64,000 nt of DNA from Bacteroidota bacterium (GTDB lineage Bacteria; Bacteroidota; Bacteroidia; M30B66), in the NCBI GenBank assembly GCA_027483445.1, contig JAIXUS010000005.1, forward strand, positions 204,927 to 268,926. The letters run 5' to 3'. Shown one piece after another: positions 1 through 64,000 of the stretch. The translations under genes were made by a program, and so were the position numbers. The notes beneath the pieces are model-generated. The model ran no database searches. It saw only the letters and a list, made by a program, of their open reading frames with translations, and was not told the origin of the DNA. The first letter of the stretch is position 1; each line of letters starts with the position of its first letter.

Positions 1-842
1 AAGTCGGCACCAATCCCATTTTCAAGGCTTAGGTTGAGGGTGATGTCCTGCAGATTCAAATTGCCACTTAAATTCTTTAAAAAACCAAGCCCCTCACGTT
101 GGAAACCGGTTTCAAAGGTCTGACGTCCAAAGTAGCCCCTCGCGTAGGAAGGCACAATACTTTTGAAGGTTGAGGTGAACCGCACAATTTCCTGTCCGCC
201 CACAACCGGCGAGCCATTGCCGTTCGGATTTAATTGAGCGTCAAGCTCCAGCTGTAGCTGATTGCTTTCGTTCGTACTTGAGCCTCTCAGGTCGATGGTA
301 TAGCCCGATAAATCGATGCTTTTTTGCTGGATGGCCGGATTGGAGACGGTTCCCGGCGGAATAGCCACATTTTGAAGGCTCAGTGGCAAGGCCGAAAACA
401 TGGCCTTGGGCACACGGTAATTGTAAAAAACAGTGTCGCCAAGGGTCGAAACTACTGTATAATCGAGCGTTCCTGAGGCTACTCTGGCTTCGGTGAGTTC
501 AATTCCATCATAATCAAAACGGACCAACTCGTTGAGGTTCAAGACTTCAAAACCGGCCGGCAGGGTGAAGGGCACCGGGAAAATAAAGTTTTGAACGATA
601 CTCGTGTCTGGAATTTGTAAAACAGAATCGTACGGAATCAGGCTTAAGGTGTTCTCGTAACGGATTAAAATAGGGTCACCATTAGCACTAATAATCAATG
701 AATCAGGTATAATGTCTTCAACTGATAGTTCAGCTTCAGCAATGGGCGTAAGCAAGCGTGTATCCCAACTTGTTGCTTCTTCTTTTCTGCACGCGTTCAG
801 CAGTAAAATACAAGCGAAGGCTGATGCAATGGTTTTTTTCAT
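1..842 (-). CDS. lipoprotein of unknown function, C-terminus beyond window
   Basis: An open frame of about 280 codons runs leftward off the window edge from an ATG at 842. The N-terminus has a Lys-rich start, a hydrophobic stretch and a lipobox ending LLNAC, so it should be lipidated at Cys17 and sit in an outer or inner membrane leaflet. The visible part is rich in Thr, Ser, Asn and beta-type residues and I recognise no domain. A terminator separates it from the upstream lipoprotein gene, so it is probably transcribed on its own. The real C-terminus is not in this window. Confidence 0.8.
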   Translation of the reverse strand, partial: MKKTIASAFACILLLNACRKEEATSWDTRLLTPIAEAELSVEDIIPDSLIISANGDPILIRYENTLSLIPYDSVLQIPDTSIVQNFIFPVPFTLPAGFEVLNLNELVRFDYDGIELTEARVASGTLDYTVVSTLGDTVFYNYRVPKAMFSALPLSLQNVAIPPGTVSNPAIQQKSIDLSGYTIDLRGSSTNESNQLQLELDAQLNPNGNGSPVVGGQEIVRFTSTFKSIVPSYARGYFGRQTFETGFQREGLGFLKNLSGNLNLQDITLNLSLENGIGAD

Positions 843-879
843 CACCTGCGAAAATAGCGATTCCATGCGTGGTAAAAGC

Positions 880-911
880 AAAAAAGCTGTCGGGAATCCA
901 ACAGCTTTTTT
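880..911 (-). terminator. rho-independent terminator
   Basis: The perfect inverted repeat AAAAAAGCTGT / ACAGCTTTTTT is separated by a 10-nt loop. It lies 20 bases after the stop of the leftward 282-aa lipoprotein gene and before the start of the next lipoprotein gene. Read leftward it ends in a T run, as an intrinsic terminator should; the stem would also work in the other direction. Confidence 0.75.
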
Positions 912-931
912 GATGCATGTTCAGTGACTAA

Positions 932-1780
932 TCAGTTCGTGACAATGGTGAATGTGTTTCCGTTGATGGTAACCGTTGCTGTGTTGTCGCAGTTGCCATT
1001 ACCGAAGTCGATGATTCTCTGTGGTTTATCGGCAGGTGTAAGACTGAGGCTACCACTTACTGTTTCGCGGCATGAGCGCTTGTAAACCAATGGTGTATTG
1101 ATTACGCTGTTCCAGGTGGTTCCGCTGGCACGTACGCCATTGGAGCTTCCTGTGGTACTAATCACGTCATCAGCGAACAGCAAAGGAGTATTAAAGCCTT
1201 CGAGCCAGGTTCTAACCCGATTGGCAGTCCAGGTAATGGTGCCTCCTGCATTCGCAAGTGCTACACTACCATTTACTTCCACTGTGAATGTTGGTAATCC
1301 GCCCGCTGCTGTGGTGTTGGTCAACTTTCGAAAGCCGCTGAGCACATTGCCATCTACACTGTAGTTTACCGGCGTGATGGTGATGATGGTTCCTTCTTGG
1401 AAGTAAGGACCAGACGCTGTGGTGATGATTTTTCCGGCTCTCAGTTTACCGTCGTTTCCGGTGCAACCGCTGCCGAAATCAATCGTGTAGGCGATAGAGT
1501 CGATTTGCCCGTTAACAATAAGCGTATCGATGGTAATTAAAGCGCAGCTGCTCAATGGTGAGGAAGCGTCCTCCGCCACTTTGAATCCGGTTAAGTCTCC
1601 ACGCCGGGCAACATGGTCGGAAACGTCGTTAATGTCTGTAAAATAGCTCTCTACCTGATTTTCAGTGCGCGCAACTCCTGTGTCGTTGTCGATTTCATCT
1701 TTTCTGCACGAGGTGGTAAGCGACAAACTTAACACGCTGAGGCCAAACATCGTGATGCGGGAAATACGGGCTAATTTCAT
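932..1780 (-). CDS. lipoprotein of unknown function
   Basis: 282 aa with a Lys/Arg start, a hydrophobic segment and a lipobox ending LTTSC at about residue 25, so a predicted lipoprotein. The mature part is Thr-, Asn- and Gly-rich with repeated beta-like strands and contains several scattered Cys, including a GSGC and a RSC motif. No named domain is recognised. The gene is followed by its own terminator. Its neighbour downstream is also a lipoprotein but they do not look like close paralogs. Confidence 0.85.
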   Translation of the reverse strand: MKLARISRITMFGLSVLSLSLTTSCRKDEIDNDTGVARTENQVESYFTDINDVSDHVARRGDLTGFKVAEDASSPLSSCALITIDTLIVNGQIDSIAYTIDFGSGCTGNDGKLRAGKIITTASGPYFQEGTIITITPVNYSVDGNVLSGFRKLTNTTAAGGLPTFTVEVNGSVALANAGGTITWTANRVRTWLEGFNTPLLFADDVISTTGSSNGVRASGTTWNSVINTPLVYKRSCRETVSGSLSLTPADKPQRIIDFGNGNCDNTATVTINGNTFTIVTN

Positions 1781-1850
1781 GGTCGTTTTGTTTTTGTAAC
1801 GTCAGCCTGAGTGAATAATCCTTAGTTTGGTTTAATGACACCTCAAAAAA

Positions 1851-2567
1851 TTATCCTAAGGCAAATACAACGAGCTGTTTATGTAAGTCGGTACTCTTGT
1901 TTCTCCATTGCTGGATGCTTCGGGTTTGCACTGAAGCGTTCGGAAGGGTGAGATTGACGCCAATGCAAAGCCTTGTCTGGTCGCGGCAAACCTTGAGCAA
2001 ATCGTTCAGTAATGCGTTGTTTCGGTAGGGCGTTTCAATGAAGAGTTGGGTGCACCCCGTTTTTTGTACTTCCTCTTCGAGCTGGCGGATTCGTTTACTT
2101 CGCTCAACGCCATCAATGGGTAAATAGCCATGAAATCGGAACTGCTGGCCATTCATTCCGCTGGCCATGAGGGTAAGAAAAATAGAAGAAGGGCCAGGGT
2201 AAGGAATAACAGTAAATCCTTGTCGATGCGCCGCTTGCACTAATTCTGATCCGGGGTCGGCTATGCCCGGACAGCCCGCCTCCGAGAGCAATCCGGCCTT
2301 CCCTTTGCGAGACAAAGTAGCCATGGCTTCTTTTATGTCGGATGCTTTACTGTCTTTGTCGATTCGGACGATTTCGGTTTCATCGAATGAAGCCGTGTAG
2401 CCCGCCTTTCTGAGGAATCGACGGGCGCTTCGCTCGTTTTCTACAAAAAACAGGGAGAGCGATTGAATGACTTCCAGTTCTTGTGCGCAAAGGGTATTTG
2501 TTGGAGCCTCTTCGCCGAGAGTAACCGGAAGCAGGTGTAGTTCGACAGAATGTGGTGTCTGATTCAA
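1851..2567 (-). CDS. RsmI-like SAM-dependent methyltransferase (tetrapyrrole methylase fold)
   Basis: 238 aa. The segment at residues 91-107 (AGLLSEAGCPGIADPG) matches the family's GLISDAGTPGISDPG-type motif, and PYPGPSS follows about 20 residues later as in RsmI, which 2'-O-methylates C1402 of 16S rRNA. The N-terminal part is shorter and more divergent than canonical RsmI, so this may be the second, Bacteroidota-type paralog rather than RsmI itself. The frame begins with TTG at 2567 inside a TTGA overlap with the upstream phosphatase stop; there is no ATG before the first strand, so the two genes are probably translationally coupled. Confidence 0.8.
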   Translation of the reverse strand: MNQTPHSVELHLLPVTLGEEAPTNTLCAQELEVIQSLSLFFVENERSARRFLRKAGYTASFDETEIVRIDKDSKASDIKEAMATLSRKGKAGLLSEAGCPGIADPGSELVQAAHRQGFTVIPYPGPSSIFLTLMASGMNGQQFRFHGYLPIDGVERSKRIRQLEEEVQKTGCTQLFIETPYRNNALLNDLLKVCRDQTRLCIGVNLTLPNASVQTRSIQQWRNKSTDLHKQLVVFALG

Positions 2568-3025
2568 AGCTTACGAATTATCGCTTCCGACGCTTTGGTA
2601 AGCATTTCGTAAACTTCCTCAAAGCCATCCAGATTGCCGTAGTATGGATCAGGAACAGAGCGATTCAGGCCCGGTTCTGCCTCATTCATTATGAGAATTA
2701 CCTTCTTACGGTCTTCTTCATTTCGGGCCATATTCAGCACGTTCATCATGTTCGATGAATCCATCACATAAATGAAATCGAAATCATCAAAGTCATAAAC
2801 CGTAAACTGCCGCGCTGCTAAGCCGGAAATGTCGATGCCTTTTTTCTGAAGCACCCTTACGGCGCGGAAATCGGGGGCTTCACCACTGTGATAGCCGGAG
2901 GTGCCGGCCGAATCGACAATAACACGCGCTCCATTTTTCTCAATGGCTTTTCTGAGAATACCTTCAGCCATGGGCGACCGACAGATGTTCCCTAAACAAA
3001 CCATTAAAATTTTCCTGACCGACAA
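2564..3025 (-). CDS. low-molecular-weight protein-tyrosine phosphatase
   Basis: 153 aa. The P-loop CLGNICR gives Cys10-X5-Arg16, the nucleophile and phosphate-binding Arg of the LMW-PTP family, and DPYYG (Asp126) is the general acid loop. Such enzymes dephosphorylate tyrosine on proteins and in many bacteria control exopolysaccharide kinases; a few act on arginine phosphate. The start is a TTG at 3025; the ATG at 3004 would cut off the first beta strand that carries the P-loop, so TTG is preferred. It lies 24 bases after dnaA and overlaps the RsmI-like gene by 4 bases. Confidence 0.9.
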   Translation of the reverse strand: MSVRKILMVCLGNICRSPMAEGILRKAIEKNGARVIVDSAGTSGYHSGEAPDFRAVRVLQKKGIDISGLAARQFTVYDFDDFDFIYVMDSSNMMNVLNMARNEEDRKKVILIMNEAEPGLNRSVPDPYYGNLDGFEEVYEMLTKASEAIIRKL

Positions 3026-3049
3026 TGCGCTTGCTTGAAAAATAGAAGT

Positions 3050-4477
3050 TTACTGATTGCCGATTTTCTTTTCGATTTCCTCGATGTACACCCTGAATTT
3101 TTTGTCGGTTTCAATCAGATTGTTCACTGTACGACAAGCGTGTAAAACAGTTGCATGGTCTTTTCCTCCGCATTGAAGTCCGATGCTTGCCAACGACGAT
3201 TTAGTCATGTTCTTAGCGAAGAACATAGCAATTTGGCGGGCTTGTACTACCTCACGTTTGCGGGTTTTCGACTTGAGAAGCTCCAGTGGTAGGTTAAAGT
3301 AGTCGGAAACAATTTTCTGAATAAAGTCTATGGAGATTTCACGGGTAGTGTTCTTCACAAACTTGTCGATCATCTGGCGCGCCAGTTCAAGGGTGATGGC
3401 CTTGCGGTTTAGGGTTGATTGAGCGACCAGGGAAATCAGTGCACCTTCGAGTTCTCTCACATTGGTGGTGATGTTGTAAGCCAGGTACTCGATTACTTCC
3501 TTAGGCATCTCAATGCCATCCGCATAAATTTTCTTTTCAAGGATGGCAATGCGGGTCTCAAGGTTGGGTACTTGCAAATCGGCTGATAATCCCCATTTGA
3601 AGCGCGACAAGAGTCGTTGTTCGAGTCCGATAAGTTCAATGGGCGACTTATCGGAGGTGAGTACCAGTTGTTTTCCGGTTTGGTGCAAGTGGTTGAAAAT
3701 CTGGAAGAAAATATCCTGAGTTTTCTCTTTGCCCGCGAAGAACTGCACATCATCGATGATAAGCACATCAATCATTTGGTAAAAATGAATGAAGTCGTTG
3801 TGTGAGTTGTTTTTAACGGCGTCGACGAATTGGTGACAAAACTTCTCCGACTGCACGTAAAGCACAGTTTTATTGGGGAAATTCCGTTTGATTTCCAATC
3901 CGATAGCATTGGCAAGGTGCGTTTTTCCTAAGCCAACACCTCCATATATAAGGAGTGGGTTGAAGGCTGTGCCGCCTGGCTTATTGGCTACGGCAAAACC
4001 TGCTGAGCGGGCCAAGCGGTTGCAATCGCCTTCCACCAGGTTGTCGAAAGAGTAATTCGGGTTTAGTTGCGACTCAACATTGAGCTTTTTCAAACCCGGA
4101 AGAATGAACGGGTTTTTAATTGAATTACTGTTGAGGTCGATGGGCATCGAAACCGGCGGATTCTTGGTTTTTGCATTTACCGCCGGTATGTTGATGGTGT
4201 ATGGGTTTGTGCTACGGTAAGAGTTCTCCATAATAATAGAGTACTCTAAACGGCCATCGGGACCCAGTTCTTTGTTGATGGTTTTTTTTAGCAAGTCAAT
4301 GTAATGTTCCTCAAGCCATTCGTAAAAGAACTGACTGGGCACCTGGATAGTTAATACCTTCCCGTTTAGCTTAACTGGTCTGATGGGCTCAAACCAGGTT
4401 TTAAAGCTTTGCTGGTTCACATTGTCCCGAATTACATCCAGACAGTTCTGCCATACCTTCTCAAATTCGTTCTCCAT
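3050..4477 (-). CDS. dnaA: chromosomal replication initiator protein DnaA
   Basis: 475 aa, normal length. Domain I spans about residues 1-85 and a short linker follows. The AAA+ domain has Walker A GGVGLGKT at 179-186 and Walker B VLIIDDVQFF at 238-247. The C-terminal DNA-binding domain carries the signature HATVLHACRTV, which reads 9-mer DnaA boxes. It initiates replication by melting the origin. The upstream 124 bases contain no consensus TTATCCACA box, so oriC is not obvious here. dnaN is not adjacent, which is common in Bacteroidota. Confidence 0.97.
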   Translation of the reverse strand: MENEFEKVWQNCLDVIRDNVNQQSFKTWFEPIRPVKLNGKVLTIQVPSQFFYEWLEEHYIDLLKKTINKELGPDGRLEYSIIMENSYRSTNPYTINIPAVNAKTKNPPVSMPIDLNSNSIKNPFILPGLKKLNVESQLNPNYSFDNLVEGDCNRLARSAGFAVANKPGGTAFNPLLIYGGVGLGKTHLANAIGLEIKRNFPNKTVLYVQSEKFCHQFVDAVKNNSHNDFIHFYQMIDVLIIDDVQFFAGKEKTQDIFFQIFNHLHQTGKQLVLTSDKSPIELIGLEQRLLSRFKWGLSADLQVPNLETRIAILEKKIYADGIEMPKEVIEYLAYNITTNVRELEGALISLVAQSTLNRKAITLELARQMIDKFVKNTTREISIDFIQKIVSDYFNLPLELLKSKTRKREVVQARQIAMFFAKNMTKSSLASIGLQCGGKDHATVLHACRTVNNLIETDKKFRVYIEEIEKKIGNQ

Positions 4478-4601
4478 TCTCCTGTAAAGAGGTTTAAGTT
4501 GTTAGTCTGTAATTTATGTATTGGCTATCTGCAAGTTCCACCTCACAACCGTTCCATTCTTGCAGCGAGCAAATATTTAGCAAAAAATCATTAAAAAAAA
4601 A

Positions 4602-5558
4602 TTAAATAGCTATTGACTTTTTGAAATCTTCAATTTGGGCCGAAGCCTTGTTATTCGTGTTGTTGCAGCTACTAAACTGCCAGTTTACCCGTCCCAGTCT
4701 GAGTCCTGCCCAACCTACCTGATTGATGATCACAGAATTCCCCTCCAAATTTAACGAAACCTCAGGTTTTTCTAGGAATGTATGGGTGTGACCCCCCAAA
4801 ATTGCATCGATGTTCCTTGATTGTGAAGCCAGTACCCTGTCGGAAACCTTTGAGTCGGGATAAGAGTAGCCTAAATGAGATAAGCAGATTACCAAGTCGC
4901 AGCCCTTGCCTTTTTTGAGTTTAAGTGCCTCACTATTCGCCTTTTGAATAGGATCGTAATAGTGTATACCTTTAATGTTTTCAGCGGGTAGAAGTGGCCC
5001 AAGTTCAAGGCCAACACCTAGAATACCAATCCTCAAGCCTCCTCTTCGAACAATCACTGAAGGCTTCACCCATTGTTCCAATCGGGTATCGCCCCAACCG
5101 TAATTGCAATTCACAAAGGGGAAGCGCGCCCAACTCAACATCTTCTTCAACCCTTCAACTCCGTTGTCGAAATCGTGGTTGCCCAAAGTTGCGGCATCAT
5201 ACCGCATCAAATTCATCAACTCAATCTCCGGCTTGCCCGCATAATAGTTGAAATACGGTGTGCCCTGCACAATATCGCCCGCGTCGAGCAACAATACCTC
5301 GCCTCCTTCGGCCCTGATTTGCTCAATCAGCCGGGCCCTGCGTGAAGCACCGCCCTGACCGGGAAATTTCGGGTCGTTTTGTGGAAATGGATCGATTCGG
5401 CTGTGCCAATCGTTAGTATGTAGCACCGACAGCCTTTTGCCTCTTTTTGCTTCATTGGCGATGAGTTCATGCGGACTAACCGCACCCAGTGCCAAAAAGC
5501 CTAAGCCCGCCTTAATCCACTGACGACGGTTGCTACTTGATTTGTTTGGTTCTTCCAT
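4602..5558 (-). CDS. exported metallophosphoesterase, N-terminal half of a split 5'-nucleotidase
   Basis: 318 aa. It has the calcineurin-like metal-binding motifs of the 5'-nucleotidase family: HTNDWH at 47-52, DAGD at about 92-95, GNHDFDNG near 126-133 and GGHTHT near the C-terminus. The N-terminus RRQWIKAG followed by a hydrophobic stretch looks like a Tat signal. It lacks the C-terminal substrate-specificity domain of UshA-type enzymes; that domain is encoded by the gene immediately upstream, which it overlaps by 26 bases. Together they probably hydrolyse nucleotides or related phosphoesters outside the cytoplasm. Confidence 0.9.
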   Translation of the reverse strand: MEEPNKSSSNRRQWIKAGLGFLALGAVSPHELIANEAKRGKRLSVLHTNDWHSRIDPFPQNDPKFPGQGGASRRARLIEQIRAEGGEVLLLDAGDIVQGTPYFNYYAGKPEIELMNLMRYDAATLGNHDFDNGVEGLKKMLSWARFPFVNCNYGWGDTRLEQWVKPSVIVRRGGLRIGILGVGLELGPLLPAENIKGIHYYDPIQKANSEALKLKKGKGCDLVICLSHLGYSYPDSKVSDRVLASQSRNIDAILGGHTHTFLEKPEVSLNLEGNSVIINQVGWAGLRLGRVNWQFSSCNNTNNKASAQIEDFKKSIAI

Positions 5559-6264
5559 CGAGCTTGGGATTAAGGGTTTCTCCCCGTTTATTGAGCTGAA
5601 TCAGAGCGGTTTCGATGCCATCGCGTACTTTAATGTTTAGGCGTAGCAGCTCCTCATATTGGATGTTGTACTTATCGCCTCCATTGACCAGATAGTCGGA
5701 GGTGAGCAACCAATACGAACGCTGGTCGGGTTTCGACAACACAGACCAGGATTGAACCGTAAGGCCATCCAGCGATAGCTGCACCCCCGAAAGCGGAGCC
5801 CCGCCTTTGGCCGCCACTCCCGCAAGAAAGGTGTCGATTTGAGTTCTGTTCATGCGAACCATTACCAGCTCGTTTTCAAAAGGCATCAACTCGAAAACAT
5901 GGTTCCGGGTAATTGCTCCTTTCGGCCATTCAACCCTGAGCCCACCGGTATTCAGAAAACAGATGTCGGCCATCCTGCCTGCAAAGGCAATTTCGTTCCT
6001 CAACAAATCGGTAATGGCATTGCCTAATGTAGATTCGGGTAAACCTTTAACCGCGGCTGCACTGCTGATGCAAAGCGTTTCGGCCATTGAGGCCTGCATC
6101 GGCTCGCGGTATGGACGAATCAAGGCTTCGGCTTTTGTATCGGTTTGGTTGGATGACGAAAGTGTATATGGTTCAGTAAGTGGTTCACTTTTAGGTGTAT
6201 AGCTAGCGCAGGATGACCATACGATCAGGTGGAAAACCTGATGAATAACTTTTGTAATGCGCAT
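5533..6264 (-). CDS. 5'-nucleotidase C-terminal domain lipoprotein
   Basis: About 243 aa from the ATG at 6264, chosen because it gives a short hydrophobic signal ending VWSSC (lipobox); the open frame extends 12 codons further. The body matches the 5'-nucleotidase C-terminal domain, with GNAITDLLR, ADICFLNTGGLR and the Asn-Gly-Gly segment YLVNGGDKY that bind the nucleoside base and position the phosphate. It carries no metallophosphatase domain of its own. Its 3' end overlaps the metallophosphatase gene downstream, so the two halves should be made together and meet outside the cytoplasm. Confidence 0.88.
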   Translation of the reverse strand: MRITKVIHQVFHLIVWSSCASYTPKSEPLTEPYTLSSSNQTDTKAEALIRPYREPMQASMAETLCISSAAAVKGLPESTLGNAITDLLRNEIAFAGRMADICFLNTGGLRVEWPKGAITRNHVFELMPFENELVMVRMNRTQIDTFLAGVAAKGGAPLSGVQLSLDGLTVQSWSVLSKPDQRSYWLLTSDYLVNGGDKYNIQYEELLRLNIKVRDGIETALIQLNKRGETLNPKLDGRTKQIK

Positions 6265-6287
6265 GATAATAGAGGCGTTAATGCTCA

Positions 6288-6295
6288 CAAATTTA
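6288..6295 (-). promoter_or_regulatory. candidate -7 promoter element for the split nucleotidase operon
   Basis: Read leftward the sequence is TAAATTTG, a full match to the Bacteroidota -7 consensus TAnnTTTG. It lies 23 bases upstream of the ATG at 6264, a normal distance. I see no good TTTG -33 element at the expected spacing. Confidence 0.35.
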
Positions 6296-6326
6296 AACAC
6301 CCAAATCTAAATCGGGCGATAATTCC

Positions 6327-6743
6327 ATGTTTGAACACGAAATCCAGCTCAGAGTGCGTTATGCAGAAACCGATCAGATGGGGTTTGTGTATTACGGCCA
6401 GTATGCCACATATTTCGAAGTGGCTCGCGTTGAAGCACTTCGCAGCCTTGGGTGTACCTACAAAGCACTGGAGGATTCGGGCGTACTGATGCCGGTTACT
6501 CAATTCCAGATTAGTTACAAAAAGCCGGCTTTGTATGATGAGCACTTACGCATAGTTACCCGAATTCATCAATTGCCCGGCGTGCGAATCCGATTTGATT
6601 ATGTGACGTATAACCCGGAAGGTTCTCTGCTCAATGAAGCATTTACTGAGCTGGTCTTCCTTGATGCTGCAAGCCGCAGAGTTCGTAAGGCACCCGAAAT
6701 GCTGATAGCCTCATTACAACCCTTTTTTCAAGATGGCATATAA
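6327..6743 (+). CDS. acyl-CoA thioesterase, YbgC/FadM hotdog family
   Basis: 138 aa, the family's normal length. The N-terminal motif YAETDQMGFVYYGQY contains the catalytic Asp16 and the helix start of the 4-hydroxybenzoyl-CoA thioesterase-type hotdog fold. The enzyme hydrolyses acyl-CoA thioesters in the cytoplasm; the substrate cannot be told from the sequence. It is divergent from the nucleotidase genes and is followed closely by the DUF4294 gene, with which it may be cotranscribed. Confidence 0.9.
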   Translation: MFEHEIQLRVRYAETDQMGFVYYGQYATYFEVARVEALRSLGCTYKALEDSGVLMPVTQFQISYKKPALYDEHLRIVTRIHQLPGVRIRFDYVTYNPEGSLLNEAFTELVFLDAASRRVRKAPEMLIASLQPFFQDGI

Positions 6744-6771
6744 ATTGGCATCCGGCCCGCAACTCCAAAAC

Positions 6772-7404
6772 ATGTATCGCATCCTTCTTTTGGCCTTGTG
6801 GATTGTCCTTTCAAAAGGGGCCACGGCTCAATTACGCATCGTTGATCGCTCCAAGCTTTCCGACCAACCTAAACCAGTCGAAATTCGGGTTCACTTTATT
6901 ATCGGCGACAATGGCGATACCATTCCAACCGTTACCTTACAGCCCATTACTGTTCAGGAGACGCGGATTTTTGCCTCCAAACGCGAAGAACGAAAGTGGT
7001 CGAGGCTCAAACGCGATGTAGCCAAGGTTTACCCTTACTCTAAGATTGCCGGTAAAAAGCTAAAAGAGTACAACGATAAAATGATGGGCCTCAAGCCTGC
7101 CGAGCAAAAGAAATTGCTGCGCATGGCTGAGGAAGATCTGAAGAAGGAATTTGAGGATGACATCCGCGACATGACATTAAACCAGGGGCGCATTCTCATC
7201 AAATTGATCGACCGGGAAACCGGAAACACCTCATATTCACTGGTGAAAGACCTTCGGGGTTCTTTCCAGGCATTCTTCTGGCAGTCGCTGGCCCGTATTT
7301 TTAGCGTGAATCTGAAGTCATCTTACGACCCCAACAGCAATTCCGAAGACCGCATGATTGAAGATATCGTGTTGACTATCGAAGACGGAACTTTTGTGAA
7401 CTGA
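6772..7404 (+). CDS. DUF4294 family secreted protein
   Basis: 210 aa from the ATG at 6772, which begins a clear Sec signal peptide ending ATAQ; an in-frame start at 6733 would overlap the thioesterase and bury the signal. The body has the highly charged REERKWSRLKRDV and VYPYSKIAGKKL segments typical of DUF4294 (also found in other Bacteroidota as a conserved secreted protein of unknown role). It is helical and rich in Lys, Arg and Glu in the middle. Probably periplasmic. It ends convergently with the dehydrogenase gene. Confidence 0.8.
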   Translation: MYRILLLALWIVLSKGATAQLRIVDRSKLSDQPKPVEIRVHFIIGDNGDTIPTVTLQPITVQETRIFASKREERKWSRLKRDVAKVYPYSKIAGKKLKEYNDKMMGLKPAEQKKLLRMAEEDLKKEFEDDIRDMTLNQGRILIKLIDRETGNTSYSLVKDLRGSFQAFFWQSLARIFSVNLKSSYDPNSNSEDRMIEDIVLTIEDGTFVN

Positions 7405-7429
7405 GGCTTTTTCAGTTCTGCACATCAAC

Positions 7430-8323
7430 TCAGGCTTTCTTGAAGCGCGCTGCTGGAATGAGTTCCTTGGTGCCGTGGCTATAATCATAAAAGCCCACCT
7501 TTGATTTTACACCAAGATGTCCGGCCGTCACCATATTTACCAACAGTGGTGAAGGCGCATACTTGGGATTGCCAAAGCCATCCTGCAAAACCCTCAAAAT
7601 CGATAGGCAAATATCGAGGCCGATAAAGTCGGCGAGTTGCAATGGACCCATTGGATGCGCCATACCCAATTTCATTACCGTGTCGATTTCTTCAACACCC
7701 GCCACACCTTCATGCAGGGTGATGATGGCCTCGTTGATCATTGGCATGAGAATTTTATTGGCCACAAATCCGGGGTAATCGTTCACCACTACCGGCACTT
7801 TCGACAATTGCAGGCTTAATTGGTGAACGGCATTGGAGGTTTCTTGGCTGGTGGAGTATCCATTGATGATCTCGACCAATTTCATCACCGGAACGGGATT
7901 CATGAAATGCATTCCGATTACTTTTTCGGGGCGACCCGTTACCGCTGCAATGCGAGAGATTGAAATGGAGGATGTATTGGAGGCCAAAACACATTCGGGT
8001 TTGCAAAACTGATCGAGCTTTTTGAAAACGTCGGCTTTGATTTCGAAGCGCTCCGAGGCCGCTTCAACCACCAGATCGCGGTCGCTCAGTTGTTGGTCGA
8101 ATTGCGTGCTTGTGCGAATGTTTGCAAGCGTTGCGGCCTTGTCGGCTTCGCTAATCTGTCCTTTGGCAACCTGACGATCGAGGTTTTTACCGATGGTCGC
8201 AAGTCCGCGCTCTAAGGCTTCAGCACTTACATCAATCAACAAAACCGGGAAACCAAACTGGGCAAACGTATGCGCAATGCCGTTCCCCATGGTTCCGGCG
8301 CCAACAACAGCAATATTTTTCAT
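7430..8323 (-). CDS. 3-hydroxyacyl-CoA (3-hydroxybutyryl-CoA) dehydrogenase
   Basis: 297 aa from the ATG at 8323; the frame is open for 24 more codons but the Rossmann strand KNIAVVGAGTMGNG must start the protein. The dinucleotide motif GAGTMG, the catalytic His in GMHFMNPVP and the downstream EIINGYSTS segment identify the single-function HBDH type. It oxidises (S)-3-hydroxyacyl-CoA with NAD(P) in fatty acid or butyrate metabolism. The C-terminal dimer domain (about 190-290) is complete. It is the last gene of a leftward group that starts with the Gfo/Idh/MocA gene. Confidence 0.92.
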   Translation of the reverse strand: MKNIAVVGAGTMGNGIAHTFAQFGFPVLLIDVSAEALERGLATIGKNLDRQVAKGQISEADKAATLANIRTSTQFDQQLSDRDLVVEAASERFEIKADVFKKLDQFCKPECVLASNTSSISISRIAAVTGRPEKVIGMHFMNPVPVMKLVEIINGYSTSQETSNAVHQLSLQLSKVPVVVNDYPGFVANKILMPMINEAIITLHEGVAGVEEIDTVMKLGMAHPMGPLQLADFIGLDICLSILRVLQDGFGNPKYAPSPLLVNMVTAGHLGVKSKVGFYDYSHGTKELIPAARFKKA

Positions 8324-8478
8324 GTAAAGGTGATTTTGGGTGTGCAAAGAAAAGAAATCCGAAGCCGAATTGTTCTGGATTTCGGTGAGAGACACCCAAA
8401 ATTAAACCACCAGTCTGATATTGAGTGTTTTGCAAAGGTTGTGGATGATGTCATCAGGCTTGGCCTGAGTAAAGCGAC

Positions 8479-9906
8479 TTACTTGCCACGGCCCTGTAAA
8501 ACGATTAAGGCTGTGTAAATCATGATTTTAAAGTCGAGTGCAAGGGTCATGTTTTCGACATACAGGATGTCGTATTTAAGGCGCTCTACCATTTCGGTTA
8601 CATTTTCAGCATAGCCGAATTTTACTTGCCCCCAACCGGTTATGCCAGGTCTCACTTTTTGAAGGATGCGATAATGCGGGGCAACCTGCACAATTTGATC
8701 GATGTAATGTTGGCGTTCAGGGCGCGGACCAACGATAGACATGGTGCCAATGAGCACATTGTAAAACTGCGGAATTTCGTCGAGTCGTGTTTTACGCATA
8801 AACCGCCCGAACGGGGTGATTCGGCTGTCGTGTTTGCTGCTGAGCTGTGGCCCCATTTTTTCGGCATCGATGAACATGGAGCGGAACTTATAGATGCGGA
8901 AGGGTTTGCCGTTTAACCCAATCCGGTAGTGGCTGTATAAGGCAGGCCCAGGTGATCCCACTTTCACAATGATGGCGATAACCAGGAATACCGGAAAGAA
9001 GAGGCAAAGCACTAACAATGAAATCACAATGTCGAATAGCCGTTTAAGCGAACGTTGCCAAACAGGCATCATCACCCGATTGATTTCGATGACAGGGGCT
9101 CCGAAGATGGCCGACATTTTAACAGAGCCCAGCAAAATATCGGTAATGTCGGGTATTACTTTTATATATACGTTGGTAACTTCGAGTTCGGTGAGAATTT
9201 TTCCTAGATACCCGTGTTCGTTGTTTTCAGGCGCGACAATTACTTCTTCAACGTCGCGTTCGCGAATGATGCTGGCCAGGTTCTCGAACGAGCCAATATT
9301 TTGAAGCTCTTGCGCAAGTTCAGGTTCAAAAGAGCCGTTAACCGGAATGTAGCCTAGAAAGTGATTTCCGCTGGAAACCGGTTGTTCTTTGATTTTTCGG
9401 TATATGTCTAGCGCCTTTGGTCCGGCCCCGATAAGCAGGGTATTGAACTGAATGCGACCTGTTTGCACTTTTCGTGCGTTGATGGTGGAAAGGATGGCTC
9501 GCTCGATAAAGGTTATACCGGTGTGCAATCCAAACAAAGCCAAGAAAGAGCTGTAGTAGTAGCGATAGGAGGGAACAAAGTCGTCGAGCGAGATGGCAAA
9601 AAACAGCACCAGCGAGCCTAAAAGGCAAACCATGAGTGTGTTGCCCACTATGCCTAATCGCGATTTACGAAAAACTTCATGGTAATTGCCGGCTGCCTGA
9701 TAAAGTACAAGCCAAAACAGCGGAATGAGTAGCAGGCCGGAATAGTAATTGGCGTCGAACTCAATGGGAATGCTGTGTTGAAAGCGGATGGGTTCGAGCC
9801 AAACTTTACGAAAGAGGTAGTATAAGGTCCACGCAGAGGCTGCAGCACACCAGTCGGTGAAGGCCTGCAAAAATGCCTGATTACGGTCTCTGCGGATAGA
9901 ATTCAC
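8479..9906 (-). CDS. polyprenyl-phosphate sugar-1-phosphate transferase (WbaP/WcaJ type)
   Basis: 475 aa with several hydrophobic segments in the first 120 residues, a Rossmann-like middle domain (LLIGAGPKAL near 160) and a C-terminal bacterial sugar transferase domain. The latter has KFRSMFIDAE, TRLDEIPQFYNVL and the signature MSIVGPRPER. Such enzymes start exopolysaccharide or O-antigen repeat synthesis by moving hexose-1-phosphate from a UDP-sugar onto undecaprenyl phosphate in the inner membrane. The start codon is GTG at 9906, 5 bases after the preceding lipoprotein stop. No other polysaccharide export genes are adjacent. Confidence 0.92.
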   Translation of the reverse strand: MNSIRRDRNQAFLQAFTDWCAAASAWTLYYLFRKVWLEPIRFQHSIPIEFDANYYSGLLLIPLFWLVLYQAAGNYHEVFRKSRLGIVGNTLMVCLLGSLVLFFAISLDDFVPSYRYYYSSFLALFGLHTGITFIERAILSTINARKVQTGRIQFNTLLIGAGPKALDIYRKIKEQPVSSGNHFLGYIPVNGSFEPELAQELQNIGSFENLASIIRERDVEEVIVAPENNEHGYLGKILTELEVTNVYIKVIPDITDILLGSVKMSAIFGAPVIEINRVMMPVWQRSLKRLFDIVISLLVLCLFFPVFLVIAIIVKVGSPGPALYSHYRIGLNGKPFRIYKFRSMFIDAEKMGPQLSSKHDSRITPFGRFMRKTRLDEIPQFYNVLIGTMSIVGPRPERQHYIDQIVQVAPHYRILQKVRPGITGWGQVKFGYAENVTEMVERLKYDILYVENMTLALDFKIMIYTALIVLQGRGK

Positions 9907-9911
9907 GTTCG

Positions 9912-10775
9912 TTAGTAAACGATTTTAACGTTATCAATGTAAAGATTCAGTGGCCCGGAGCCCGATTCTTTCAACGATTGGAAAAAGATGCGGTAATTGT
10001 CGGCATTCACTTGTTCGCTCACGGCTCTGGTGAGGTTAACGTACATTTTATTCCAGGTTTCGCTGGGGAAAACATTGATGAGCGAGGTGGTACGTGTTCC
10101 GGATGTTGCATAAAACGAACGCAAGCCAACGCCAAAGGCATGCGAACATTTGTAATCGAACTCGAGATATACCAGTGTACCTTGTTTAGGGAGCTCCAGG
10201 GCATCTACCATTTGAAACTCAACAGCGCCTGAATCTCTCAATAAACTGGCTTTCAGGCTACCGGCACCTTCAAAAACTTCTGATGGATTGGAGGTCAAGC
10301 CGATGAGCGTGTCGCTACCTCCGGAGGCTTCGAAGAGGTTTCCGCTCAAATCGTCGAAGTTGGAGATGAACGGAAAAATGAGGGAATCAAAATAGGCTAC
10401 CTCAGGACTAAAGCTTACGGATTGGCCCGGGGCAAAATCGGCTGAACTTGTGTAAAAGCGGTAGAATGGATAGGGAGCCCTGGTGGCCGATAACCCATTA
10501 ATCTTTATACCCGCTCCAATTAGCACTTCTCGGTTACCCGTATTGAGCACAGGCACACGGCAAGGCAATTCGAAGGCGCCAATCAGTTGGCCATCCACAT
10601 AAATCCAAGCATCGGTAATGCCTGAAGAATTGCTACCCTGAATTACCGGATCGGTTGTTAGCTTAAACTCGTTAACCTCGATATACGCCGGAACGTCTTC
10701 GTCGGGATTAATTAAGTTGCATGACGAAAGCGACAACCCAAGCAGAAGAAGAGTAAACAGGTAATTGTGCTTCAT
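9912..10775 (-). CDS. lipoprotein of unknown function
   Basis: 287 aa with a strong lipobox LSLSSC at about residue 19, followed by an Asn/Asp/Glu-rich stretch. The remainder is beta-rich; the final 130 residues (from about SNFDDLSGNLFE, ending LYIDNVKIVY) resemble carbohydrate-binding or concanavalin-type jelly-roll domains, but this is only a resemblance. It shares the TGATG stop-start overlap with the oxidoreductase upstream and is 5 bases from the sugar transferase, so it is part of that operon and may act in surface polysaccharide handling. Confidence 0.82.
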   Translation of the reverse strand: MKHNYLFTLLLLGLSLSSCNLINPDEDVPAYIEVNEFKLTTDPVIQGSNSSGITDAWIYVDGQLIGAFELPCRVPVLNTGNREVLIGAGIKINGLSATRAPYPFYRFYTSSADFAPGQSVSFSPEVAYFDSLIFPFISNFDDLSGNLFEASGGSDTLIGLTSNPSEVFEGAGSLKASLLRDSGAVEFQMVDALELPKQGTLVYLEFDYKCSHAFGVGLRSFYATSGTRTTSLINVFPSETWNKMYVNLTRAVSEQVNADNYRIFFQSLKESGSGPLNLYIDNVKIVY

Positions 10776-11761
10776 CAGGTGAGCAAATGGGGTGCGTTAC
10801 TCATTTTTTCGATAATCCGGTAGGCCACGTCCATGGCTTGCAATCCATCGCTCGCGCTTACTATGGGCTGACGGTTTTTGGCAATGGCATCAGCAAAACT
10901 CTCCAGTTCGGTTTTTATTGCATTGATGGGCACAATTTCCGGTTTTTCCAGAAAAATCTCTTTTTTCCCTTTCTCCGGGCCTAAATCGATGGTTAGCGCC
11001 AGTGGGTCGGCTTCGCCATGGAGTGGTTCGAGTCGGATAATTTCAGCTTCTTTCTCCAGGAAGTCGACGCTGATGTAAGCATCGCGCTGGAAAAAGCGGG
11101 TTTTGCGCATGTTTTTCATCGACAAACGGCTGGAGGTAAGATTGGCAACGCAGCCATTGTCGAATTCGATGCGGGCATTGGCAATATCGGGAGTGTCGCT
11201 TACCACCGAAACACCACTTGCATTAATTTTTCGCACAGCACTTCCAACACTCTTGAGCACAATGTCGATGTCGTGAATCATCAAATCGAGCACAACCGAA
11301 ACATCGGTTCCTCTGGGGTTAAACTGTGCCAATCGATGCGTCTCAACAAACATGGGGTTTTTGAGGTATGGTTGGGCGGCCACAAAGGCCGGATTGAATC
11401 GTTCAACATGCCCAACCTGCACCTTTTTCCCGGCCTCTTCGGCAAGAAACATGATTTGTCGGGCCTCTTCAACGGTCGATGCCAGGGGTTTTTCGATGAA
11501 TACATGCCGGCTCATGCGCAAGGCTTTGCAGGCGTAGAAATGGTGCGAAAGGGTAGGGGTAACGATATCGACTACGTCGCAGGCTTCGATGAGTGCTTCG
11601 GCACTTTCAAAGAGGCGGATGGATTCCTGTTGGGCAAAGGCCTCTGCAACGGGAGTATCGGTGTCGTAAAAGCCCTCAAAATGGAAGTGTTCCGACTCTC
11701 GAATACATTTGATATGAATCTTTCCCAAGTGGCCGGCCCCAATGACCCCTATTTTTAACAT
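10775..11761 (-). CDS. Gfo/Idh/MocA family oxidoreductase
   Basis: 328 aa. The N-terminal Rossmann domain opens with IGVIGAGHLGKIH, and VFIEKPLAST is the family EKP motif whose Lys helps catalysis. The C-terminal half is the usual Gfo/Idh/MocA substrate domain. Family members oxidise or reduce sugars and sugar nucleotides with NAD(P); the position at the head of an operon ending in a polyprenyl sugar transferase suggests a sugar substrate. A strong candidate promoter lies just upstream. Confidence 0.92.
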   Translation of the reverse strand: MLKIGVIGAGHLGKIHIKCIRESEHFHFEGFYDTDTPVAEAFAQQESIRLFESAEALIEACDVVDIVTPTLSHHFYACKALRMSRHVFIEKPLASTVEEARQIMFLAEEAGKKVQVGHVERFNPAFVAAQPYLKNPMFVETHRLAQFNPRGTDVSVVLDLMIHDIDIVLKSVGSAVRKINASGVSVVSDTPDIANARIEFDNGCVANLTSSRLSMKNMRKTRFFQRDAYISVDFLEKEAEIIRLEPLHGEADPLALTIDLGPEKGKKEIFLEKPEIVPINAIKTELESFADAIAKNRQPIVSASDGLQAMDVAYRIIEKMSNAPHLLT

Positions 11762-11780
11762 ACCATGCTCAATTTCGCCA

Positions 11781-11812
11781 CAAACCTACACGTTTTCCAC
11801 CTATAACACGAA
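11781..11812 (-). promoter_or_regulatory. candidate promoter of the oxidoreductase-sugar transferase operon
   Basis: Read leftward the -33 element is TTCG (one mismatch to TTTG), the spacer is 20 bases and the -7 element is TAGGTTTG, a perfect TAnnTTTG. It ends 19 bases before the ATG at 11761. Confidence 0.5.
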
Positions 11813-11924
11813 GCGAATGCATGGAATGGGAAATGAAAAAATAAACATCACTTTGTGAACTATCCGCCTTAAGCCTCGCTGCTGTAATCTGACTGACCCC
11901 GAAATTTGTGTGCACAGATTGAGT

Positions 11925-12608
11925 ATGAAGTTTACAGAAACCTATCGACATAAAGGGCTGCGCCGACAAATGGTGGAAGCGTTAAGAGAACGGAACGTAG
12001 CTGATGAAGCCACTTTGAGCGCAATGCTTGAGGTGCCTCGGCATCTTTTTTTTCCCGATCAGGCATTTTTGGAAAAAGCATACGAAGACATTGCCTTTCG
12101 GATCGGAGCCGGGCAAACGATTTCACACCCTTCTACAGTAGCCTACCAAACCACCTTGCTTCAGGCCCAAAAGGGTATGAAAGTTCTAGAAATAGGCACC
12201 GGAAGTGGATATCAATGCGCGGTATTGCTTCAGTTGGGTTTGAAAGTTTACTCCATCGAACGTCAGCACGAACTCTTCATTCGCACGCGAAAATTGTTTG
12301 AGTCCTTAAACTTAAAGCCATATTCTTTTTTTGGGGATGGCTACCAGGGGCAACCAACGTTTGCGCCATTCGACCGGATTTTAGTTACGGCCGGAGCTCC
12401 AATTGTGCCTCCGGCCTTGCTGGAGCAGCTGGTGCCCGGTGGCAGAATGGTTATTCCGGTGGGCGAATCGGATATTCAGGAAATGTTGGTGATTGATAAA
12501 GATGCGGATGGATATGTAAAACAGGAAGTGCACGGTGAATTTCGTTTTGTGCCCATGCTCGAAGAGAAGAATTTCGGTGATGGAAACGGTTTGATTCGCC
12601 GCAGGTAG
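11925..12608 (+). CDS. pcm: protein-L-isoaspartate O-methyltransferase
   Basis: 227 aa from the ATG at 11925 (an earlier in-frame start at 11910 adds five residues). SAM-binding motif I is VLEIGTGSGYQ; PRHLFFPD and the ISHPSTVA segment match the PIMT substrate loop. It methylates L-isoaspartyl residues in ageing proteins so they can revert to aspartate. Length is normal for the family. It stands alone, rightward, divergent from the oxidoreductase operon. Confidence 0.93.
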   Translation: MKFTETYRHKGLRRQMVEALRERNVADEATLSAMLEVPRHLFFPDQAFLEKAYEDIAFRIGAGQTISHPSTVAYQTTLLQAQKGMKVLEIGTGSGYQCAVLLQLGLKVYSIERQHELFIRTRKLFESLNLKPYSFFGDGYQGQPTFAPFDRILVTAGAPIVPPALLEQLVPGGRMVIPVGESDIQEMLVIDKDADGYVKQEVHGEFRFVPMLEEKNFGDGNGLIRRR

Positions 12609-12680
12609 AGTTCGTTTAGTGGGCTTAAGGGTGAGTGGATAAAGCCTGACGTTTTTGTGCAATTTATTTGGATAGGATGG

Positions 12681-12785
12681 CCGCGTTAGTGATTGGCGTG
12701 GAAAGGCAATGGCACGCGGAGCGGGCAATGCCTTGAAACAGAAAGCACGACCCCGGCTTACCGGGGGAACGCCCCTAAAAATTGA
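12681..12785 (-). repeat. GC-rich intergenic repeat, copy A (divergent)
   Basis: Read leftward it begins with a short T run, then GGGGCGTTCCCC, CCCCGG-taa-CCGGGG, a TCGTGCTTTC segment, CATTGCCCGC and finally CAATCACTAACGCGG. It has the same plan as the copies at 17.9 and 35.0 kb: T run, then a GGGCG hairpin, then a GC-rich block. It fills most of the spacer between pcm and the acyltransferase gene and contains no credible ORF. Confidence 0.5.
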
Positions 12786-12886
12786 CTTACCCAATGATAT
12801 ATGCGTAGCCTTATAGTAATCAATTTTTGTTGGAGGATGGCCGATTTGGGCAAATTGTTATTTTCGCTCACGTTCAATTCGCCCGC

Positions 12887-14194
12887 ATGAAACCGCTACG
12901 CCATTTTGAGAACCTTGATGCTCTTCGATTTATTGCCTTTTTTTCCGTGTTCTGCCTGCACATGGTGAGCTTTGGTTTGTACTATAACGGAGAAGATTGG
13001 TACCAATGGATCGAAACTTCACTAATCCGAAACGGCGATTTAGGCGTGAATTTTTTCTTTACCCTGAGCGGATTTTTGATTACAAACCTGCTTATTCAGG
13101 AAAAAGAAGATGATGGAAAAATTAACATTGGTGGATTTTACGCGCGCCGCTTTTTACGCATTTGGCCGCTTTATTTTGTGTTGGTTTTTACCGGTTTTGT
13201 TGTCATTCCGCAAATACTAAATGCCTACCCTCAATTCAATCCATTTAGTGAACAATTTTCGCTAATTCCTTATGATCGAATTTGGCATTATTTATTGTTT
13301 CTGGTGAATTTCGATTTGGTGTATTCTGATTATCCAATGCCTGTTTTGGCCATATTATGGTCGATTTCAGTTGAAGAACAATTCTATATATTTTGGCCAA
13401 TACTGATTGCTCTTGTTCCCCGGAAATATATGATTTATGCCTTGATTTTTGTCCTTTTCGGCGCTGCGGCATACCGGTTTTTTCAATGGAACGAGGTGGC
13501 TTATTTATTTAATACTTACCAATTAGGAAATGTTGATGTCCCTCACCCAACCAATGTTGTAGCACAGTACACAGAATTAAATCTCAGAGCTACGCTTAGT
13601 ACACGCTTTCATACGCTCAGTATTTTTTCTGATATCGCAATGGGAGCATTACTGGCCTTTGGTTTACATTATTACGAAGGTGTTCGAAATTATTTTGCCA
13701 ATCTGCCACGCAAGTCGATTGTGCTGCCCTACATCGCAGCAATTGTTTTGGTTACTATTCGCGAAACAACATACAGTCATCGATTTTACAGCATAATCCA
13801 ATGGGTAAATGCGATTGAGCCTGCTCTGTTCTCGTTTATTTTCGCATTTATTATTGGTGAGCAGCATTATTCACGCGAATCGTTTTACAAATTTGGAAAA
13901 CTGAAGGTGCTCTCTGCTTTGGGCAAGTTTTCGTATGGCTTGTATATTTGGCATTTGGTCGTTATCTGGCTTGTATTTTTCTTATTCCAGGCAACCGGAC
14001 TTCAGCCTGAGGTTGACAATCCATGGGTGTTTCTTTCTCAAATTATTTTATGTTTTGCCGGAACACTTGGCTTGGCATGGCTCAGCTACCATTACATTGA
14101 AATGCCCTTCCTGCGCTTTCGCAATCGCTTTCGTTCTAACCGAAACCGCGACTATTACACCGGCGAAAAAGGTGAAATTAGCCGGCCAGAATAA
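12887..14194 (+). CDS. OafA/YrhL-type membrane acyltransferase
   Basis: 435 aa from the ATG at 12887, which places the family motif LDALRFIAFFSVFCLH at the N-terminus; the upstream extension of the frame looks like leader sequence. About ten hydrophobic segments follow. FTLSGFLIT, ARRFLRIWPLYF and SVEEQFYIFWP are hallmark motifs of acyltransferase family 3. These proteins O-acetylate or otherwise acylate surface glycans, peptidoglycan or small molecules in the inner membrane. Its base composition is more AT-rich than its neighbours. The last 17 bases overlap the convergent glycosyltransferase gene. Confidence 0.92.
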   Translation: MKPLRHFENLDALRFIAFFSVFCLHMVSFGLYYNGEDWYQWIETSLIRNGDLGVNFFFTLSGFLITNLLIQEKEDDGKINIGGFYARRFLRIWPLYFVLVFTGFVVIPQILNAYPQFNPFSEQFSLIPYDRIWHYLLFLVNFDLVYSDYPMPVLAILWSISVEEQFYIFWPILIALVPRKYMIYALIFVLFGAAAYRFFQWNEVAYLFNTYQLGNVDVPHPTNVVAQYTELNLRATLSTRFHTLSIFSDIAMGALLAFGLHYYEGVRNYFANLPRKSIVLPYIAAIVLVTIRETTYSHRFYSIIQWVNAIEPALFSFIFAFIIGEQHYSRESFYKFGKLKVLSALGKFSYGLYIWHLVVIWLVFFLFQATGLQPEVDNPWVFLSQIILCFAGTLGLAWLSYHYIEMPFLRFRNRFRSNRNRDYYTGEKGEISRPE

Positions 14195-15176
14195 AATCGT
14201 AGCCCTCCCGATAGCCTTTTGATTCCAATGCTTCGGCAATTGCATATCGGCTGTTTCGATTGCTCACCAAGGAAACCACGAAATATTTTCCCGCTTTGGG
14301 TAACTCACTCCAGAGAATAAATGGTAGGCCTTCTATTTTTCGTGGAATTAAATCGCTAAACGCGGCGATTGCAACACCAAGCGCCTGTAATTTCCGAATT
14401 TTTCGTTTGGCCAATTTCCCGCCGCCTGCAATAATAATTGGGCGCTGCGATTGGACCGCAGCATTTAGCCAAGCCGCCAAATAGGGTAGGCGTAATGAAT
14501 CGAAGGCCTCAGCACTGTAAGCAGGATGGCTTCTGCTAAGGCGTTTCAAACTGTCGACCCAGCAAAGCACCTCCTGAGGCAAGCTTGCGGCCATTTGCGG
14601 ACCTTTCTCGGCAAACCACTGTAGCCATAATGCATAGTCTTCGGGAAAATCTCCTTCTCGGTAAAGCCCAGTGCGATACTGCTCTTCGAACCTGAAGCAT
14701 ACGGCCGGGTGCACAAATGGCGACTCTGTAAAACGGAAATTATACAGTTTCTCCGGTGTGTTGAGCGCATTTATCTGTTCTACAAACATTTTGTAGCCCT
14801 GATGTAAGGCTGAATTGCCCTCATAGCGCACTTTTCCACTTACCATGTGCACGGTTGGATGAGCATCCAGAAAGTCGCATTGGGCACTGAGGCGGCCGGG
14901 TAGCATGATGTCGTCGGCATCCATACGCGCAACATAAGGCGTTTGAACCACGCGAAGTCCTGCATTTAAAGCCGGAACAATTCCCTTTCGCGCTTCTTTG
15001 ATCAATTGTATTTGCGCACCGGCGTAACGTTTCATGATGCGCGCCGCGGCTGCCGACTCCTCCTGGTTCATCACCAGAATAAGCATGTTAGGTTCGTTTT
15101 GTACGATTACACTTTGCACGGCCTGTTCAAGGCTATCTTCCGCGTCCCGAAAGGGCAAAAGCACCGAAACCCTCAT
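14178..15176 (-). CDS. family 2 glycosyltransferase with C-terminal nucleotide-binding-like domain
   Basis: About 332 aa from the ATG at 15176; alternative in-frame starts at 15188 and 15194 add up to six residues. The GT-A domain starts VSVLLPFRD, has GIVPALNAGL and ARMDADD (the DXD motif), and runs to about residue 240. After it comes an extra domain of about 90 residues starting PIIIAGGGKLAKRK and ending GYDFILAG that looks Rossmann-like. From memory this arrangement resembles eukaryotic B3GNTL1 proteins. Sugar donor and acceptor are unknown. The gene overlaps or abuts the end of the AsmA-like gene upstream. Confidence 0.88.
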   Translation of the reverse strand: MRVSVLLPFRDAEDSLEQAVQSVIVQNEPNMLILVMNQEESAAAARIMKRYAGAQIQLIKEARKGIVPALNAGLRVVQTPYVARMDADDIMLPGRLSAQCDFLDAHPTVHMVSGKVRYEGNSALHQGYKMFVEQINALNTPEKLYNFRFTESPFVHPAVCFRFEEQYRTGLYREGDFPEDYALWLQWFAEKGPQMAASLPQEVLCWVDSLKRLSRSHPAYSAEAFDSLRLPYLAAWLNAAVQSQRPIIIAGGGKLAKRKIRKLQALGVAIAAFSDLIPRKIEGLPFILWSELPKAGKYFVVSLVSNRNSRYAIAEALESKGYREGYDFILAG

Positions 15177-15180
15177 GGCT

Positions 15181-17727
15181 TCATTCATCCTCAAAATCGA
15201 TGATTACTTTAGGTTTTTTCTTGTTGTCATCACGCTTGCGTTCAAGCGTGATGTCTTTTTTAAACAACCCAAATTCTTCGCGCAGCAGTTGCTTTACGCT
15301 CTGCTTTTCTTTGACCATGTCTTGTTTGATTTTATCGCGCGCCCCTTTTCCATCGTAAGCAATTATTGGATTATCAATTGGGCCTGTCATTGAAATAAAC
15401 AATGAGGTGCGGCCCAATCCGTCGTCTTCTACTACCCCAAATTCTTCAACATCTTTTCTGGATTTCTTCGCTTTTCGCGCCATCAGGTCTGAGAGGAGCA
15501 GCTTGAGATGATACTCTACCTGGTTGTCGAAATCGTGAATGCCGGAGGCGCTAATGCTGATCGCACTTGAGGTTATATCCATCATCGGGATATAAATCTT
15601 CCGGTTTTTAATTTCAATGGTATTGGTGAGGGTCGAGAATTTGACATGCTTCAGTTCATCGAGCGAAATAAAGCGGCTGAGCGCTTCAAGAGGTTGGAAA
15701 TTTATCAATTCTCCTTGGCGAATGCTAAGATCGGCCTTACTGTAAACCATAGCCGGATTAATTTTCAGGGTTTCGCTGGCTACCGCTTCAAAGTCGATGT
15801 TAGCATCCACACTGCCTCGAATGTTGTCTGATCGCATTACAGTCTGGCCGAAGTCCTCAAATTCGTAAAACATCCGTTGGATATCGACCTTACTGAGTTT
15901 CGCTTTACAGGTGATGAGCAACCGTCCGTCGGGTGCCGAATTGGCGCTGCCCTGAAGGTTTACTTTCCCCTTCATGGTGTTGAAGCTTAGTTGCTCGGCG
16001 CGGATGCCTGCATCGGCAACCTGAACCCGTCCTAAAATGTTGGTCGCACCAAAACGGCGAAAAAGGAGCTGCCCCGTGCGAACCTCAAGATCAAGTCCCA
16101 AGCGGGGCGAAATTTTAAAACGATAGGCATCGTCGGCTCTCGATTTACTTTTTCGGCTAAAGAGTTCGTCGAGATCCAGTAAACGACTTTCAAGACGAGC
16201 AGAAATGCCTATGTTTTCCTGATTGCCGAAAAGCCATCCAAACAAATTGCGAATTGAGCCTCTTAGCAACAAATCGCTCTTCCCCATTTTTCCGCTTAGG
16301 TTTTCAACATTCACCCTCGATTTATTAAAGCGAAACTGACCGTTAAAGTTGCTGTATTGGAGAGTGTCGCCTTCGAGCCGAAAAGCCACGTCGTTTAAGG
16401 CAATAAAGCCCTCCGAATTGATGCGCTCATAACCACCTTCACCCAAAAGACCAAGGCTTTCGGCATCGGCTTGCATGGCCAATTCAACACGCGCTTTTCC
16501 AGACATGCCTTTAACGATGCTTTGTGGTATGAAGGCTTGTACATCAGCGAGATTTAGATTGGCTTTGGTGCGCAGAAAAAAGCGTGGATTATCGAATTTT
16601 TCCATCCGAAAACTACCATTCAGGCTGCCTCCATTCAGGTTAAAGGCCACATCTTTCAATTCCAGAAATCCGCCCGCTGCGTTGGTGTAAGTTCCGGTAA
16701 GATAAACCTGTTCCAAACTCACGTCGGTCTCACGATGTTCGATGGTCGCATTTTTAAATCCAAAATCCACGCGAACAGCAGGGGCCTTCCTGGCTGTCCA
16801 GTAGCCCTTTAGCTGCAAGCGGCCATACATTTCTCCATTGCTTTTGTATGGCTTGGTGTGTTTATCGTAACCCGGAGGTAGCAACGAAAGTGCCGCGGCA
16901 ATGTCGAGCGATTCGCCTTCAGCTTCAAGGTCGAAATAGGGCTCCTTCTCATCGCGGAAAATGCCGGCCAGACTCAATTGTAGTTCTGAAATTTGAATGG
17001 CACTGCGCTGTACGATGTACCGTTTCCCTTCCCGGTCGATTTGCAGTGCAAGCTCAAGCGAAACGGGCCGATCACCAAGCCATTCAGTATTACCGCTTTT
17101 CAACGTTTTATTCTGAAATTCTCCGGCCACTTCCATCTGGTAACGCTGTTCACTAAAGTCGCCGCTAAATTCCACCTCATTCAATTGTGCCCTAAATTCG
17201 AATTCCGACAGCTGATCAACGACCGTTAGCTGCATATCGCGCAAATTGACCTCGCGAAGGCGGAAACTGAATTTTTCACCGCTTTTTTCCGCTTTTCGAT
17301 CCCGTAAAATTTTATAATTTATTTCTCCCCGACTATTTCTCAGTATTTGCGCACCTCCGCGGTGCGCTGTAATTGAGTGAATGTCGTATTGTCCACCCAA
17401 CAAATCAAACAAACCAAACGAAAAGTGTAGCGATTCACATTGAAGCAATTTTCCGGCACCACGGTAAGGTTGCGCATGCTCAGCCGCCACATCGTATAAG
17501 GTAATTGAAGCATTTGGAAAATCGCGTAAGAGCGAAAAATCGAGTTCCGAAATGCTCATTCGCACATTCAATTCGCGGTTGAGGCGCTCTAAAAAATACA
17601 CTTTAATGTCTTCTTCAAACCAGGCCGCAAGTCCCCACAGAACAACAATAATCGCTATAAACGCTACGGTAATTCTCAGTAGCCAACGCTTCAACCGAAG
17701 CCATTTTTGCCGCCAGAGATTTTCCAT
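15181..17727 (-). CDS. AsmA-like protein, membrane-anchored periplasmic
   Basis: 848 aa. One transmembrane helix (about residues 15-36, ITVAFIAIIVVLWGLAAWF) is followed by a long beta-rich periplasmic part. The segment ELDFSLLRDFPNASITLYDV just after the helix is typical of AsmA N-termini, and the C-terminal region (about 560-790) fits an AsmA C-terminal domain. Proteins of this repeating-beta-groove type are thought to carry lipids between membranes. The tail is very basic. The gene is transcribed leftward and is followed closely by the glycosyltransferase. Confidence 0.85.
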   Translation of the reverse strand: MENLWRQKWLRLKRWLLRITVAFIAIIVVLWGLAAWFEEDIKVYFLERLNRELNVRMSISELDFSLLRDFPNASITLYDVAAEHAQPYRGAGKLLQCESLHFSFGLFDLLGGQYDIHSITAHRGGAQILRNSRGEINYKILRDRKAEKSGEKFSFRLREVNLRDMQLTVVDQLSEFEFRAQLNEVEFSGDFSEQRYQMEVAGEFQNKTLKSGNTEWLGDRPVSLELALQIDREGKRYIVQRSAIQISELQLSLAGIFRDEKEPYFDLEAEGESLDIAAALSLLPPGYDKHTKPYKSNGEMYGRLQLKGYWTARKAPAVRVDFGFKNATIEHRETDVSLEQVYLTGTYTNAAGGFLELKDVAFNLNGGSLNGSFRMEKFDNPRFFLRTKANLNLADVQAFIPQSIVKGMSGKARVELAMQADAESLGLLGEGGYERINSEGFIALNDVAFRLEGDTLQYSNFNGQFRFNKSRVNVENLSGKMGKSDLLLRGSIRNLFGWLFGNQENIGISARLESRLLDLDELFSRKSKSRADDAYRFKISPRLGLDLEVRTGQLLFRRFGATNILGRVQVADAGIRAEQLSFNTMKGKVNLQGSANSAPDGRLLITCKAKLSKVDIQRMFYEFEDFGQTVMRSDNIRGSVDANIDFEAVASETLKINPAMVYSKADLSIRQGELINFQPLEALSRFISLDELKHVKFSTLTNTIEIKNRKIYIPMMDITSSAISISASGIHDFDNQVEYHLKLLLSDLMARKAKKSRKDVEEFGVVEDDGLGRTSLFISMTGPIDNPIIAYDGKGARDKIKQDMVKEKQSVKQLLREEFGLFKKDITLERKRDDNKKKPKVIIDFEDE

Positions 17728-18091
17728 AGCTCTAAATTAAGCATCACGAGAGGGCAGAACGCGGCTTATGTTCCTAAATTTTAAGAGGGGCAATGTTAAT
17801 TGCGTCGTAACCTCCACACAATTAGTCACGAGGCCGTTAAATCGCTTGTTTTACGGGCAATCGGCACCAAGCAATCTTTAGTCGATGCTTATGATTTTTT
17901 TTTGGGCGCATGCCCGGTTGGCTCACATTTTTATTCTAGCCTTGAGGTCGGGCACCGCGTGTTTCGCTCAAATCCCGGTCAACGCGCAGCGCGGCCAAGT
18001 CCTTGCTGCCCTTGCCCGGGCTAACCGCTTCACCCGCTTGCGCAACGTGTTCTAAACCGAAGTTTTTTCACTGTGTGAAGCACCTCGGGTT
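17728..18091. other. 364-bp intergenic region holding repeat copy B
   Basis: No credible gene lies here; the only open frame (17800-18024) has no family resemblance and runs through the repeat. The right half is the GC-rich repeat element described separately. The left part may hold the promoter of the AsmA-like gene, but I could not pick a convincing TTTG / TAnnTTTG pair. Confidence 0.6.
17893..18040 (+). repeat. GC-rich intergenic repeat, copy B
   Basis: It starts with a T9-10 run, then the small hairpin GGGCGCATGCCC, then after about 35 bases GGGCACCGCG and a GC-rich block including CCCGG / CCCGGG arms. Copy C at 34985 has the same T run, GGGCGCCTGCC and the identical GGGCACCGCG at similar distance. 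Because the T run precedes the hairpin it is not a terminator in this direction. Confidence 0.65.
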
Positions 18092-18865
18092 TTAATAAGT
18101 CTTTTTATTTTTTCGGTATGTACTGAAGAGTTTCAAGTCTTCCACTTCCAGAAAATCGGCTCCGGTGCCATCGAGTATGCTAAATGCATTCAGGCTTTCT
18201 GGTATTTGCCTCAAAAGCACCAGTCTGCCTGCCTTATGTCCATTTTTTACTTGCCCCATGATGCCCATGTATTGCATGTTGGGCATATTCCCTTCTCCAT
18301 TCCAGTTGTAAAGTTTGCCAAAACTGAGACTCGCCGTGGCTATTTGGTTACCGTTCCAGCGGGCATCAGGTTTTTCGAGGTTTTCGTCAACATGGAGATA
18401 CCGGTTTTCGCTCAGTGCAATCTGCCGAGCCGGCACATCTCCCGAAAGCACAATTCTCACCGCCTTTCTTTTCCGCTGGCCATTTTCAATACCCGATAGC
18501 ATACCAGCATACGCAGCGCATAAGGTTTGCATCTGTTGCCATACCTGAATGCTATCGCCATCTACATTTACAAAAAGGAAAAACTCCTCAGTACGACCTT
18601 CGTAAACATTGCCTCCATTTCCGGCTACTCTCTGTTCGAGTGGTTTTAGGTAGAGGTTTTCAAATGTTTGATTACCGCACCGAATTATGCCATCTTTTCC
18701 CACTTTAACTTTTAACGCGACTCCCGCGCATTGAAAGGTTAAGGCTTCTGTTAACGGGCTTTTTCGCTTGTGGTCTTCGGCCGAAATGGCCTTTTCGAGG
18801 TACACTCCTTGTGCCCACGAAAAAAGAGGCCACATCACCAACAGTAAAACCAAGCGGGCTGCCAT
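18092..18865 (-). CDS. degenerate PI-PLC / glycerophosphodiesterase-like secreted protein
   Basis: 257 aa with a Sec signal ending SWAQG. Along its length the pattern follows the Bacteroidota PI-PLC/glycerophosphodiesterase-type proteins: a KSPLTEAL helix, TFENLYLKPLEQR, a RIVLSGDVP strand, YNWNGEGNMP and a final GADFLEVEDL. The HSHNDY-type catalytic His segment is replaced by ISAEDH and the following His-Asp by IRCGN, so it should be catalytically dead. Recognition is from memory of the family pattern and is moderate. It overlaps the aldo/keto reductase start side by one base. Confidence 0.6.
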   Translation of the reverse strand: MAARLVLLLVMWPLFSWAQGVYLEKAISAEDHKRKSPLTEALTFQCAGVALKVKVGKDGIIRCGNQTFENLYLKPLEQRVAGNGGNVYEGRTEEFFLFVNVDGDSIQVWQQMQTLCAAYAGMLSGIENGQRKRKAVRIVLSGDVPARQIALSENRYLHVDENLEKPDARWNGNQIATASLSFGKLYNWNGEGNMPNMQYMGIMGQVKNGHKAGRLVLLRQIPESLNAFSILDGTGADFLEVEDLKLFSTYRKNKKTY

Positions 18866-19890
18866 TATATACTTTTGCGTTGTTGCACCTGAGTTGAAGT
18901 GCCCCCAAATAGCACGTCTTTTACGCCGTCGCTTTTGAGGAATTCGTGTGGAAAGCCTAATTCTATGGCACTTGCCTTATCGAGTAACGCCATGTCATCA
19001 GCGCCCAGCGTAACATTTAAGCAGCCCAGGCTGTCGAGTAGCTGTTCGGGCCGGCGAGCACCTACAATTGGAATTACTTGCTGTCCTTGTTGGCGAACCC
19101 AGCTTAAGGCCACCTGAGCAGGGCTGCAATCGAGCTTGTTTGCGAGGCTTACCACTTCAGCCACAATGCCATTTGCCCATTCGCTCCGGCGGATGCTCTC
19201 TTCCTTGACTCTTCCAGGCTCTTGTCGGAGGTATTTGCCCGAAAGCGCTCCTCCTGCCAGTGGCGCCCAGGGTGTAACGGCTAAATTTAAGGCCTCGGCC
19301 ATAGGCAATAGGTCGCGTTCGGGACTGCGTTGAAGGAGGCTGTATTCAATTTGTAAAGCGGCAAAGCGGTTCCAGCCGCGCATTTCGGCTATGGTATTGG
19401 CTCGGCTAACAATCCATGCGGGCGTGTCGCTGATTCCAATATAATGCACCAATCCGCGCGAAATGAGGTCGTCGAGGCCTCGCATGACTTCTTCTTCAGA
19501 AGTGGTGAAATCCCAGGCGTGAAGCCAAAGCAAATCGATATATTCGGTATTTAGTCGCTGTAAACTGTCGCGAACCGAGCGCATGAGGTTTTTACGGTGG
19601 TTTCCAGCGAAATTCGGATCTCCATTTCGGTCTTTGAGGGCATATTTTGTGGCCAACACAAAATGATCGCGGCCGGCGGCTATAAACTCACCCAACCAGC
19701 GTTCGCTCGTGCCTTCGGTGTATCTGTTGGCTGTATCGAGAAAGTTGCCGCCGGCGTTTGCATACGTGTCAAATACGGCTTTACTCTCGTCGTAATCAGA
19801 GCCCCAGCCCCATTCTTTTCCGAAAGTCATGGTTCCCAAACACAATTCAGAAACCCGAAGACCACTGTGGCCCAGTAATTTGTATTTCAT
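18865..19890 (-). CDS. aldo/keto reductase
   Basis: 341 aa from the second Met (ATG at 19890). It has the AKR TIM-barrel features: LCLGTMTFG near the N-terminus, FLDTANRYTEG with catalytic Asp and Tyr, VLATKYAL with the Lys and DLLWLHAWD with the His, completing the catalytic tetrad. The C-terminal NADPH-binding motif is PIVGARRPEQL. Substrate unknown; similarity is to the broad YghZ/Kv-beta-like group. It is followed without gap by the degenerate phosphodiesterase-like gene, probably cotranscribed. Confidence 0.93.
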   Translation of the reverse strand: MKYKLLGHSGLRVSELCLGTMTFGKEWGWGSDYDESKAVFDTYANAGGNFLDTANRYTEGTSERWLGEFIAAGRDHFVLATKYALKDRNGDPNFAGNHRKNLMRSVRDSLQRLNTEYIDLLWLHAWDFTTSEEEVMRGLDDLISRGLVHYIGISDTPAWIVSRANTIAEMRGWNRFAALQIEYSLLQRSPERDLLPMAEALNLAVTPWAPLAGGALSGKYLRQEPGRVKEESIRRSEWANGIVAEVVSLANKLDCSPAQVALSWVRQQGQQVIPIVGARRPEQLLDSLGCLNVTLGADDMALLDKASAIELGFPHEFLKSDGVKDVLFGGTSTQVQQRKSI

Positions 19891-19894
19891 CAAT

Positions 19895-21307
19895 TCAAAT
19901 GTCGGTTCTTGATATGTATGGAATTTCGTAAATCAATTCAAACTGTTTTTTATCATTTTTACGAAACACCTTGATGAGATAGTATTGATTCGGTTCTTTA
20001 TTTGGGAACTCCAGCTGAATGGTTGTTTTTTTCTTTTTTATTTTGAAATCAGATTTGCTCAATTTCTGAACCTCAAGAGCCGCATTGGTAACTGTAATAT
20101 TCAGATTAACGCTTTTGGATTCTGAGTTGTTTAAATCGAGTTGAATTGCTTGTTGATTTTCCCAAACCTTTTGGAGCTGAAATGGTTTAGCGCTGGCATA
20201 TACATCAATGACTTTTCCGGCGATTTTATTTTGGGAAAAAACAAATACCGGTGTTTGCCGAAACGTTTCTGAATTTCTCCATGGGAGTGGGAAATCAATC
20301 ATCCAACGATAAGGGTTTTGCATGGTAGAATTCCAATACACAAATAGCGGGAACGCTTCCACTCCAACATTAATATCTGTTTTTGCTGAGGCTTCCAGAA
20401 AAGGCATTGTTGGCGTTTCCATCGGTTGCATATAATAAACAAACCCCGGAATTTCCGGATTCACAATACGCAACCCAGGCTGATAGTAGGCTACCGGCAT
20501 ACCAATGTTGGAACCGATAAACAGTCCATCAGAAAAATGGGTTAAAAATAAGGTATCACGATTTTCGATGAATTGATCATTTAAATGAATAATCTGATTT
20601 AAGAAAACGTAACGCGGCCCCGATTCTGTCGTGTCAATTCGCACAAGCTTGTGCATTAATGCGAATCCACTTTCCCATTGTTGGGTTTGGGGGTTTTTAG
20701 CTTCAATGGTAAATTGAATGGCGTCGCCGGGTTTTAAATAGTCGGGTCTGCAAACAAGCGCAGGTAGCGTTGCGTCTTTGTTTTCGATATATTTTAATAC
20801 CTCTGATTCGAAAACTCTACGTTGCTCCGTTTTTTGCCCTTCAAAAATGGTCACCTTGGTTTTCTCGTCCAGAATTACCGTATTTTCTGGATGGCCTATT
20901 TCTTCGAAAACCAAATACCGCGTATTTTTAACGGAATCAAATTCGGTTCTTCGTTTAACTTTTGATTTCCGGCTAAACATTACACCGTCCTCCTTGTCGT
21001 CGAGCGGAAGAAAATGCCTGAGCACCGAAGAAGAACGGATTTCAATGTAGTTCGAATTGATACACGTCTGGTAGGAAATTGTGTCTCGAAATTGTGGATA
21101 TTCTGAAAATTCCCCAATGCTGTATTCTGTGCAGGTGTCTTCTCCTGTGACTGTGACTTTTTTATCGAGAATTTTTTCCATCACAATTGGGACAAACCCA
21201 TTGCCAAAGATTTTTGCCCGTGAATAAAATAGGTCTGTTTGAGCGTTGAGTTCAGTGCAATGAATTAACGTAAATACAATGCCTATCCAAAAGTATCTTG
21301 AAATCAT
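19895..21307 (-). CDS. secreted protein of unknown function
   Basis: 470 aa with a signal peptide ending LNAQ. The rest is beta-rich, with many Lys/Ile/Asn/Tyr residues and a basic C-terminal strand region (KIKKKKTTIQLEF). No sorting domain, lipobox or catalytic motif is visible. It has two Cys pairs early (CTEYS, TCINS). The coding sequence is more AT-rich than flanking genes. It ends 5 bases before the aldo/keto reductase start, so readthrough is likely. I do not recognise a family. Confidence 0.8.
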   Translation of the reverse strand: MISRYFWIGIVFTLIHCTELNAQTDLFYSRAKIFGNGFVPIVMEKILDKKVTVTGEDTCTEYSIGEFSEYPQFRDTISYQTCINSNYIEIRSSSVLRHFLPLDDKEDGVMFSRKSKVKRRTEFDSVKNTRYLVFEEIGHPENTVILDEKTKVTIFEGQKTEQRRVFESEVLKYIENKDATLPALVCRPDYLKPGDAIQFTIEAKNPQTQQWESGFALMHKLVRIDTTESGPRYVFLNQIIHLNDQFIENRDTLFLTHFSDGLFIGSNIGMPVAYYQPGLRIVNPEIPGFVYYMQPMETPTMPFLEASAKTDINVGVEAFPLFVYWNSTMQNPYRWMIDFPLPWRNSETFRQTPVFVFSQNKIAGKVIDVYASAKPFQLQKVWENQQAIQLDLNNSESKSVNLNITVTNAALEVQKLSKSDFKIKKKKTTIQLEFPNKEPNQYYLIKVFRKNDKKQFELIYEIPYISRTDI

Positions 21308-21312
21308 GACAC

Positions 21313-21320
21313 CAAAAATA
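21313..21320 (-). promoter_or_regulatory. candidate -7 element just before the 470-aa gene
   Basis: Read leftward it is TATTTTTG, a perfect TAnnTTTG, followed by five bases and the ATG at 21307. A start of transcription at the usual distance would give a leaderless or nearly leaderless mRNA. No TTTG is found at the -33 position. Confidence 0.3.
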
Positions 21321-21387
21321 GCGATGAAATGGGGTAGATGCGTGCGTTCCGAAAAAAATGTAACTTAGCCTAATCACTCTTACAGCC

Positions 21388-21933
21388 ATGAATCGTACAT
21401 TGAATTATTCAGTCATTACTGTTTTATTGTTCGCCTTTTTGTTTTCATCTTGTAAAGAAACCCTCAAAGATCTTACCTTCTCCAGGAAATATGCGAGTGG
21501 TGTTTTTACCGTAGATACCACTTCACAGGTTGGTGTATTCGAACTTAACCAGTTCGAGGTAGATCCGGATTTAATCAAAGAGCTTGGCGATAAAGGCTTT
21601 AATATCAATAATTTAAAGCAGGTAACCATCAAGCGGGTGACCGTTAAAAATGTAAATACCGCACAAACGCTAAATTACTTCCGTTCGTTGCAAGTGAGAA
21701 TGTCGGGTGCAGAAGGCTCCGGCGAAGTGGTCTTTGCCAATTTTACCTTACCCGAAGAAACTACACAGCAAACGGTCGATTTAACGCCAGAAAGCACTGA
21801 ATTGCGCGACCTGTTCAAGAGCACGCCGGTGAAGTTTAGCATTTACGGCGAAACAGATTTGCCCATTCTGCCCGATGCAGTTCCGCTGCAAGCCGAATTG
21901 GAATTTGAGTTCAAAGCAGCATTGGGCAACTAA
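21388..21933 (+). CDS. lipoprotein of unknown function
   Basis: 181 aa with a lipobox LFSSC at about residue 22. The mature protein is beta-rich with several LTxE and VxN motifs and looks like a single beta-sandwich of the LEA/immunoglobulin size, but I cannot name it. It is divergent from the 470-aa gene and is 8 bases upstream of the TauE-type transporter gene, so the two are probably one transcript. Confidence 0.82.
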   Translation: MNRTLNYSVITVLLFAFLFSSCKETLKDLTFSRKYASGVFTVDTTSQVGVFELNQFEVDPDLIKELGDKGFNINNLKQVTIKRVTVKNVNTAQTLNYFRSLQVRMSGAEGSGEVVFANFTLPEETTQQTVDLTPESTELRDLFKSTPVKFSIYGETDLPILPDAVPLQAELEFEFKAALGN

Positions 21934-21941
21934 ACCATCTT

Positions 21942-22721
21942 ATGGACTTATTTTGGATGTGTTTTGCGGCCTGTTTGGCCTCAATACTCACATTCTTTAG
22001 TGGCTTTGGATTGGGCACACTGCTTATGCCCGTGCTCTCCCTGTTTTACGGACCGGCCAACGGTGTGATGCTCACGGCATTTGTGCACTTTTTAAATGGA
22101 GTATTCAAAGCGGCCTTGCTTCGAAAGCACATGCAAACCAATGTGGCATTGAAGTTTGCACTTTTTGCAATTCCTTCAGCTATCGCCGGTAGTTGGTGCC
22201 TGTTCTATCTCAGCGATATTGCCGAAGAACCACTCTTCGCCTTCCATGAAGGCAGGGCTCAATTCCTAATCGATCCGCTTGGTCTTGTTATAGGTGTCCT
22301 CATGATTTTATTTGGCCTGATGGAACTCCTTCCACGGTTTCAATCGCTCTCCTTCTCTCCGCGCTTACTGTGGCTGGGTGGCTTCTTATCGGGTTTTTTC
22401 GGAGGTTTAAGTGGTCACCAGGGCGCCCTCCGAAGTGCTTTTCTCATTCGTTTGCAGTTGACCAAGGAGCAATACTTAGCCACCGGCGTGCTCATTGCCC
22501 TGTTTATCGACCTGACACGGTTGCCGTATTATCTTTTTTATAGCCACAATGCCTCTTTTTCAGCCATCGAAATGCTTCCGGTTTTACTGTCGGCATTGTT
22601 CGGAACTTGGCTGGGAAATCGATACCTGAAGAAAGTATCCATTCAATGGGTTCGAAATGCAGTTGCAGCCTTTCTGCTCTTGTCGGGACTAGCGTTTTTA
22701 ACGGGCTTTCACTTTTCCTGA
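21942..22721 (+). CDS. TauE/SafE family sulfite-exporter-type membrane protein
   Basis: 259 aa with about eight hydrophobic segments. The N-terminal FFSGFGLGTLLMPVL and the internal repeat GGFLSGFFGGLSGHQGALRS are the paired Gly-rich motifs of the TauE/SafE/DUF81 family. Members move sulfite, sulfonates or other organic anions; the substrate here is unknown. A second member of this family lies at 29282. It follows the small lipoprotein gene. Confidence 0.88.
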   Translation: MDLFWMCFAACLASILTFFSGFGLGTLLMPVLSLFYGPANGVMLTAFVHFLNGVFKAALLRKHMQTNVALKFALFAIPSAIAGSWCLFYLSDIAEEPLFAFHEGRAQFLIDPLGLVIGVLMILFGLMELLPRFQSLSFSPRLLWLGGFLSGFFGGLSGHQGALRSAFLIRLQLTKEQYLATGVLIALFIDLTRLPYYLFYSHNASFSAIEMLPVLLSALFGTWLGNRYLKKVSIQWVRNAVAAFLLLSGLAFLTGFHFS

Positions 22722-22749
22722 TCAGGTCATCCCCGGAAGGGGACTAAAC

Positions 22750-23490
22750 TTATTGCAAAGCCTTCCAGCTCAACAGGCCAAGCTTGTGTAAGCGATACCT
22801 TATTGAGACCCGCAATACGCCAAGACCGTAAATTGCACTTCTCTTAAAGTTAATCGATGAAGCTTCTTCAAAATACTTGGTAGGACAGGTAATCTCTCCA
22901 ATTTCAAAGCCCTTGGCAAAGATTTGGGCGATCATCTCATTGTCGAAAATGAAATCGTCGGAATTGGCCTGCAAATTCAATGAGCGCAGCACTTTGCCCG
23001 AAAAGGCCCGATAACCGGTATGGTATTCTGAGAGCTTTTGGTTGAGCAACAGGTTTTGGAATAAGGTTAAAAAGCGGTTAGCCACATATTTGTACATGGG
23101 CATGCCTCCTCGAAGAGCACCTTTACCTAAAATGCGCGAACCAAAAACTACGGGGTATAAATCGTTCGCAATTACGGCCACCATTGAATGGATTAGCAAG
23201 GGCGTGTACTGATAATCGGGGTGGAGCATAACCACAATGTCGGCATTCAACTCCAACGCTTTGGCGTAACAGGTTTTCTGATTTCCTCCGTACCCCTTGT
23301 TTTTTTCGTGGCGAATAACATGGCGGATCCCGATTTTTTGCGCAAGCGCGGATGTGTTGTCGCGACTGTGATCGTCGACCAAAACCACCTCATCTACAAT
23401 ATCGAAAGGGATTTCGGCGTAGGTTTTTTCGAGCGTTCGTTCGGCATTGTAGGCCGGTAACACTACCACCACTTTTTGGTTTCGAAACAT
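22750..23490 (-). CDS. family 2 glycosyltransferase (dolichol-phosphate mannosyltransferase-like)
   Basis: 246 aa from the ATG at 23490, which puts the first strand KVVVVLPAYNAERTL at the N-terminus; the frame continues upstream without a better start. VDEVVLVDDHSRDNT and MLHPDYQYTP (replacing the usual DADLQ motif by HPDYQ) mark the DPM1/GT2 group. There is no C-terminal membrane domain. It likely transfers a sugar from a nucleotide donor to a lipid carrier or glycan at the inner membrane. Just before the ATG is TATTTTCG, a near match to a -7 element. Confidence 0.88.
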   Translation of the reverse strand: MFRNQKVVVVLPAYNAERTLEKTYAEIPFDIVDEVVLVDDHSRDNTSALAQKIGIRHVIRHEKNKGYGGNQKTCYAKALELNADIVVMLHPDYQYTPLLIHSMVAVIANDLYPVVFGSRILGKGALRGGMPMYKYVANRFLTLFQNLLLNQKLSEYHTGYRAFSGKVLRSLNLQANSDDFIFDNEMIAQIFAKGFEIGEITCPTKYFEEASSINFKRSAIYGLGVLRVSIRYRLHKLGLLSWKALQ

Positions 23491-23562
23491 GGCGCGAAAA
23501 TACACCAAATCATTACCTTGCGCCCAATGGGTTGGATTTCGCCGAAAAAAAAGTGGCGAATG

Positions 23563-23593
23563 TTTGTGCTGTATTGAGTTTTTCGTACTATAG
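23563..23593 (+). promoter_or_regulatory. candidate promoter of the START-lptF-ribBA operon
   Basis: TTTG at 23563-23566 is followed by exactly 19 bases and TACTATAG. The -33 element and spacing fit the Bacteroidota consensus; the -7 element matches only partly (TA conserved, ATAG for TTTG). It lies 25 bases before the ATG at 23618. Confidence 0.3.
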
Positions 23594-23617
23594 CAAATCA
23601 CAAAATACGCCAGCTGT

Positions 23618-24001
23618 ATGGCAGAAATGAAAAAAATAGAACTTGAATACCTGCTGCGATGCTCGCCGGGAGTCCTTTATTCCTTCCTCACCGAACCCAG
23701 CGGGCTTTCTGAATGGTTCTGCGATAACGTGAATGTACGCGGCGGCGTGTATACCTTCATCTGGAACAAAGATTCCGAGCAATCGGCCAAGCTCTTAAAC
23801 TCCCGTGAGAACATTTATGCTCGATACCGTTGGACCGACGCGCCCGACAGCGTTTATTTCGAGTTTCGTATTCAGGTCGACGACATTACCGGAGAAACGG
23901 CCTTGTTAATCACCGATTTTGCCGAAGACGACGACATGGACGAAACAAAGTTGTCGTGGGACAGCGCCATCCAGAAATTGCATCGGGTTATTGGCGCCTG
24001 A
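23618..24001 (+). CDS. START-like domain (SRPBCC) protein
   Basis: 127 aa. IELEYLLRCSPGVLYSFLTEPSGLSEWFCD is the characteristic beginning of the Bacteroidota START-like domain, which folds as a helix-grip around a hydrophobic cavity, as in AHSA1 and polyketide cyclases. The ligand is not known. The C-terminus has an acidic stretch (EDDDMDET) and the closing helix. It heads a rightward operon with lptF-type, glycosyltransferase and ribBA genes. Confidence 0.88.
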   Translation: MAEMKKIELEYLLRCSPGVLYSFLTEPSGLSEWFCDNVNVRGGVYTFIWNKDSEQSAKLLNSRENIYARYRWTDAPDSVYFEFRIQVDDITGETALLITDFAEDDDMDETKLSWDSAIQKLHRVIGA

Positions 24002-24031
24002 TGACTATTTTTGCGGTCCGAAGCTATCCTT

Positions 24032-25663
24032 TTGAAACGCATTGACGCCTTTATTCTGAGGTCTTACCTCGGTCCTTTTGTGCTCACCTTTTTTATTGCC
24101 ATCTTCATTCTGCTCATGCAGTTTGTGTGGAAATATGTAGATGACCTGGTGGGTAAGGGGCTGGAGATAATCATTATTGCAAAGCTTCTGGGGCTTGTTG
24201 CCCTCACAATGATTTCGCTGGCTTTGCCATTGGCCATACTCCTTTCGTCGTTGATGACCTTTGGAAACCTCGGAGAGTACATGGAGCTTACAGCCATGAA
24301 AGCCTCAGGTATTTCGCTCCAACGCGCCATGCGACCCGTTTTAGTGCTTTGCCTCATCATGAGCCTCGGCGCTTTTTTCTTCTCCAATTACGTTTTGCCC
24401 ATCGCAAATCTGAAGATGAAAACGCTCCTGAGCGACATCACCAACAAACGCCCGGAGCTTAATATTAAACCCGGCATTTTCAATTCCGACATTCCGAACT
24501 ATGTGATTCGAATCGGGAAAAAGAGCTCCGACGGTAAGCAGCTTACCGATATCATGATTTACGACCATAGCCGCCACAATGGCAACGAACGGCTTATCAC
24601 AGCCGAACGTGGCCAAATGGGGCAGTCGGCCGATAAACGCTATCTCGAGCTACGGCTTTTCAACGGAGCCTCGTACACCGAAGCCGGAATGTCGGGCCGA
24701 CGAAGACAGAATTTCCCCTTCCTGCGTGAGCAGTTCAACGAAGACCTCATTCGCTTTGACCTTTCGCTGTTCGACTTCAGCAAAACCGATGAAAACCTGT
24801 ACAAGAAAAATTATCAAATGCTCAACCTTGCGCAGTTGCAAGCCGAAACCGACACCCTTGTGGAAAATCTTCGTCGCGACAAGCTTTATCTGCCCAAAGT
24901 GCTGTTTAACGGACCTTACTACGATTTAAACAAAGCGTACTCAACCAAGGTACAAGAAGAAAAACCCAAGAAAGTCAATTCAGACACCCTAAATACATCA
25001 TTTGATTCTACAGCAGTTGATTCTTCTGAACTGAGGCTAAAAAACAAAATCCTCTTGCGGAGAATGATGTCCACAGGCGAGGTTCCTGATTCGGCTCAAA
25101 TGGCTGGAATGTCGGCCCAAAAGCTGGAAGAGGTGGCCCAAATTCGCACTGGTCGTACCTTGAAAAACAAGAAAAAGGTACTGGAAAATTTCACGCCCGA
25201 CGAACGCATTCGGATCCTTGAGCAGGCTTCCAACGCGATACGCGCCGGTAAAAGCACCCTTGAGTTTTCGATTCAAACGTTTGACCAGGAGCAAGAACGC
25301 ATCTACCGCCACGAAATCGAGTGGCATCGAAAGTTCACACTCTCCTTTGCTTGCCTTGTGCTATTTCTGATCGGAGCACCTTTGGGAGCCATTGTGCGCA
25401 AGGGCGGACTAGGAATGCCAGTGGTTTTCTCGCTGATTTTCTTCATTTTATATCACATGATTTCCATAACCGGTGAGAAACTTGCCCGCGAAGGCGTATT
25501 TACGCCCTTTTGGGGAATGTGGTTTTCTTCGGCCATTTTGCTGCCGGTTGGATTGTTCCTCACCTATAAATCAACCCGCGATTCTGCATTGTTAAATGCC
25601 GATGCTTATCTCCGTGTTTTTCAAAGTATTGGTGCCTTTTTCAGGAGCAAAGCCAAAGCATGA
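24032..25663 (+). CDS. LptF/LptG family permease
   Basis: 543 aa. Three hydrophobic segments at the N-terminus, a large soluble middle part and three more at the C-terminus (about 430-530) give the YjgP/YjgQ plan; IDAFILRSYLGPF and MQFVWKYVDDLVGKGLE are typical. In the LptB2FG complex it extracts lipopolysaccharide from the inner membrane. No ATG precedes the conserved start; TTG at 24032 (giving KRIDAFILRSY) fits the family best, with another TTG at 24011. It overlaps the following glycosyltransferase by 4 bases. Confidence 0.9.
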   Translation: MKRIDAFILRSYLGPFVLTFFIAIFILLMQFVWKYVDDLVGKGLEIIIIAKLLGLVALTMISLALPLAILLSSLMTFGNLGEYMELTAMKASGISLQRAMRPVLVLCLIMSLGAFFFSNYVLPIANLKMKTLLSDITNKRPELNIKPGIFNSDIPNYVIRIGKKSSDGKQLTDIMIYDHSRHNGNERLITAERGQMGQSADKRYLELRLFNGASYTEAGMSGRRRQNFPFLREQFNEDLIRFDLSLFDFSKTDENLYKKNYQMLNLAQLQAETDTLVENLRRDKLYLPKVLFNGPYYDLNKAYSTKVQEEKPKKVNSDTLNTSFDSTAVDSSELRLKNKILLRRMMSTGEVPDSAQMAGMSAQKLEEVAQIRTGRTLKNKKKVLENFTPDERIRILEQASNAIRAGKSTLEFSIQTFDQEQERIYRHEIEWHRKFTLSFACLVLFLIGAPLGAIVRKGGLGMPVVFSLIFFILYHMISITGEKLAREGVFTPFWGMWFSSAILLPVGLFLTYKSTRDSALLNADAYLRVFQSIGAFFRSKAKA

Positions 25664-26859
25664 GCAAGATGCGCATACTCCAGGTAGCTCAAAAAAATAC
25701 GTTTCCGCCTTACGATGGTGGTAAACTGGCCATGCTATCGATGGCTAAAGGCTTGAAAAGTCAGGGCCACAGCGTCGAACAATTTTTCGCCAGCACGCCA
25801 AGTCATCCGGCGTTAGCCCCGCCACCCGAGTACCCGTTTAACGTTTACAGTTTCCCACTCGATACCCGGCCGAAAGCGGGCTCTGCGCTTGTTAATTTAT
25901 GGTTTTCAAATCGTTCGTACAATGTGTCACGCTTTAGCTCCGAAGCCATTGCGAAGGCCCTTGAAAAACAAATTGTAGCCGGAAATTACGACATCGTTCA
26001 GGCTGAAAGCATTTACGGCATGGCAATGCTCGAGCCGATACGCAGCCGAATTAAAGTTCCGGTGATTTGCCGGGCTCATAACGCCGAACACCTTATTTGG
26101 CAACGAAAAGCCGAGGGAGAGCGCAATCCGTTTCTACGCAGCTATTTTGCGCGTATGGCTGTTAGGCTGCGCCATGATGAACTTAATCTGCTCTCCTTAG
26201 CCGACGCCATTGTGCCCATTTCTGAGGTTGATCTCGCCATTTTCAGGCGCATCGGTTTTGCCGGAAAAGCGTTTGTTTCGGGCGTGGCCTGCGATTTAAA
26301 ACCAGCCACAGAAGCGCGCCCCGGACTGCAAGAGGGAAGTCTCTTTCACCTTGGCGCCATGAACTGGTTGCCCAATCTCGAAGCCGTCGATTGGTTTGTT
26401 AAGGATGTTTGGCCGGTACTGCATCAGAAGTTTCCCGAGTTAACACTCAAACTGGCGGGACATTCCATGCCTGAGCGCTTTAAAAAGCTAGAACCTTTCG
26501 GGATTTTTTCCGAAGCGGCAGACGATGCTGCTGCGTTTATGGAAAGGTCGGGAATGATGATCGTTCCTCTGCGCAGTGGAAGCGGCATTCGGGTGAAGAT
26601 TATCGAAGGACTGAGTCTTGGAAAAGTCATTATCAGCACTACGGTTGGCGTAGAAGGAATTCAGGCTGAGCACGGTAAGCACTTGTTAATTGCCGATACA
26701 GCCGATGAGTTTGTTGAGGCACTCCAAAAACTAACAGAAGAACCTGAGCTTGCCGGAGTGATTTCAAAAAATGCACGTATCTTCGCGCAACATCATTTTC
26801 ACCCCGACAGCCTGGCCAAAAGCCTCGCGCAGTTCTATCAAACCGTCATTAACGCTTGA
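25660..26859 (+). CDS. family 4 glycosyltransferase
   Basis: 399 aa with a GT-B fold. The N-terminal domain opens MRILQVAQKNTFPPYDGGKLA and the C-terminal donor domain has FHLGAMNWLPN, a short VPLRSGSGIRVKI segment and the EG(L)SLGK acid motif typical of GT4. It starts inside the stop of the lptF-type gene (ATGA) and its own stop overlaps the next glycosyltransferase start (TTGA). A role in surface polysaccharide or lipopolysaccharide synthesis fits the LptF neighbour. Confidence 0.9.
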   Translation: MSKMRILQVAQKNTFPPYDGGKLAMLSMAKGLKSQGHSVEQFFASTPSHPALAPPPEYPFNVYSFPLDTRPKAGSALVNLWFSNRSYNVSRFSSEAIAKALEKQIVAGNYDIVQAESIYGMAMLEPIRSRIKVPVICRAHNAEHLIWQRKAEGERNPFLRSYFARMAVRLRHDELNLLSLADAIVPISEVDLAIFRRIGFAGKAFVSGVACDLKPATEARPGLQEGSLFHLGAMNWLPNLEAVDWFVKDVWPVLHQKFPELTLKLAGHSMPERFKKLEPFGIFSEAADDAAAFMERSGMMIVPLRSGSGIRVKIIEGLSLGKVIISTTVGVEGIQAEHGKHLLIADTADEFVEALQKLTEEPELAGVISKNARIFAQHHFHPDSLAKSLAQFYQTVINA

Positions 26860-28046
26860 GAATACTGGTTGTACTTTCCCGATTTCCGCTGCCAACCGAT
26901 AAGGGTGATAAACTGCGTGCCTGGCATCATTTGCAGGGCATGGCGGAAAAACATGAGGTTTTTTTGTTTTGTCTGAGCGACGAGCCTGTAAACCCTATCG
27001 ATTTAGACCGTGTGAAAGAGGTGTGCAAAGATGTTCGCCTCCTGAGAACCAATAAGCTGTTGATATATCTTCGTTTGGCGTTCAATTTCCTGAGCAACAA
27101 GCCTTTTCAGGTTCGATATTTCACTTCGGCTGCTGCTAAACGGCAATTTCAAACCTATTTCAATCAGGTTAAGCCCGACCAGGTGTTTTGCCAGCTCGCC
27201 CGAATGGCCGAATACGTAAGGTCGCTTCGGAATGTCCAGAAGGTGATCGATTATCAGGACGCTTTTTCCAAAGGACTTGAACGTAGATTGCACCATACCT
27301 CCTGGGTGAAACGTTTTGTCATCCGCTTGGAATACAAGCGATTGCTAAAGTATGAAGCCGACATTTTCGACGATTTCGACCAGCACTTCATCATTTCTGC
27401 CCAAGACGCCGAACTGATTGGTCATCCGCACCGCAGCCGTATTCGCATTTTACCAAATGGTGTAGATGTAGAACACTATCGCCCTGAGCCTGTGGCCAAA
27501 ACCATTGATTTGCTCTTTACCGGAAACATGCAATACGAGCCCAATGTAAATTGCATACTCTACCTGGTTAAAGAGGTTTTGCCCTTGCTCAAAGAAGAGT
27601 TTGGTCACATTCAACTGGTTGCAGCCGGTAAAGACCCTGCCCGTGAGCTTTACCGCCTCAATGCCCGAAACCTGCACCTTACAGGCTGGGTCGAAGATTT
27701 AAGGAAGTACTATCGACAGTCGCGCATTTTTGTGGCTCCCATGCAAATTGGGATAGGCATGCAAAATAAAATCCTCGAAGCCATGTCGATGGGTATGCCC
27801 GTTATTACCAGCACCTTGGCCAACAATGCAATTGGAGCGAAGCATGGCAAGGAAATTTGGATAGCCGATACCCCGGCCAAAGTGGCTGAGGCCATCTCCT
27901 ATCTGCTCACCAACACTGAACTAGCCCTTCAGTTGGGTCAGAACGCCCGCGAGCTCATGCTTCGCCGCTACAGCTGGGCCGAACAAAACCACCAACTGAA
28001 TCGTTACTTGGAGCAGCCTGAAAAGGCCTCCGCACTCATACCATGA
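26856..28046 (+). CDS. family 4 glycosyltransferase (exosortase-associated type)
   Basis: 396 aa. [23 protein letters not shown] at the N-terminus and [20 protein letters not shown] in the donor-binding half match the glycosyltransferase group that in other bacteria accompanies exosortase loci, although no exosortase is visible here. The start codon is TTG at 26856 within a TTGA overlap. It is followed by ribBA with another ATGA overlap, so the set is translationally coupled throughout. Likely makes part of a surface glycan. Confidence 0.88.
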
Positions 28047-29248
28047 GCGAAATCCGTTTGAATACCATCGAAGAAGCCATTGCCGATTTGCAGCAAGGCA
28101 AAGCCATCATTGTTGTTGATGACGAAAACCGGGAAAATGAAGGTGACTTCATCTGCGCAGCGCGCTTTGCGACCCCCGAAATGGTGAACTTTATGAGCAA
28201 ACAAGGTCGAGGGCTCATTTGCGTGGCGCTCACCGAGGAACGTTGCACCGAACTCGATTTGCACATGATGGTGCAAAACAATACCTCGTCTCACGAAACA
28301 GCCTTTACCATTTCGGTCGATTTGCTCGGCCATGGCTGTACATCAGGCATTTCGGCGCACGACCGCTCCAAGACCATTCTTGCCTTAGTGAACCCCAACA
28401 TTAAGCCTACCGATTTTGCTCGCCCTGGACATATATTCCCGCTCAAGGCCAAGACTGGTGGGGTTTTGCGTAGGGCCGGACATACAGAAGCGGCCGTTGA
28501 TCTGAGTCGCTTGGCGGGTTTTGAGCCAGCCGGTGTGCTGGTTGAAATTATGAATGAGGATGGCTCTATGGCCCGTCTGCCCGAGCTTATGGCGCTTTCT
28601 GCCCGAGAAGGCTACAAAATTATTTCCATTGAGGAGCTTATCAAATACAGGCTCGAACATGATAGCCTCATTCGACGTGAAGTAGACGTAAAGCTGCCTA
28701 CACAATGGGGCGATTTCAGCCTCGCGGCCTTTACCCAAACCAACACCGACGAACAGCATCTGGCACTGATCAAAGGAAGCTGGGAACCCGGCGAGCCCAT
28801 TCTGGTGAGGGTGCATTCTTCCTGCATGACAGGCGATATTTTCGGTTCCTGTAGATGCGAATGTGGTCCACAACTTCATGCTGCAATGGCCCTTATTGAG
28901 CAGGAAGGTAAAGGTGTGATTGTTTACATGAATCAGGAGGGTCGTGGTATTGGTTTATTGAATAAGCTGAAAGCCTACAAGCTGCAGGAAGAAGGGCTCG
29001 ACACTGTTGAAGCCAACCTGAAACTAGGCTTTAAAATGGATGAGCGCGATTATGGTGTAGGTGCTCAAATTCTCAGAGATTTGGGCGTAAGTAAGCTGCG
29101 CTTGATGACCAACAACCCAACCAAGCGTGCAGGTTTAATTGGTTACGGTTTGGAGATTGTCGAAAACGTTCCACTGGTTATTGAAGCCAATCCACACAAC
29201 GCTAAGTATTTGGCTACCAAGCGCGATAAAATGGGTCACGCATTTTAA
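28043..29248 (+). CDS. ribBA: bifunctional 3,4-dihydroxy-2-butanone-4-phosphate synthase / GTP cyclohydrolase II
   Basis: 401 aa. The RibB half (about 1-205) has the [11 protein letters not shown] motif at 26-36 that binds ribulose 5-phosphate and metal. The RibA half (about 206-401) has the zinc ligands Cys261, Cys272 and Cys274 in SCMTGD...RCECG and the GTP-binding GRGIGL motif. Together they supply the two precursors of riboflavin. Both halves look intact. There is no FMN riboswitch in front since the gene overlaps the previous one. Confidence 0.97.
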
Positions 29249-29281
29249 CCGCGTCTCACAGAATTTCCCTTACTTTTCGAT

Positions 29282-30025
29282 ATGGAACCCGGTTGGGAAA
29301 TGCTGCTGTTGCTGTTTTTGGCACTTTTAGCCGAAGTGGCCGGAACGCTTGGTGGCTTTGGCTCCTCGATGCTGTTCGTTCCTCTCGCCGGACTTTTTCT
29401 GGAATATCATGCTGTTTTGGGTGTAACCGCTTTGTTTCACGTTGGAAGCAATCTCAGTAAAATTGCCTTGTTCAAGGAAGGCATTGACCGAAAATTGGTA
29501 GTGCAGATTGGCTTGCCTTCGGTGCTCCTGGTGATTGCCGGAGCCTGGCTTAGTAGTTACGCCAACGAAGTGGTTCTTTCATGGGTATTAGGACTCTTCC
29601 TTGTAATTTTCAGTGCCCTTTTGTTGAGTGGTCGTCTGACGGCCATTCCCGACAGTACTGCGACCCGTTACTTTGGCGGTTCGCTTTCCGGTTTTGCGGC
29701 CGGCTTGCTGGGTACCGGTGGTGCAATTCGTGGTTTACTGCTTAGTGCCATGGTCTTGCCCAAAACAGTATTCATTGCTACCTCTGCATTTATCGACCTG
29801 GCCATTGATGTGAGTCGTTCTGTAGTGTATGTCGGAAAGGGCTTTGTGCGTTGGAGCGATTTACCATTGGTCGCCATGCTCTTGGTTTTGAGCTTCGTAG
29901 GTTCGTGGCTAGGTAAAAAGCTGCTCGACCGTGTTCCTGAGCAACGATTTCAACAATTAGTGCTTCTGCTTATCCTTGTCACCGGTCTCTTCATCTTGGC
30001 GAAAGTTGCCTTTTGGGCAGGCTAA
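29282..30025 (+). CDS. TauE/SafE family sulfite-exporter-type membrane protein
   Basis: 247 aa, about eight hydrophobic segments, with the paired motifs LGGFGSSMLFVPL and SGFAAGLLGTGGAIRG of the TauE/SafE family. It is a paralog of the protein at 21942 but clearly diverged. Substrate unknown; anion export is the family theme. It lies 33 bases after ribBA, with TACTTTTC directly before its start, so it may have its own transcript or be the last gene of the ribBA operon. Confidence 0.87.
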   Translation: MEPGWEMLLLLFLALLAEVAGTLGGFGSSMLFVPLAGLFLEYHAVLGVTALFHVGSNLSKIALFKEGIDRKLVVQIGLPSVLLVIAGAWLSSYANEVVLSWVLGLFLVIFSALLLSGRLTAIPDSTATRYFGGSLSGFAAGLLGTGGAIRGLLLSAMVLPKTVFIATSAFIDLAIDVSRSVVYVGKGFVRWSDLPLVAMLLVLSFVGSWLGKKLLDRVPEQRFQQLVLLLILVTGLFILAKVAFWAG

Positions 30026-30098
30026 AATTGTTAACAAACCAATACTTACCAACGGGTTTTTGTTGATGATTTGTCAGACTTCAGGCTTGTCCATTCGT

Positions 30099-30106
30099 TA
30101 TCTTTG
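30099..30106 (+). promoter_or_regulatory. candidate -7 promoter element of the parAB operon
   Basis: TATCTTTG matches TAnnTTTG completely. A TTTG lies upstream at 30070-30073 but 25 bases away, slightly longer than usual. The distance to the parA start is 49 bases, and a good ribosome site (GGAGG) precedes the ATG. Confidence 0.45.
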
Positions 30107-30154
30107 CGCACATTTCCTGCAATCAATTAATCAAACAGGAAGCGGAGGTTTACC

Positions 30155-30976
30155 ATGAGTAAAATAATTGCGATTGCCAATCAGAAAGGCGGAGTAGGCA
30201 AGACTACAACCGCCATCAATCTGGCTGCCAGCCTGGCCATTCTCGAGCACAAGACCTTGATCATCGATGCCGATCCTCAGGCCAACGCCACTTCAGGTAT
30301 TGGCTTTGATCCACGAAACATCCGCAACAGTATCTACGAATGCATCATCAATGAGGCGGAACCCAAAGACATTATCCTGAGTACTTCCACTCCGAATCTC
30401 GACATAATTCCCGCACACATCGATTTGGTAGGGGCTGAAATTGAAATGATTAACCTCCCAAATCGGGAGCACATGATGCGTAATGCCATCCAAAAGATTC
30501 GCGATCAGTATGAGTTTATCATCATCGACTGCTCTCCATCGCTGGGACTTATTACCGTAAATGCCCTCACTGCGGCCGACTCAGTGATAATTCCTGTCCA
30601 ATGTGAGTATTTTGCACTCGAAGGGCTTGGAAAACTGTTGAATACCATAAAAATTGTGCAGTCGCGCCTCAACCCTGAACTGGAAATCGAAGGCATTTTG
30701 CTCACCATGTACGATAGCCGTTTGAGACTTTCAAACCAAGTGGTAGAGGAGGTGAAGACGCATTTCCAGCAAATGGTGTTCGATACAATAATCCAACGAA
30801 ACATCCGTTTAGGCGAGGCGCCAAGCTTCGGTGTGGCAGTTATTATGCACGATGCCGCCTCAAGCGGTGCTGTAAACTACCTCAATTTGGCCCGCGAAAT
30901 CTTACAGAAAAACGACCTCACCCGAATTCCGCTTACCGAAAAGGTAATCGACGATGTGAACAGCCGCTTTAACTGA
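30155..30976 (+). CDS. parA: chromosome partitioning ATPase ParA
   Basis: 273 aa. The deviant Walker A motif is KGGVGKTT at 11-18, with switch DADPQAN and IIDCSPSLG as Walker B. It binds DNA non-specifically with ATP and is released by ParB, pulling the origin region apart. Length and motifs fit the chromosomal Soj/ParA type. A GGAGG site lies 8 bases before the ATG. It is followed by parB at 10 bases. Confidence 0.96.
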   Translation: MSKIIAIANQKGGVGKTTTAINLAASLAILEHKTLIIDADPQANATSGIGFDPRNIRNSIYECIINEAEPKDIILSTSTPNLDIIPAHIDLVGAEIEMINLPNREHMMRNAIQKIRDQYEFIIIDCSPSLGLITVNALTAADSVIIPVQCEYFALEGLGKLLNTIKIVQSRLNPELEIEGILLTMYDSRLRLSNQVVEEVKTHFQQMVFDTIIQRNIRLGEAPSFGVAVIMHDAASSGAVNYLNLAREILQKNDLTRIPLTEKVIDDVNSRFN

Positions 30977-30986
30977 TCTTTCCTGA

Positions 30987-31880
30987 ATGACCCAGCCTAA
31001 ACGCAACGCCCTCGGCAAAGGACTTGGAGCCCTGCTCACCAGTCCTGAAACAGATATTACCACCAAAGCCAAATCCGCAAACGAATCTGGCCTTGCCGAA
31101 TCTATATCAGGCATTCCGATTTCGGCCATAGAAGCCAATCCTTTTCAACCTCGCACGCACTTTGAACAGGAAGCCCTTCAAGAGCTTGCCGAGTCTATCA
31201 AAGCCCTCGGGTTGATTCAACCCGTTACCGTGCGAAAGCTGGGTTACGACAAGTACCAGCTCATTAGCGGAGAACGCCGGTTTAGAGCTTCTCAGTTGGC
31301 CGGCCTTACTGATATTCCCGCCTACATCCGCATTGCCAACGACCAGGCGATGCTCGAAATGGCCCTCGTAGAAAACATCCAACGCGAAGAACTCGACGCC
31401 ATCGAAATTGGGCTGGCCTACCAACGAATGATCGAAGAGTTGAGCCTTACCCAAGAAGAAATTGCCGATAAGGTAGCCAAGAAACGCTCCACTGTTGCCA
31501 ATTACTTGAGACTGTTGAAATTGCCCCCGGAAATACAATTGGGAATACGGACTCGACAAATTAGCATGGGACACGCCCGTGCCTTGGTGAATATCGAAGA
31601 TGCTGCACTTCAAAAACAACTCTTCAACGAAATCATCAGCCAGGAGCTTTCGGTTCGCCAGGTTGAAGAGGCGGCACGCCAGTCGAAGAAACCCGCAGCC
31701 GGGCCCGCCGAACAAGCCGGAGTGATGAGCGAATCGTTTAAGCTCGCCCAGCGGTCGTTGCAATCAAAGCTCTCACTTCCAGTTGACATCAAATCGGGGA
31801 AAAACGGCAAAGGCACGGTGGCCATCCGCTTCGCTTCTGAAGCCGAGTTCAAAGAATTACTCCGGAAACTGCTCTCCTGA
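30987..31880 (+). CDS. parB: chromosome partitioning protein ParB
   Basis: 297 aa. The N-terminal ALGKGLGALL segment is the ParA-interacting peptide typical of chromosomal ParB. The ParB/Srx domain follows, with GERRFR at 95-100 (CTP/phosphate-binding motif) and VENIQREELDAIE, then a helix-turn-helix region with LTQEEIADKVAKKRSTV for parS binding. The stop overlaps the DUF5683 start (TGATG). No parS-like palindrome was identified by eye. Confidence 0.96.
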   Translation: MTQPKRNALGKGLGALLTSPETDITTKAKSANESGLAESISGIPISAIEANPFQPRTHFEQEALQELAESIKALGLIQPVTVRKLGYDKYQLISGERRFRASQLAGLTDIPAYIRIANDQAMLEMALVENIQREELDAIEIGLAYQRMIEELSLTQEEIADKVAKKRSTVANYLRLLKLPPEIQLGIRTRQISMGHARALVNIEDAALQKQLFNEIISQELSVRQVEEAARQSKKPAAGPAEQAGVMSESFKLAQRSLQSKLSLPVDIKSGKNGKGTVAIRFASEAEFKELLRKLLS

Positions 31881-32515
31881 TGCGGGTTGGACTCATACAG
31901 ATATTCCTGCTGCTGAGTACCGCCTCCTTCATTTCGGCTCAGACCGATTCCTCCACGAGTTTTAGTCCTCGGCGCTCCGGAATCAATAAAAGTCCGAACG
32001 ATACCATCGTTGCTCCGGCTACTGCCATCAAGCCATCCGGCGATAGCCTAAATAAAAAGCCAACACCGCGAATTCACTCCCCAAAAAAGGCCGGCCTGTA
32101 CTCTGCGCTGCTGCCGGGTTTGGGACAAGCATACAATCGAAAATACTGGAAAGTGGGTGTGCTCGTTGCCGGGGCCGGTGCCCTTGTTTATGGCTACCAG
32201 TTTAACCAACGCAACTACAATAGCTTTAAAGATGAGCTTATTAAACGGCAGCAAGGACTTGGAAATCTCGATGAATCGCTTGTCTTTTACACCGATGCTA
32301 ACTTGTTAGAACTCCAGGATTTTTACCGGCGCAACCGCGACCTCACCATTATTGGTATGGGACTGCTTTATGCACTCAATATAATTGATGCTGTGGTAGA
32401 TGCGCATCTTTTTGATTTTAACGTGAACGAAGATTTAAGCCTTCACATCCGTCCCGAATGTCAAACCCTCGCGCTGCGACCCGTTCCTGGTCTCGGTTTA
32501 AGCCTCCGCTTTTAG
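31880..32515 (+). CDS. DUF5683 family protein
   Basis: 211 aa with a signal peptide ending FISAQ. After a Ser/Pro/Thr-rich linker comes the DUF5683 core: a PKKAGLYSALLPGLGQAYNRKYWK motif, two hydrophobic helices (about 95-115 and 150-170) and VVDAHLFDFNVNEDL. The function is not known; the gene is regularly found between parB and dapB in Bacteroidota, where it is presumed to sit in the membrane or periplasm. The start overlaps parB. Confidence 0.85.
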   Translation: MRVGLIQIFLLLSTASFISAQTDSSTSFSPRRSGINKSPNDTIVAPATAIKPSGDSLNKKPTPRIHSPKKAGLYSALLPGLGQAYNRKYWKVGVLVAGAGALVYGYQFNQRNYNSFKDELIKRQQGLGNLDESLVFYTDANLLELQDFYRRNRDLTIIGMGLLYALNIIDAVVDAHLFDFNVNEDLSLHIRPECQTLALRPVPGLGLSLRF

Positions 32516-32516
32516 C

Positions 32517-33230
32517 ATGAGAATAGCCCTCATTGGTTACGGAAAAATGGGTAAAGTCATCCATTCGCTCCTCGAAAAAAGAGCAGAGGATGAAGTGATT
32601 ATTTTCGAAAAAGAACGCCCTTCGAATTGGGAATCTCAGCTTTCGCAATGCGACGTGGCCATTGAGTTTACTCGACCTGATACGGCCGTTCTAAACCTCC
32701 TGGACTGTTTTCGACTTGGCGTGCCGGTCGTAACAGGCTCTACAGGCTGGCTGGCCAACTTCGACACGGTGAAGCAAGCCTGTGAAAGTCAGCATGGAGC
32801 CTTATTTTATGCCAGCAACTTTAGCCTTGGCGTTCAATTGTTCAATCGAGTGAATCGCTACGCCGCCCGGCTGATGGCTTCCTTTCCGGAGTATCGCCTA
32901 AGCATCGAAGAGATTCACCACATTCATAAGAAAGACAAGCCTTCAGGAACTGCCGTAACGCTGGCTCAGGTGATGTTGGATGAACGTCATGATTATCAGG
33001 GTTTTGCCTTGGAAGAAGAGGCTTCCTCAAGCCAAATTCCAATCTGTGCAAAACGAGAAGGTGATGTTTTCGGCATACACACCGGCGTGTTTACCGCTAG
33101 TACCGACGAAATATCCATTCGCCATACAGCATTCGGCCGCGAGGGTTTTGCAGCCGGCGCCATTACCGCTGCCCGATTTCTCGCAGGGAAGAAGGGCGTT
33201 TTCACGATGAACGATTTACTACCACTCTAA
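32517..33230 (+). CDS. dapB: 4-hydroxy-tetrahydrodipicolinate reductase
   Basis: 237 aa. The N-terminal ALIGYGKMGK is the dinucleotide motif; EIHHIHKKDKPSGTA at about 131-146 contains the catalytic His and the Lys of the DapB signature. It makes tetrahydrodipicolinate for lysine and diaminopimelate synthesis. It is one base after DUF5683 and 10 before lepB, so clearly operonic. Short for DapB (others are about 240-270), which is normal for Bacteroidota. Confidence 0.94.
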   Translation: MRIALIGYGKMGKVIHSLLEKRAEDEVIIFEKERPSNWESQLSQCDVAIEFTRPDTAVLNLLDCFRLGVPVVTGSTGWLANFDTVKQACESQHGALFYASNFSLGVQLFNRVNRYAARLMASFPEYRLSIEEIHHIHKKDKPSGTAVTLAQVMLDERHDYQGFALEEEASSSQIPICAKREGDVFGIHTGVFTASTDEISIRHTAFGREGFAAGAITAARFLAGKKGVFTMNDLLPL

Positions 33231-33240
33231 CCCATTCTCC

Positions 33241-34899
33241 ATGGATTCAATCAAACTGATTGTTAACATCATCATTCTTTTACTCATTCATGCCGGACTT
33301 TTTGGCATTTTTCGCAAAGCCGGAAAACAAGGCTGGGAAGCCTTTATTCCCGGGTTTAACCTTTGGGTTTGGCTAAAACTGGTCGAAAGGCCGTGGTGGT
33401 GGATCATTTTACTGCTCATTCCCGGAGTAAACATCATGATGTTTCTCGTACTCGTTTTCCTCACACTTCGCAATTTTGAGGTCGAAAAAACAGGCGAAAT
33501 CATTTTCGGTATTGTGTTCTCGCCGGTTTACCTTGCTATGCTTGGGTTTACTGAGAAGTATCGTTGGATGGGCAACGATTACTGGAAGAAATACCCGCGC
33601 AATACCGCTACCGAATGGTCAGAAGCCATCGTGTTCGCCATCGTCGCGGCCACTGTTATCCGTTCCTTTTTCATCGAAGCCTTTACGATTCCGACGCCTT
33701 CCATGGAAAAATCGCTGCTCGTGGGCGATTACCTTTTCGTGAGTAAAGTAAGCTACGGCTCAAAAGTGCCTAACACGCCGCTAACGGTTCCGTTTACGCA
33801 CCATACATTACCGTTCACCGATCATACGCCATCCTACTCAACCTGGATTGAGCTGCCTTATCTCCGTTTTCCGGCTTTGGGTAAAGTGAAAAACAACGAT
33901 GTAGTCGTGTTTAACTTTCCCGAGGGTGATACCGTGATTGCTGAGCGCCAAAACGAGTCGTACTACGACATTGTTCTTCGCGAAGCCATGACACTGGCCG
34001 AAAACCAAGGTAAAGACCCGGAAAAAGACCGCAACGAACTCCTCCGCCAAGCCCGGCAAACCATCAATTCGCAGTACACACTGTTGTACAGACCTATAGA
34101 TAAGCGCGACAATTACGTGAAGCGCTGTATAGGAATTCCGGGCGACAAAGTGGAAATCCGCGACCGACAGGTATTCATCAACGGCAAACAGGCGCAAAAT
34201 CCTGATTTGCTTCAGTTCGAATACTTTGTGAAGTTTAATTCAGCCGTTCCCAAAAAGACTTTCGATAAACTCGAAATCACCGACAACGTGAACGAGCAAC
34301 TCAACCAGCAAGTGATGCAGCTCAATCTGAACAAGCATAACCTGGAGAAGTTGCAGACACTCAATGCCTTCGATGCTTACCAGCCTGTAATTGCGGCCCC
34401 ACAGATGTATGATTATCGCAGCTTTCCACACATGCCATCACTGCCATGGAATCGCGATAATTTCGGTCCACTCGAAGTTCCCCGCGAAGGGGCGACTGTT
34501 AACTTAAGCCTCGAAAACCTTCGGATGTACGAGCGCATCATCCGCGATTTCGAACACAACACCCTCGAAGTCAAGAATAACCAGATTGTCATCAACGGCC
34601 AGCCTGCCAATCGCTACACCTTTCAGCAGGACTATTATTTCATGATGGGCGACAATCGACACAACTCTCTCGATTCGCGCTTTTGGGGCTTTGTTCCTCA
34701 CGATCACGTAGTTGGAAAGGCGGTATTCATTTGGATGTCGAAAGGCGACAACCGACCCTTCCCCGGAATTCGTTACGAACGCCTGTTTAGCTTTATCACC
34801 ACCGAAGGCGTAAGCAAATCGTACTTCTTTTGGATTATGATTCCGCTGCTCATCGGCATTTTCGCCTGGAACAATCGTAAACGCTGGTTTAACCGCTAA
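33241..34899 (+). CDS. lepB: signal peptidase I, long Bacteroidota form
   Basis: 552 aa. The first about 110 residues are a membrane domain with three hydrophobic segments resembling DUF5684. The peptidase part has the Ser/Lys dyad: Ser154 in TIPTPSMEKSLL and Lys294 in RDNYVKRCIG, then GDNRHNSLDSRFWG. A large insert of about 115 residues separates the two S26 boxes. One more hydrophobic helix closes the protein at about 525-545. It removes Sec signal peptides at the inner membrane, on which the exported proteins in this window depend. Confidence 0.93.
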   Translation: MDSIKLIVNIIILLLIHAGLFGIFRKAGKQGWEAFIPGFNLWVWLKLVERPWWWIILLLIPGVNIMMFLVLVFLTLRNFEVEKTGEIIFGIVFSPVYLAMLGFTEKYRWMGNDYWKKYPRNTATEWSEAIVFAIVAATVIRSFFIEAFTIPTPSMEKSLLVGDYLFVSKVSYGSKVPNTPLTVPFTHHTLPFTDHTPSYSTWIELPYLRFPALGKVKNNDVVVFNFPEGDTVIAERQNESYYDIVLREAMTLAENQGKDPEKDRNELLRQARQTINSQYTLLYRPIDKRDNYVKRCIGIPGDKVEIRDRQVFINGKQAQNPDLLQFEYFVKFNSAVPKKTFDKLEITDNVNEQLNQQVMQLNLNKHNLEKLQTLNAFDAYQPVIAAPQMYDYRSFPHMPSLPWNRDNFGPLEVPREGATVNLSLENLRMYERIIRDFEHNTLEVKNNQIVINGQPANRYTFQQDYYFMMGDNRHNSLDSRFWGFVPHDHVVGKAVFIWMSKGDNRPFPGIRYERLFSFITTEGVSKSYFFWIMIPLLIGIFAWNNRKRWFNR

Positions 34900-35208
34900 A
34901 TCGCCACCAAAGCGAGAGCCGCCGTATAGCCTTTACAATTTGACAGCCTCGAAACAGTAACATGTTGAGCGGCCTCGACAAGCGATTTTTTTTGGGCGCC
35001 TGCCTGTTTGAGTTTTGCTATACGCTTCGACTTTTTCGGGGGGCACCGCGCCATACGCCTTAGCCCCGAACCGCTGCGCATTCGGGGGCTGCCGGCTTCT
35101 GTCGCTGGCGCTTACTTATACTTCGTTTGAAATGAAGCTTCAATAAACATGCTGTTTGATAAAAGAAGGTAAGCTTTTCACTAGATGCAACCTTGCTTGG
35201 AAACGCAT
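34900..35208. other. 309-bp intergenic region holding repeat copy C
   Basis: It lies between the convergent ends of lepB and the 81-aa gene. The middle is the GC-rich repeat. No ORF of substance: the frame at 34896-35081 runs across the repeat and has no family features. No promoter is expected between convergent genes, and I see no clean U-tract terminator. Confidence 0.6.
34984..35110 (+). repeat. GC-rich intergenic repeat, copy C
   Basis: T8 run, then GGGCGCCTGCC, then after about 35 bases GGGCACCGCG, and a hairpin AGCCCCGAA (35062-35070) with TTCGGGGGCT (35081-35090). The T run, first hairpin and GGGCACCGCG are shared with copy B at 17.9 kb in the same order and spacing. No coding potential is visible. 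Confidence 0.65.
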
Positions 35209-35454
35209 TTAATGCGATTCTTTGTGCTTTTTATAGACCATCTGGCAAACCTTATCCATTGCCTTGAAAACAGGAACATCTAGATTCGGGGAGCGCGTTA
35301 AGCTGGTTAAGGTTAGTACAGCATTGTAAAGGATTTCATTCTCATCGCGCTTTATACGCTCTAAAAAAATCACTTTATTGCTCCCTTTTGAAGATTCGGA
35401 AACGATTACTTCTGAAGTGTTTACATCAATTGCAAACAATATACTGTTGTCCAT
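35209..35454 (-). CDS. 81-aa protein of unknown function
   Basis: A small frame of 81 residues starting MDNSILFAIDVNTSEV, mostly alpha/beta and rather basic at the end (YKKHKESH). No signal peptide and no cysteines except one. It lies 24 bases downstream of the secreted HNH nuclease gene in the same direction, so the two are probably one transcript. A cytoplasmic partner, immunity-like or regulatory, is conceivable, but nothing in the sequence proves a function. Confidence 0.6.
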   Translation of the reverse strand: MDNSILFAIDVNTSEVIVSESSKGSNKVIFLERIKRDENEILYNAVLTLTSLTRSPNLDVPVFKAMDKVCQMVYKKHKESH

Positions 35455-35478
35455 TTTTTTTAAGTGAATTGGAATTTA

Positions 35479-35889
35479 TTAATGCAAGTGGCATCTCCCG
35501 CTGGAATTGGTTGTTCGGTTCCTGCAACGAGCTCCCTTTTTGGTTGTTCCCGAGCATTGTTGAGCAGTGGTCGAAGATTTCCTACTCGGCTTATCATCAC
35601 AACAATTATATCCGACCTTCTTGTTGTGAACCTTGCAGTAACAGCTATTCGATTTACTACGGTTGCACCGTTGACAAAGCAATTGAATATTGGAAACTTC
35701 ACTGTTTCCTCCGCATGAAAAAGGAATAACATGATCATATTCTAAACTTTGAGCACTTCCGCAGCATTGACAAACCCCGCCATCTCTGTTGTAAACAATC
35801 TTTTTTGTTGTTGCTGAAACATATCTGCTTTGCGAAAAGCAAAAGTTGGCCAGCAAAAGCAAAAAAAGAATCAAACGCATTTTTTTCAT
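35479..35889 (-). CDS. secreted HNH endonuclease with C-terminal Cys/His motif
   Basis: 136 aa from the ATG at 35889 (a Lys-rich start, then a hydrophobic signal ending CFSQS). The HNH core is CQCC, then EYDHVIPFSCGG and CQRC, giving two Cys pairs around the catalytic His in DH. After a short linker the C-terminus holds CSGTTKKGARCRN and GRCHLH, which resembles the small DUF5763 zinc module. Export plus HNH suggests an extracellular or periplasmic DNase. The spacer upstream is AT-rich. The gene has an 81-aa companion downstream. Confidence 0.82.
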   Translation of the reverse strand: MKKMRLILFLLLLANFCFSQSRYVSATTKKIVYNRDGGVCQCCGSAQSLEYDHVIPFSCGGNSEVSNIQLLCQRCNRSKSNSCYCKVHNKKVGYNCCDDKPSRKSSTTAQQCSGTTKKGARCRNRTTNSSGRCHLH

Positions 35890-36064
35890 AGAAATCAATC
35901 TGTTTTAAATCGTGTGTAACTCCAAATTAAAAAATTTATTTAACCAAAGTTTGTTAGTCAATAAATCCACCACGACGCTCTTCTTTGGTTGTTGGTGATT
36001 TCAAATCCCATGCATAATCTTTGTTTTCAATAAAGATGAAAGTACGTGCTATCGAACCATGTTT

Positions 36065-36601
36065 TTAGGTCATCAAAAAGGTTTTACGATACAGCTCACG
36101 GGCTTCCTCAATAAAACTCCACGCGGATTTTGCATCGAGGGTTTCCTCAATGACTACCCTGTTCATTTTTTCCAGAGCCTTATAATCTTGGAAAAATCTC
36201 AGCGTTTCCTGTAAAATCCAAGGTGGCAGCTGTTCTAAACTGGTAATTCCGTCAAACGACACGTCATTCGCGGCAACGGCCAGAATTTTATCGTCGGTTT
36301 CCTCCTTGTCGCGCATGCGCATCACTCCAATTACTCGGGCTTCCACAAGACAGAGTGGGGGCAATTCTGCCTGACAAAACACTAAAATGTCCAAAGGATC
36401 ATTATCGCCGGCAAAGGTTTGCGGAATAAATCCATAATTAGCAGGGTAGCGCACGGCTGCAAACAACATACGGTCGAGTTTCAGTAGGCCGCTTTCTTTG
36501 TCGATTTCAAATTTGGCCTTGCTGTGTTTCGGAATTTCAATCACTGCTCTTACAGTGCCTTCTTGCTCCGAAAAGGAGTGGATATCGTGCCAAGGGTGCA
36601 T
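36065..36601 (-). CDS. ppa: inorganic pyrophosphatase
   Basis: 178 aa, normal for the family I soluble enzyme. Motifs: EIPKHSKAKFEID near the N-terminus, RYPANYGFIPQTF, GDNDPLDILV (the metal-binding Asp cluster) and VGVMRMRDKEETDDKI. It hydrolyses pyrophosphate to drive biosynthesis. It is 5 bases after the DUF421 gene in the same direction, so probably cotranscribed with it. Confidence 0.95.
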   Translation of the reverse strand: MHPWHDIHSFSEQEGTVRAVIEIPKHSKAKFEIDKESGLLKLDRMLFAAVRYPANYGFIPQTFAGDNDPLDILVFCQAELPPLCLVEARVIGVMRMRDKEETDDKILAVAANDVSFDGITSLEQLPPWILQETLRFFQDYKALEKMNRVVIEETLDAKSAWSFIEEARELYRKTFLMT

Positions 36602-36606
36602 AAATT

Positions 36607-37101
36607 CTAGGTGTGTAGTTTAGGGTGTGCTTCAAAATCTTTGGCCCGAAAGCTAAAGTTGCCATCAGGCTCAAGAATGCCCAAATCTACGTCGCTTAAG
36701 GCATAAATTCCGTGCTCTCTGCAAACCGATTCCAATTCCTGTATTGTAAGTCCCGCCTGCATAAGGGCTTTTTCCTGAACCTTCCCTTTGTAAATGAGCA
36801 TTAGCGGATAGCCCAATAAAAAGTCGTGCAGAAACCCCACGTGTTTCGACAACCATTTGAGCATCAGGTTTGCTGCCAGTAATCCGCTTGCGGCCGCCAT
36901 TCCACCCTGAAAGCTGGTATCGGGGCCGGTCATCGCATTTTGAACCGCATTACTCAGCAGCAAAACCAACAGCAAGTCGATTAGTGAAAGCTGCGTCAAC
37001 TCACGTTTTCCAAAAAGCTTAAGCAGTAAAATGAGGCCGAGATATACACCTACAGATCTTAGAAAAATGAAAATTAACGGTAAAATGAGCGCTATATTCA
37101 T
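36607..37101 (-). CDS. DUF421 (YetF-like) membrane protein
   Basis: 164 aa. Two or three hydrophobic helices in the first 75 residues, with GKRELTQLSLIDLLLVLLLSNAVQNAM, the characteristic DUF421 opening, followed by the small soluble YetF C-terminal domain (LIYKGKVQEKALMQAGLT and ELESVCREHGI). The biochemical role of the family is unclear; some members affect spore germinant or stress responses. It precedes ppa in the same direction. Confidence 0.87.
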   Translation of the reverse strand: MNIALILPLIFIFLRSVGVYLGLILLLKLFGKRELTQLSLIDLLLVLLLSNAVQNAMTGPDTSFQGGMAAASGLLAANLMLKWLSKHVGFLHDFLLGYPLMLIYKGKVQEKALMQAGLTIQELESVCREHGIYALSDVDLGILEPDGNFSFRAKDFEAHPKLHT

Positions 37102-37176
37102 TGGATGATCAATGCCGGTAAGTTACTTGCTTATTTTTAACACACCTTAATCGTGCTCAAAATTTAAGCGTAATCG

Positions 37177-38082
37177 ATGAATTATTTTGCTACAGCCGCC
37201 GCTTTTCTAGTGGCATTCGTGTATATCCGCTTTCTACGAAAAATCGATGTTTTTGAGGAAGAACGTCCAATCTATAGCTTCCTCGCCTTTTTAATGGGTT
37301 GTGGTTTCTTATTCCTTATTTTTCCACTGCATGCGGCTTTCCCCGACCTTAGAAGTTTTGAGGAAGGCCATTCATTCTTTTCCCGGTTGAGGTTTCATTT
37401 TGTTTCAGTGGCGCTTTTCGAAGAAACGGTAAAGATTCTTCCCTTCCTGGTGATGCTCTTTTTCAAGCGACCAATCGACGAGCCTTTCGACTATCTCAAA
37501 TATGCTTCGGTGGGAGCCATGGGGTTTGCTGCAGTTGAGAATGTTCAGTATTTCAACGCCTACAGCATTCGAATCATCGAAGGACGGGCATTTTACACGG
37601 CAATAATGCACATGTTTACTTCTTCGTTAATCGCCTATCTATGGATGGAAACAAAGTATCGATTTAAATTGCCGCCAATCATTTCGCTCCTTCCGGGTTT
37701 CTTGTTGGCTTGCTTAGTCCATGGTTTGTACAATGCCTTAATTGGAAGCCAAAGCACTTATCTGCTGGGTATTGTGTTTACGGTTATGCTACTCACTTTT
37801 TGGGGACGAATGATGAACAACGCCCTCAACCAAAGCCCATTCTTCTCTGAAGAAACGGCACGCAAAGGAACCGGAGCCGCTGCATTAAGGTTGCTAAGTG
37901 GCTGGTTGCTCATTTTTCTGTTTGCCGCAGGAGCCCTTTATATCACCGAGAATTTACAAGAAGCCTATCTCTTTTTGCGTGAAGGTGCCGGTTTTGGTTT
38001 CATTAGCGGACTGGGGCTTTATTTTGCGCTTGGAAGGCCAAAACTGGAGAAAGGTGTTTGGAAGTCGGTAGTCCCTTTTTAG
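37177..38082 (+). CDS. PrsW family intramembrane metalloprotease
   Basis: 301 aa with about eight hydrophobic segments. The three protease motifs are LFEETVKILP (EExxK), GFAAVENVQYF (ENxxY-type) and VHGLYNAL (HxxxN), which form the metal site of CAAX/PrsW proteases. In Bacillus, PrsW cuts an anti-sigma factor; target here unknown. It is divergent from DUF421 and about 150 bases upstream of a histidine kinase gene in the same direction. Confidence 0.9.
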   Translation: MNYFATAAAFLVAFVYIRFLRKIDVFEEERPIYSFLAFLMGCGFLFLIFPLHAAFPDLRSFEEGHSFFSRLRFHFVSVALFEETVKILPFLVMLFFKRPIDEPFDYLKYASVGAMGFAAVENVQYFNAYSIRIIEGRAFYTAIMHMFTSSLIAYLWMETKYRFKLPPIISLLPGFLLACLVHGLYNALIGSQSTYLLGIVFTVMLLTFWGRMMNNALNQSPFFSEETARKGTGAAALRLLSGWLLIFLFAAGALYITENLQEAYLFLREGAGFGFISGLGLYFALGRPKLEKGVWKSVVPF

Positions 38083-38241
38083 TGTTGAATACGAGTCTTT
38101 TGTATCTTATTTTTTTCTACTTTTCTTTCTGATTTCAAGTGCAGGGTATACTTCGGTTAACGTAAGAAAAAGCAGGGAATAGTAGGAACTTTATTCGGGG
38201 CTTAACGAAATACCAACAGTTCATATTTAAGGCATTTGCCC

Positions 38242-40059
38242 ATGAAGAACAACCTTACGCAAAAATTGCTGGATTTTATTCTTATTCGGAATGCTCAAAG
38301 GTCAATGGTGACCGATGATCTGGCAGCCCGGCAGCAGTTCAATTTGTTCAGAACGCTCTCTCTGACCACAGTGTTGATCTCAATATCGATCAACGTGCAA
38401 ATCGTTTCGGTGATGGGTGGTTTCGACTGGATGACGGCCTCGTGCATTCTGTTGACGACAATTCTGATTGCCAACTACTTTCTTCTGAATGCACATCTCA
38501 ATCACCGCCTGGCGTATTGGGTTTCTTTGTTGAGTAATATATTGGTTTTGCACCTAGTTACCTACTACACGGGTGGAATTCGGAACTCAGGAATGATGTA
38601 CCTAGGAGGCATTATTCTAGCCACATTTATGCTGCTCGGAAATAAGGCCGGAAAGGCCATGACCGTTCTCAGCATACTCAACATCATCGCGTTCTATTTT
38701 TACTCCAATACTTATGGTCAGCATGTAAGAAATATTGTAGATACGGACCCGGAAGGATTCATGCTCAATCTCGATTACATGATTACCTATACTACCGCGA
38801 CTTTGCTCATTTACAGCCTTTCGAACAACTTGTTGAGTTCAAAAAACATTGTTATTGCCAAGGTAGTAGAGGCGAAGGATGACCTTGAACGTAAAAACGA
38901 AGAGCTCAAAAAGCTTTCCTTGGTGGCTTCCTCAACCGATAACATGGTGCTGATTGCTAGGGCTTCCGGTGAAGTTGAGTGGGCCAATACCGGTTTTTCA
39001 AGACTTACCGGTTATGCGGTTGAAGAAATTGTTGGGAAAAAGCCAGGTGCATTGCTTTATGGCAGTGCCACCAGCCGTGAAACCATTGCAGAATTCGACG
39101 AGAAGCTCAATCACAATCAATCATTCTCAGGCGAAATTCAACTTTACCACAGCAATGGCACCACCATTTGGTTTCAAGTGAACGTTTCGCCCAGCTTTGA
39201 TGAGTTTGGAGCACTCGACCGTTTGGTGTACGTGGCTTCAGACATCACCGAAAGGAAAATGGCGGAGGAAAAGATGGCCGAGTACTACAGCTATCTCGAA
39301 AAAGCCAATAAAGAGTTAGACAAGTTTGCCTACGTGGTATCGCATGATCTTAAGGCTCCTTTGCGGGCCATTAGTAACCTCTCCGTTTGGATCGAAGAAG
39401 ACATTGGTGATAAGTTTACCGAAGATACACGCGAACATTTTAAAATGCTCAAAGGGCGCGTAATGCGGATGGAATCACTCATTCAAGGAATTCTCGATTA
39501 CTCACGAGCCGACCGCGTGAAAAGTCCAAATTCTCGTGTCGACGTTGCAGAAATCATCGAAGATTCCCGCCAGAACTACTTACAGGATGAAAACATCCAT
39601 TTTGAAATTCAAGGTAAACTGCCCGTGCTCTTTACCGAAAAAATGAAATTTCAGCAGGTAGTGAATAATCTGATTAGCAATGCCATCAAGCATAACGATA
39701 AAGCCGAAGTAAATATCAAGATATACTGCCACGATAGTGGAAACGACTTTACTTTCTGCTTCGAAGACAACGGCCCTGGTATTGAGCCGCAGTTTCATGA
39801 AAAGATATTTGTCATCTTTCAAACCCTGAAAGCACGCGACACCTTCGAAAGTACAGGTGTGGGCTTGGCCATCGTGAAAAAGATCATTGATGAAGCCGGC
39901 GGAAAAATTTGGGTAGAATCAGAGCCCGGCAAGTTCTCCCGATTCCTCTTCAAATGGCCAAAGCAAAGCAGCGAAACCTTCAAGCCTTTCCAATTCTCGG
40001 TGCAGCAAGATGCCTACAAAAAGAGTGAACCCTCAAACAATGTATCCTCCGTTGCGTGA
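38242..40059 (+). CDS. PAS-domain sensor histidine kinase
   Basis: 605 aa from the ATG at 38242. The N-terminus has about six hydrophobic segments (to residue 195), then a coiled-coil with EAKDDLERKNEELK, then a PAS domain (about 225-350, with LTGYAVEEIVG), then HisKA with SHDLKAPLRAI (phospho-acceptor His) and an HATPase_c domain with NLISNAIKHN, FEDNGPGIE and GVGLAIVKKI. It phosphorylates itself and then a response regulator; none is adjacent. The stop overlaps the next small gene. Confidence 0.92.
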   Translation: MKNNLTQKLLDFILIRNAQRSMVTDDLAARQQFNLFRTLSLTTVLISISINVQIVSVMGGFDWMTASCILLTTILIANYFLLNAHLNHRLAYWVSLLSNILVLHLVTYYTGGIRNSGMMYLGGIILATFMLLGNKAGKAMTVLSILNIIAFYFYSNTYGQHVRNIVDTDPEGFMLNLDYMITYTTATLLIYSLSNNLLSSKNIVIAKVVEAKDDLERKNEELKKLSLVASSTDNMVLIARASGEVEWANTGFSRLTGYAVEEIVGKKPGALLYGSATSRETIAEFDEKLNHNQSFSGEIQLYHSNGTTIWFQVNVSPSFDEFGALDRLVYVASDITERKMAEEKMAEYYSYLEKANKELDKFAYVVSHDLKAPLRAISNLSVWIEEDIGDKFTEDTREHFKMLKGRVMRMESLIQGILDYSRADRVKSPNSRVDVAEIIEDSRQNYLQDENIHFEIQGKLPVLFTEKMKFQQVVNNLISNAIKHNDKAEVNIKIYCHDSGNDFTFCFEDNGPGIEPQFHEKIFVIFQTLKARDTFESTGVGLAIVKKIIDEAGGKIWVESEPGKFSRFLFKWPKQSSETFKPFQFSVQQDAYKKSEPSNNVSSVA

Positions 40060-40253
40060 TGAAAAGACCATATCGACAACTTAAAGCGGAAGACACTGAG
40101 CTTAGTAGCTTAGGCGGATTCTCGCCCTTGAGGTATCAAGATGGTGATGGCTTAGACATTCATCAAAAGGATGTCTTAAGCGATGAAGAAAAAGAGTTTC
40201 TCCGACAAATCGGACATCTGCTCGAAAAACTCCGCTGGGGCGAGGCTGATTGA
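40059..40253 (+). CDS. 64-aa protein coupled to the histidine kinase
   Basis: A small frame that starts with ATG at 40059 inside the kinase stop codon (TGATG), a strong sign of translational coupling. Composition is charged and hydrophilic, with a predicted helix at the end (DEEKEFLRQIGHLLEKLRW). It has no known domain that I can name. It ends just before the convergent permease gene. It could be a regulator or scaffold of the kinase, but the sequence shows only the coupling. Confidence 0.65.
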   Translation: MKRPYRQLKAEDTELSSLGGFSPLRYQDGDGLDIHQKDVLSDEEKEFLRQIGHLLEKLRWGEAD

Positions 40254-40254
40254 T

Positions 40255-41493
40255 TTATTCAAAACGAAGTGCCTCAATCGGATCTAGCCGTGCCGCCTTC
40301 ACTGCCGGAATTAAGCCGCTGAGCAGACCTACCACAAAACATAAAATCGCGGCGAGAATCATCCATGCCCAGGGAATCACAAAACCCTGATCGAAAAACA
40401 CCGATACCGCGTTGCCCATCGCAATGCCCAAAACAATTCCTAAAGCGCCACCAAGCTGGCAAATCACAATGGCCTCAGTAAGAAACTGATTGCGAATGCT
40501 GGAGGCTGTCGCCCCGATGGCTTTGCGTACACCAATCTCACGGGTGCGCTCCGTTACCGAAACTAACATGATGTTCATCAGGCCTATGGCCGCACCCAGC
40601 AAGGTAATAATGGCAATGAGCGTTGCCGCAATGGTTACATAACTGATGTTCTCAATGAGCATGGCGCTCAAATTGTCGCTTCTGGTAATCTCGAAATTCT
40701 GCCGATCGCTTACTTTCAAACCACGCACCTGTCTGAAAACTCCCGTAGCTTCGGCCAGTGTTGCATCTAGCAAGTCGGGAGCTTTGGCCAGCACATTAAT
40801 CACAAACGACATATTCTGGCTGCCGAAATTCTTGCGCACATTGAGCACTGGTAGCAACACTATTTTATCGCCACCAAACCCAAAACTGGAACCCTTTTCT
40901 TTGAAGACCCCAATTACCTTGGCTTTGAGCGCTCCAATGGAGATTTCTTTGTCGATTGGACTTCCCTTGGGAAAAAGCCGCAAGCGAATTTCCTGACCAA
41001 TAAGTACAACATTCGCACCGGTAAGCACTTCCCGCGCTGAGAAGTTTCGACCCTCTTCAATTTCATAGCCGGAGGTGATCGCATAGGCTTCGTCGCCACC
41101 AAATACCGCGATGTTCGGATTCGTTTTTTGCGATTGATGCTTCACCGTTGCAGTTCGCGTACCCACACAGGAAATACCAACGGAGGAAGGAAATCGAAAT
41201 TCCTCCTTGAATTTGCGCGCCTGTTCAAATGTGATATTCTCAAAAACCTCACGCTTTTGCCCTCCGCGTCCAATGCGCACATTCGAGCCTTTGTTGCGGA
41301 TGTTGAAGGTATTAGCGCCCATCGAGGTGAAATTGCTGGTGATGGAGTCCTTGATCACATCAATCGCCGTTAAAATTCCAACCAGGGCCATGATTCCCAG
41401 CGCAATAATCATGATGGTTAGGAAGGTGCGCAACGATTGTGATCGAATCGACCGAAGGGCCATTCGTATGTTTTCCAGCAGCAGCGCGTTCAT
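40255..41493 (-). CDS. MacB-type ABC transporter permease
   Basis: 412 aa. A hydrophobic helix near residues 20-45 (TFLTIMIIALGIMALVGIL) precedes a large periplasmic domain (about 46-275), and three helices follow in the FtsX-like domain with GLMNIMLVSVTERTREIGVRKAIGA. MacB-type permeases drive lipoproteins, peptides or drugs out mechanically together with an ATPase and a periplasmic adaptor, neither of which is adjacent here. It is transcribed alone, convergent with the kinase operon. Confidence 0.9.
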   Translation of the reverse strand: MNALLLENIRMALRSIRSQSLRTFLTIMIIALGIMALVGILTAIDVIKDSITSNFTSMGANTFNIRNKGSNVRIGRGGQKREVFENITFEQARKFKEEFRFPSSVGISCVGTRTATVKHQSQKTNPNIAVFGGDEAYAITSGYEIEEGRNFSAREVLTGANVVLIGQEIRLRLFPKGSPIDKEISIGALKAKVIGVFKEKGSSFGFGGDKIVLLPVLNVRKNFGSQNMSFVINVLAKAPDLLDATLAEATGVFRQVRGLKVSDRQNFEITRSDNLSAMLIENISYVTIAATLIAIITLLGAAIGLMNIMLVSVTERTREIGVRKAIGATASSIRNQFLTEAIVICQLGGALGIVLGIAMGNAVSVFFDQGFVIPWAWMILAAILCFVVGLLSGLIPAVKAARLDPIEALRFE

Positions 41494-41652
41494 GGGGGCA
41501 AGGTAAGGAGATTCCCCGGCTTGAAAAGGAAATCAAACTTAAGGCGTGCTAATTTTTACCCTGCTGATAAGCTGAGGTTTAGCCATCGATTACCCTTTAG
41601 TGGTGAACCTGAATTCGAAGAGCTCATAAAGCAGGCCATCAATACAAAAGCC

Positions 41653-43281
41653 ATGAACCGATTCTTGACAGCCCTGCTTATTACAGCAGCCTTTTTCCTA
41701 CAGAGCCAGTCCGGCAAAGCCGATGAGATTAAAGTAAACTCGAAAATTTCCGAAGTAACCGTTTACCGGAGCATGGCCCGCGAAAGCAGGAACGCCACGA
41801 TAAACGCTCCGGCCGGGTATTTTGAAGTCATCCTGAGCGACATTTCACTTTCAATGATCGATCAAAGTTTGTTGGTTGGCGTGAAGGGAACAGCAGGTCT
41901 CATTTCAGCTACAGTACGCACCAATTACTTTGCTGAAGAAAGCGAAAAAGAAAGCCCACAAATGAAGCGTTTGCAAGACTCCATCAATATTCTTGGCCAT
42001 GAAAGCCGATGGATTGTTGTTCAACGTGAAATTATTGCCGATGAAATAAGGCTTTTGCAGGAAAATCGAAAGCTCGGAACCACGCAGGAGTCCATTAAAC
42101 CGGCCGATTTAAATGCCTTGGCCGAATTGTTTCGCACCCGTATGAACGACCTGAAGAAGAAAGATTTCGACCTCGAACGTAAGTCGGAACGCATCAACGA
42201 AAAAGTGGCTCAATATCAAGCGCAATTGCAGGAAATGGGCCCACGAACTAAAGCGCCTGTGAAGGAGATTGTGTTAAGCTTGATGGCTGATGCTGCCGGA
42301 CCTGTGAACCTCAAAATCAACTACCTCGTTTCGGCTGCGGGTTGGAGCCCTTTTTATGATCTTCGGGTAGAAAGTACAGCCAAGCCGGTGGCCTTAGATT
42401 ATAAAGCGAAGGTTTTTCAAAGCACCGGTTACGATTGGAAAGATGTGAAGATTACGGTTTCAACAGCCAATCCAAGTCGCGACAACAATCGCCCGATTCT
42501 TTCGCCCCGATTCATCGACTTTGTAGCATATATTCCTCGAAAAGCAGCTACGCGTGGAGCTTCTGTTGCAGCTCCTGCAGCGGCGATGAATATGATGCAA
42601 CTGAGCAAAGACGATGCTGAAGATGTGGCTTTGGATAGGGCTATTCCTTATCAGGTAAATGTTGAAGACAACGGGATGAATGTGGAATTTGAAATTGACA
42701 TCAGACAGCGTATTAGTTCCGATGGAAAGGAGCACTTGTGTATGCTGCAAAAGTTGGAAGTTCCGGCTACTTATCGTTATCATGCGGTTCCACGGCTCGA
42801 CCCTGCAGCGTTTCTCATGGCGCGCATTACCAACTATGGACAGTACAACCTGCTCAGTGGACAAGCCAACGTATTTTTCGGAGAGATGTACATCGGTCAA
42901 GTTGAAATTCAACCCAATGCCGTAAGCGATACCCTCTTGGTATCGCTGGGGCGTGATGAGAAGATTTCGGTAAAGCGGGTGAAGCTGGTCGATAAAACTT
43001 CAAAGAAGTTCTTTGAAGACAAGCAAACAGAAACGGTTGGCTGGGAAATAATTATACGCAACAATAAGACTAACGCCATCGATATTGAAGTACTGGATCA
43101 ACTACCAATTTCGAAGCGCAAAGAGATTGTGGTCGAGCTCCAGGAAAAGTCGGGAGCGGAATACATCGAGGATTATGGAAAAATCCTGTGGAACCTGAAG
43201 ATTAACGCCAACGAATCTAAGAAGCTGAAGCTCAGATACGCCTTAACTTACCCGAAAGGGCAGCAGGTGCAAGAGTTTTAG
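41653..43281 (+). CDS. DUF4140/DUF4139 (MuiA family) secreted protein
   Basis: 542 aa from the ATG at 41653, which starts a Sec signal ending GKADE; the frame extends 44 codons upstream but that part has no signal-like features. The N-terminal DUF4140 region starts KISEVTVYRSMARESR, a coiled-coil stretch follows (about 85-190, LQDSINILGHESRW and ERKSERINEKV), and the C-terminal DUF4139 domain has VSAAGWSPFYDLRVES. The family was named mucoidy inhibitor A; its mechanism is unknown. A terminator follows. Confidence 0.88.
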   Translation: MNRFLTALLITAAFFLQSQSGKADEIKVNSKISEVTVYRSMARESRNATINAPAGYFEVILSDISLSMIDQSLLVGVKGTAGLISATVRTNYFAEESEKESPQMKRLQDSINILGHESRWIVVQREIIADEIRLLQENRKLGTTQESIKPADLNALAELFRTRMNDLKKKDFDLERKSERINEKVAQYQAQLQEMGPRTKAPVKEIVLSLMADAAGPVNLKINYLVSAAGWSPFYDLRVESTAKPVALDYKAKVFQSTGYDWKDVKITVSTANPSRDNNRPILSPRFIDFVAYIPRKAATRGASVAAPAAAMNMMQLSKDDAEDVALDRAIPYQVNVEDNGMNVEFEIDIRQRISSDGKEHLCMLQKLEVPATYRYHAVPRLDPAAFLMARITNYGQYNLLSGQANVFFGEMYIGQVEIQPNAVSDTLLVSLGRDEKISVKRVKLVDKTSKKFFEDKQTETVGWEIIIRNNKTNAIDIEVLDQLPISKRKEIVVELQEKSGAEYIEDYGKILWNLKINANESKKLKLRYALTYPKGQQVQEF

Positions 43282-43286
43282 CAATA

Positions 43287-43330
43287 ATCAACAAAAAAGC
43301 CGCTCATTCCAGGGCGGCTTTTTTGTTGAT
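43287..43330. terminator. bidirectional rho-independent terminator
   Basis: A perfect 17-bp inverted repeat: ATCAACAAAAAAGCCGC and GCGGCTTTTTTGTTGAT, loop 10 nt. It gives a GC core followed by a T run on both strands, so it can end the MuiA-type transcript and the convergent PIN toxin transcript. The right arm is also the last codons of the PIN gene. Confidence 0.85.
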
Positions 43331-43735
43331 TTCTATCAGCAAGGCTTTCGGCGTGAAATAGGGTATCGGGGAAAAGTAATAGTCTTTAAGGTCGAAGGTA
43401 GCTATCACATTGCAGCCAGCCGATTCGGCTGATGAAACCTGCAAGCCATCTTCCCAATCAATATTCGGCGGAAATGTGCTCACCCTGCGAATTTCAGTTG
43501 GTCCACAGGGTGTTACTTCGATGTGTTTAAGTAAAACATCAAATTTCTGAGCGGCCAGTTTCTTTCCCGATTTCCGTTCAACAAAATACCAGGCAATGGC
43601 CAGGCTTACCGCTGAAACATAAATCTGATAAGGTCTTTTTCCTGCAAGGCTGAGCAATCGGGCCGCCTCATCGAATCGAGGGTATTCTTTATTCAATACA
43701 GCAATCAGCACATTCGCATCTAAAAAAATCCTCAT
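43304..43735 (-). CDS. PIN-domain toxin of a type II toxin-antitoxin pair
   Basis: 143 aa. The N-terminal FLDANVLIAVLNKEY carries the first acidic residue of the PIN RNase fold; WEDGLQVSSAESAG and IATFDLKDY supply the later acidic residues. VapC-like enzymes cut tRNA or rRNA. The gene overlaps the DUF6364 antitoxin by 4 bases. Its last 27 bases form the terminator stem shared with the convergent gene. Confidence 0.85.
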   Translation of the reverse strand: MRIFLDANVLIAVLNKEYPRFDEAARLLSLAGKRPYQIYVSAVSLAIAWYFVERKSGKKLAAQKFDVLLKHIEVTPCGPTEIRRVSTFPPNIDWEDGLQVSSAESAGCNVIATFDLKDYYFSPIPYFTPKALLIEINKKAALE

Positions 43736-44004
43736 GATGGGTTTTTGCGGCGGGATTTTTTGTAGGCTTCAGTGCGATTCTTTTTGAGTGATTCGTTGGC
43801 TTTGCGGTATTCGGCCGGACCTTCAGAAACAATAGTTACCCAATCGGAAACGGGGTAGTTTTCGAGGGAGTATTGGGAGTTGTCAATCAGGCGCTGGAGC
43901 ATAATTTCCATCATGCGGCTAAGCGAAAGGCCCTGCGACGATGCGTACGCTTTGGCTTTCTCAATGGTAGCCTGATCAAAGCTTAATGTAACTTTGGTAT
44001 CCAT
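43732..44004 (-). CDS. DUF6364-type antitoxin
   Basis: 90 aa from the ATG at 44004 (an in-frame start at 44013 adds three residues). It opens MDTKVTLSFDQATIEKAKAYA, then GLSLSRMMEIMLQRLI, the ribbon-helix-helix-like pattern of DUF6364. It should bind DNA to repress the operon and hold the PIN toxin through its basic tail (KKNRTEAYKKSRRK). Overlap of 4 bases with the toxin gene couples their translation. Confidence 0.82.
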   Translation of the reverse strand: MDTKVTLSFDQATIEKAKAYASSQGLSLSRMMEIMLQRLIDNSQYSLENYPVSDWVTIVSEGPAEYRKANESLKKNRTEAYKKSRRKNPS

Positions 44005-44063
44005 GACGTTCAAAAGAAAACAAAAGTAGTATTAATTCCCAGAAATATACGTACAAAGTTATC

Positions 44064-45914
44064 TCACAATTCGAAGATCAAGATTTCCCAAGGATTTAGC
44101 TCTAAATTTTCGAGCGATTTTGAATTTCCGCTCAACACATCTTTGCCTGAACGCTTACCGTTCAGCATTTCATCGAAACGTGCAGCGGAACCCAGATTTT
44201 CTTTTTTATCGTTGGTGTTCATCACCACCATTACTGTTGAATTGGCGTCGTAACGGAAATACACATACACACCCTTTTCAGGGATAAACTGCATCAGTTT
44301 ACCATTTTGAACAGCCGTGGTTTTCTTCCTCCAGTTCGCAATTGTTCGGGTAAAACTGAAGGCATCCTGCTCAGCTGCACTTCTTCCCGAGGGTTGAAAC
44401 TTGTCTTGTTTATCGCCCGGCCAACCGCCTTTAAAATCCATGCGAACCCAGCCATCCGGATTGGAGATTCCGGTCATCAGCACTTCGGTGCCATAATACA
44501 TAGAGGGAATACCGCGCATGGTTAGCAAAAAGCCGATGCCCATCTTAAACTTGCGGATGTCTTCACCAATTACTGAATAGAAGCGACTTAAATCGTGGTT
44601 ATCGAGGAACGTAACATTCCGTTGAGGATGCTTGTAGAGAAGATCTTCAGCGAGGGTGTAGTAAATCGCTGAAACCCCATCAGTCCAGTTGAATGGCTTG
44701 GTAAGTGCTTCGTTGATGGCCTTGTAAATCTGAAAATCGAGAACGGCAGGAAGCTTTGAATCGAAGCTTCCCCGGTTTTTAAATTGGGTGGCAAAAAACG
44801 ATTGTATCGGCACGCTATGCTCCCAAATCTCTCCAAACATGTTCATGCCCGGGTATTCCAGCAGAATATCAGCAGCCATTTGCGCCATGTATTCCTGGTC
44901 GGGATAAGAATAGGTGTCGATTCTGAAGTCATCCACACCAGCATATTCTGCCCACCAAATATAGCTTTGCGTTAAGTATTTCGCCAGATGCGGATCGCGC
45001 TGATTGAGGTCGGGCATGTGCGTGTCGAACCACCCTCGGGCAAACAAATCGAGTTCTTTTTGTGAAGCGTAAGGGTCGAGTAGGAGTGGAGCGCGATAAT
45101 TGGTGCGGGTAAATTTTGGCCACCAATTTACCCAGTTGCTGTCGGGCAAATTCTTAAAAAGCCAGTGTTCATCGCCAATGTGATTGGGCACGATGTCCAT
45201 CACCACCTTCATGCCTTTTCGGTGCGCTTCTTCGCTAAATTTCTGATACAGTTCATTGTTGCCCAAACGCGAATCAATTCTATAATGATCGGTGATGGCA
45301 TACCCGTGATAGGAGTACTTGGGCTGGTTGTTTTCGTGCACAGGGTTTAACCAAATGGCCGTGATGCCCAGATCGTTGAGGTAATCTAATTTGTTGATGA
45401 CACCTTGAAGATCACCTCCATGCCGCCAGTACATTGAGTCGCGGTTGATGCTCGGTTCGCGCGTGCCCTTCACTATGTCGTTGCTTGGATCGCCATTCGA
45501 GAAACGATCAGGCATGATGAGGTAGATAAAATCGGATGGCCTTACGCCACGGCTGGAAGCGCTTTCGGCCGACCTGCGGGCTTTCAGTTCATAGTAATAT
45601 TCCAGGTTTTTTTTACCCAGCTTGAAGGTAATCGGGAAGGTGCCGGGCTGTACGCCGGCGTCAATCACCAACTTGAGGTACAGGAAGTCTTTATTTTTAG
45701 CCGGCTCAACCTGAGCAAGGCGTACTCCCGGATAATTGAGGCTAACCTCCGCGCCTCCAATTTCGGGGTGATATACCAGCAATTCGAGGTTGGGATTTTT
45801 CATTCCTGCCCACCAAAAGGCCGGATCAATACGGGTTACGGTATTCTTGACCGGCTTTTGCGCCGTGATGCTCAAGGTGAACAACAACAAAAAGGTGCTG
45901 GCAACAATCTTCAT
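44064..45914 (-). CDS. GH13 alpha-amylase / cyclomaltodextrinase-type enzyme, secreted
   Basis: 616 aa with a signal ending SITAQ. An N-terminal beta domain (about 20-115) of the cyclomaltodextrinase N type is followed by the catalytic barrel: YWRHGGDLQGV, LGITAIWLNPV, VDDFRIDTYSY (nucleophile Asp), FGEIWEHS (acid Glu) and FLDNHDLSRF. The C-terminal beta domain ends NLELNPWEILIF. It likely hydrolyses starch- or maltodextrin-derived oligosaccharides in the periplasm, as SusA does. No SusCD pair is nearby. Confidence 0.93.
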   Translation of the reverse strand: MKIVASTFLLLFTLSITAQKPVKNTVTRIDPAFWWAGMKNPNLELLVYHPEIGGAEVSLNYPGVRLAQVEPAKNKDFLYLKLVIDAGVQPGTFPITFKLGKKNLEYYYELKARRSAESASSRGVRPSDFIYLIMPDRFSNGDPSNDIVKGTREPSINRDSMYWRHGGDLQGVINKLDYLNDLGITAIWLNPVHENNQPKYSYHGYAITDHYRIDSRLGNNELYQKFSEEAHRKGMKVVMDIVPNHIGDEHWLFKNLPDSNWVNWWPKFTRTNYRAPLLLDPYASQKELDLFARGWFDTHMPDLNQRDPHLAKYLTQSYIWWAEYAGVDDFRIDTYSYPDQEYMAQMAADILLEYPGMNMFGEIWEHSVPIQSFFATQFKNRGSFDSKLPAVLDFQIYKAINEALTKPFNWTDGVSAIYYTLAEDLLYKHPQRNVTFLDNHDLSRFYSVIGEDIRKFKMGIGFLLTMRGIPSMYYGTEVLMTGISNPDGWVRMDFKGGWPGDKQDKFQPSGRSAAEQDAFSFTRTIANWRKKTTAVQNGKLMQFIPEKGVYVYFRYDANSTVMVVMNTNDKKENLGSAARFDEMLNGKRSGKDVLSGNSKSLENLELNPWEILIFEL

Positions 45915-46005
45915 ACGTAAACGGCTAAGGCCCTAAAATAAATGGAATGGAGCGACCATTTCAGAAAACTGAAAAATAAATTGTCGACACGAAACTTTGC
46001 GTCTT

Positions 46006-46593
46006 TTACCCGTGAATGCGCGCGCTTTTTTCGAAACGCTGTATCATTTCAGCCTCAAATGCTAGAAACTCAGCCCAGCGTGCATCTACGTCGAGGCCTT
46101 CAGGTTTTCCAAACTTGCGGGCCAACTGCAAGAACATGCGGTAATGACCGGCTTCAGAGGCCATTAATTCACGGTAGAACGCAGCCAACTCTGGATCTTC
46201 GATATGCTCGCTGAGCACCCGAAAGCGCTCGCAAGACCGGGCTTCAATCATAGCCGCAAATAACAAGCGTTCAAGGAGTTGCACAACACGGCTACCGTCT
46301 TTTTTCAGAAAGCCCAATAATTCATGAACATACTCATCTTTTCTTTCTCTTCCCAGTTTAAGGTTCCGGGCAACAATAATATCGTGCACCCGCTTAAAGT
46401 GATCCATTTCTTCCTGGGCAAGCATCGACATTTCCTGCACCAACTCGGGGTATTCAGGAAATTTCACAATCATGGAGATGGCCGTAGATGCCGCTTTCTG
46501 CTCACAATAAGCATGATCGGTTAATACTTCTTCAATGTCTTTCCCCACCAAATCAGCCCAACGTGGGTCGGTCGCATGTTTTAATCGTAACAT
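46006..46593 (-). CDS. miaE: tRNA-(ms2io6A)-hydroxylase
   Basis: 195 aa. Metal ligands of the diiron ferritin-like fold are visible: YCEQKAA, QEEMDHFKRVH, ARSCERF and SEAGHYRMF. MiaE hydroxylates the isopentenyl group on A37 of tRNAs. Length and motifs agree with the family. It is 9 bases after the M15 peptidase gene, so probably the end of the operon of secreted proteins. Confidence 0.92.
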   Translation of the reverse strand: MLRLKHATDPRWADLVGKDIEEVLTDHAYCEQKAASTAISMIVKFPEYPELVQEMSMLAQEEMDHFKRVHDIIVARNLKLGRERKDEYVHELLGFLKKDGSRVVQLLERLLFAAMIEARSCERFRVLSEHIEDPELAAFYRELMASEAGHYRMFLQLARKFGKPEGLDVDARWAEFLAFEAEMIQRFEKSARIHG

Positions 46594-46602
46594 GGGGCGA
46601 AA

Positions 46603-47295
46603 TTACGATGATTCTCCAAACTCAAGGGAAATCCCAAGGCAATCCGGCGATAGCCCGGCAACAAAGTGAGGAAAAATGCGAAGCGAGGGCGCAAGAGCTG
46701 CTCCTGCAAATCCCTGCAAGTCGCTGTAGCGGATGAGTTTCAGGTATTTTTCGAGCAGTGGAATGGAAACAGGCAGGTACGACCAATGCCAGGGTTCATC
46801 TTCGTATCCATTGGGCCTTGAGGTGTTTTTGGGCGTATACGGGCGAGCAAACCCGAATTCCCGGGCGTGGGTTTCGAGCCAGTGTAGAACCGCTAAACCC
46901 TCATGACTTTCAAAGTATTCCGGTTCCACGGCATTTAAGTCGAAATCGCTTCCCCAGTGATGTCTCGACGTGCCCGGCATTGCACTGTACTTCAATATTC
47001 GTTCGGCTTTTTCAACATCGCTTAAATGGCTTATCGCCAGATTAACTCCATTGGTGAGGGTTCGTCCGTACCACTTGTTTTCCCAAATGGTTTTCTGTCG
47101 TTCAAAGGTGCGAATTGCTGAAACAATCTGAAGATTTACGCCTGCCGTTTGTGCTGCGCTGAACAAGCGTTCAAAGGCATTCAGCGTTTGAACTTCCAGG
47201 AAATATCCGGGTTCATCGGCTAAGTGCTCCGGCACTTTCACAAAGCGGGCGTCTGCTTCCGGCTGGTATTGTCCCAGCAGCCAGGATTTCTCCAT
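46603..47295 (-). CDS. M15 (D,D-carboxypeptidase, VanY-type) peptidase
   Basis: 230 aa. The zinc motif SRHHWGSDFDLN has the His-x6-Asp pattern of VanY and the second motif EPWHWSY has the third His. The family trims the terminal D-Ala of peptidoglycan stem peptides or D-Ala-D-Ala. I see no clear signal peptide (the start is MEKSWLLGQYQPE), so it may be cytoplasmic or use another export route. It lies 3 bases after the giant T9SS gene. Confidence 0.88.
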   Translation of the reverse strand: MEKSWLLGQYQPEADARFVKVPEHLADEPGYFLEVQTLNAFERLFSAAQTAGVNLQIVSAIRTFERQKTIWENKWYGRTLTNGVNLAISHLSDVEKAERILKYSAMPGTSRHHWGSDFDLNAVEPEYFESHEGLAVLHWLETHAREFGFARPYTPKNTSRPNGYEDEPWHWSYLPVSIPLLEKYLKLIRYSDLQGFAGAALAPSLRIFPHFVAGLSPDCLGISLEFGESS

Positions 47296-47298
47296 ATT

Positions 47299-50200
47299 TT
47301 ACTGCTCTCTTCGGAGATGAACAATTCCGGCTTCCTCTTCACCATCAAACTGATAGGTGTAAAAGTAAACTCCTTCAGGCATGTCTTCGCCACCCTGGTT
47401 CTTACCGTTCCAACATGAATTGCCTCCCTGCATAGCACTGTCGAAAAGCTTTAAGCCCCAGCGGTCGTAAACAATAAGGTCGCTGCATTCTAAAAATGTG
47501 CTCCCGAACGGTTCGGGTAAATTCTGTAAGGCTGGACTAAAACAATCGTTAATGCCATCGCCATTGGGCGAAAAAGCGTTGGAATTGTTTTCATCAAAAT
47601 AATCCTTCAGGCCTTTGATGAATTCCGAATAACTCATGGTATCGCGGCATTCTCCATTTTCGGCAAAAAGGTTCACTTTGAGCGTGTCGTTGTATGGAAA
47701 AACAATGAGAGGGTTGTCGATATTGCTGGTTTCTCCAGTACTAAACTCCCAACGGAGGGTTTGGAAATTCTCACTCGAATCGGTGAACTGCACCGAAACG
47801 CCCAAACAGTTTGCAAAGACTTGAGAACCAAAAAGGGCCAATGGTTTGGGAACGATTACAACGCTCAAAGTGTCGCTTGCAACGCAGCCATTCGTTCCTG
47901 GCAGTGGAGTTCGGGTGAGTAGGTAATTCGTGGTTTCATCAATAATGGCGGTGGTTTGGGGCTGGTTTGGATCCGACAGGCCCAAAGGCGGCGTCCACTC
48001 ATAACTGTAGGCGTTGGTGTTTCCTGGTAAACCAATACTGGCGGGCTCTCCGGAGCAGGCATTCACCGTTGGACCGGCGTCGATTGTATCTCGGAGGGCA
48101 TCAATTTGAACGGAGAATGTATCCACACAGCCTTCGGGAAGCTGCGCCAGCAAAAGGTATTCAGCATCTTCGCTCACTGTTAGCTCTGGATTGTAAATGT
48201 TGGGATTGTTTAAGCCGGTAGAAGGTTGCCAATTGTAAGTAGCACCAGCAATGGGGCCTGAAAGTCCAATCTGGATTTCAGCATCTTCGCAGGCTGATTG
48301 TTGAGGAAGAGTCGTGAAGTCGCCACTCGATACTACGACTTGTTGAATAAGCGTATCGTTGCAACTTCCTGCACTCACAATGAGCTGGTAAGTTGAATTT
48401 TCATTGACCAAAACTGAGGGTTTTCTAATGTTGGGATCACTCAGTCCGGCCGACGGACTCCAGCTGAAGCTGTAATATGGTTCTGTAAAACCGTTTGGCC
48501 CTAAGAGAACCTCATTCCCGGCACATGCTTCCAGGTTTGGTAAGTTGCTGCTGGTTGAGTTCAGTACGGTAATGGTAATGGATACAGTATCCGACTCATT
48601 GCAAGTTGAGCTGCTGGAGGCAATCAGTACAACCTCGTAAGTACCATCATTTTCAAAAGTATAAGTAAGGTTTTGATCTGTTGAAATTTCCTGATTTTCG
48701 AGGCGCCAACTAAAGTTATCGGCGTTTACAGACGTATTCTCAAAACTTACGGTGTAAGGAGCGCAGCCTACCGGATCATTTGCATTGACGAAGGCCGAAA
48801 CGGTAATCGGCGATTCAAAGTCAAACTTGATGAGTGCATTATTACAGTTCGCCGCGTTGTTTGTCGGCGAATAAGCACCGGGTGTAACCGGAAGGTCACT
48901 CAAGCCCCCGCAACTTGCACAAATGCTTTGATAGACAACGCCTTTGCGGTCGAACCGGCTAGTGCCACCATCAACGTGATCAGAACTCGACTGCCCGCCG
49001 AGAAATGAAGCATATTCGATATTTTGTGCTTCATTGTCAATTACATACAAGTAAAAGTCGTTTCCGTCGGTTGTGGTTTGAAAGGCATCTTGTGTGGTTG
49101 GGAGACCAAACGTTGTAGTGCCAAATCCATTGATGTTACCTCCCCAACCCGTTACGTAAATCTTGTCGCAAACATCTACAAGCAAGGCCGTTGGAGTAAT
49201 GTCGGGTTGCCCCGTGGCGTTCCCGAAAGTTGTTGACCAAACATTGGCGCTCAAATCGGGATTCAGCTTGGTAATGAACTGATTACCACCGGTAACGGCA
49301 ATAGGTGAATTCTGAATAAATTCATTTCCGGTGGCCCCTGTTTGCCCAAACAGGTAAACGTGACTGGTATTGTCGGAGCCCACAATGTACGACTGGTCAT
49401 ACGCCGCTGAACCGACATAGGTTGAACCTACAAGGTTAGAGCCGGTGCTGTCGATTTTTGAAACGAAGCCGTCTACGCCGCCTAGCGGACTTGTAGCTAA
49501 TGCGCCCGTAGTAACCGGGAAATTCGGACTTACTGTTCCTCCCGTTACTACCACTTCATTGGCCGAGTTGACCACCACATAGTAAATACCATCGTCGTCG
49601 CTGCCTCCCAGATAGGAAGCCCAAAGAATTTCACTCAATGAGGCATCGAGTTTTGCCACGATGCCATCCTGCAAGCCACCGCCAAATGTGCTTTGAAAGG
49701 CGTCAGCACTTACAGGGAAATCGCTGCTACCTGTGCTGGTGCCCACATAAACATGGTTGTCTTTATCGACCCAAACTGAGCCTCTGATTTCATCGGCATA
49801 GTTGTAGGCCAGCTGGAAAGCACTGTTAAATCCATCATTGCCTGTGCCTCCAAGGTAAGTTGAAGCCAACAGTTCGGAGCCGTCGGTCGAGAAGCGGGTC
49901 ACAAAAATGTCAATACCATTTTGAATTGATATAAATCCATTTTCAAACGAAGTGGGTGGACCGCCAAGAAAGCTTGTCATTTGTGCACCTGGCGTTACCG
50001 GAAAGTTGGATGAGCCTGTGGTTCCAAACACGATGAGTTCATCGTATTCATTTACAATCATGGAATGTGGAATTTCCATGTCGCTTCCGCCTAAAAAGGT
50101 AATGTACAAAGCATTCGTGCCATCGGCGGAGAACTTAAGGATTCCAATGTCGAGTTGTCCGCCTCCAAAAACGGTTTGAAAGGCACCAGTTTGTGCCGGA

Positions 50201-51045
50201 AAACTGGCTCCAAACACAATTCCACCGGAGTACCCATTCCCTCCATTGTCGTATGTGGCGGTAAATCCCCAGTTGTCGGATTCTGCCCCTGAATAAGTCG
50301 CAAACACAATTTGTGGGTCAATGGTTAGCGGATGGCTCGGATTGTAGCTTCCAAGTTCAAAGGCCACAGAACCCTGGTTGATGGAAAAGGAAGCATCCAC
50401 ATCGTATTTTACACCGTCGATCACTTGCCAAACCACAGGCTTTTGCTCAATCACATCGCCGAGTGAAGTGCCGATGATCAGGTTGCCATTTTTCAGTTGA
50501 AGCGATTCGGCTCCCTCGTATGCAAATCGAATCAGAGAAGGATCGGCGCCGGCTTCAAGAATAAGGTCGTACTTGAGACCTTGCGCATTCGAATAAACAA
50601 CCAGCTCTGTGCCAGGATAAAGCGAAGGATAACGTACGGTGGTGTGGGCCTTGAGTCCAGAAGCCCATTTGCTGCGGTCGCTGCCCAGATAATAGTTGTA
50701 GCGCGTTTCTCCGGCTTGTTCGGCAGTTGGAGAAACCATATTGGCATTGAGAAAACGCATCCTCAGGGCGTGACTTTGAATGAGGTAGTCTTCAGCATGA
50801 AGTCCCTGCTGATGCTCGTGCTCGTGCCCATGCAGGTGTCGCAAAGCTTCCGCGTCGTGCATCACGTAGGTGAGTGCATCTCTCTCGAGAAACAAAGCGC
50901 CATTGGGAAGCGTCATTCTGTATTTTACGGCCTCAGGCCATTGGCCGGCGTTGGGAATGAAACCACTTTGGTATCCGCCTGCATAACCTTGAATGGCTAG
51001 GAAAAGCAGAAAAACCGACAATCGTTGAAGTATGTTTTGAAACAT
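47299..51045 (-). CDS. giant T9SS type B sorting-domain protein 1
   Basis: 1248 aa. After a signal peptide (about 1-22, ending YAGG) the N-terminal DUF7948-like domain (about 25-240) opens GFIPNAGQWPEAV. It contains a His-rich insert at 63-92. SBBP-like beta-propeller repeats with VFGTTGSSNFPVT and VGTSTGSSDFPVS follow (about 245-730), then a PKD domain (about 755-835), three 75-aa SPKAGLSDPN-type repeats, a second PKD-like domain and the type B C-terminal domain with FSPNGDGINDCF and VYDRWG. The C-terminal domain directs secretion by T9SS and surface anchoring. Confidence 0.9.
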   Translation of the reverse strand: MFQNILQRLSVFLLFLAIQGYAGGYQSGFIPNAGQWPEAVKYRMTLPNGALFLERDALTYVMHDAEALRHLHGHEHEHQQGLHAEDYLIQSHALRMRFLNANMVSPTAEQAGETRYNYYLGSDRSKWASGLKAHTTVRYPSLYPGTELVVYSNAQGLKYDLILEAGADPSLIRFAYEGAESLQLKNGNLIIGTSLGDVIEQKPVVWQVIDGVKYDVDASFSINQGSVAFELGSYNPSHPLTIDPQIVFATYSGAESDNWGFTATYDNGGNGYSGGIVFGASFPAQTGAFQTVFGGGQLDIGILKFSADGTNALYITFLGGSDMEIPHSMIVNEYDELIVFGTTGSSNFPVTPGAQMTSFLGGPPTSFENGFISIQNGIDIFVTRFSTDGSELLASTYLGGTGNDGFNSAFQLAYNYADEIRGSVWVDKDNHVYVGTSTGSSDFPVSADAFQSTFGGGLQDGIVAKLDASLSEILWASYLGGSDDDGIYYVVVNSANEVVVTGGTVSPNFPVTTGALATSPLGGVDGFVSKIDSTGSNLVGSTYVGSAAYDQSYIVGSDNTSHVYLFGQTGATGNEFIQNSPIAVTGGNQFITKLNPDLSANVWSTTFGNATGQPDITPTALLVDVCDKIYVTGWGGNINGFGTTTFGLPTTQDAFQTTTDGNDFYLYVIDNEAQNIEYASFLGGQSSSDHVDGGTSRFDRKGVVYQSICASCGGLSDLPVTPGAYSPTNNAANCNNALIKFDFESPITVSAFVNANDPVGCAPYTVSFENTSVNADNFSWRLENQEISTDQNLTYTFENDGTYEVVLIASSSSTCNESDTVSITITVLNSTSSNLPNLEACAGNEVLLGPNGFTEPYYSFSWSPSAGLSDPNIRKPSVLVNENSTYQLIVSAGSCNDTLIQQVVVSSGDFTTLPQQSACEDAEIQIGLSGPIAGATYNWQPSTGLNNPNIYNPELTVSEDAEYLLLAQLPEGCVDTFSVQIDALRDTIDAGPTVNACSGEPASIGLPGNTNAYSYEWTPPLGLSDPNQPQTTAIIDETTNYLLTRTPLPGTNGCVASDTLSVVIVPKPLALFGSQVFANCLGVSVQFTDSSENFQTLRWEFSTGETSNIDNPLIVFPYNDTLKVNLFAENGECRDTMSYSEFIKGLKDYFDENNSNAFSPNGDGINDCFSPALQNLPEPFGSTFLECSDLIVYDRWGLKLFDSAMQGGNSCWNGKNQGGEDMPEGVYFYTYQFDGEEEAGIVHLRREQ

Positions 51046-51093
51046 CGTCGCGAACTAACTAGAAGCAACGAATTTACAAAGCTTCACTTACAA

Positions 51094-54000
51094 TTAACGT
51101 TGTAAGCTCACGGTTCCTTCTTGTTTTTTTCCTCTGCCTTCGAAAAGGTAAAAATAGGTGCCCTCCGGCATTTCTACACCGGTATCGCTCAGTCCGTCCC
51201 AACAGCCATCGGGCTGCTCATTTCGCTCCCAGATTTTCTTGCCCCAACGGTCGTAAATAATCAAACTGCTGCAAGGGATAAAATTCTTGTCGTCGGGAGG
51301 TGGAAGGTTTCGCAACGCCGGACTAAAGCAATCGTTCAGGCCATCGCCGTTGGGCGAAAAGGCATTCGAATTATTTACTGTGTAGTAAAACTCGAGGTCT
51401 TCGAGTGGTTGTTTGAATTCGAGGGTGTCGCTACAAACGGGATTGCTCACGATGAGGGTCATCAGGAGTGTGTCGCCGTAAGGGTAGGTAATTGTTGGGT
51501 TGATGGCTGCCGTGTCGCCGCTGCCATTGTTAAAGTCCCAGCTGAACGTTTCGGCCAGTTCAGAAAGGTTGGTGATGGCCAAACGTACCTCTGTGCATCC
51601 GGCGATGACTTCAGTTTCGAGTTTCGCCAGTGGTGCGCCGGGCGGAATGTAAACCTGCAGGCTATCGCGGCCCGGACAACCGTTGGTGCTGTCGACCGGA
51701 ATGCGAAGGACTGCAAAAACGGTGCTTTCATCTACTGCTGCAAGCGGATTCGGAAGTGTGGCATTGTTCAGTGGTGTGGCCGGACTCCAGGTATACGTGT
51801 AATCGATTGTATTGGCGGGTAAGCCAATCTCAACTTCTTGGCCTCTACAGATGTTCAAATCGGGGCCGGCATAAACAGAGTCGGTAAGCACCCTCACAAA
51901 CTGAGAGATGGTGTCGGCACAGTTTGCCAGTGAAAGTAAAAGGATATAGTTGGTGTTCTCAGGCGGGCTCGCAGGAGTATACTGCTCATTTGGCCTATCG
52001 AGGCCTGTTGTAGGCGTCCATTGTGGCTGGTAATACGGATCAATGGGAAAGGTTGGACCAATGTTTATTTTGTCGAGAAGGCAAACCTCGAGAGAATCAA
52101 AAACATCAAAAGTAGAGTTCACTACGCGGATCAACTTGTAAAAAGTATCTACTACATTACAGCTGTTCTCGTTTTCGGCAATGAGTTGCACCTGATACAA
52201 GCCGGGTGTGTTGAAAGAGTAATTGGGGTTTTCGTCGGTAGAAACTTGACTACCGTTGATGAACCAGCGGTACTCAAGCGCATTGTTGGAGGTGTTGTTA
52301 AAGGCTACATCGAATGGTGCGCAGCCAATAGTTTCGGAGGTGAATGCGGCAACAGTTGCCGGAAGTTGGAAGTCAAATTTAAATACAGCGTTATTGCAAC
52401 CACTTGAAGAGCCGTTCAAATTCGACCAAACGCCCGGTGTTGTGGGGAAGTCATCGCGCCCGCCGCAACCCGCGCAAACAGCCTGATGCATCACACCTCT
52501 CCGGTCGAAACGACTGGTGCCACCGTCGACGTGTTCAGAGCTGGTTGGGCCGCCAAAGAAGGAGGCGTACACCAGTTCCTGATCCGCTTCGTTAAGCACG
52601 AGGAGGTAAAAATCGTTGTTGTCGGTGGTGGTTTGGAAGGCCGTATCGGAAACCGTGAGGCCGTTTGTGCCGCCGAATTGATTGCCATCGGGTGAGGCGT
52701 TAGACGAGCCTCCCCAGCCGGCCAAAAATATCTGACCGCAAATGTCTACTGTGAATGCCGTAGGCGAAATATCAGGTTTTGCAGCGCCTCTTCCAAAGGA
52801 GGTTGACCAAATTCGTGAATCAAGTGAATTGCTGAAACGTGAGATGAATTGTTTGCCGTTGGGCTCTGCAAAGGTGAAGCCGTTTTGGTAAAAATCTCCG
52901 CCCTTCTCGGTCTGACCAAATACGTAGATGTTGTTCATTCGATCAAGGGCCAGAAGATAAATCTGGTCATACACATCGGTTCCGTAATAGGTTGAGGCCA
53001 GCAGTTGCTGACCGTTGGCACTAACTGTGGCGATAAAGCCATCGGACTGGCCTCCTCCATTGCTAGGTTGGTAGCTGTCGCCTTCCATTGGAAAGTCGAG
53101 CGATACTGTACCACCTGCTACATAGACTTTTGTATTGCGGTCGATGCTCAAGGCGAAAATGCCATCAGCGGCTGAGCCGCCCATGAAACTACCCCAAAGA
53201 AGACTGCTGAGGTTTTCGTTGAACTTAGCCAGCATTCCATCCTGGGAGCCTCCACCATATTGCGATTGAAAGCCATTGCCCGGAACCGGAAAGTCGGGCG
53301 AAGTGGTGCTACAGCCAATAATTACGTTGTTGTTGATGTCAATGGCGATTCCACCCCGGGCTTCGTCGGCATAATTGTACCTAAGTTGAGACGCCACATT
53401 TAAACCATCGTTGGAGGTGCCGCCAATAAGTGTTGAGGCCAAGAGCGTATTTCCACTGTCGGAAAACCGAGAAATAAAAAGGTCGGTGCCACTGTCGAAG
53501 GTTATACCGTTGCGTAAAATGCTTACCTGGTTGCCCCCTTTGAAGCTGCGTGAATACGCGCTGGCTGTGGTGGGGAAATCGGAGCTGCCTGTTGTACCAA
53601 AAACGAAGAGTTCGTTCGAGGTACTCACAATTAAACTTTGCGGAAGTTCGTTTCCGGCTCCACCAAGATAGGTTGCAAACATTCGCTCTCCGGTTTGCGA
53701 AAATTTCATAATACCGATGTCGCAAGGTCTGCTGCCGTCGCCGCCAATGTAGGTATTCTGCCAGGCGCCGGGTGTTACCGGAAATCCTAATCCGAAAACC
53801 ACACCGGCCGAGTAGGTGTTTCCGGCCTGGTCATAGGTGGCTGTAAACCCCCAATTGTCGGCTGAAGAACCTGTGAATGAGCCAAATACAAGTTGAGGGT
53901 CGATAACTAATGGGTGTTTGCTATCGTATTTGCCTAAGTTGAAACGTACCTTTTGTTGCTCCAGGCTGAATTCGCAATTTACTGGATAACGCTTCCCATC

Positions 54001-54618
54001 AATTTCCTGCCAGGCCACCGGCGCTTGTTCTACCAGCGTTCCCACAGAGGTAACAAGATGGAGTTCTCCCTTTTTTAAGTCTAGCTTACTTAAGCCGTCG
54101 TAAGCCATGGCAATTTGTTTGGGGTTGGCTTCCGGATCTACAAGAAAATCGTATTTAAGTCCATTCGCATTTGAGTACATGCACACCGAAATGCCGGGGT
54201 ATAGCTGCTTCCAGGAAACAGTTCCATACGCTTTCACCTGCGATGCCCAATGCCGTGAGTCACTCCCAAGATAATAATTGCTGTAGCCTTTACGTGGTTG
54301 TTCTCCTTCTACGCGGGTAGATGGAAGAGCGTTGAGAAAGCGCATTTTGAACGCGTGGCCGCTGATGGCCTTTTCGTGTGCATGGTGCTCTTCATGCCCT
54401 TGGTGAGAATGCCCATGTTGATGTTTTTCTTGATTGTGGAAGTTCCACGTAATTCCATGTTGTTCGATAAAACAGGCACCCGAAGGGACATCCGCGCGAA
54501 AGCGCACCACCTGCGACCATTGGCCTTTGTTTTCCTCAAAACGCACACCTGCCTCTTGCCCTAAAACAACAGAGAAACCAATACTCAGAAAGAATAGCAG
54601 AGTAAGGGATTTTGGCAT
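51094..54618 (-). CDS. giant T9SS type B sorting-domain protein 2
   Basis: 1174 aa, a tandem paralog of the 1248-aa protein downstream. It has the same order: signal peptide (ending VLGQ), DUF7948-like domain with a His-rich insert at 61-88, SBBP-like repeats with VFGTTGSSDFPTT, a PKD domain with FNNTSNNALEYRW, beta repeats with GLDRPNEQYTPAS, a second PKD-like domain with ITNLSELAETFSWDF and the C-terminal FSPNGDGLNDCF, IIYDRWGKK. The second is shorter because it has fewer beta repeats. It is probably cotranscribed with its paralog. Confidence 0.9.
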   Translation of the reverse strand: MPKSLTLLFFLSIGFSVVLGQEAGVRFEENKGQWSQVVRFRADVPSGACFIEQHGITWNFHNQEKHQHGHSHQGHEEHHAHEKAISGHAFKMRFLNALPSTRVEGEQPRKGYSNYYLGSDSRHWASQVKAYGTVSWKQLYPGISVCMYSNANGLKYDFLVDPEANPKQIAMAYDGLSKLDLKKGELHLVTSVGTLVEQAPVAWQEIDGKRYPVNCEFSLEQQKVRFNLGKYDSKHPLVIDPQLVFGSFTGSSADNWGFTATYDQAGNTYSAGVVFGLGFPVTPGAWQNTYIGGDGSRPCDIGIMKFSQTGERMFATYLGGAGNELPQSLIVSTSNELFVFGTTGSSDFPTTASAYSRSFKGGNQVSILRNGITFDSGTDLFISRFSDSGNTLLASTLIGGTSNDGLNVASQLRYNYADEARGGIAIDINNNVIIGCSTTSPDFPVPGNGFQSQYGGGSQDGMLAKFNENLSSLLWGSFMGGSAADGIFALSIDRNTKVYVAGGTVSLDFPMEGDSYQPSNGGGQSDGFIATVSANGQQLLASTYYGTDVYDQIYLLALDRMNNIYVFGQTEKGGDFYQNGFTFAEPNGKQFISRFSNSLDSRIWSTSFGRGAAKPDISPTAFTVDICGQIFLAGWGGSSNASPDGNQFGGTNGLTVSDTAFQTTTDNNDFYLLVLNEADQELVYASFFGGPTSSEHVDGGTSRFDRRGVMHQAVCAGCGGRDDFPTTPGVWSNLNGSSSGCNNAVFKFDFQLPATVAAFTSETIGCAPFDVAFNNTSNNALEYRWFINGSQVSTDENPNYSFNTPGLYQVQLIAENENSCNVVDTFYKLIRVVNSTFDVFDSLEVCLLDKINIGPTFPIDPYYQPQWTPTTGLDRPNEQYTPASPPENTNYILLLSLANCADTISQFVRVLTDSVYAGPDLNICRGQEVEIGLPANTIDYTYTWSPATPLNNATLPNPLAAVDESTVFAVLRIPVDSTNGCPGRDSLQVYIPPGAPLAKLETEVIAGCTEVRLAITNLSELAETFSWDFNNGSGDTAAINPTITYPYGDTLLMTLIVSNPVCSDTLEFKQPLEDLEFYYTVNNSNAFSPNGDGLNDCFSPALRNLPPPDDKNFIPCSSLIIYDRWGKKIWERNEQPDGCWDGLSDTGVEMPEGTYFYLFEGRGKKQEGTVSLQR

Positions 54619-54666
54619 GCAGTGGTTTGCGATGAAGTATTTGCAAGCCCTTACGAAATTGAAGGA

Positions 54667-55779
54667 CTAGGGTTGATGAATCATTACGGGTAAAGCTTTT
54701 TTCCAACCCCGGGGAGATGTAATATTTAAGGAATAAACTCCCGATGAGAGGTTGAGTGAATGAAGTGGAATGAGCTCCATTGCAGTTCCGGCCGATACGC
54801 GACGCTCTGCAGTGTAAACAACTCGTCCTTGAAGGTCGCTCAGCGTGTATGTAAGGTTTTCGGCTCGATTTATTTCTGCATTCACCACCAATAGTTCAGT
54901 AGCCGGATTGGGGTAAACCTGAATGTTGGTAACTGAGGTTTCGGGCACAGAAAGGTTCGATTGAGGGTTCGCACGGTAAACAATGCGGCTAACGATTTCC
55001 TGACCAAAAATGCTGTTCGCTGTGACTTCCATCAGGGGCCAGCCAAAACCTGGAGCCATAAATTTATATTTCACCTCAGTAGCTTGCGGAAGATTCAATC
55101 CAAACCCCAGTTGATCTACATACACCGAGTCTCGGTATTGAAGGGTTGATTTCAGGCGAATTACATTTTCGTAAGTTCCGGAGGGCAGGATTAAGGTACC
55201 TGTTCCATCGGCAATGTTTTCGCGGCTTGCCACTCTCCCGTAGGATCCCAACGAAGGAATTCCGATTTGGTAATTGTAACTCGATGAACCTGTGGTATTC
55301 AGGTTAAGGGGCAAGGGTACCAGTTCATCCACACCGTCGTTGTAGGGAATAGGAATTGGAAAGCCATTTACACTTGCTCCAAAGCCTGTTTGGGTGAAGG
55401 CATCATTGTCGCGGTGGTAAAAGTTAAATACGTCTTCGAGGCTTACACCAAGTTGTGAGGGGAGTGGAATAGGGAAGGGGTCAGATTTGGCGATTTGCGC
55501 ATAGTTTGGCGAAAACGGCAAGCCAAATACGAAGCTGTAGGTAATCTCAGTGGATCCGGTATTTACAAACTCATCAACGTAGGTAGAGTTAGGACTGAGG
55601 TCGCTAAAATCCCAGGTTTGATTTTGACCTCCATTTCCAACGTCGAATCCGAAGCCGGGATTAGATACCGCAAAGCGGATGGTATCTCCGGCGCCGGGAA
55701 AGTCGTTAATGGTGATTTGTGCGTTGAGCCGACTCAGGAAAAGGCTGAGGCATGCTGCAAAGATGTAGCTGTTTTTCAT
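54667..55779 (-). CDS. T9SS type A sorting-domain protein
   Basis: 370 aa with a signal ending RLNAQ. The first about 270 residues are beta-rich without a recognised domain, and the C-terminal 80 form the type A sorting domain with VYPNPATELLVV, YTLSDLQGRVVYTAE and LSSGVYSLNI. It should be secreted across the outer membrane by T9SS. It precedes the two giant paralogs in the same leftward direction, with 48 bases to the next ATG, so the group may be one operon. Confidence 0.88.
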   Translation of the reverse strand: MKNSYIFAACLSLFLSRLNAQITINDFPGAGDTIRFAVSNPGFGFDVGNGGQNQTWDFSDLSPNSTYVDEFVNTGSTEITYSFVFGLPFSPNYAQIAKSDPFPIPLPSQLGVSLEDVFNFYHRDNDAFTQTGFGASVNGFPIPIPYNDGVDELVPLPLNLNTTGSSSYNYQIGIPSLGSYGRVASRENIADGTGTLILPSGTYENVIRLKSTLQYRDSVYVDQLGFGLNLPQATEVKYKFMAPGFGWPLMEVTANSIFGQEIVSRIVYRANPQSNLSVPETSVTNIQVYPNPATELLVVNAEINRAENLTYTLSDLQGRVVYTAERRVSAGTAMELIPLHSLNLSSGVYSLNITSPRGWKKALPVMIHQP

Positions 55780-55822
55780 GAATTGATAAGCTTTGCAATG
55801 TAGTGCAAAAGCACATCAATTG

Positions 55823-56284
55823 CTACCAGTATTTCATTTTTACCTGTTGAACAGTTACACTATTCGTAACCGTTACAGCTGCCGCCTGAAACGAAGGAGG
55901 TCCCGCCGTACCCATGGCTTGTCGCGAGAAACAGAAACCCTCTTTGGGGATGCCAAACAAGCCCTTGTCGAGTTTTTGATTGTCGTTTTCGTCGTGCACT
56001 ATTCCAAAAGCATAACTCCCCGGAGGCAAGTCGACAATGTTAATTTTCATGGTTCCTTGCTCTGCCTTGAGCCGAAACTTGCGAAACGCGTTCTCTCTGT
56101 TGTCGGGGAAGCCATCCTGACTATTGAATAAAGCCAGTAAAAGATAGCCGTTGCTATTGCGCAAACCACTGACCTCGACGAATATGGAGCCCTTTGCAGA
56201 GGGTAAGTCATTGTCTGGCGAAGACTCCGAACCCGTTTGAGCAGCATTTAACATAAGCAACGCAAGAAGAAAGGAATAAATCAT
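55823..56284 (-). CDS. DUF2141 family secreted protein
   Basis: 153 aa, start MIYSFLLALLMLNAAQTG, a signal peptide. The DUF2141 core has NGYLLLALFNSQDGFPDN, LPPGSYAFGIVHDENDNQKLDKGLFGIPKEGFCFSR and a conserved final segment FQAAAVTVTNSVTVQQVKM. Function unknown; the fold is a small beta-sandwich related to transthyretin-like domains. It stands 44 bases upstream of the type A T9SS gene. Confidence 0.9.
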   Translation of the reverse strand: MIYSFLLALLMLNAAQTGSESSPDNDLPSAKGSIFVEVSGLRNSNGYLLLALFNSQDGFPDNRENAFRKFRLKAEQGTMKINIVDLPPGSYAFGIVHDENDNQKLDKGLFGIPKEGFCFSRQAMGTAGPPSFQAAAVTVTNSVTVQQVKMKYW

Positions 56285-56369
56285 CGGCCAATATAACCCA
56301 TAAATGGGCTCTTGGTTTATGGCTGTGGGATTGAATTGAAGCCGATTGTAATTTTTCTTTAAGGTTTGG

Positions 56370-56400
56370 TTTGGGTTTTAATGAATTTATTTTACTTTTA
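56370..56400 (+). promoter_or_regulatory. candidate promoter of the 775-aa T9SS gene
   Basis: TTTG at 56370-56373, a 19-base spacer and TACTTTTA at 56393-56400 (one mismatch to TAnnTTTG). It lies 25-31 bases upstream of the ATG. Spacing and the -33 match are good. Confidence 0.5.
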
Positions 56401-56424
56401 GCAAACTAACTGACGCTAATATTT

Positions 56425-58752
56425 ATGATTATGCGATGTATTTCTACTGCTTTACTTTGTTTCTGTTGCATTGTTATACGCTTAACGCCTTTGTTAGCAC
56501 AGAATAATTGCGACAATATTGGTTTTGAGGGCAATAATTTTACCAACTGGCAAGCCAAGGTGGGCGATGCAGGCTGGAACCTTTCCAACTCCAATCCAGT
56601 TAACGGTCGTCATACCATTGTAAGCACGCAGGCTTTAGATCCGTATGGCAATGGTCAGTTGTTTCAAATTTATCCTTTTGGAGAAGGCTATTCGGTTCGT
56701 TTAGGAAATGATCAGTCGGGAGGTTACGCCGAAGGGCTTGATCGCACGGTTCAGGTGACTGCGGAGTCACACTCGTTTTTGATTGCTTATGCTGTGGTTT
56801 TTGAAGACCCCGGTCATGCCGAATATGAGCAGCCCAAGTTTTCATTCGGAGTATACAACCAAAATAATCAGCTCATCCAAGGGCCCTGTTTCGGGTATTC
56901 TGTTGCCGCATCGGCCGATTTACCCGGCTTTCAGAATTCTTTGGTAAACGATACAATCATTTTTCGCGATTGGACCACCATTGCTATCGACCTCTTTGAT
57001 TACATCGGCCAAACTGTTCGTTTTTCGTTTCGAACCGATGATTGCACGCTCGGAGGCCATTTTGGTTATGCTTATTTTGATGTCAAATGCGGCAGAATGG
57101 AAATTGAGGCCCAAAGTTGCAGCAATGGTGAAGTGCTGCTTGCAGTACCCAGTGGTTTTAGTACTTACCAGTGGTCGACCGGCGACACCACCCGAACGAT
57201 TAGCATTACCGATGCCGATTCGGGGCAAGTATTTATGGTTGAAGCCTCTACAGAGTTTGGCTGTAGTGTAATTCTCGAGTTTGAATATGGCGCTGATCCA
57301 TTTACCGAGCCTGAAATAAATCTAAGCTCCTTTCTTTGCGACAATCAGGTTTCAGGCGTGTTTACTGCCCCTTCAGGGTATGGTGGCTATCTTTGGTCGA
57401 ATGGCGAAACTTCTGCCACAGCCACATTCGGAGGTTTAAATACCGTTTCTGAAATTAGCGTTCAGCTCTCCAATGGGCCAACATGCGATACAACTATTGT
57501 GATTCCTATAGAGCCCTCAAGCGTTGTGGTAGAGCCCGTACAAACTATTCAGGTAAGTTTTTGCGCTGAATCTGAAAGTGTGCAGTTAACCGCGCCTTCC
57601 AGTTATGTTGGTTATCAATGGCCCGACTTCTCTGCTACCAGTCAATATGAATACTTGAATCCTTCGGTTGGAGCTACAGTTCAACTTTGGGCCACACCGA
57701 ATAATTCTGTATGTCCCAACTTAATTGAGTACGAGCTTAGCTCAAGCATTCCGGCTAATCCAGATGCATTTATCGAAGTTCCTGTTTGCCTTTTACAAAA
57801 CTCAGTAGCACTCAACAGACCATCGACTATGGTTAGTGGAGAATGGGAGTTTAACAATTCCAATTCGGCGATTGTCTCCTTTCCCAATCCGGTTTATGGC
57901 GATACAGTATTCATTCATGGAGCCGACAACTCCTCATTTAACTGTCCGCTCAGTACCGGGTTCGTTTTTGTCAAGAAAACACCTTTGCTGCCCGACTCGC
58001 TGTCTAAAACTGTTTTTGCCTGCATTCAAAAGGATACGATTACGCTTGAAGCCGAGCACCCTTTCGATCAGCACTCATGGCAGCCTGGTGGGCAAACTGA
58101 TTCGTCTATTCAAATTATTAACCCTGTGCAAGGTGATGTTTTTAACTTAGACGCTGTAGGAACTGATGATTGCCCTTATTTCAGGTCATTTGAAATTGTA
58201 GGTTTTCCATTACCCGACAGCACAGTTGTTATGGGGCCATTTTGTGAAACGACCGCACGAATCCTTCTTATTGGACCTCCAATAAACTCGAATTATGTTT
58301 GGCTGAATGAAGGTACCCTGTTTTCATCCGGTTCGCCAACAGCCTGGTTAAACGATCCGGAGTCGGGAGCCGAAATTACCGTAGAATTTACCGACACATT
58401 AGGCTGCCGAAATACGTTTAAATACACACTTACACTAAATACTCAACAAACCTCTGTTTTGCTGAACCACACCGATGTTCCTAATGTGTTTAGTCCGGCG
58501 AAGGTAGATGGCTTTAACGATGTATTCCTGTTTCCTTTCAGCAACTACGATACTTTCGACTTGCAGGTTTTTAACCGGTGGGGGCAACCCGTGTTTAACT
58601 TTTCGGGAACAAATGAACTTATTGAATGGGACGGAAAAAAGGATGGTCAAACTCTTCCCGGTGGTACCTATTTTTACAAACTGGGGCTTAGTGCATGCAA
58701 TAGTGATGAAGCCCGCAATTACGAGGGAACGATATTGTTGATGGCCGACTGA
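56425..58752 (+). CDS. T9SS type B sorting-domain protein 3
   Basis: 775 aa, with a signal ending LLAQN; the ATG at 56431 is an alternative start two codons later. The N-terminal about 200 residues look like a jelly-roll domain (NNFTNWQAKVGDAGWNLSNS, with YFDVKCG at the end). About five beta repeats follow, each with a Cys and the YQWSTGDTTRTI / YLWSNGETSATA motif. The C-terminal sorting domain has NVFSPAKVDGFNDVF and VFNRWGQPVF, like the giant paralogs but with KVDG instead of NGDG. A separate T9SS cargo transcribed divergently. Confidence 0.9.
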   Translation: MIMRCISTALLCFCCIVIRLTPLLAQNNCDNIGFEGNNFTNWQAKVGDAGWNLSNSNPVNGRHTIVSTQALDPYGNGQLFQIYPFGEGYSVRLGNDQSGGYAEGLDRTVQVTAESHSFLIAYAVVFEDPGHAEYEQPKFSFGVYNQNNQLIQGPCFGYSVAASADLPGFQNSLVNDTIIFRDWTTIAIDLFDYIGQTVRFSFRTDDCTLGGHFGYAYFDVKCGRMEIEAQSCSNGEVLLAVPSGFSTYQWSTGDTTRTISITDADSGQVFMVEASTEFGCSVILEFEYGADPFTEPEINLSSFLCDNQVSGVFTAPSGYGGYLWSNGETSATATFGGLNTVSEISVQLSNGPTCDTTIVIPIEPSSVVVEPVQTIQVSFCAESESVQLTAPSSYVGYQWPDFSATSQYEYLNPSVGATVQLWATPNNSVCPNLIEYELSSSIPANPDAFIEVPVCLLQNSVALNRPSTMVSGEWEFNNSNSAIVSFPNPVYGDTVFIHGADNSSFNCPLSTGFVFVKKTPLLPDSLSKTVFACIQKDTITLEAEHPFDQHSWQPGGQTDSSIQIINPVQGDVFNLDAVGTDDCPYFRSFEIVGFPLPDSTVVMGPFCETTARILLIGPPINSNYVWLNEGTLFSSGSPTAWLNDPESGAEITVEFTDTLGCRNTFKYTLTLNTQQTSVLLNHTDVPNVFSPAKVDGFNDVFLFPFSNYDTFDLQVFNRWGQPVFNFSGTNELIEWDGKKDGQTLPGGTYFYKLGLSACNSDEARNYEGTILLMAD

Positions 58753-59131
58753 TTTACCTTCACTGTTTTATGTGCATTTGACGCACTTTTATTCTGATGA
58801 TCAATCGTTGTCGGTGTTGCAATCCAATAAACCCCAATATTGAGGTATGGGCCCTGTTTATTGCCCTTTGAAAATCCAGAAGTGTTGCAGATGCTGCGTT
58901 TCCAGCCTACGAAGAACTGAACTTCTCCAAAGAAGGCTCTGTAAGGACCTCTCCGGTTGATTGAAATGTGGATTAGTTGGCTAAGAATTATGCACAGTTT
59001 AAGTGCTCTTAATGATGTGGCCAAGTGCTCTTAGGTTGAAAATCTTGAGCCGGAAGTTGTGGTTCTTCAGTTAGGATACTGAAAGCCTTGCGGATATTCC
59101 ATAAAAAAAGCCCTCGATTGAGGGCTTTTTG
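58753..59131. other. intergenic region before tRNA-Asp
   Basis: About 350 bases without a credible gene. The only frame on the reverse strand (58719-59024) overlaps the end of the T9SS gene and has no family features. No repeat, palindrome or promoter of note was found apart from the terminator at the right end. Confidence 0.5.
59103..59130 (-). terminator. terminator after tRNA-Asp
   Basis: AAAAAAGCCCTC, a 4-nt loop and GAGGGCTTTTTT: an 8-bp GC-rich stem with T runs on both sides. It begins two bases after the tRNA 3' end read leftward. Confidence 0.85.
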
Positions 59132-59205
59132 CGGTCCGGACGGGACTCGAACCCGCGACCTCCGCCGTGACAGGGCGGCATTCTAACCAGCTGAACTACC
59201 GAACC
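59132..59205 (-). tRNA. tRNA-Asp (anticodon GUC)
   Basis: Read leftward, the 7-bp acceptor arms are GGTTCGG and CCGGACC, the anticodon loop CTGTCAC gives GUC, and the T-arm has GGTTCGAGTCC. All arms pair. The CCA tail is not encoded. The gene is transcribed from its own promoter and followed by a terminator. Confidence 0.96.
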
Positions 59206-59220
59206 ATTGTTCAGGGAGCG

Positions 59221-59251
59221 CAAAAATAGAGTAAATCTCATTCACTCCAAA
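59221..59251 (-). promoter_or_regulatory. promoter of tRNA-Asp
   Basis: Read leftward: TTTG (59251-59248), exactly 19 bases, then TATTTTTG (59228-59221), a full match to both Bacteroidota consensus elements and spacing. The tRNA begins 16 bases further on. This is the clearest promoter in the window. Confidence 0.8.
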
Positions 59252-59360
59252 CTTTGTCCTAAAAAAAAACGGTTCATTGATGCAAGGTTCTGATTTTGTG
59301 CAAATCAGAATTGTTGTGAAAAACCCATGCCGATGCGCTTTTTTGTATTTTGGCCCCATT

Positions 59361-61079
59361 ATGGGCCTTAAAGCTGGAGTGGGTAAAGCCAAAGTTGTTT
59401 TTCGGCAAATGTCGATGCCATTGTTTGGGTATGGACGCTTTTACCATCTGAGCACTGCACAGGAAACCGATTTGTTTGCAAGGGCGTTTTTGTTTCAACA
59501 TGATAATCAATATGCCTGCATCATCAATTTGGAGTGCTACATGATTTCACATCACTTTAAAAAAGCGGTGCTTGACGAAATCGCTAAGCGAATCCCTAAA
59601 TGCCCAATTAAAGCTGAGCATTTGTTGATTTGTACTCAAAATACACACAGTGCTCCAGGTGGAATTTCGCATTATGCTTTCCATAATTTAAGTACACGGG
59701 GCTTTCGCCCGGATGTCTTTGAGGCATACAAAAATGCCTGCGTGGAAAGTTTTCTATTGGCATGGAATGCACAATTCGAAGCACATTTGTTTTTGAATGC
59801 CTCCGAAATTGAGGCCTCTGTAGATGTTGGCTTCAACAGATCTTTAGATGCCTACAACCGAAATGTTAATGTTGAACCTTTAGACGATACTCAAACCCAT
59901 CTGGCCATCGATAGAATGATGCGTCAGGTGAGAATCACAGATACTCAAGGGCATGAGCGTGGCTTGATTAATTGGTTCGGAGTTCAAGGCACTTCAATTT
60001 CGGTGAATAACGATAAAATTCACTCCGACAATAAAGGTTACGCGGCGTCATTACTGGAGAACGATAAATCAGAGTTGCACGCTTATGTAGCCGGATTCTG
60101 CAATGATGCGAGCGCCGATGTTTCGCCCAATTATCACGGTAGAGCCAAATGGTGGCCACGTGGTAAATTTGAAGATGAATTTAAGAGCGCCTATTTTACG
60201 GGCTTCTTACAATTTGAAAAGGCCAAAAGCCTCACAGAGAAGGAAGATGAACAAATACCCATCAGCAATCGGGTAGAATGTCGCTTGCAGTATTTCGACT
60301 TTTCCTCGGTGCTCTGTGATGCCGACTTCAGCGACGACGGCCTCGAGCACCGAACCGGAAATGCTGCAGCTGGCCTGGCAATGCTTAGTGGATCGCCGGT
60401 AGATAATCCCGGTGTTGATGCCATCACATATTCGGTGCTCCAAAGTTGGGTACGTTACAGAAACTTTTTGCGCAAAGTGCCTCTGCTCAGCAAACGGCAA
60501 TCTATTCGTGACTTTAAGAATCTCTCAGAGGCCCAAGGCAATAAACTTATTCTGTCGGAGCTTCAGGAACGGAAAGTGTTAGGCTTTTCCAATCTAACCA
60601 AACTCAAATTGCCGCCAGGGTTGTCGGAAGTTGGCGACGAACTGAAACACCTTTACCGCAAAGGCGCCCTGAACGAACATACTTGGGTTCCGGTAATTAT
60701 TCCGATTCAAATTATTTTAATTGGTGAACTTGCAATTGCCGCTGTTCCCGGCGAAATTACCACAGTTGCCGGCCGGCGATTAAAAGAAGCGCTTCTCAAC
60801 GACCTCCAAAAACAGGGCGTTCTCGATGTGGTGCTGTGTTGCAATGCCAATGAATACATGGGCTATACAACCACGAAAGAAGAGTATGAGGAGACAACTT
60901 ATGAGCGCGGCATGACATTCTTCGGTCATTATACACTGGCCGCACTTCAAACTTGCTTTCGAAGGGTTTCAACGCTTTTCGAAAGTGCTCCTGACATTAA
61001 GAGTACGGGAATCCAGCCTCCAGAGTTTAGCCCGCATGAGCTCAACTTAAGAACTGCGCACAAAAATCAACTCTTGTGA
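59361..61079 (+). CDS. neutral/alkaline ceramidase family protein, no signal peptide
   Basis: 572 aa from the ATG at 59361; the frame is open 28 codons further back, but that part is non-conserved and the family N-terminus KAGVGKAKVVF follows this Met. The motif TQNTHSAPGG matches the THTHSGPGG core of neutral ceramidases (metal-binding and catalytic region), and FCNDASADVSPNYHG is the second conserved block. The C-terminal immunoglobulin-like domain of secreted forms seems absent, and there is no signal peptide. It may hydrolyse ceramides or related N-acyl lipids, but in the cytoplasm. Confidence 0.82.
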   Translation: MGLKAGVGKAKVVFRQMSMPLFGYGRFYHLSTAQETDLFARAFLFQHDNQYACIINLECYMISHHFKKAVLDEIAKRIPKCPIKAEHLLICTQNTHSAPGGISHYAFHNLSTRGFRPDVFEAYKNACVESFLLAWNAQFEAHLFLNASEIEASVDVGFNRSLDAYNRNVNVEPLDDTQTHLAIDRMMRQVRITDTQGHERGLINWFGVQGTSISVNNDKIHSDNKGYAASLLENDKSELHAYVAGFCNDASADVSPNYHGRAKWWPRGKFEDEFKSAYFTGFLQFEKAKSLTEKEDEQIPISNRVECRLQYFDFSSVLCDADFSDDGLEHRTGNAAAGLAMLSGSPVDNPGVDAITYSVLQSWVRYRNFLRKVPLLSKRQSIRDFKNLSEAQGNKLILSELQERKVLGFSNLTKLKLPPGLSEVGDELKHLYRKGALNEHTWVPVIIPIQIILIGELAIAAVPGEITTVAGRRLKEALLNDLQKQGVLDVVLCCNANEYMGYTTTKEEYEETTYERGMTFFGHYTLAALQTCFRRVSTLFESAPDIKSTGIQPPEFSPHELNLRTAHKNQLL

Positions 61080-61115
61080 AGTTTCGGCGTTAATACGCAA
61101 CTTTGGTAAAACCCC

Positions 61116-62006
61116 TTAAAGTTCAGTCTTCAGCCAAACACCGGTCTCAAAAGTGTTTTGGTCTCCGTAGAGCGACAGTTTAATGGGTGATATCACCTCC
61201 GAATGCTTAACAGTGATAATTAAATCGTGCGAAACAGCGCGCTCATCGGCTGTTGGAAACCAGATTTTTCCGGGAACCGTAAGCTTTAACAAACCGTCAG
61301 GGCCGCCGATTGGCTTATAGGAGTTCGAGGTGCGATCCACTTCGTCGACCAGAAAAGTTTCCGTCAGCGTGTTTGTGACTTTGCGAACATCATTGCAAAC
61401 ACAGCCCACTTCTGTAATGCCTCTAAACATGGACGGATTGAAGTCGCCTTCCACCAAGTCGTTCGGATTATCTGGATTGTGACGGCTTAGGATTTCAATG
61501 ATATTTCCGGCTGGGTCTTCGATGAAAATTGATTGTGAGTTATACAATTCTCTTCGTACAATTTCGGCACCGGTAACTGAGTCTTTCCAAACACTAAATG
61601 GCAGCGACTTGAAGTCATCCATTCGTGATCTTTCGTAAAACCAGTTTAAGCAGTTTTCAACCTGATTTGGTGGAATAGCTATGCTAAAATGGTACTGTGG
61701 AAAAAAGAAATCTTCTTCGCTTGGCGGTAGGTTACTAGTTCTTGTTTTCAGACGTGCATTACCAACCTGATATTGGTAACGGTTCATGCTGATGTAGGTT
61801 TCGGTGAAACCCATGAAATCGCGCCAGAAAACACGGGTTTGTTCCAGCGATTTTTGTCTGATGCGAATATCTAGCTCCAGAATTCTAAATGATCTGGATG
61901 GTATGGTTAGCGGCAAAAGCTCATCGTTGCACGACTGTAGCAGTGAACCAATGCCTCCGGCTGCCGCCAGAAACCCCAGGTTTTTAACAAATCCTCTCCG
62001 GTCCAT
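61116..62006 (-). CDS. exported VOC-domain protein
   Basis: 296 aa. The start MDRRGFVKNLG followed by a Gly/Ala-rich hydrophobic stretch and LLQSC resembles a Tat-type signal that ends in a lipobox. The rest contains two VOC (glyoxalase-like) halves; FIEDPAGNIIEIL is the standard metal-ligand Glu motif. The reaction is unknown. It follows the upstream 516-aa gene without a gap (TAA then ATG), so they are cotranscribed. Confidence 0.82.
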   Translation of the reverse strand: MDRRGFVKNLGFLAAAGGIGSLLQSCNDELLPLTIPSRSFRILELDIRIRQKSLEQTRVFWRDFMGFTETYISMNRYQYQVGNARLKTRTSNLPPSEEDFFFPQYHFSIAIPPNQVENCLNWFYERSRMDDFKSLPFSVWKDSVTGAEIVRRELYNSQSIFIEDPAGNIIEILSRHNPDNPNDLVEGDFNPSMFRGITEVGCVCNDVRKVTNTLTETFLVDEVDRTSNSYKPIGGPDGLLKLTVPGKIWFPTADERAVSHDLIITVKHSEVISPIKLSLYGDQNTFETGVWLKTEL

Positions 62007-63557
62007 TTATTTACGCTTGTATTTTGATTTTTGTTCTCTGCGCTTTTTGTCCCTGGCTTTAATTCGCTCTTTGCGGGTCAAACGCTTAGGCACTTCTTCA
62101 TATTCAGGCACGGTATCGTCCTGTTCGAAATCTTTGTCGAGGTTAAAGCTGAGCCCAGCGCGAATAATTGGACTGGCGTCCCAAACTTCACCCTCCATGT
62201 AGCCGCGGGTTTTGTAGCCGGCTTGAACCATAAGCGACATGGTATGCTTCCAACTTTTAGAAAGCTTGAAAAACCCTGTAACCGTAGCAGCACCACCCCA
62301 ACCCACAGGCACAGTCTCTTGATTACCGAAGTTAAGAAACAAGTACTGTTGATTCCAATAGCTCAGGTGCGCATTAATTTGCATGTTAGTGCTGCGCTTT
62401 ATGTTGATGGCTTGTATACCACCTCCAAAATTTTGCGCAAATGCCCCGGTACCAATCCTACCGTATATGTTAATCAACTGACGGTTTTTGGTAAATGTCA
62501 CTTCCGGAATCCACTCGCCACCAAAAGGAGAAAAGCCAAAACGCACCCATGGCAACATCGTTTTTCCATACCCAATTTTGATGGCCGGCATTGGTATAGA
62601 GTCTTTTCCGTGGAAAAGGTATTGTTGAAACACATGCCTGAGCGAGCTGTACAACAAAGGATTGGTAAAGGTCGATAAGGCAAAATCGCGCTTGAGGTTG
62701 GATGCCGTATACCCATATTCAGAAAAGAAGCCGTAAGCTCTGTTTCCGTAATACAACCAGTCTTCAACGGCCGAGTTGCGGTTTAATTGATCGTCGGATG
62801 CGGTATACACCGAGGCAATAGCAGCTGCTTGAAGTCGAAGAAAGTGCAGCGATTCTCGATAAAACATCGATTTACGCATCATCCAGCGAAACGCAAGGGT
62901 CTGGGAAGCCATCTGCCCGGCCTCCAGAGCTCCACCGGCTACCATGGCAAGCTGCTGGCGGGAGGCCTGTGGTTCAATCACCGGTACATCATAGTTTAAA
63001 GTATTCATGGGGCGCCAAAAAGGAATTGGCGCGCCAAACTGCAATGATGCTCCGGTGAGCCCAAACTCCCGCATACGGGCATAGTGGCCAAAAAAGTCCT
63101 GTTCAATGGCCATGACCACGGTTTCGAGCGGGGCATCGATCAGCATCATTCGACCAAGACGAAGCCACACTGAACGGCGATGCTCCTTGAGCGTGGTATC
63201 GCCACGGTATTGGCGCGGAATCAGGGAATCTTCCCACGCAGTGAGTTTCTTCTGAAAGGTAAGCACCGTTGGTACCCCGGCCTGAGCAGTCATTGGCCAG
63301 TCAAGTGCAACCGGATATTGAAGTCTGTCGCTGTAGCGAATCTTGAATTTTCTCTTTTTGGGTCGTGGCCTTGGAGGACGAACCACTTCGCCATCACGCC
63401 AAATTTTTGGCTCTCCTTTCTGGAAAAGGGTATCTTTCCAGAATTCGCTGGTGTCTACCTTGATGGTTCTGCCTTTTGGCTTCAGAGAATCAGCAGGAAC
63501 CTGAGCAAAGGCGACAGAAGTAAGCAGTAAAAGTGTGAGTGTAAAGATTCGGGTCAT
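62007..63557 (-). CDS. secreted protein of unknown function
   Basis: 516 aa with a signal ending AFAQV. After a Pro/Arg/Lys-rich linker (about 60-73, RPPRPRPKKRK) comes a long alpha/beta part, and the last 200 residues have alternating hydrophobic residues of beta strands, like an outer membrane barrel (GSWNQQYLFLNFG-like segments). The C-terminus is extremely basic (RKERIKARDKKRREQKSKYKRK spans the last 22 residues). I recognise no family. It abuts the VOC-domain gene. Confidence 0.78.
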   Translation of the reverse strand: MTRIFTLTLLLLTSVAFAQVPADSLKPKGRTIKVDTSEFWKDTLFQKGEPKIWRDGEVVRPPRPRPKKRKFKIRYSDRLQYPVALDWPMTAQAGVPTVLTFQKKLTAWEDSLIPRQYRGDTTLKEHRRSVWLRLGRMMLIDAPLETVVMAIEQDFFGHYARMREFGLTGASLQFGAPIPFWRPMNTLNYDVPVIEPQASRQQLAMVAGGALEAGQMASQTLAFRWMMRKSMFYRESLHFLRLQAAAIASVYTASDDQLNRNSAVEDWLYYGNRAYGFFSEYGYTASNLKRDFALSTFTNPLLYSSLRHVFQQYLFHGKDSIPMPAIKIGYGKTMLPWVRFGFSPFGGEWIPEVTFTKNRQLINIYGRIGTGAFAQNFGGGIQAINIKRSTNMQINAHLSYWNQQYLFLNFGNQETVPVGWGGAATVTGFFKLSKSWKHTMSLMVQAGYKTRGYMEGEVWDASPIIRAGLSFNLDKDFEQDDTVPEYEEVPKRLTRKERIKARDKKRREQKSKYKRK

Positions 63558-63714
63558 CGGCAGACGGGTACGGCTACAAAACTATCTAAACTAGCCAAAT
63601 TACAAACAGGCAAACGAAGCGGTTTTGCACATTTCTTTGTCGGAAGGTTTAAATAGCTCATTGCAGCGAATCTTTATACGGGGGAGCCCCCCTATTGTTC
63701 ATGTTATGAAAGAA

Positions 63715-64000
63715 TCAACTCAAAAAAGGCCGCTTTAGTTTGCGGAGGGCCTCCTTTTCACTGAGCGGACTAAGCGTATGGGTTTTTACAAATTCGATAA
63801 CTATTTCGGGCTGACTTGAAGAAAGCTGACGGAGTGCCCAGCCAATGGCTTTTCGAATGAAGAAATCGCGATGGCTAGCCAGCTGTTCGATGTAATAAAG
63901 GAGCAAATCTGTATTGGTTTGTTGCTTGAACTGAAGCTGATGGATGAGTACGCTTCGTTGAAGCCAGAGATTTCCGCTTTCATAAAACGCCCTGCACGTC
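63715..64000 (-). CDS. DNA alkylation repair protein (AlkD-like), N-terminus beyond window
   Basis: The last 94 residues of a protein that begins outside the window. The repeat motifs NLWLQRSVLIHQLQFK and FFIRKAIGWALRQLS match the HEAT-repeat AlkD DNA glycosylases that remove alkylated bases, as does the final LSEKEALRKLK. The end of the gene is complete (stop at 63715-63717). Transcribed leftward. Confidence 0.85.
   Translation of the reverse strand, partial: TCRAFYESGNLWLQRSVLIHQLQFKQQTNTDLLLYYIEQLASHRDFFIRKAIGWALRQLSSSQPEIVIEFVKTHTLSPLSEKEALRKLKRPFLS

Follow-up and report, generated by a model that had tools for sequence, protein, structure and literature searches.

A putative secreted HNH nuclease and its constant small partner: a candidate DNase-antidote gene pair of the Bacteroidota

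Two small adjacent genes of a Bacteroidota genome, one encoding an HNH nuclease with a signal sequence and the other an 81-aa protein without one, belong to a pair whose constancy is established, the association going far beyond chance. The reading that we favor, at a probability of roughly two in three, is that the locus consists of a secreted DNase and a dedicated cytosolic antidote, moved as a minimal two-gene unit; what we infer of this reading is the export, the DNase activity, an inhibition through direct binding, and the benefit. If it is true, the pairs constitute a new secreted nuclease-antidote family in several families of Bacteroidota, many of them known from metagenome bins alone, and there would be both a reason for a small exported nuclease to have a partner that stays inside and a function for a "hypothetical protein" in dozens of genomes. 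The partner may also serve as a high-affinity DNase inhibitor, and one would have to ask how a two-gene unit without mobility genes moves.

The pair lies between ppa and lepB in a stretch of 64,000 nucleotides (contig JAIXUS010000005.1), the whole of which is called the window here. The features to which we refer are the following.

33241-34899, plus strand: lepB, signal peptidase (name given from sequence)
34977-35135: intergenic repeat, dispersed; 34990-35140 is matched, with 69-100% identity, at 24 places in the genome
35112..36076, no strand: segment holding the pair and unaligned to the lepB-ppa region of the congener (G004, L121); approximate, from blastn blocks
35209..35454, minus strand: partner open reading frame, 81 aa from ATG, without signal sequence (open reading frame list)
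35455..35478, minus strand: intergenic gap, 24 nt (sequence)
35479..35889, minus strand: HNH nuclease open reading frame, 136 aa from ATG (open reading frame list; PF01844, E 8.6e-12)
36601-36065: ppa, inorganic pyrophosphatase (name given from sequence)
Nuclease residues 1-19: signal sequence
Nuclease residues ~24-83: HNH core
Nuclease residues C83, C85, H88, C96, C97: Cys/His cluster
Nuclease C-terminal part: variable linker, then a DUF5763-like zinc module with C112, C122, C133 and H136

This layout, with both genes on the minus strand, agrees with a preliminary description of the locus, which had the HNH gene followed after 24 bases by the 81-aa gene in an AT-richer patch adjoining a repeat element; GC content is 0.40 at 35001-36000 as compared to 0.43-0.52 in most of the adjacent kilobases. 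A promoter for the partner gene would not fit into so short a gap, and co-transcription of the two genes is therefore presumed. The Bacteroidota promoter consensus is matched 5' of the nuclease gene only marginally better than in shuffled sequence (7.8/10 vs 7.3), and with an alternative start, the TTG that lies nine bases further 5', the nuclease would have 139 aa.

The two proteins

The nuclease matches PF01844 at 45.5 bits (cut-off 21.4), all 42 of its homologues match the profile too, and both the catalytic H/N positions and the structural zinc cysteines that mark membership of the HNH group are conserved: D52, H53, N67, N76, C40, C43 and C75 are invariant among the 42 and C72 is kept in at least 90%. 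Its N-terminus, MKKMRLILFLLLLANFCFS-Q, is by inspection a Sec-type signal sequence of typical Bacteroidota type, in line with the preliminary description, and looks like one that is cut before Gln, a common style in this phylum; hydrophobic N-termini with an (S/A)QSR ending recur among the homologues. The C-terminal Cys/His module, likewise noticed at the outset, is borne out by the invariance of its four zinc-ligand candidates in 42 sequences. Intact nucleases are ~135-149 aa long and have a single architecture, the mature protein of the window being ~117 aa. The HNH core is like those of IscB/Cas9 and of phage HNH endonucleases (PF01844; phrog_7785, E 7.7e-15). Residues 19-95 match the NCBIfam IscB profile at E 1e-10, which is far below the IscB cut-off, and the core gives weak matches to PDB entries 4ogc and 4h9d and to IscB. 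Unlike IscB and Cas9, the window nuclease has no RuvC or guide domains and has a signal sequence and a C-terminal module of its own.

The partner, as had been described, has no signal and shows no hydrophobic N-terminus. It has no match in Pfam, NCBIfam or PADLOC and reaches PHROGs only at E 0.14; no sequence relatives were found in the PDB at E below 0.28, nor any consistent Pfam family. An AF2 model built from a 43-sequence alignment is predicted with a pLDDT of 94.4 and a pTM of 0.82 as a beta-beta-beta-alpha-alpha fold. With this model, Foldseek returned nothing from the PDB and BFVD at E<=0.001, and the best VIA score, Z 5.0 to part of Hsp70, is at background level. No match of the partner to barstar, NuiA or the colicin Im proteins was found, and a shared fold could still escape such searches. 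Many inhibitors of basic DNases are strongly acidic; the partners, with a pI of about 4.5-9.5, are not. Among the papers searched, none dealt with such a nuclease-partner pair. Both the partner family and an HNH enzyme built in this way appear to be new, and the antidote family and the pair seem to be undescribed so far.

The two genes are in frame, and with the two TAA codons between them taken as Gly (a modelling device only), we joined them in a single chain, treating in-frame homologue pairs likewise. The fused chain is predicted with a pTM of 0.63, and 67 of its 207 residues have a pLDDT <50. By our own estimate, a pTM of ~0.4 would be expected if the 81-aa domain alone were placed, so the model does to some extent predict how the nuclease core and the partner are placed relative to each other; this is a weak hint, which could be wrong, that the two proteins dock.

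Pairing and one-sided decay

A scan of 84,980 species genomes that was seeded with nuclease peptides only returned 62 loci. Combined with loci from related genomes, and after removal of duplicate contigs, these gave 48 distinct loci with a full-length nuclease, 64-78% identical to the window protein. The partner gene is directly downstream and in the same orientation in all 48, at a distance of 9-34 nt in 47 of them; at L059 the partner gene runs off the contig end. When profiles of each protein were run against 395 related genomes, a full-length nuclease was detected in 21, the partner in the same 21 (at neighbouring coordinates) and neither in the other 374; this set overlaps that of the scan and the carriers, although not all independent of one another, come from several families. 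The preliminary description had proposed co-occurrence as a check on an immunity role and had named two kinds of counter-evidence, the nuclease alone in relatives and the partner without the nuclease. The pairing is complete in both samples and no intact nuclease without a partner was encountered among the 48 loci. Partners without a working nuclease gene do exist, and they stand beside broken nucleases (L046, L087 and L095), an arrangement that speaks more for an antidote than against one.

The distance matrices of nuclease and partner are correlated (Mantel r 0.52), a value that none of 5000 permutations reached. The partner evolves faster than the nuclease, with a mean identity of 62% as compared to 69%. 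For both genes, most dN/dS values of close pairs fall at 0.04-0.25 (0.04-0.23 for the nuclease), indicating purifying selection. Partner identity ranges from 41 to 70% across several families, with pairing kept in unrelated neighbourhoods. An ordinary extracellular nuclease lying next to an unrelated hypothetical gene by chance or recent common descent is contradicted by these figures and hardly deserves consideration, even if extracellular nucleases are common in Bacteroidota.

As to the broken nucleases, at L046 (G024:C3) all that is left next to an intact partner frame is a stub resembling a signal sequence and the final 25 residues, and the same genome has an intact pair on another contig. 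L095 retains the C-terminal module as the sole remnant of the nuclease, then an intact partner. At L087 the partner is intact and the nuclease is frameshifted, a frameshift that could be an assembly error. The partner has therefore been kept at three loci, or at two if L087 is set aside, and, few as the cases are, its outliving of the nuclease is as predicted for an antidote and argues against a subunit or chaperone. From the sequence data taken together, the partner is likely a cytosolic inhibitor of the nuclease.

Genomic settings of the pair

The window pair is an insertion relative to the genome of a congener (G004), a point absent from the preliminary description. In the congener lepB, the repeat and ppa (93% identical) are present and the site of the pair is empty, 153 bp lying between the points that in the window enclose ~965 bp with the pair. 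Blocks of blastn alignment between the two end at 35111 and resume at 36077, which places the exact junctions only approximately. The congener carries its own pair on another contig. Conversely, the pair is located beside a TerC-like gene in two other genomes (G001 and G003), and in the window genome that gene (80% identical) has no pair beside it. The neighbouring genes are mostly for housekeeping functions and differ from lineage to lineage, sites being common to near relatives only. The largest named families are scattered in a tree of 44 concatenated pairs, and the Chitinophagaceae require six changes for eight rows, no better than shuffling, with the proviso that the taxonomy of metagenome-assembled genomes is imperfect. 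The best reading of these comparisons is that the pair moves horizontally between Bacteroidota genomes as a two-gene unit. Two loci with the titles Rhizobium and Alphaproteobacteria (L049 and L060) have a Bacteroidota-like position in the tree, and the flanks of L060 match Bacteroidota as well, so these are probably misbinned metagenome contigs.

Several vehicles for such movement were considered and set aside. Around the pair loci we found no conserved flanking DNA, element ends or mobility genes, and mobile-element ends were ruled out for want of conserved flanks. Prophage or plasmid cargo was rejected, searches of phage records, plasmids and IMG/VR having yielded no close relative, as was a defence island, the neighbours being mostly housekeeping genes. 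Of defence genes, only a Type ISP restriction-modification gene recurs as a neighbour, and it does so in one small clade. At L091 and L092 the pair lies at the 3' end of this gene, the last 161 bp of which recur beyond the pair, 66-67 bp downstream of it. The same gene lies upstream at L060, and L072 has a short remnant at a different site. The repeat reads as the record of a duplicative insertion in one clade, a record that does not reveal the mechanism.

The intergenic repeat next to the window pair was also tried as a part of the module and ruled out, since it is dispersed in the genome and is present at the empty site of the congener. Many of its copies cover a palindrome, GCCCCGAA...TTCGGGGGC, and its predicted RNA fold is ordinary (z -1.0). 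Another palindrome, of ~40 bp (TTCCCAAAAATAA...), occurs at L058 (Polaribacter) on either side of the pair, ~19-60 bp upstream of it and 84-125 bp downstream.

Proposed mechanism, alternatives and related systems

In the mechanism that we propose, the HNH protein would be exported by Sec, bind zinc through its Cys/His clusters and cut DNA outside the inner membrane. The partner would stay in the cytosol and bind nuclease molecules that fold before export or that re-enter from kin, so that the producer's chromosome would be spared and kin would be protected from the re-entering enzyme. An internal antidote would be needed because the enzyme, rich in cysteines, could fold around zinc while still in the reducing cytosol and cut the chromosome. 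It counts against the antidote reading that a cytosolic inhibitor would meet the mature enzyme only before export or after re-entry, and that the partners are not strongly acidic. The benefit could lie in killing non-carriers, in digesting extracellular DNA for nutrients or in blocking DNA uptake; sequence does not tell antagonism from nutrient scavenging.

The alternative that fares best is a bacteriocin-like or toxin-antitoxin role, in which the nuclease kills neighbouring or post-segregational cells that have no partner and the partner confers immunity, following the logic of colicin E9 and Im9. It has the same pair biochemistry as the secreted DNase with cytosolic antidote, with a different benefit, so that the probabilities of the two overlap, and we take it as a tentative possibility that falls well short of an even chance. 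The sporadic, scattered distribution and the one-sided decay resemble those of effector-immunity loci, and a signal-less partner goes well with a DNase whose site of action is the cytosol. Colicin E9 is an HNH DNase with a co-encoded signal-less protein of ~85 aa, much like the window pair. However, colicins have domains for receptor binding and translocation and are released by lysis; Im9, moreover, is all-helical, which differs from the predicted beta-beta-beta-alpha-alpha partner. Profiles of Pfam, NCBIfam and PADLOC recognised no domain for receptor binding, translocation, T6SS, T9SS or other trafficking in the nuclease, which at its small mature size would enter cells by an unexplained route. 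Full-length homologues show no N-terminal domain-swapping polymorphism, nor is there the large modular N-terminal delivery region with an exchangeable C-terminal toxin that defines polymorphic toxins. A self-sufficient weapon or addiction unit, i.e., an exported DNase that somehow reaches the cytosol of neighbouring Bacteroidota and so selects for carriers of an antidote of unmatched fold, strikes us as doubtful, although it would explain the spread across families without mobility genes.

It is unlikely, to our minds, that the partner is an accessory protein, e.g., a chaperone for export, an operon regulator or a subunit. Strict pairing by itself is no proof of inhibition, and the partner is conserved to the degree expected of a functional subunit. 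Yet survival beside a broken nuclease is unexpected for a dedicated chaperone or subunit, and a protein without a signal would not accompany an exported enzyme. Still less credible is a selfish homing-type element, in which the nuclease drives its own insertion with no benefit to the host. In its favor, homing endonucleases are numerous among small free-standing HNH proteins, the pair travels without any other mobile gene and at L091 and L092 it sits at the Type ISP gene whose end is duplicated. Against this, homing needs a shared target site, and no conserved flanking DNA was found, the neighbours of the pair differing in nearly every lineage; a signal sequence would remove the enzyme from the chromosome, and both genes are under purifying selection.

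The secreted DNase with a cytosolic antidote, in comparison, has the organisation of barnase and barstar, namely a signal-bearing nuclease (as judged by inspection), an adjacent small gene without a signal and obligate pairing. The division of labour is the same and the sizes are similar, barstar having roughly 90 aa; barnase, by contrast, is an RNase of another fold from a Gram-positive host, and the sequence and fold searches with the partner did not bring up barstar. In that system, from Bacillus amyloliquefaciens, an inhibitor inside the cell protects the producer of the small secreted nuclease (PMC8625414). Anabaena PCC 7120 provides a further pair in NucA, a DNA/RNA nuclease, and its protein inhibitor NuiA; a role in nutrition, and at times in killing, is ascribed to nucleases of this type (PMC4890671). 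The classical HNH proteins do not include NucA, and the window partner does not match NuiA. NuiA is also the larger of the two, and NucA is of the Endonuclease_NS kind, a superfamily that in Bacteroidota has the C-terminal module in common with the window nuclease.

This module is related to DUF5763 (PF19067), the cut-off of which is not reached by the window protein; four of the 42 homologues match at E<=0.01 (best 6e-4), and other secreted proteins with a related module pass the profile. The same Cys/His pattern ends secreted Endonuclease_NS nucleases and small secreted proteins at loci from the same scan. Beside the Endonuclease_NS nucleases that bear it there is no conserved downstream gene and the 81-aa partner is absent, which makes the partner specific to the HNH enzyme, not to the module. 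None of the papers searched deals with DUF5763, and the function of the module is apparently undescribed; our guess would be that it binds DNA or the cell surface. The module is C-terminal, and sometimes present in two copies, at L021, L022, L029, L094, L096, L098-L105, L108 and L109.
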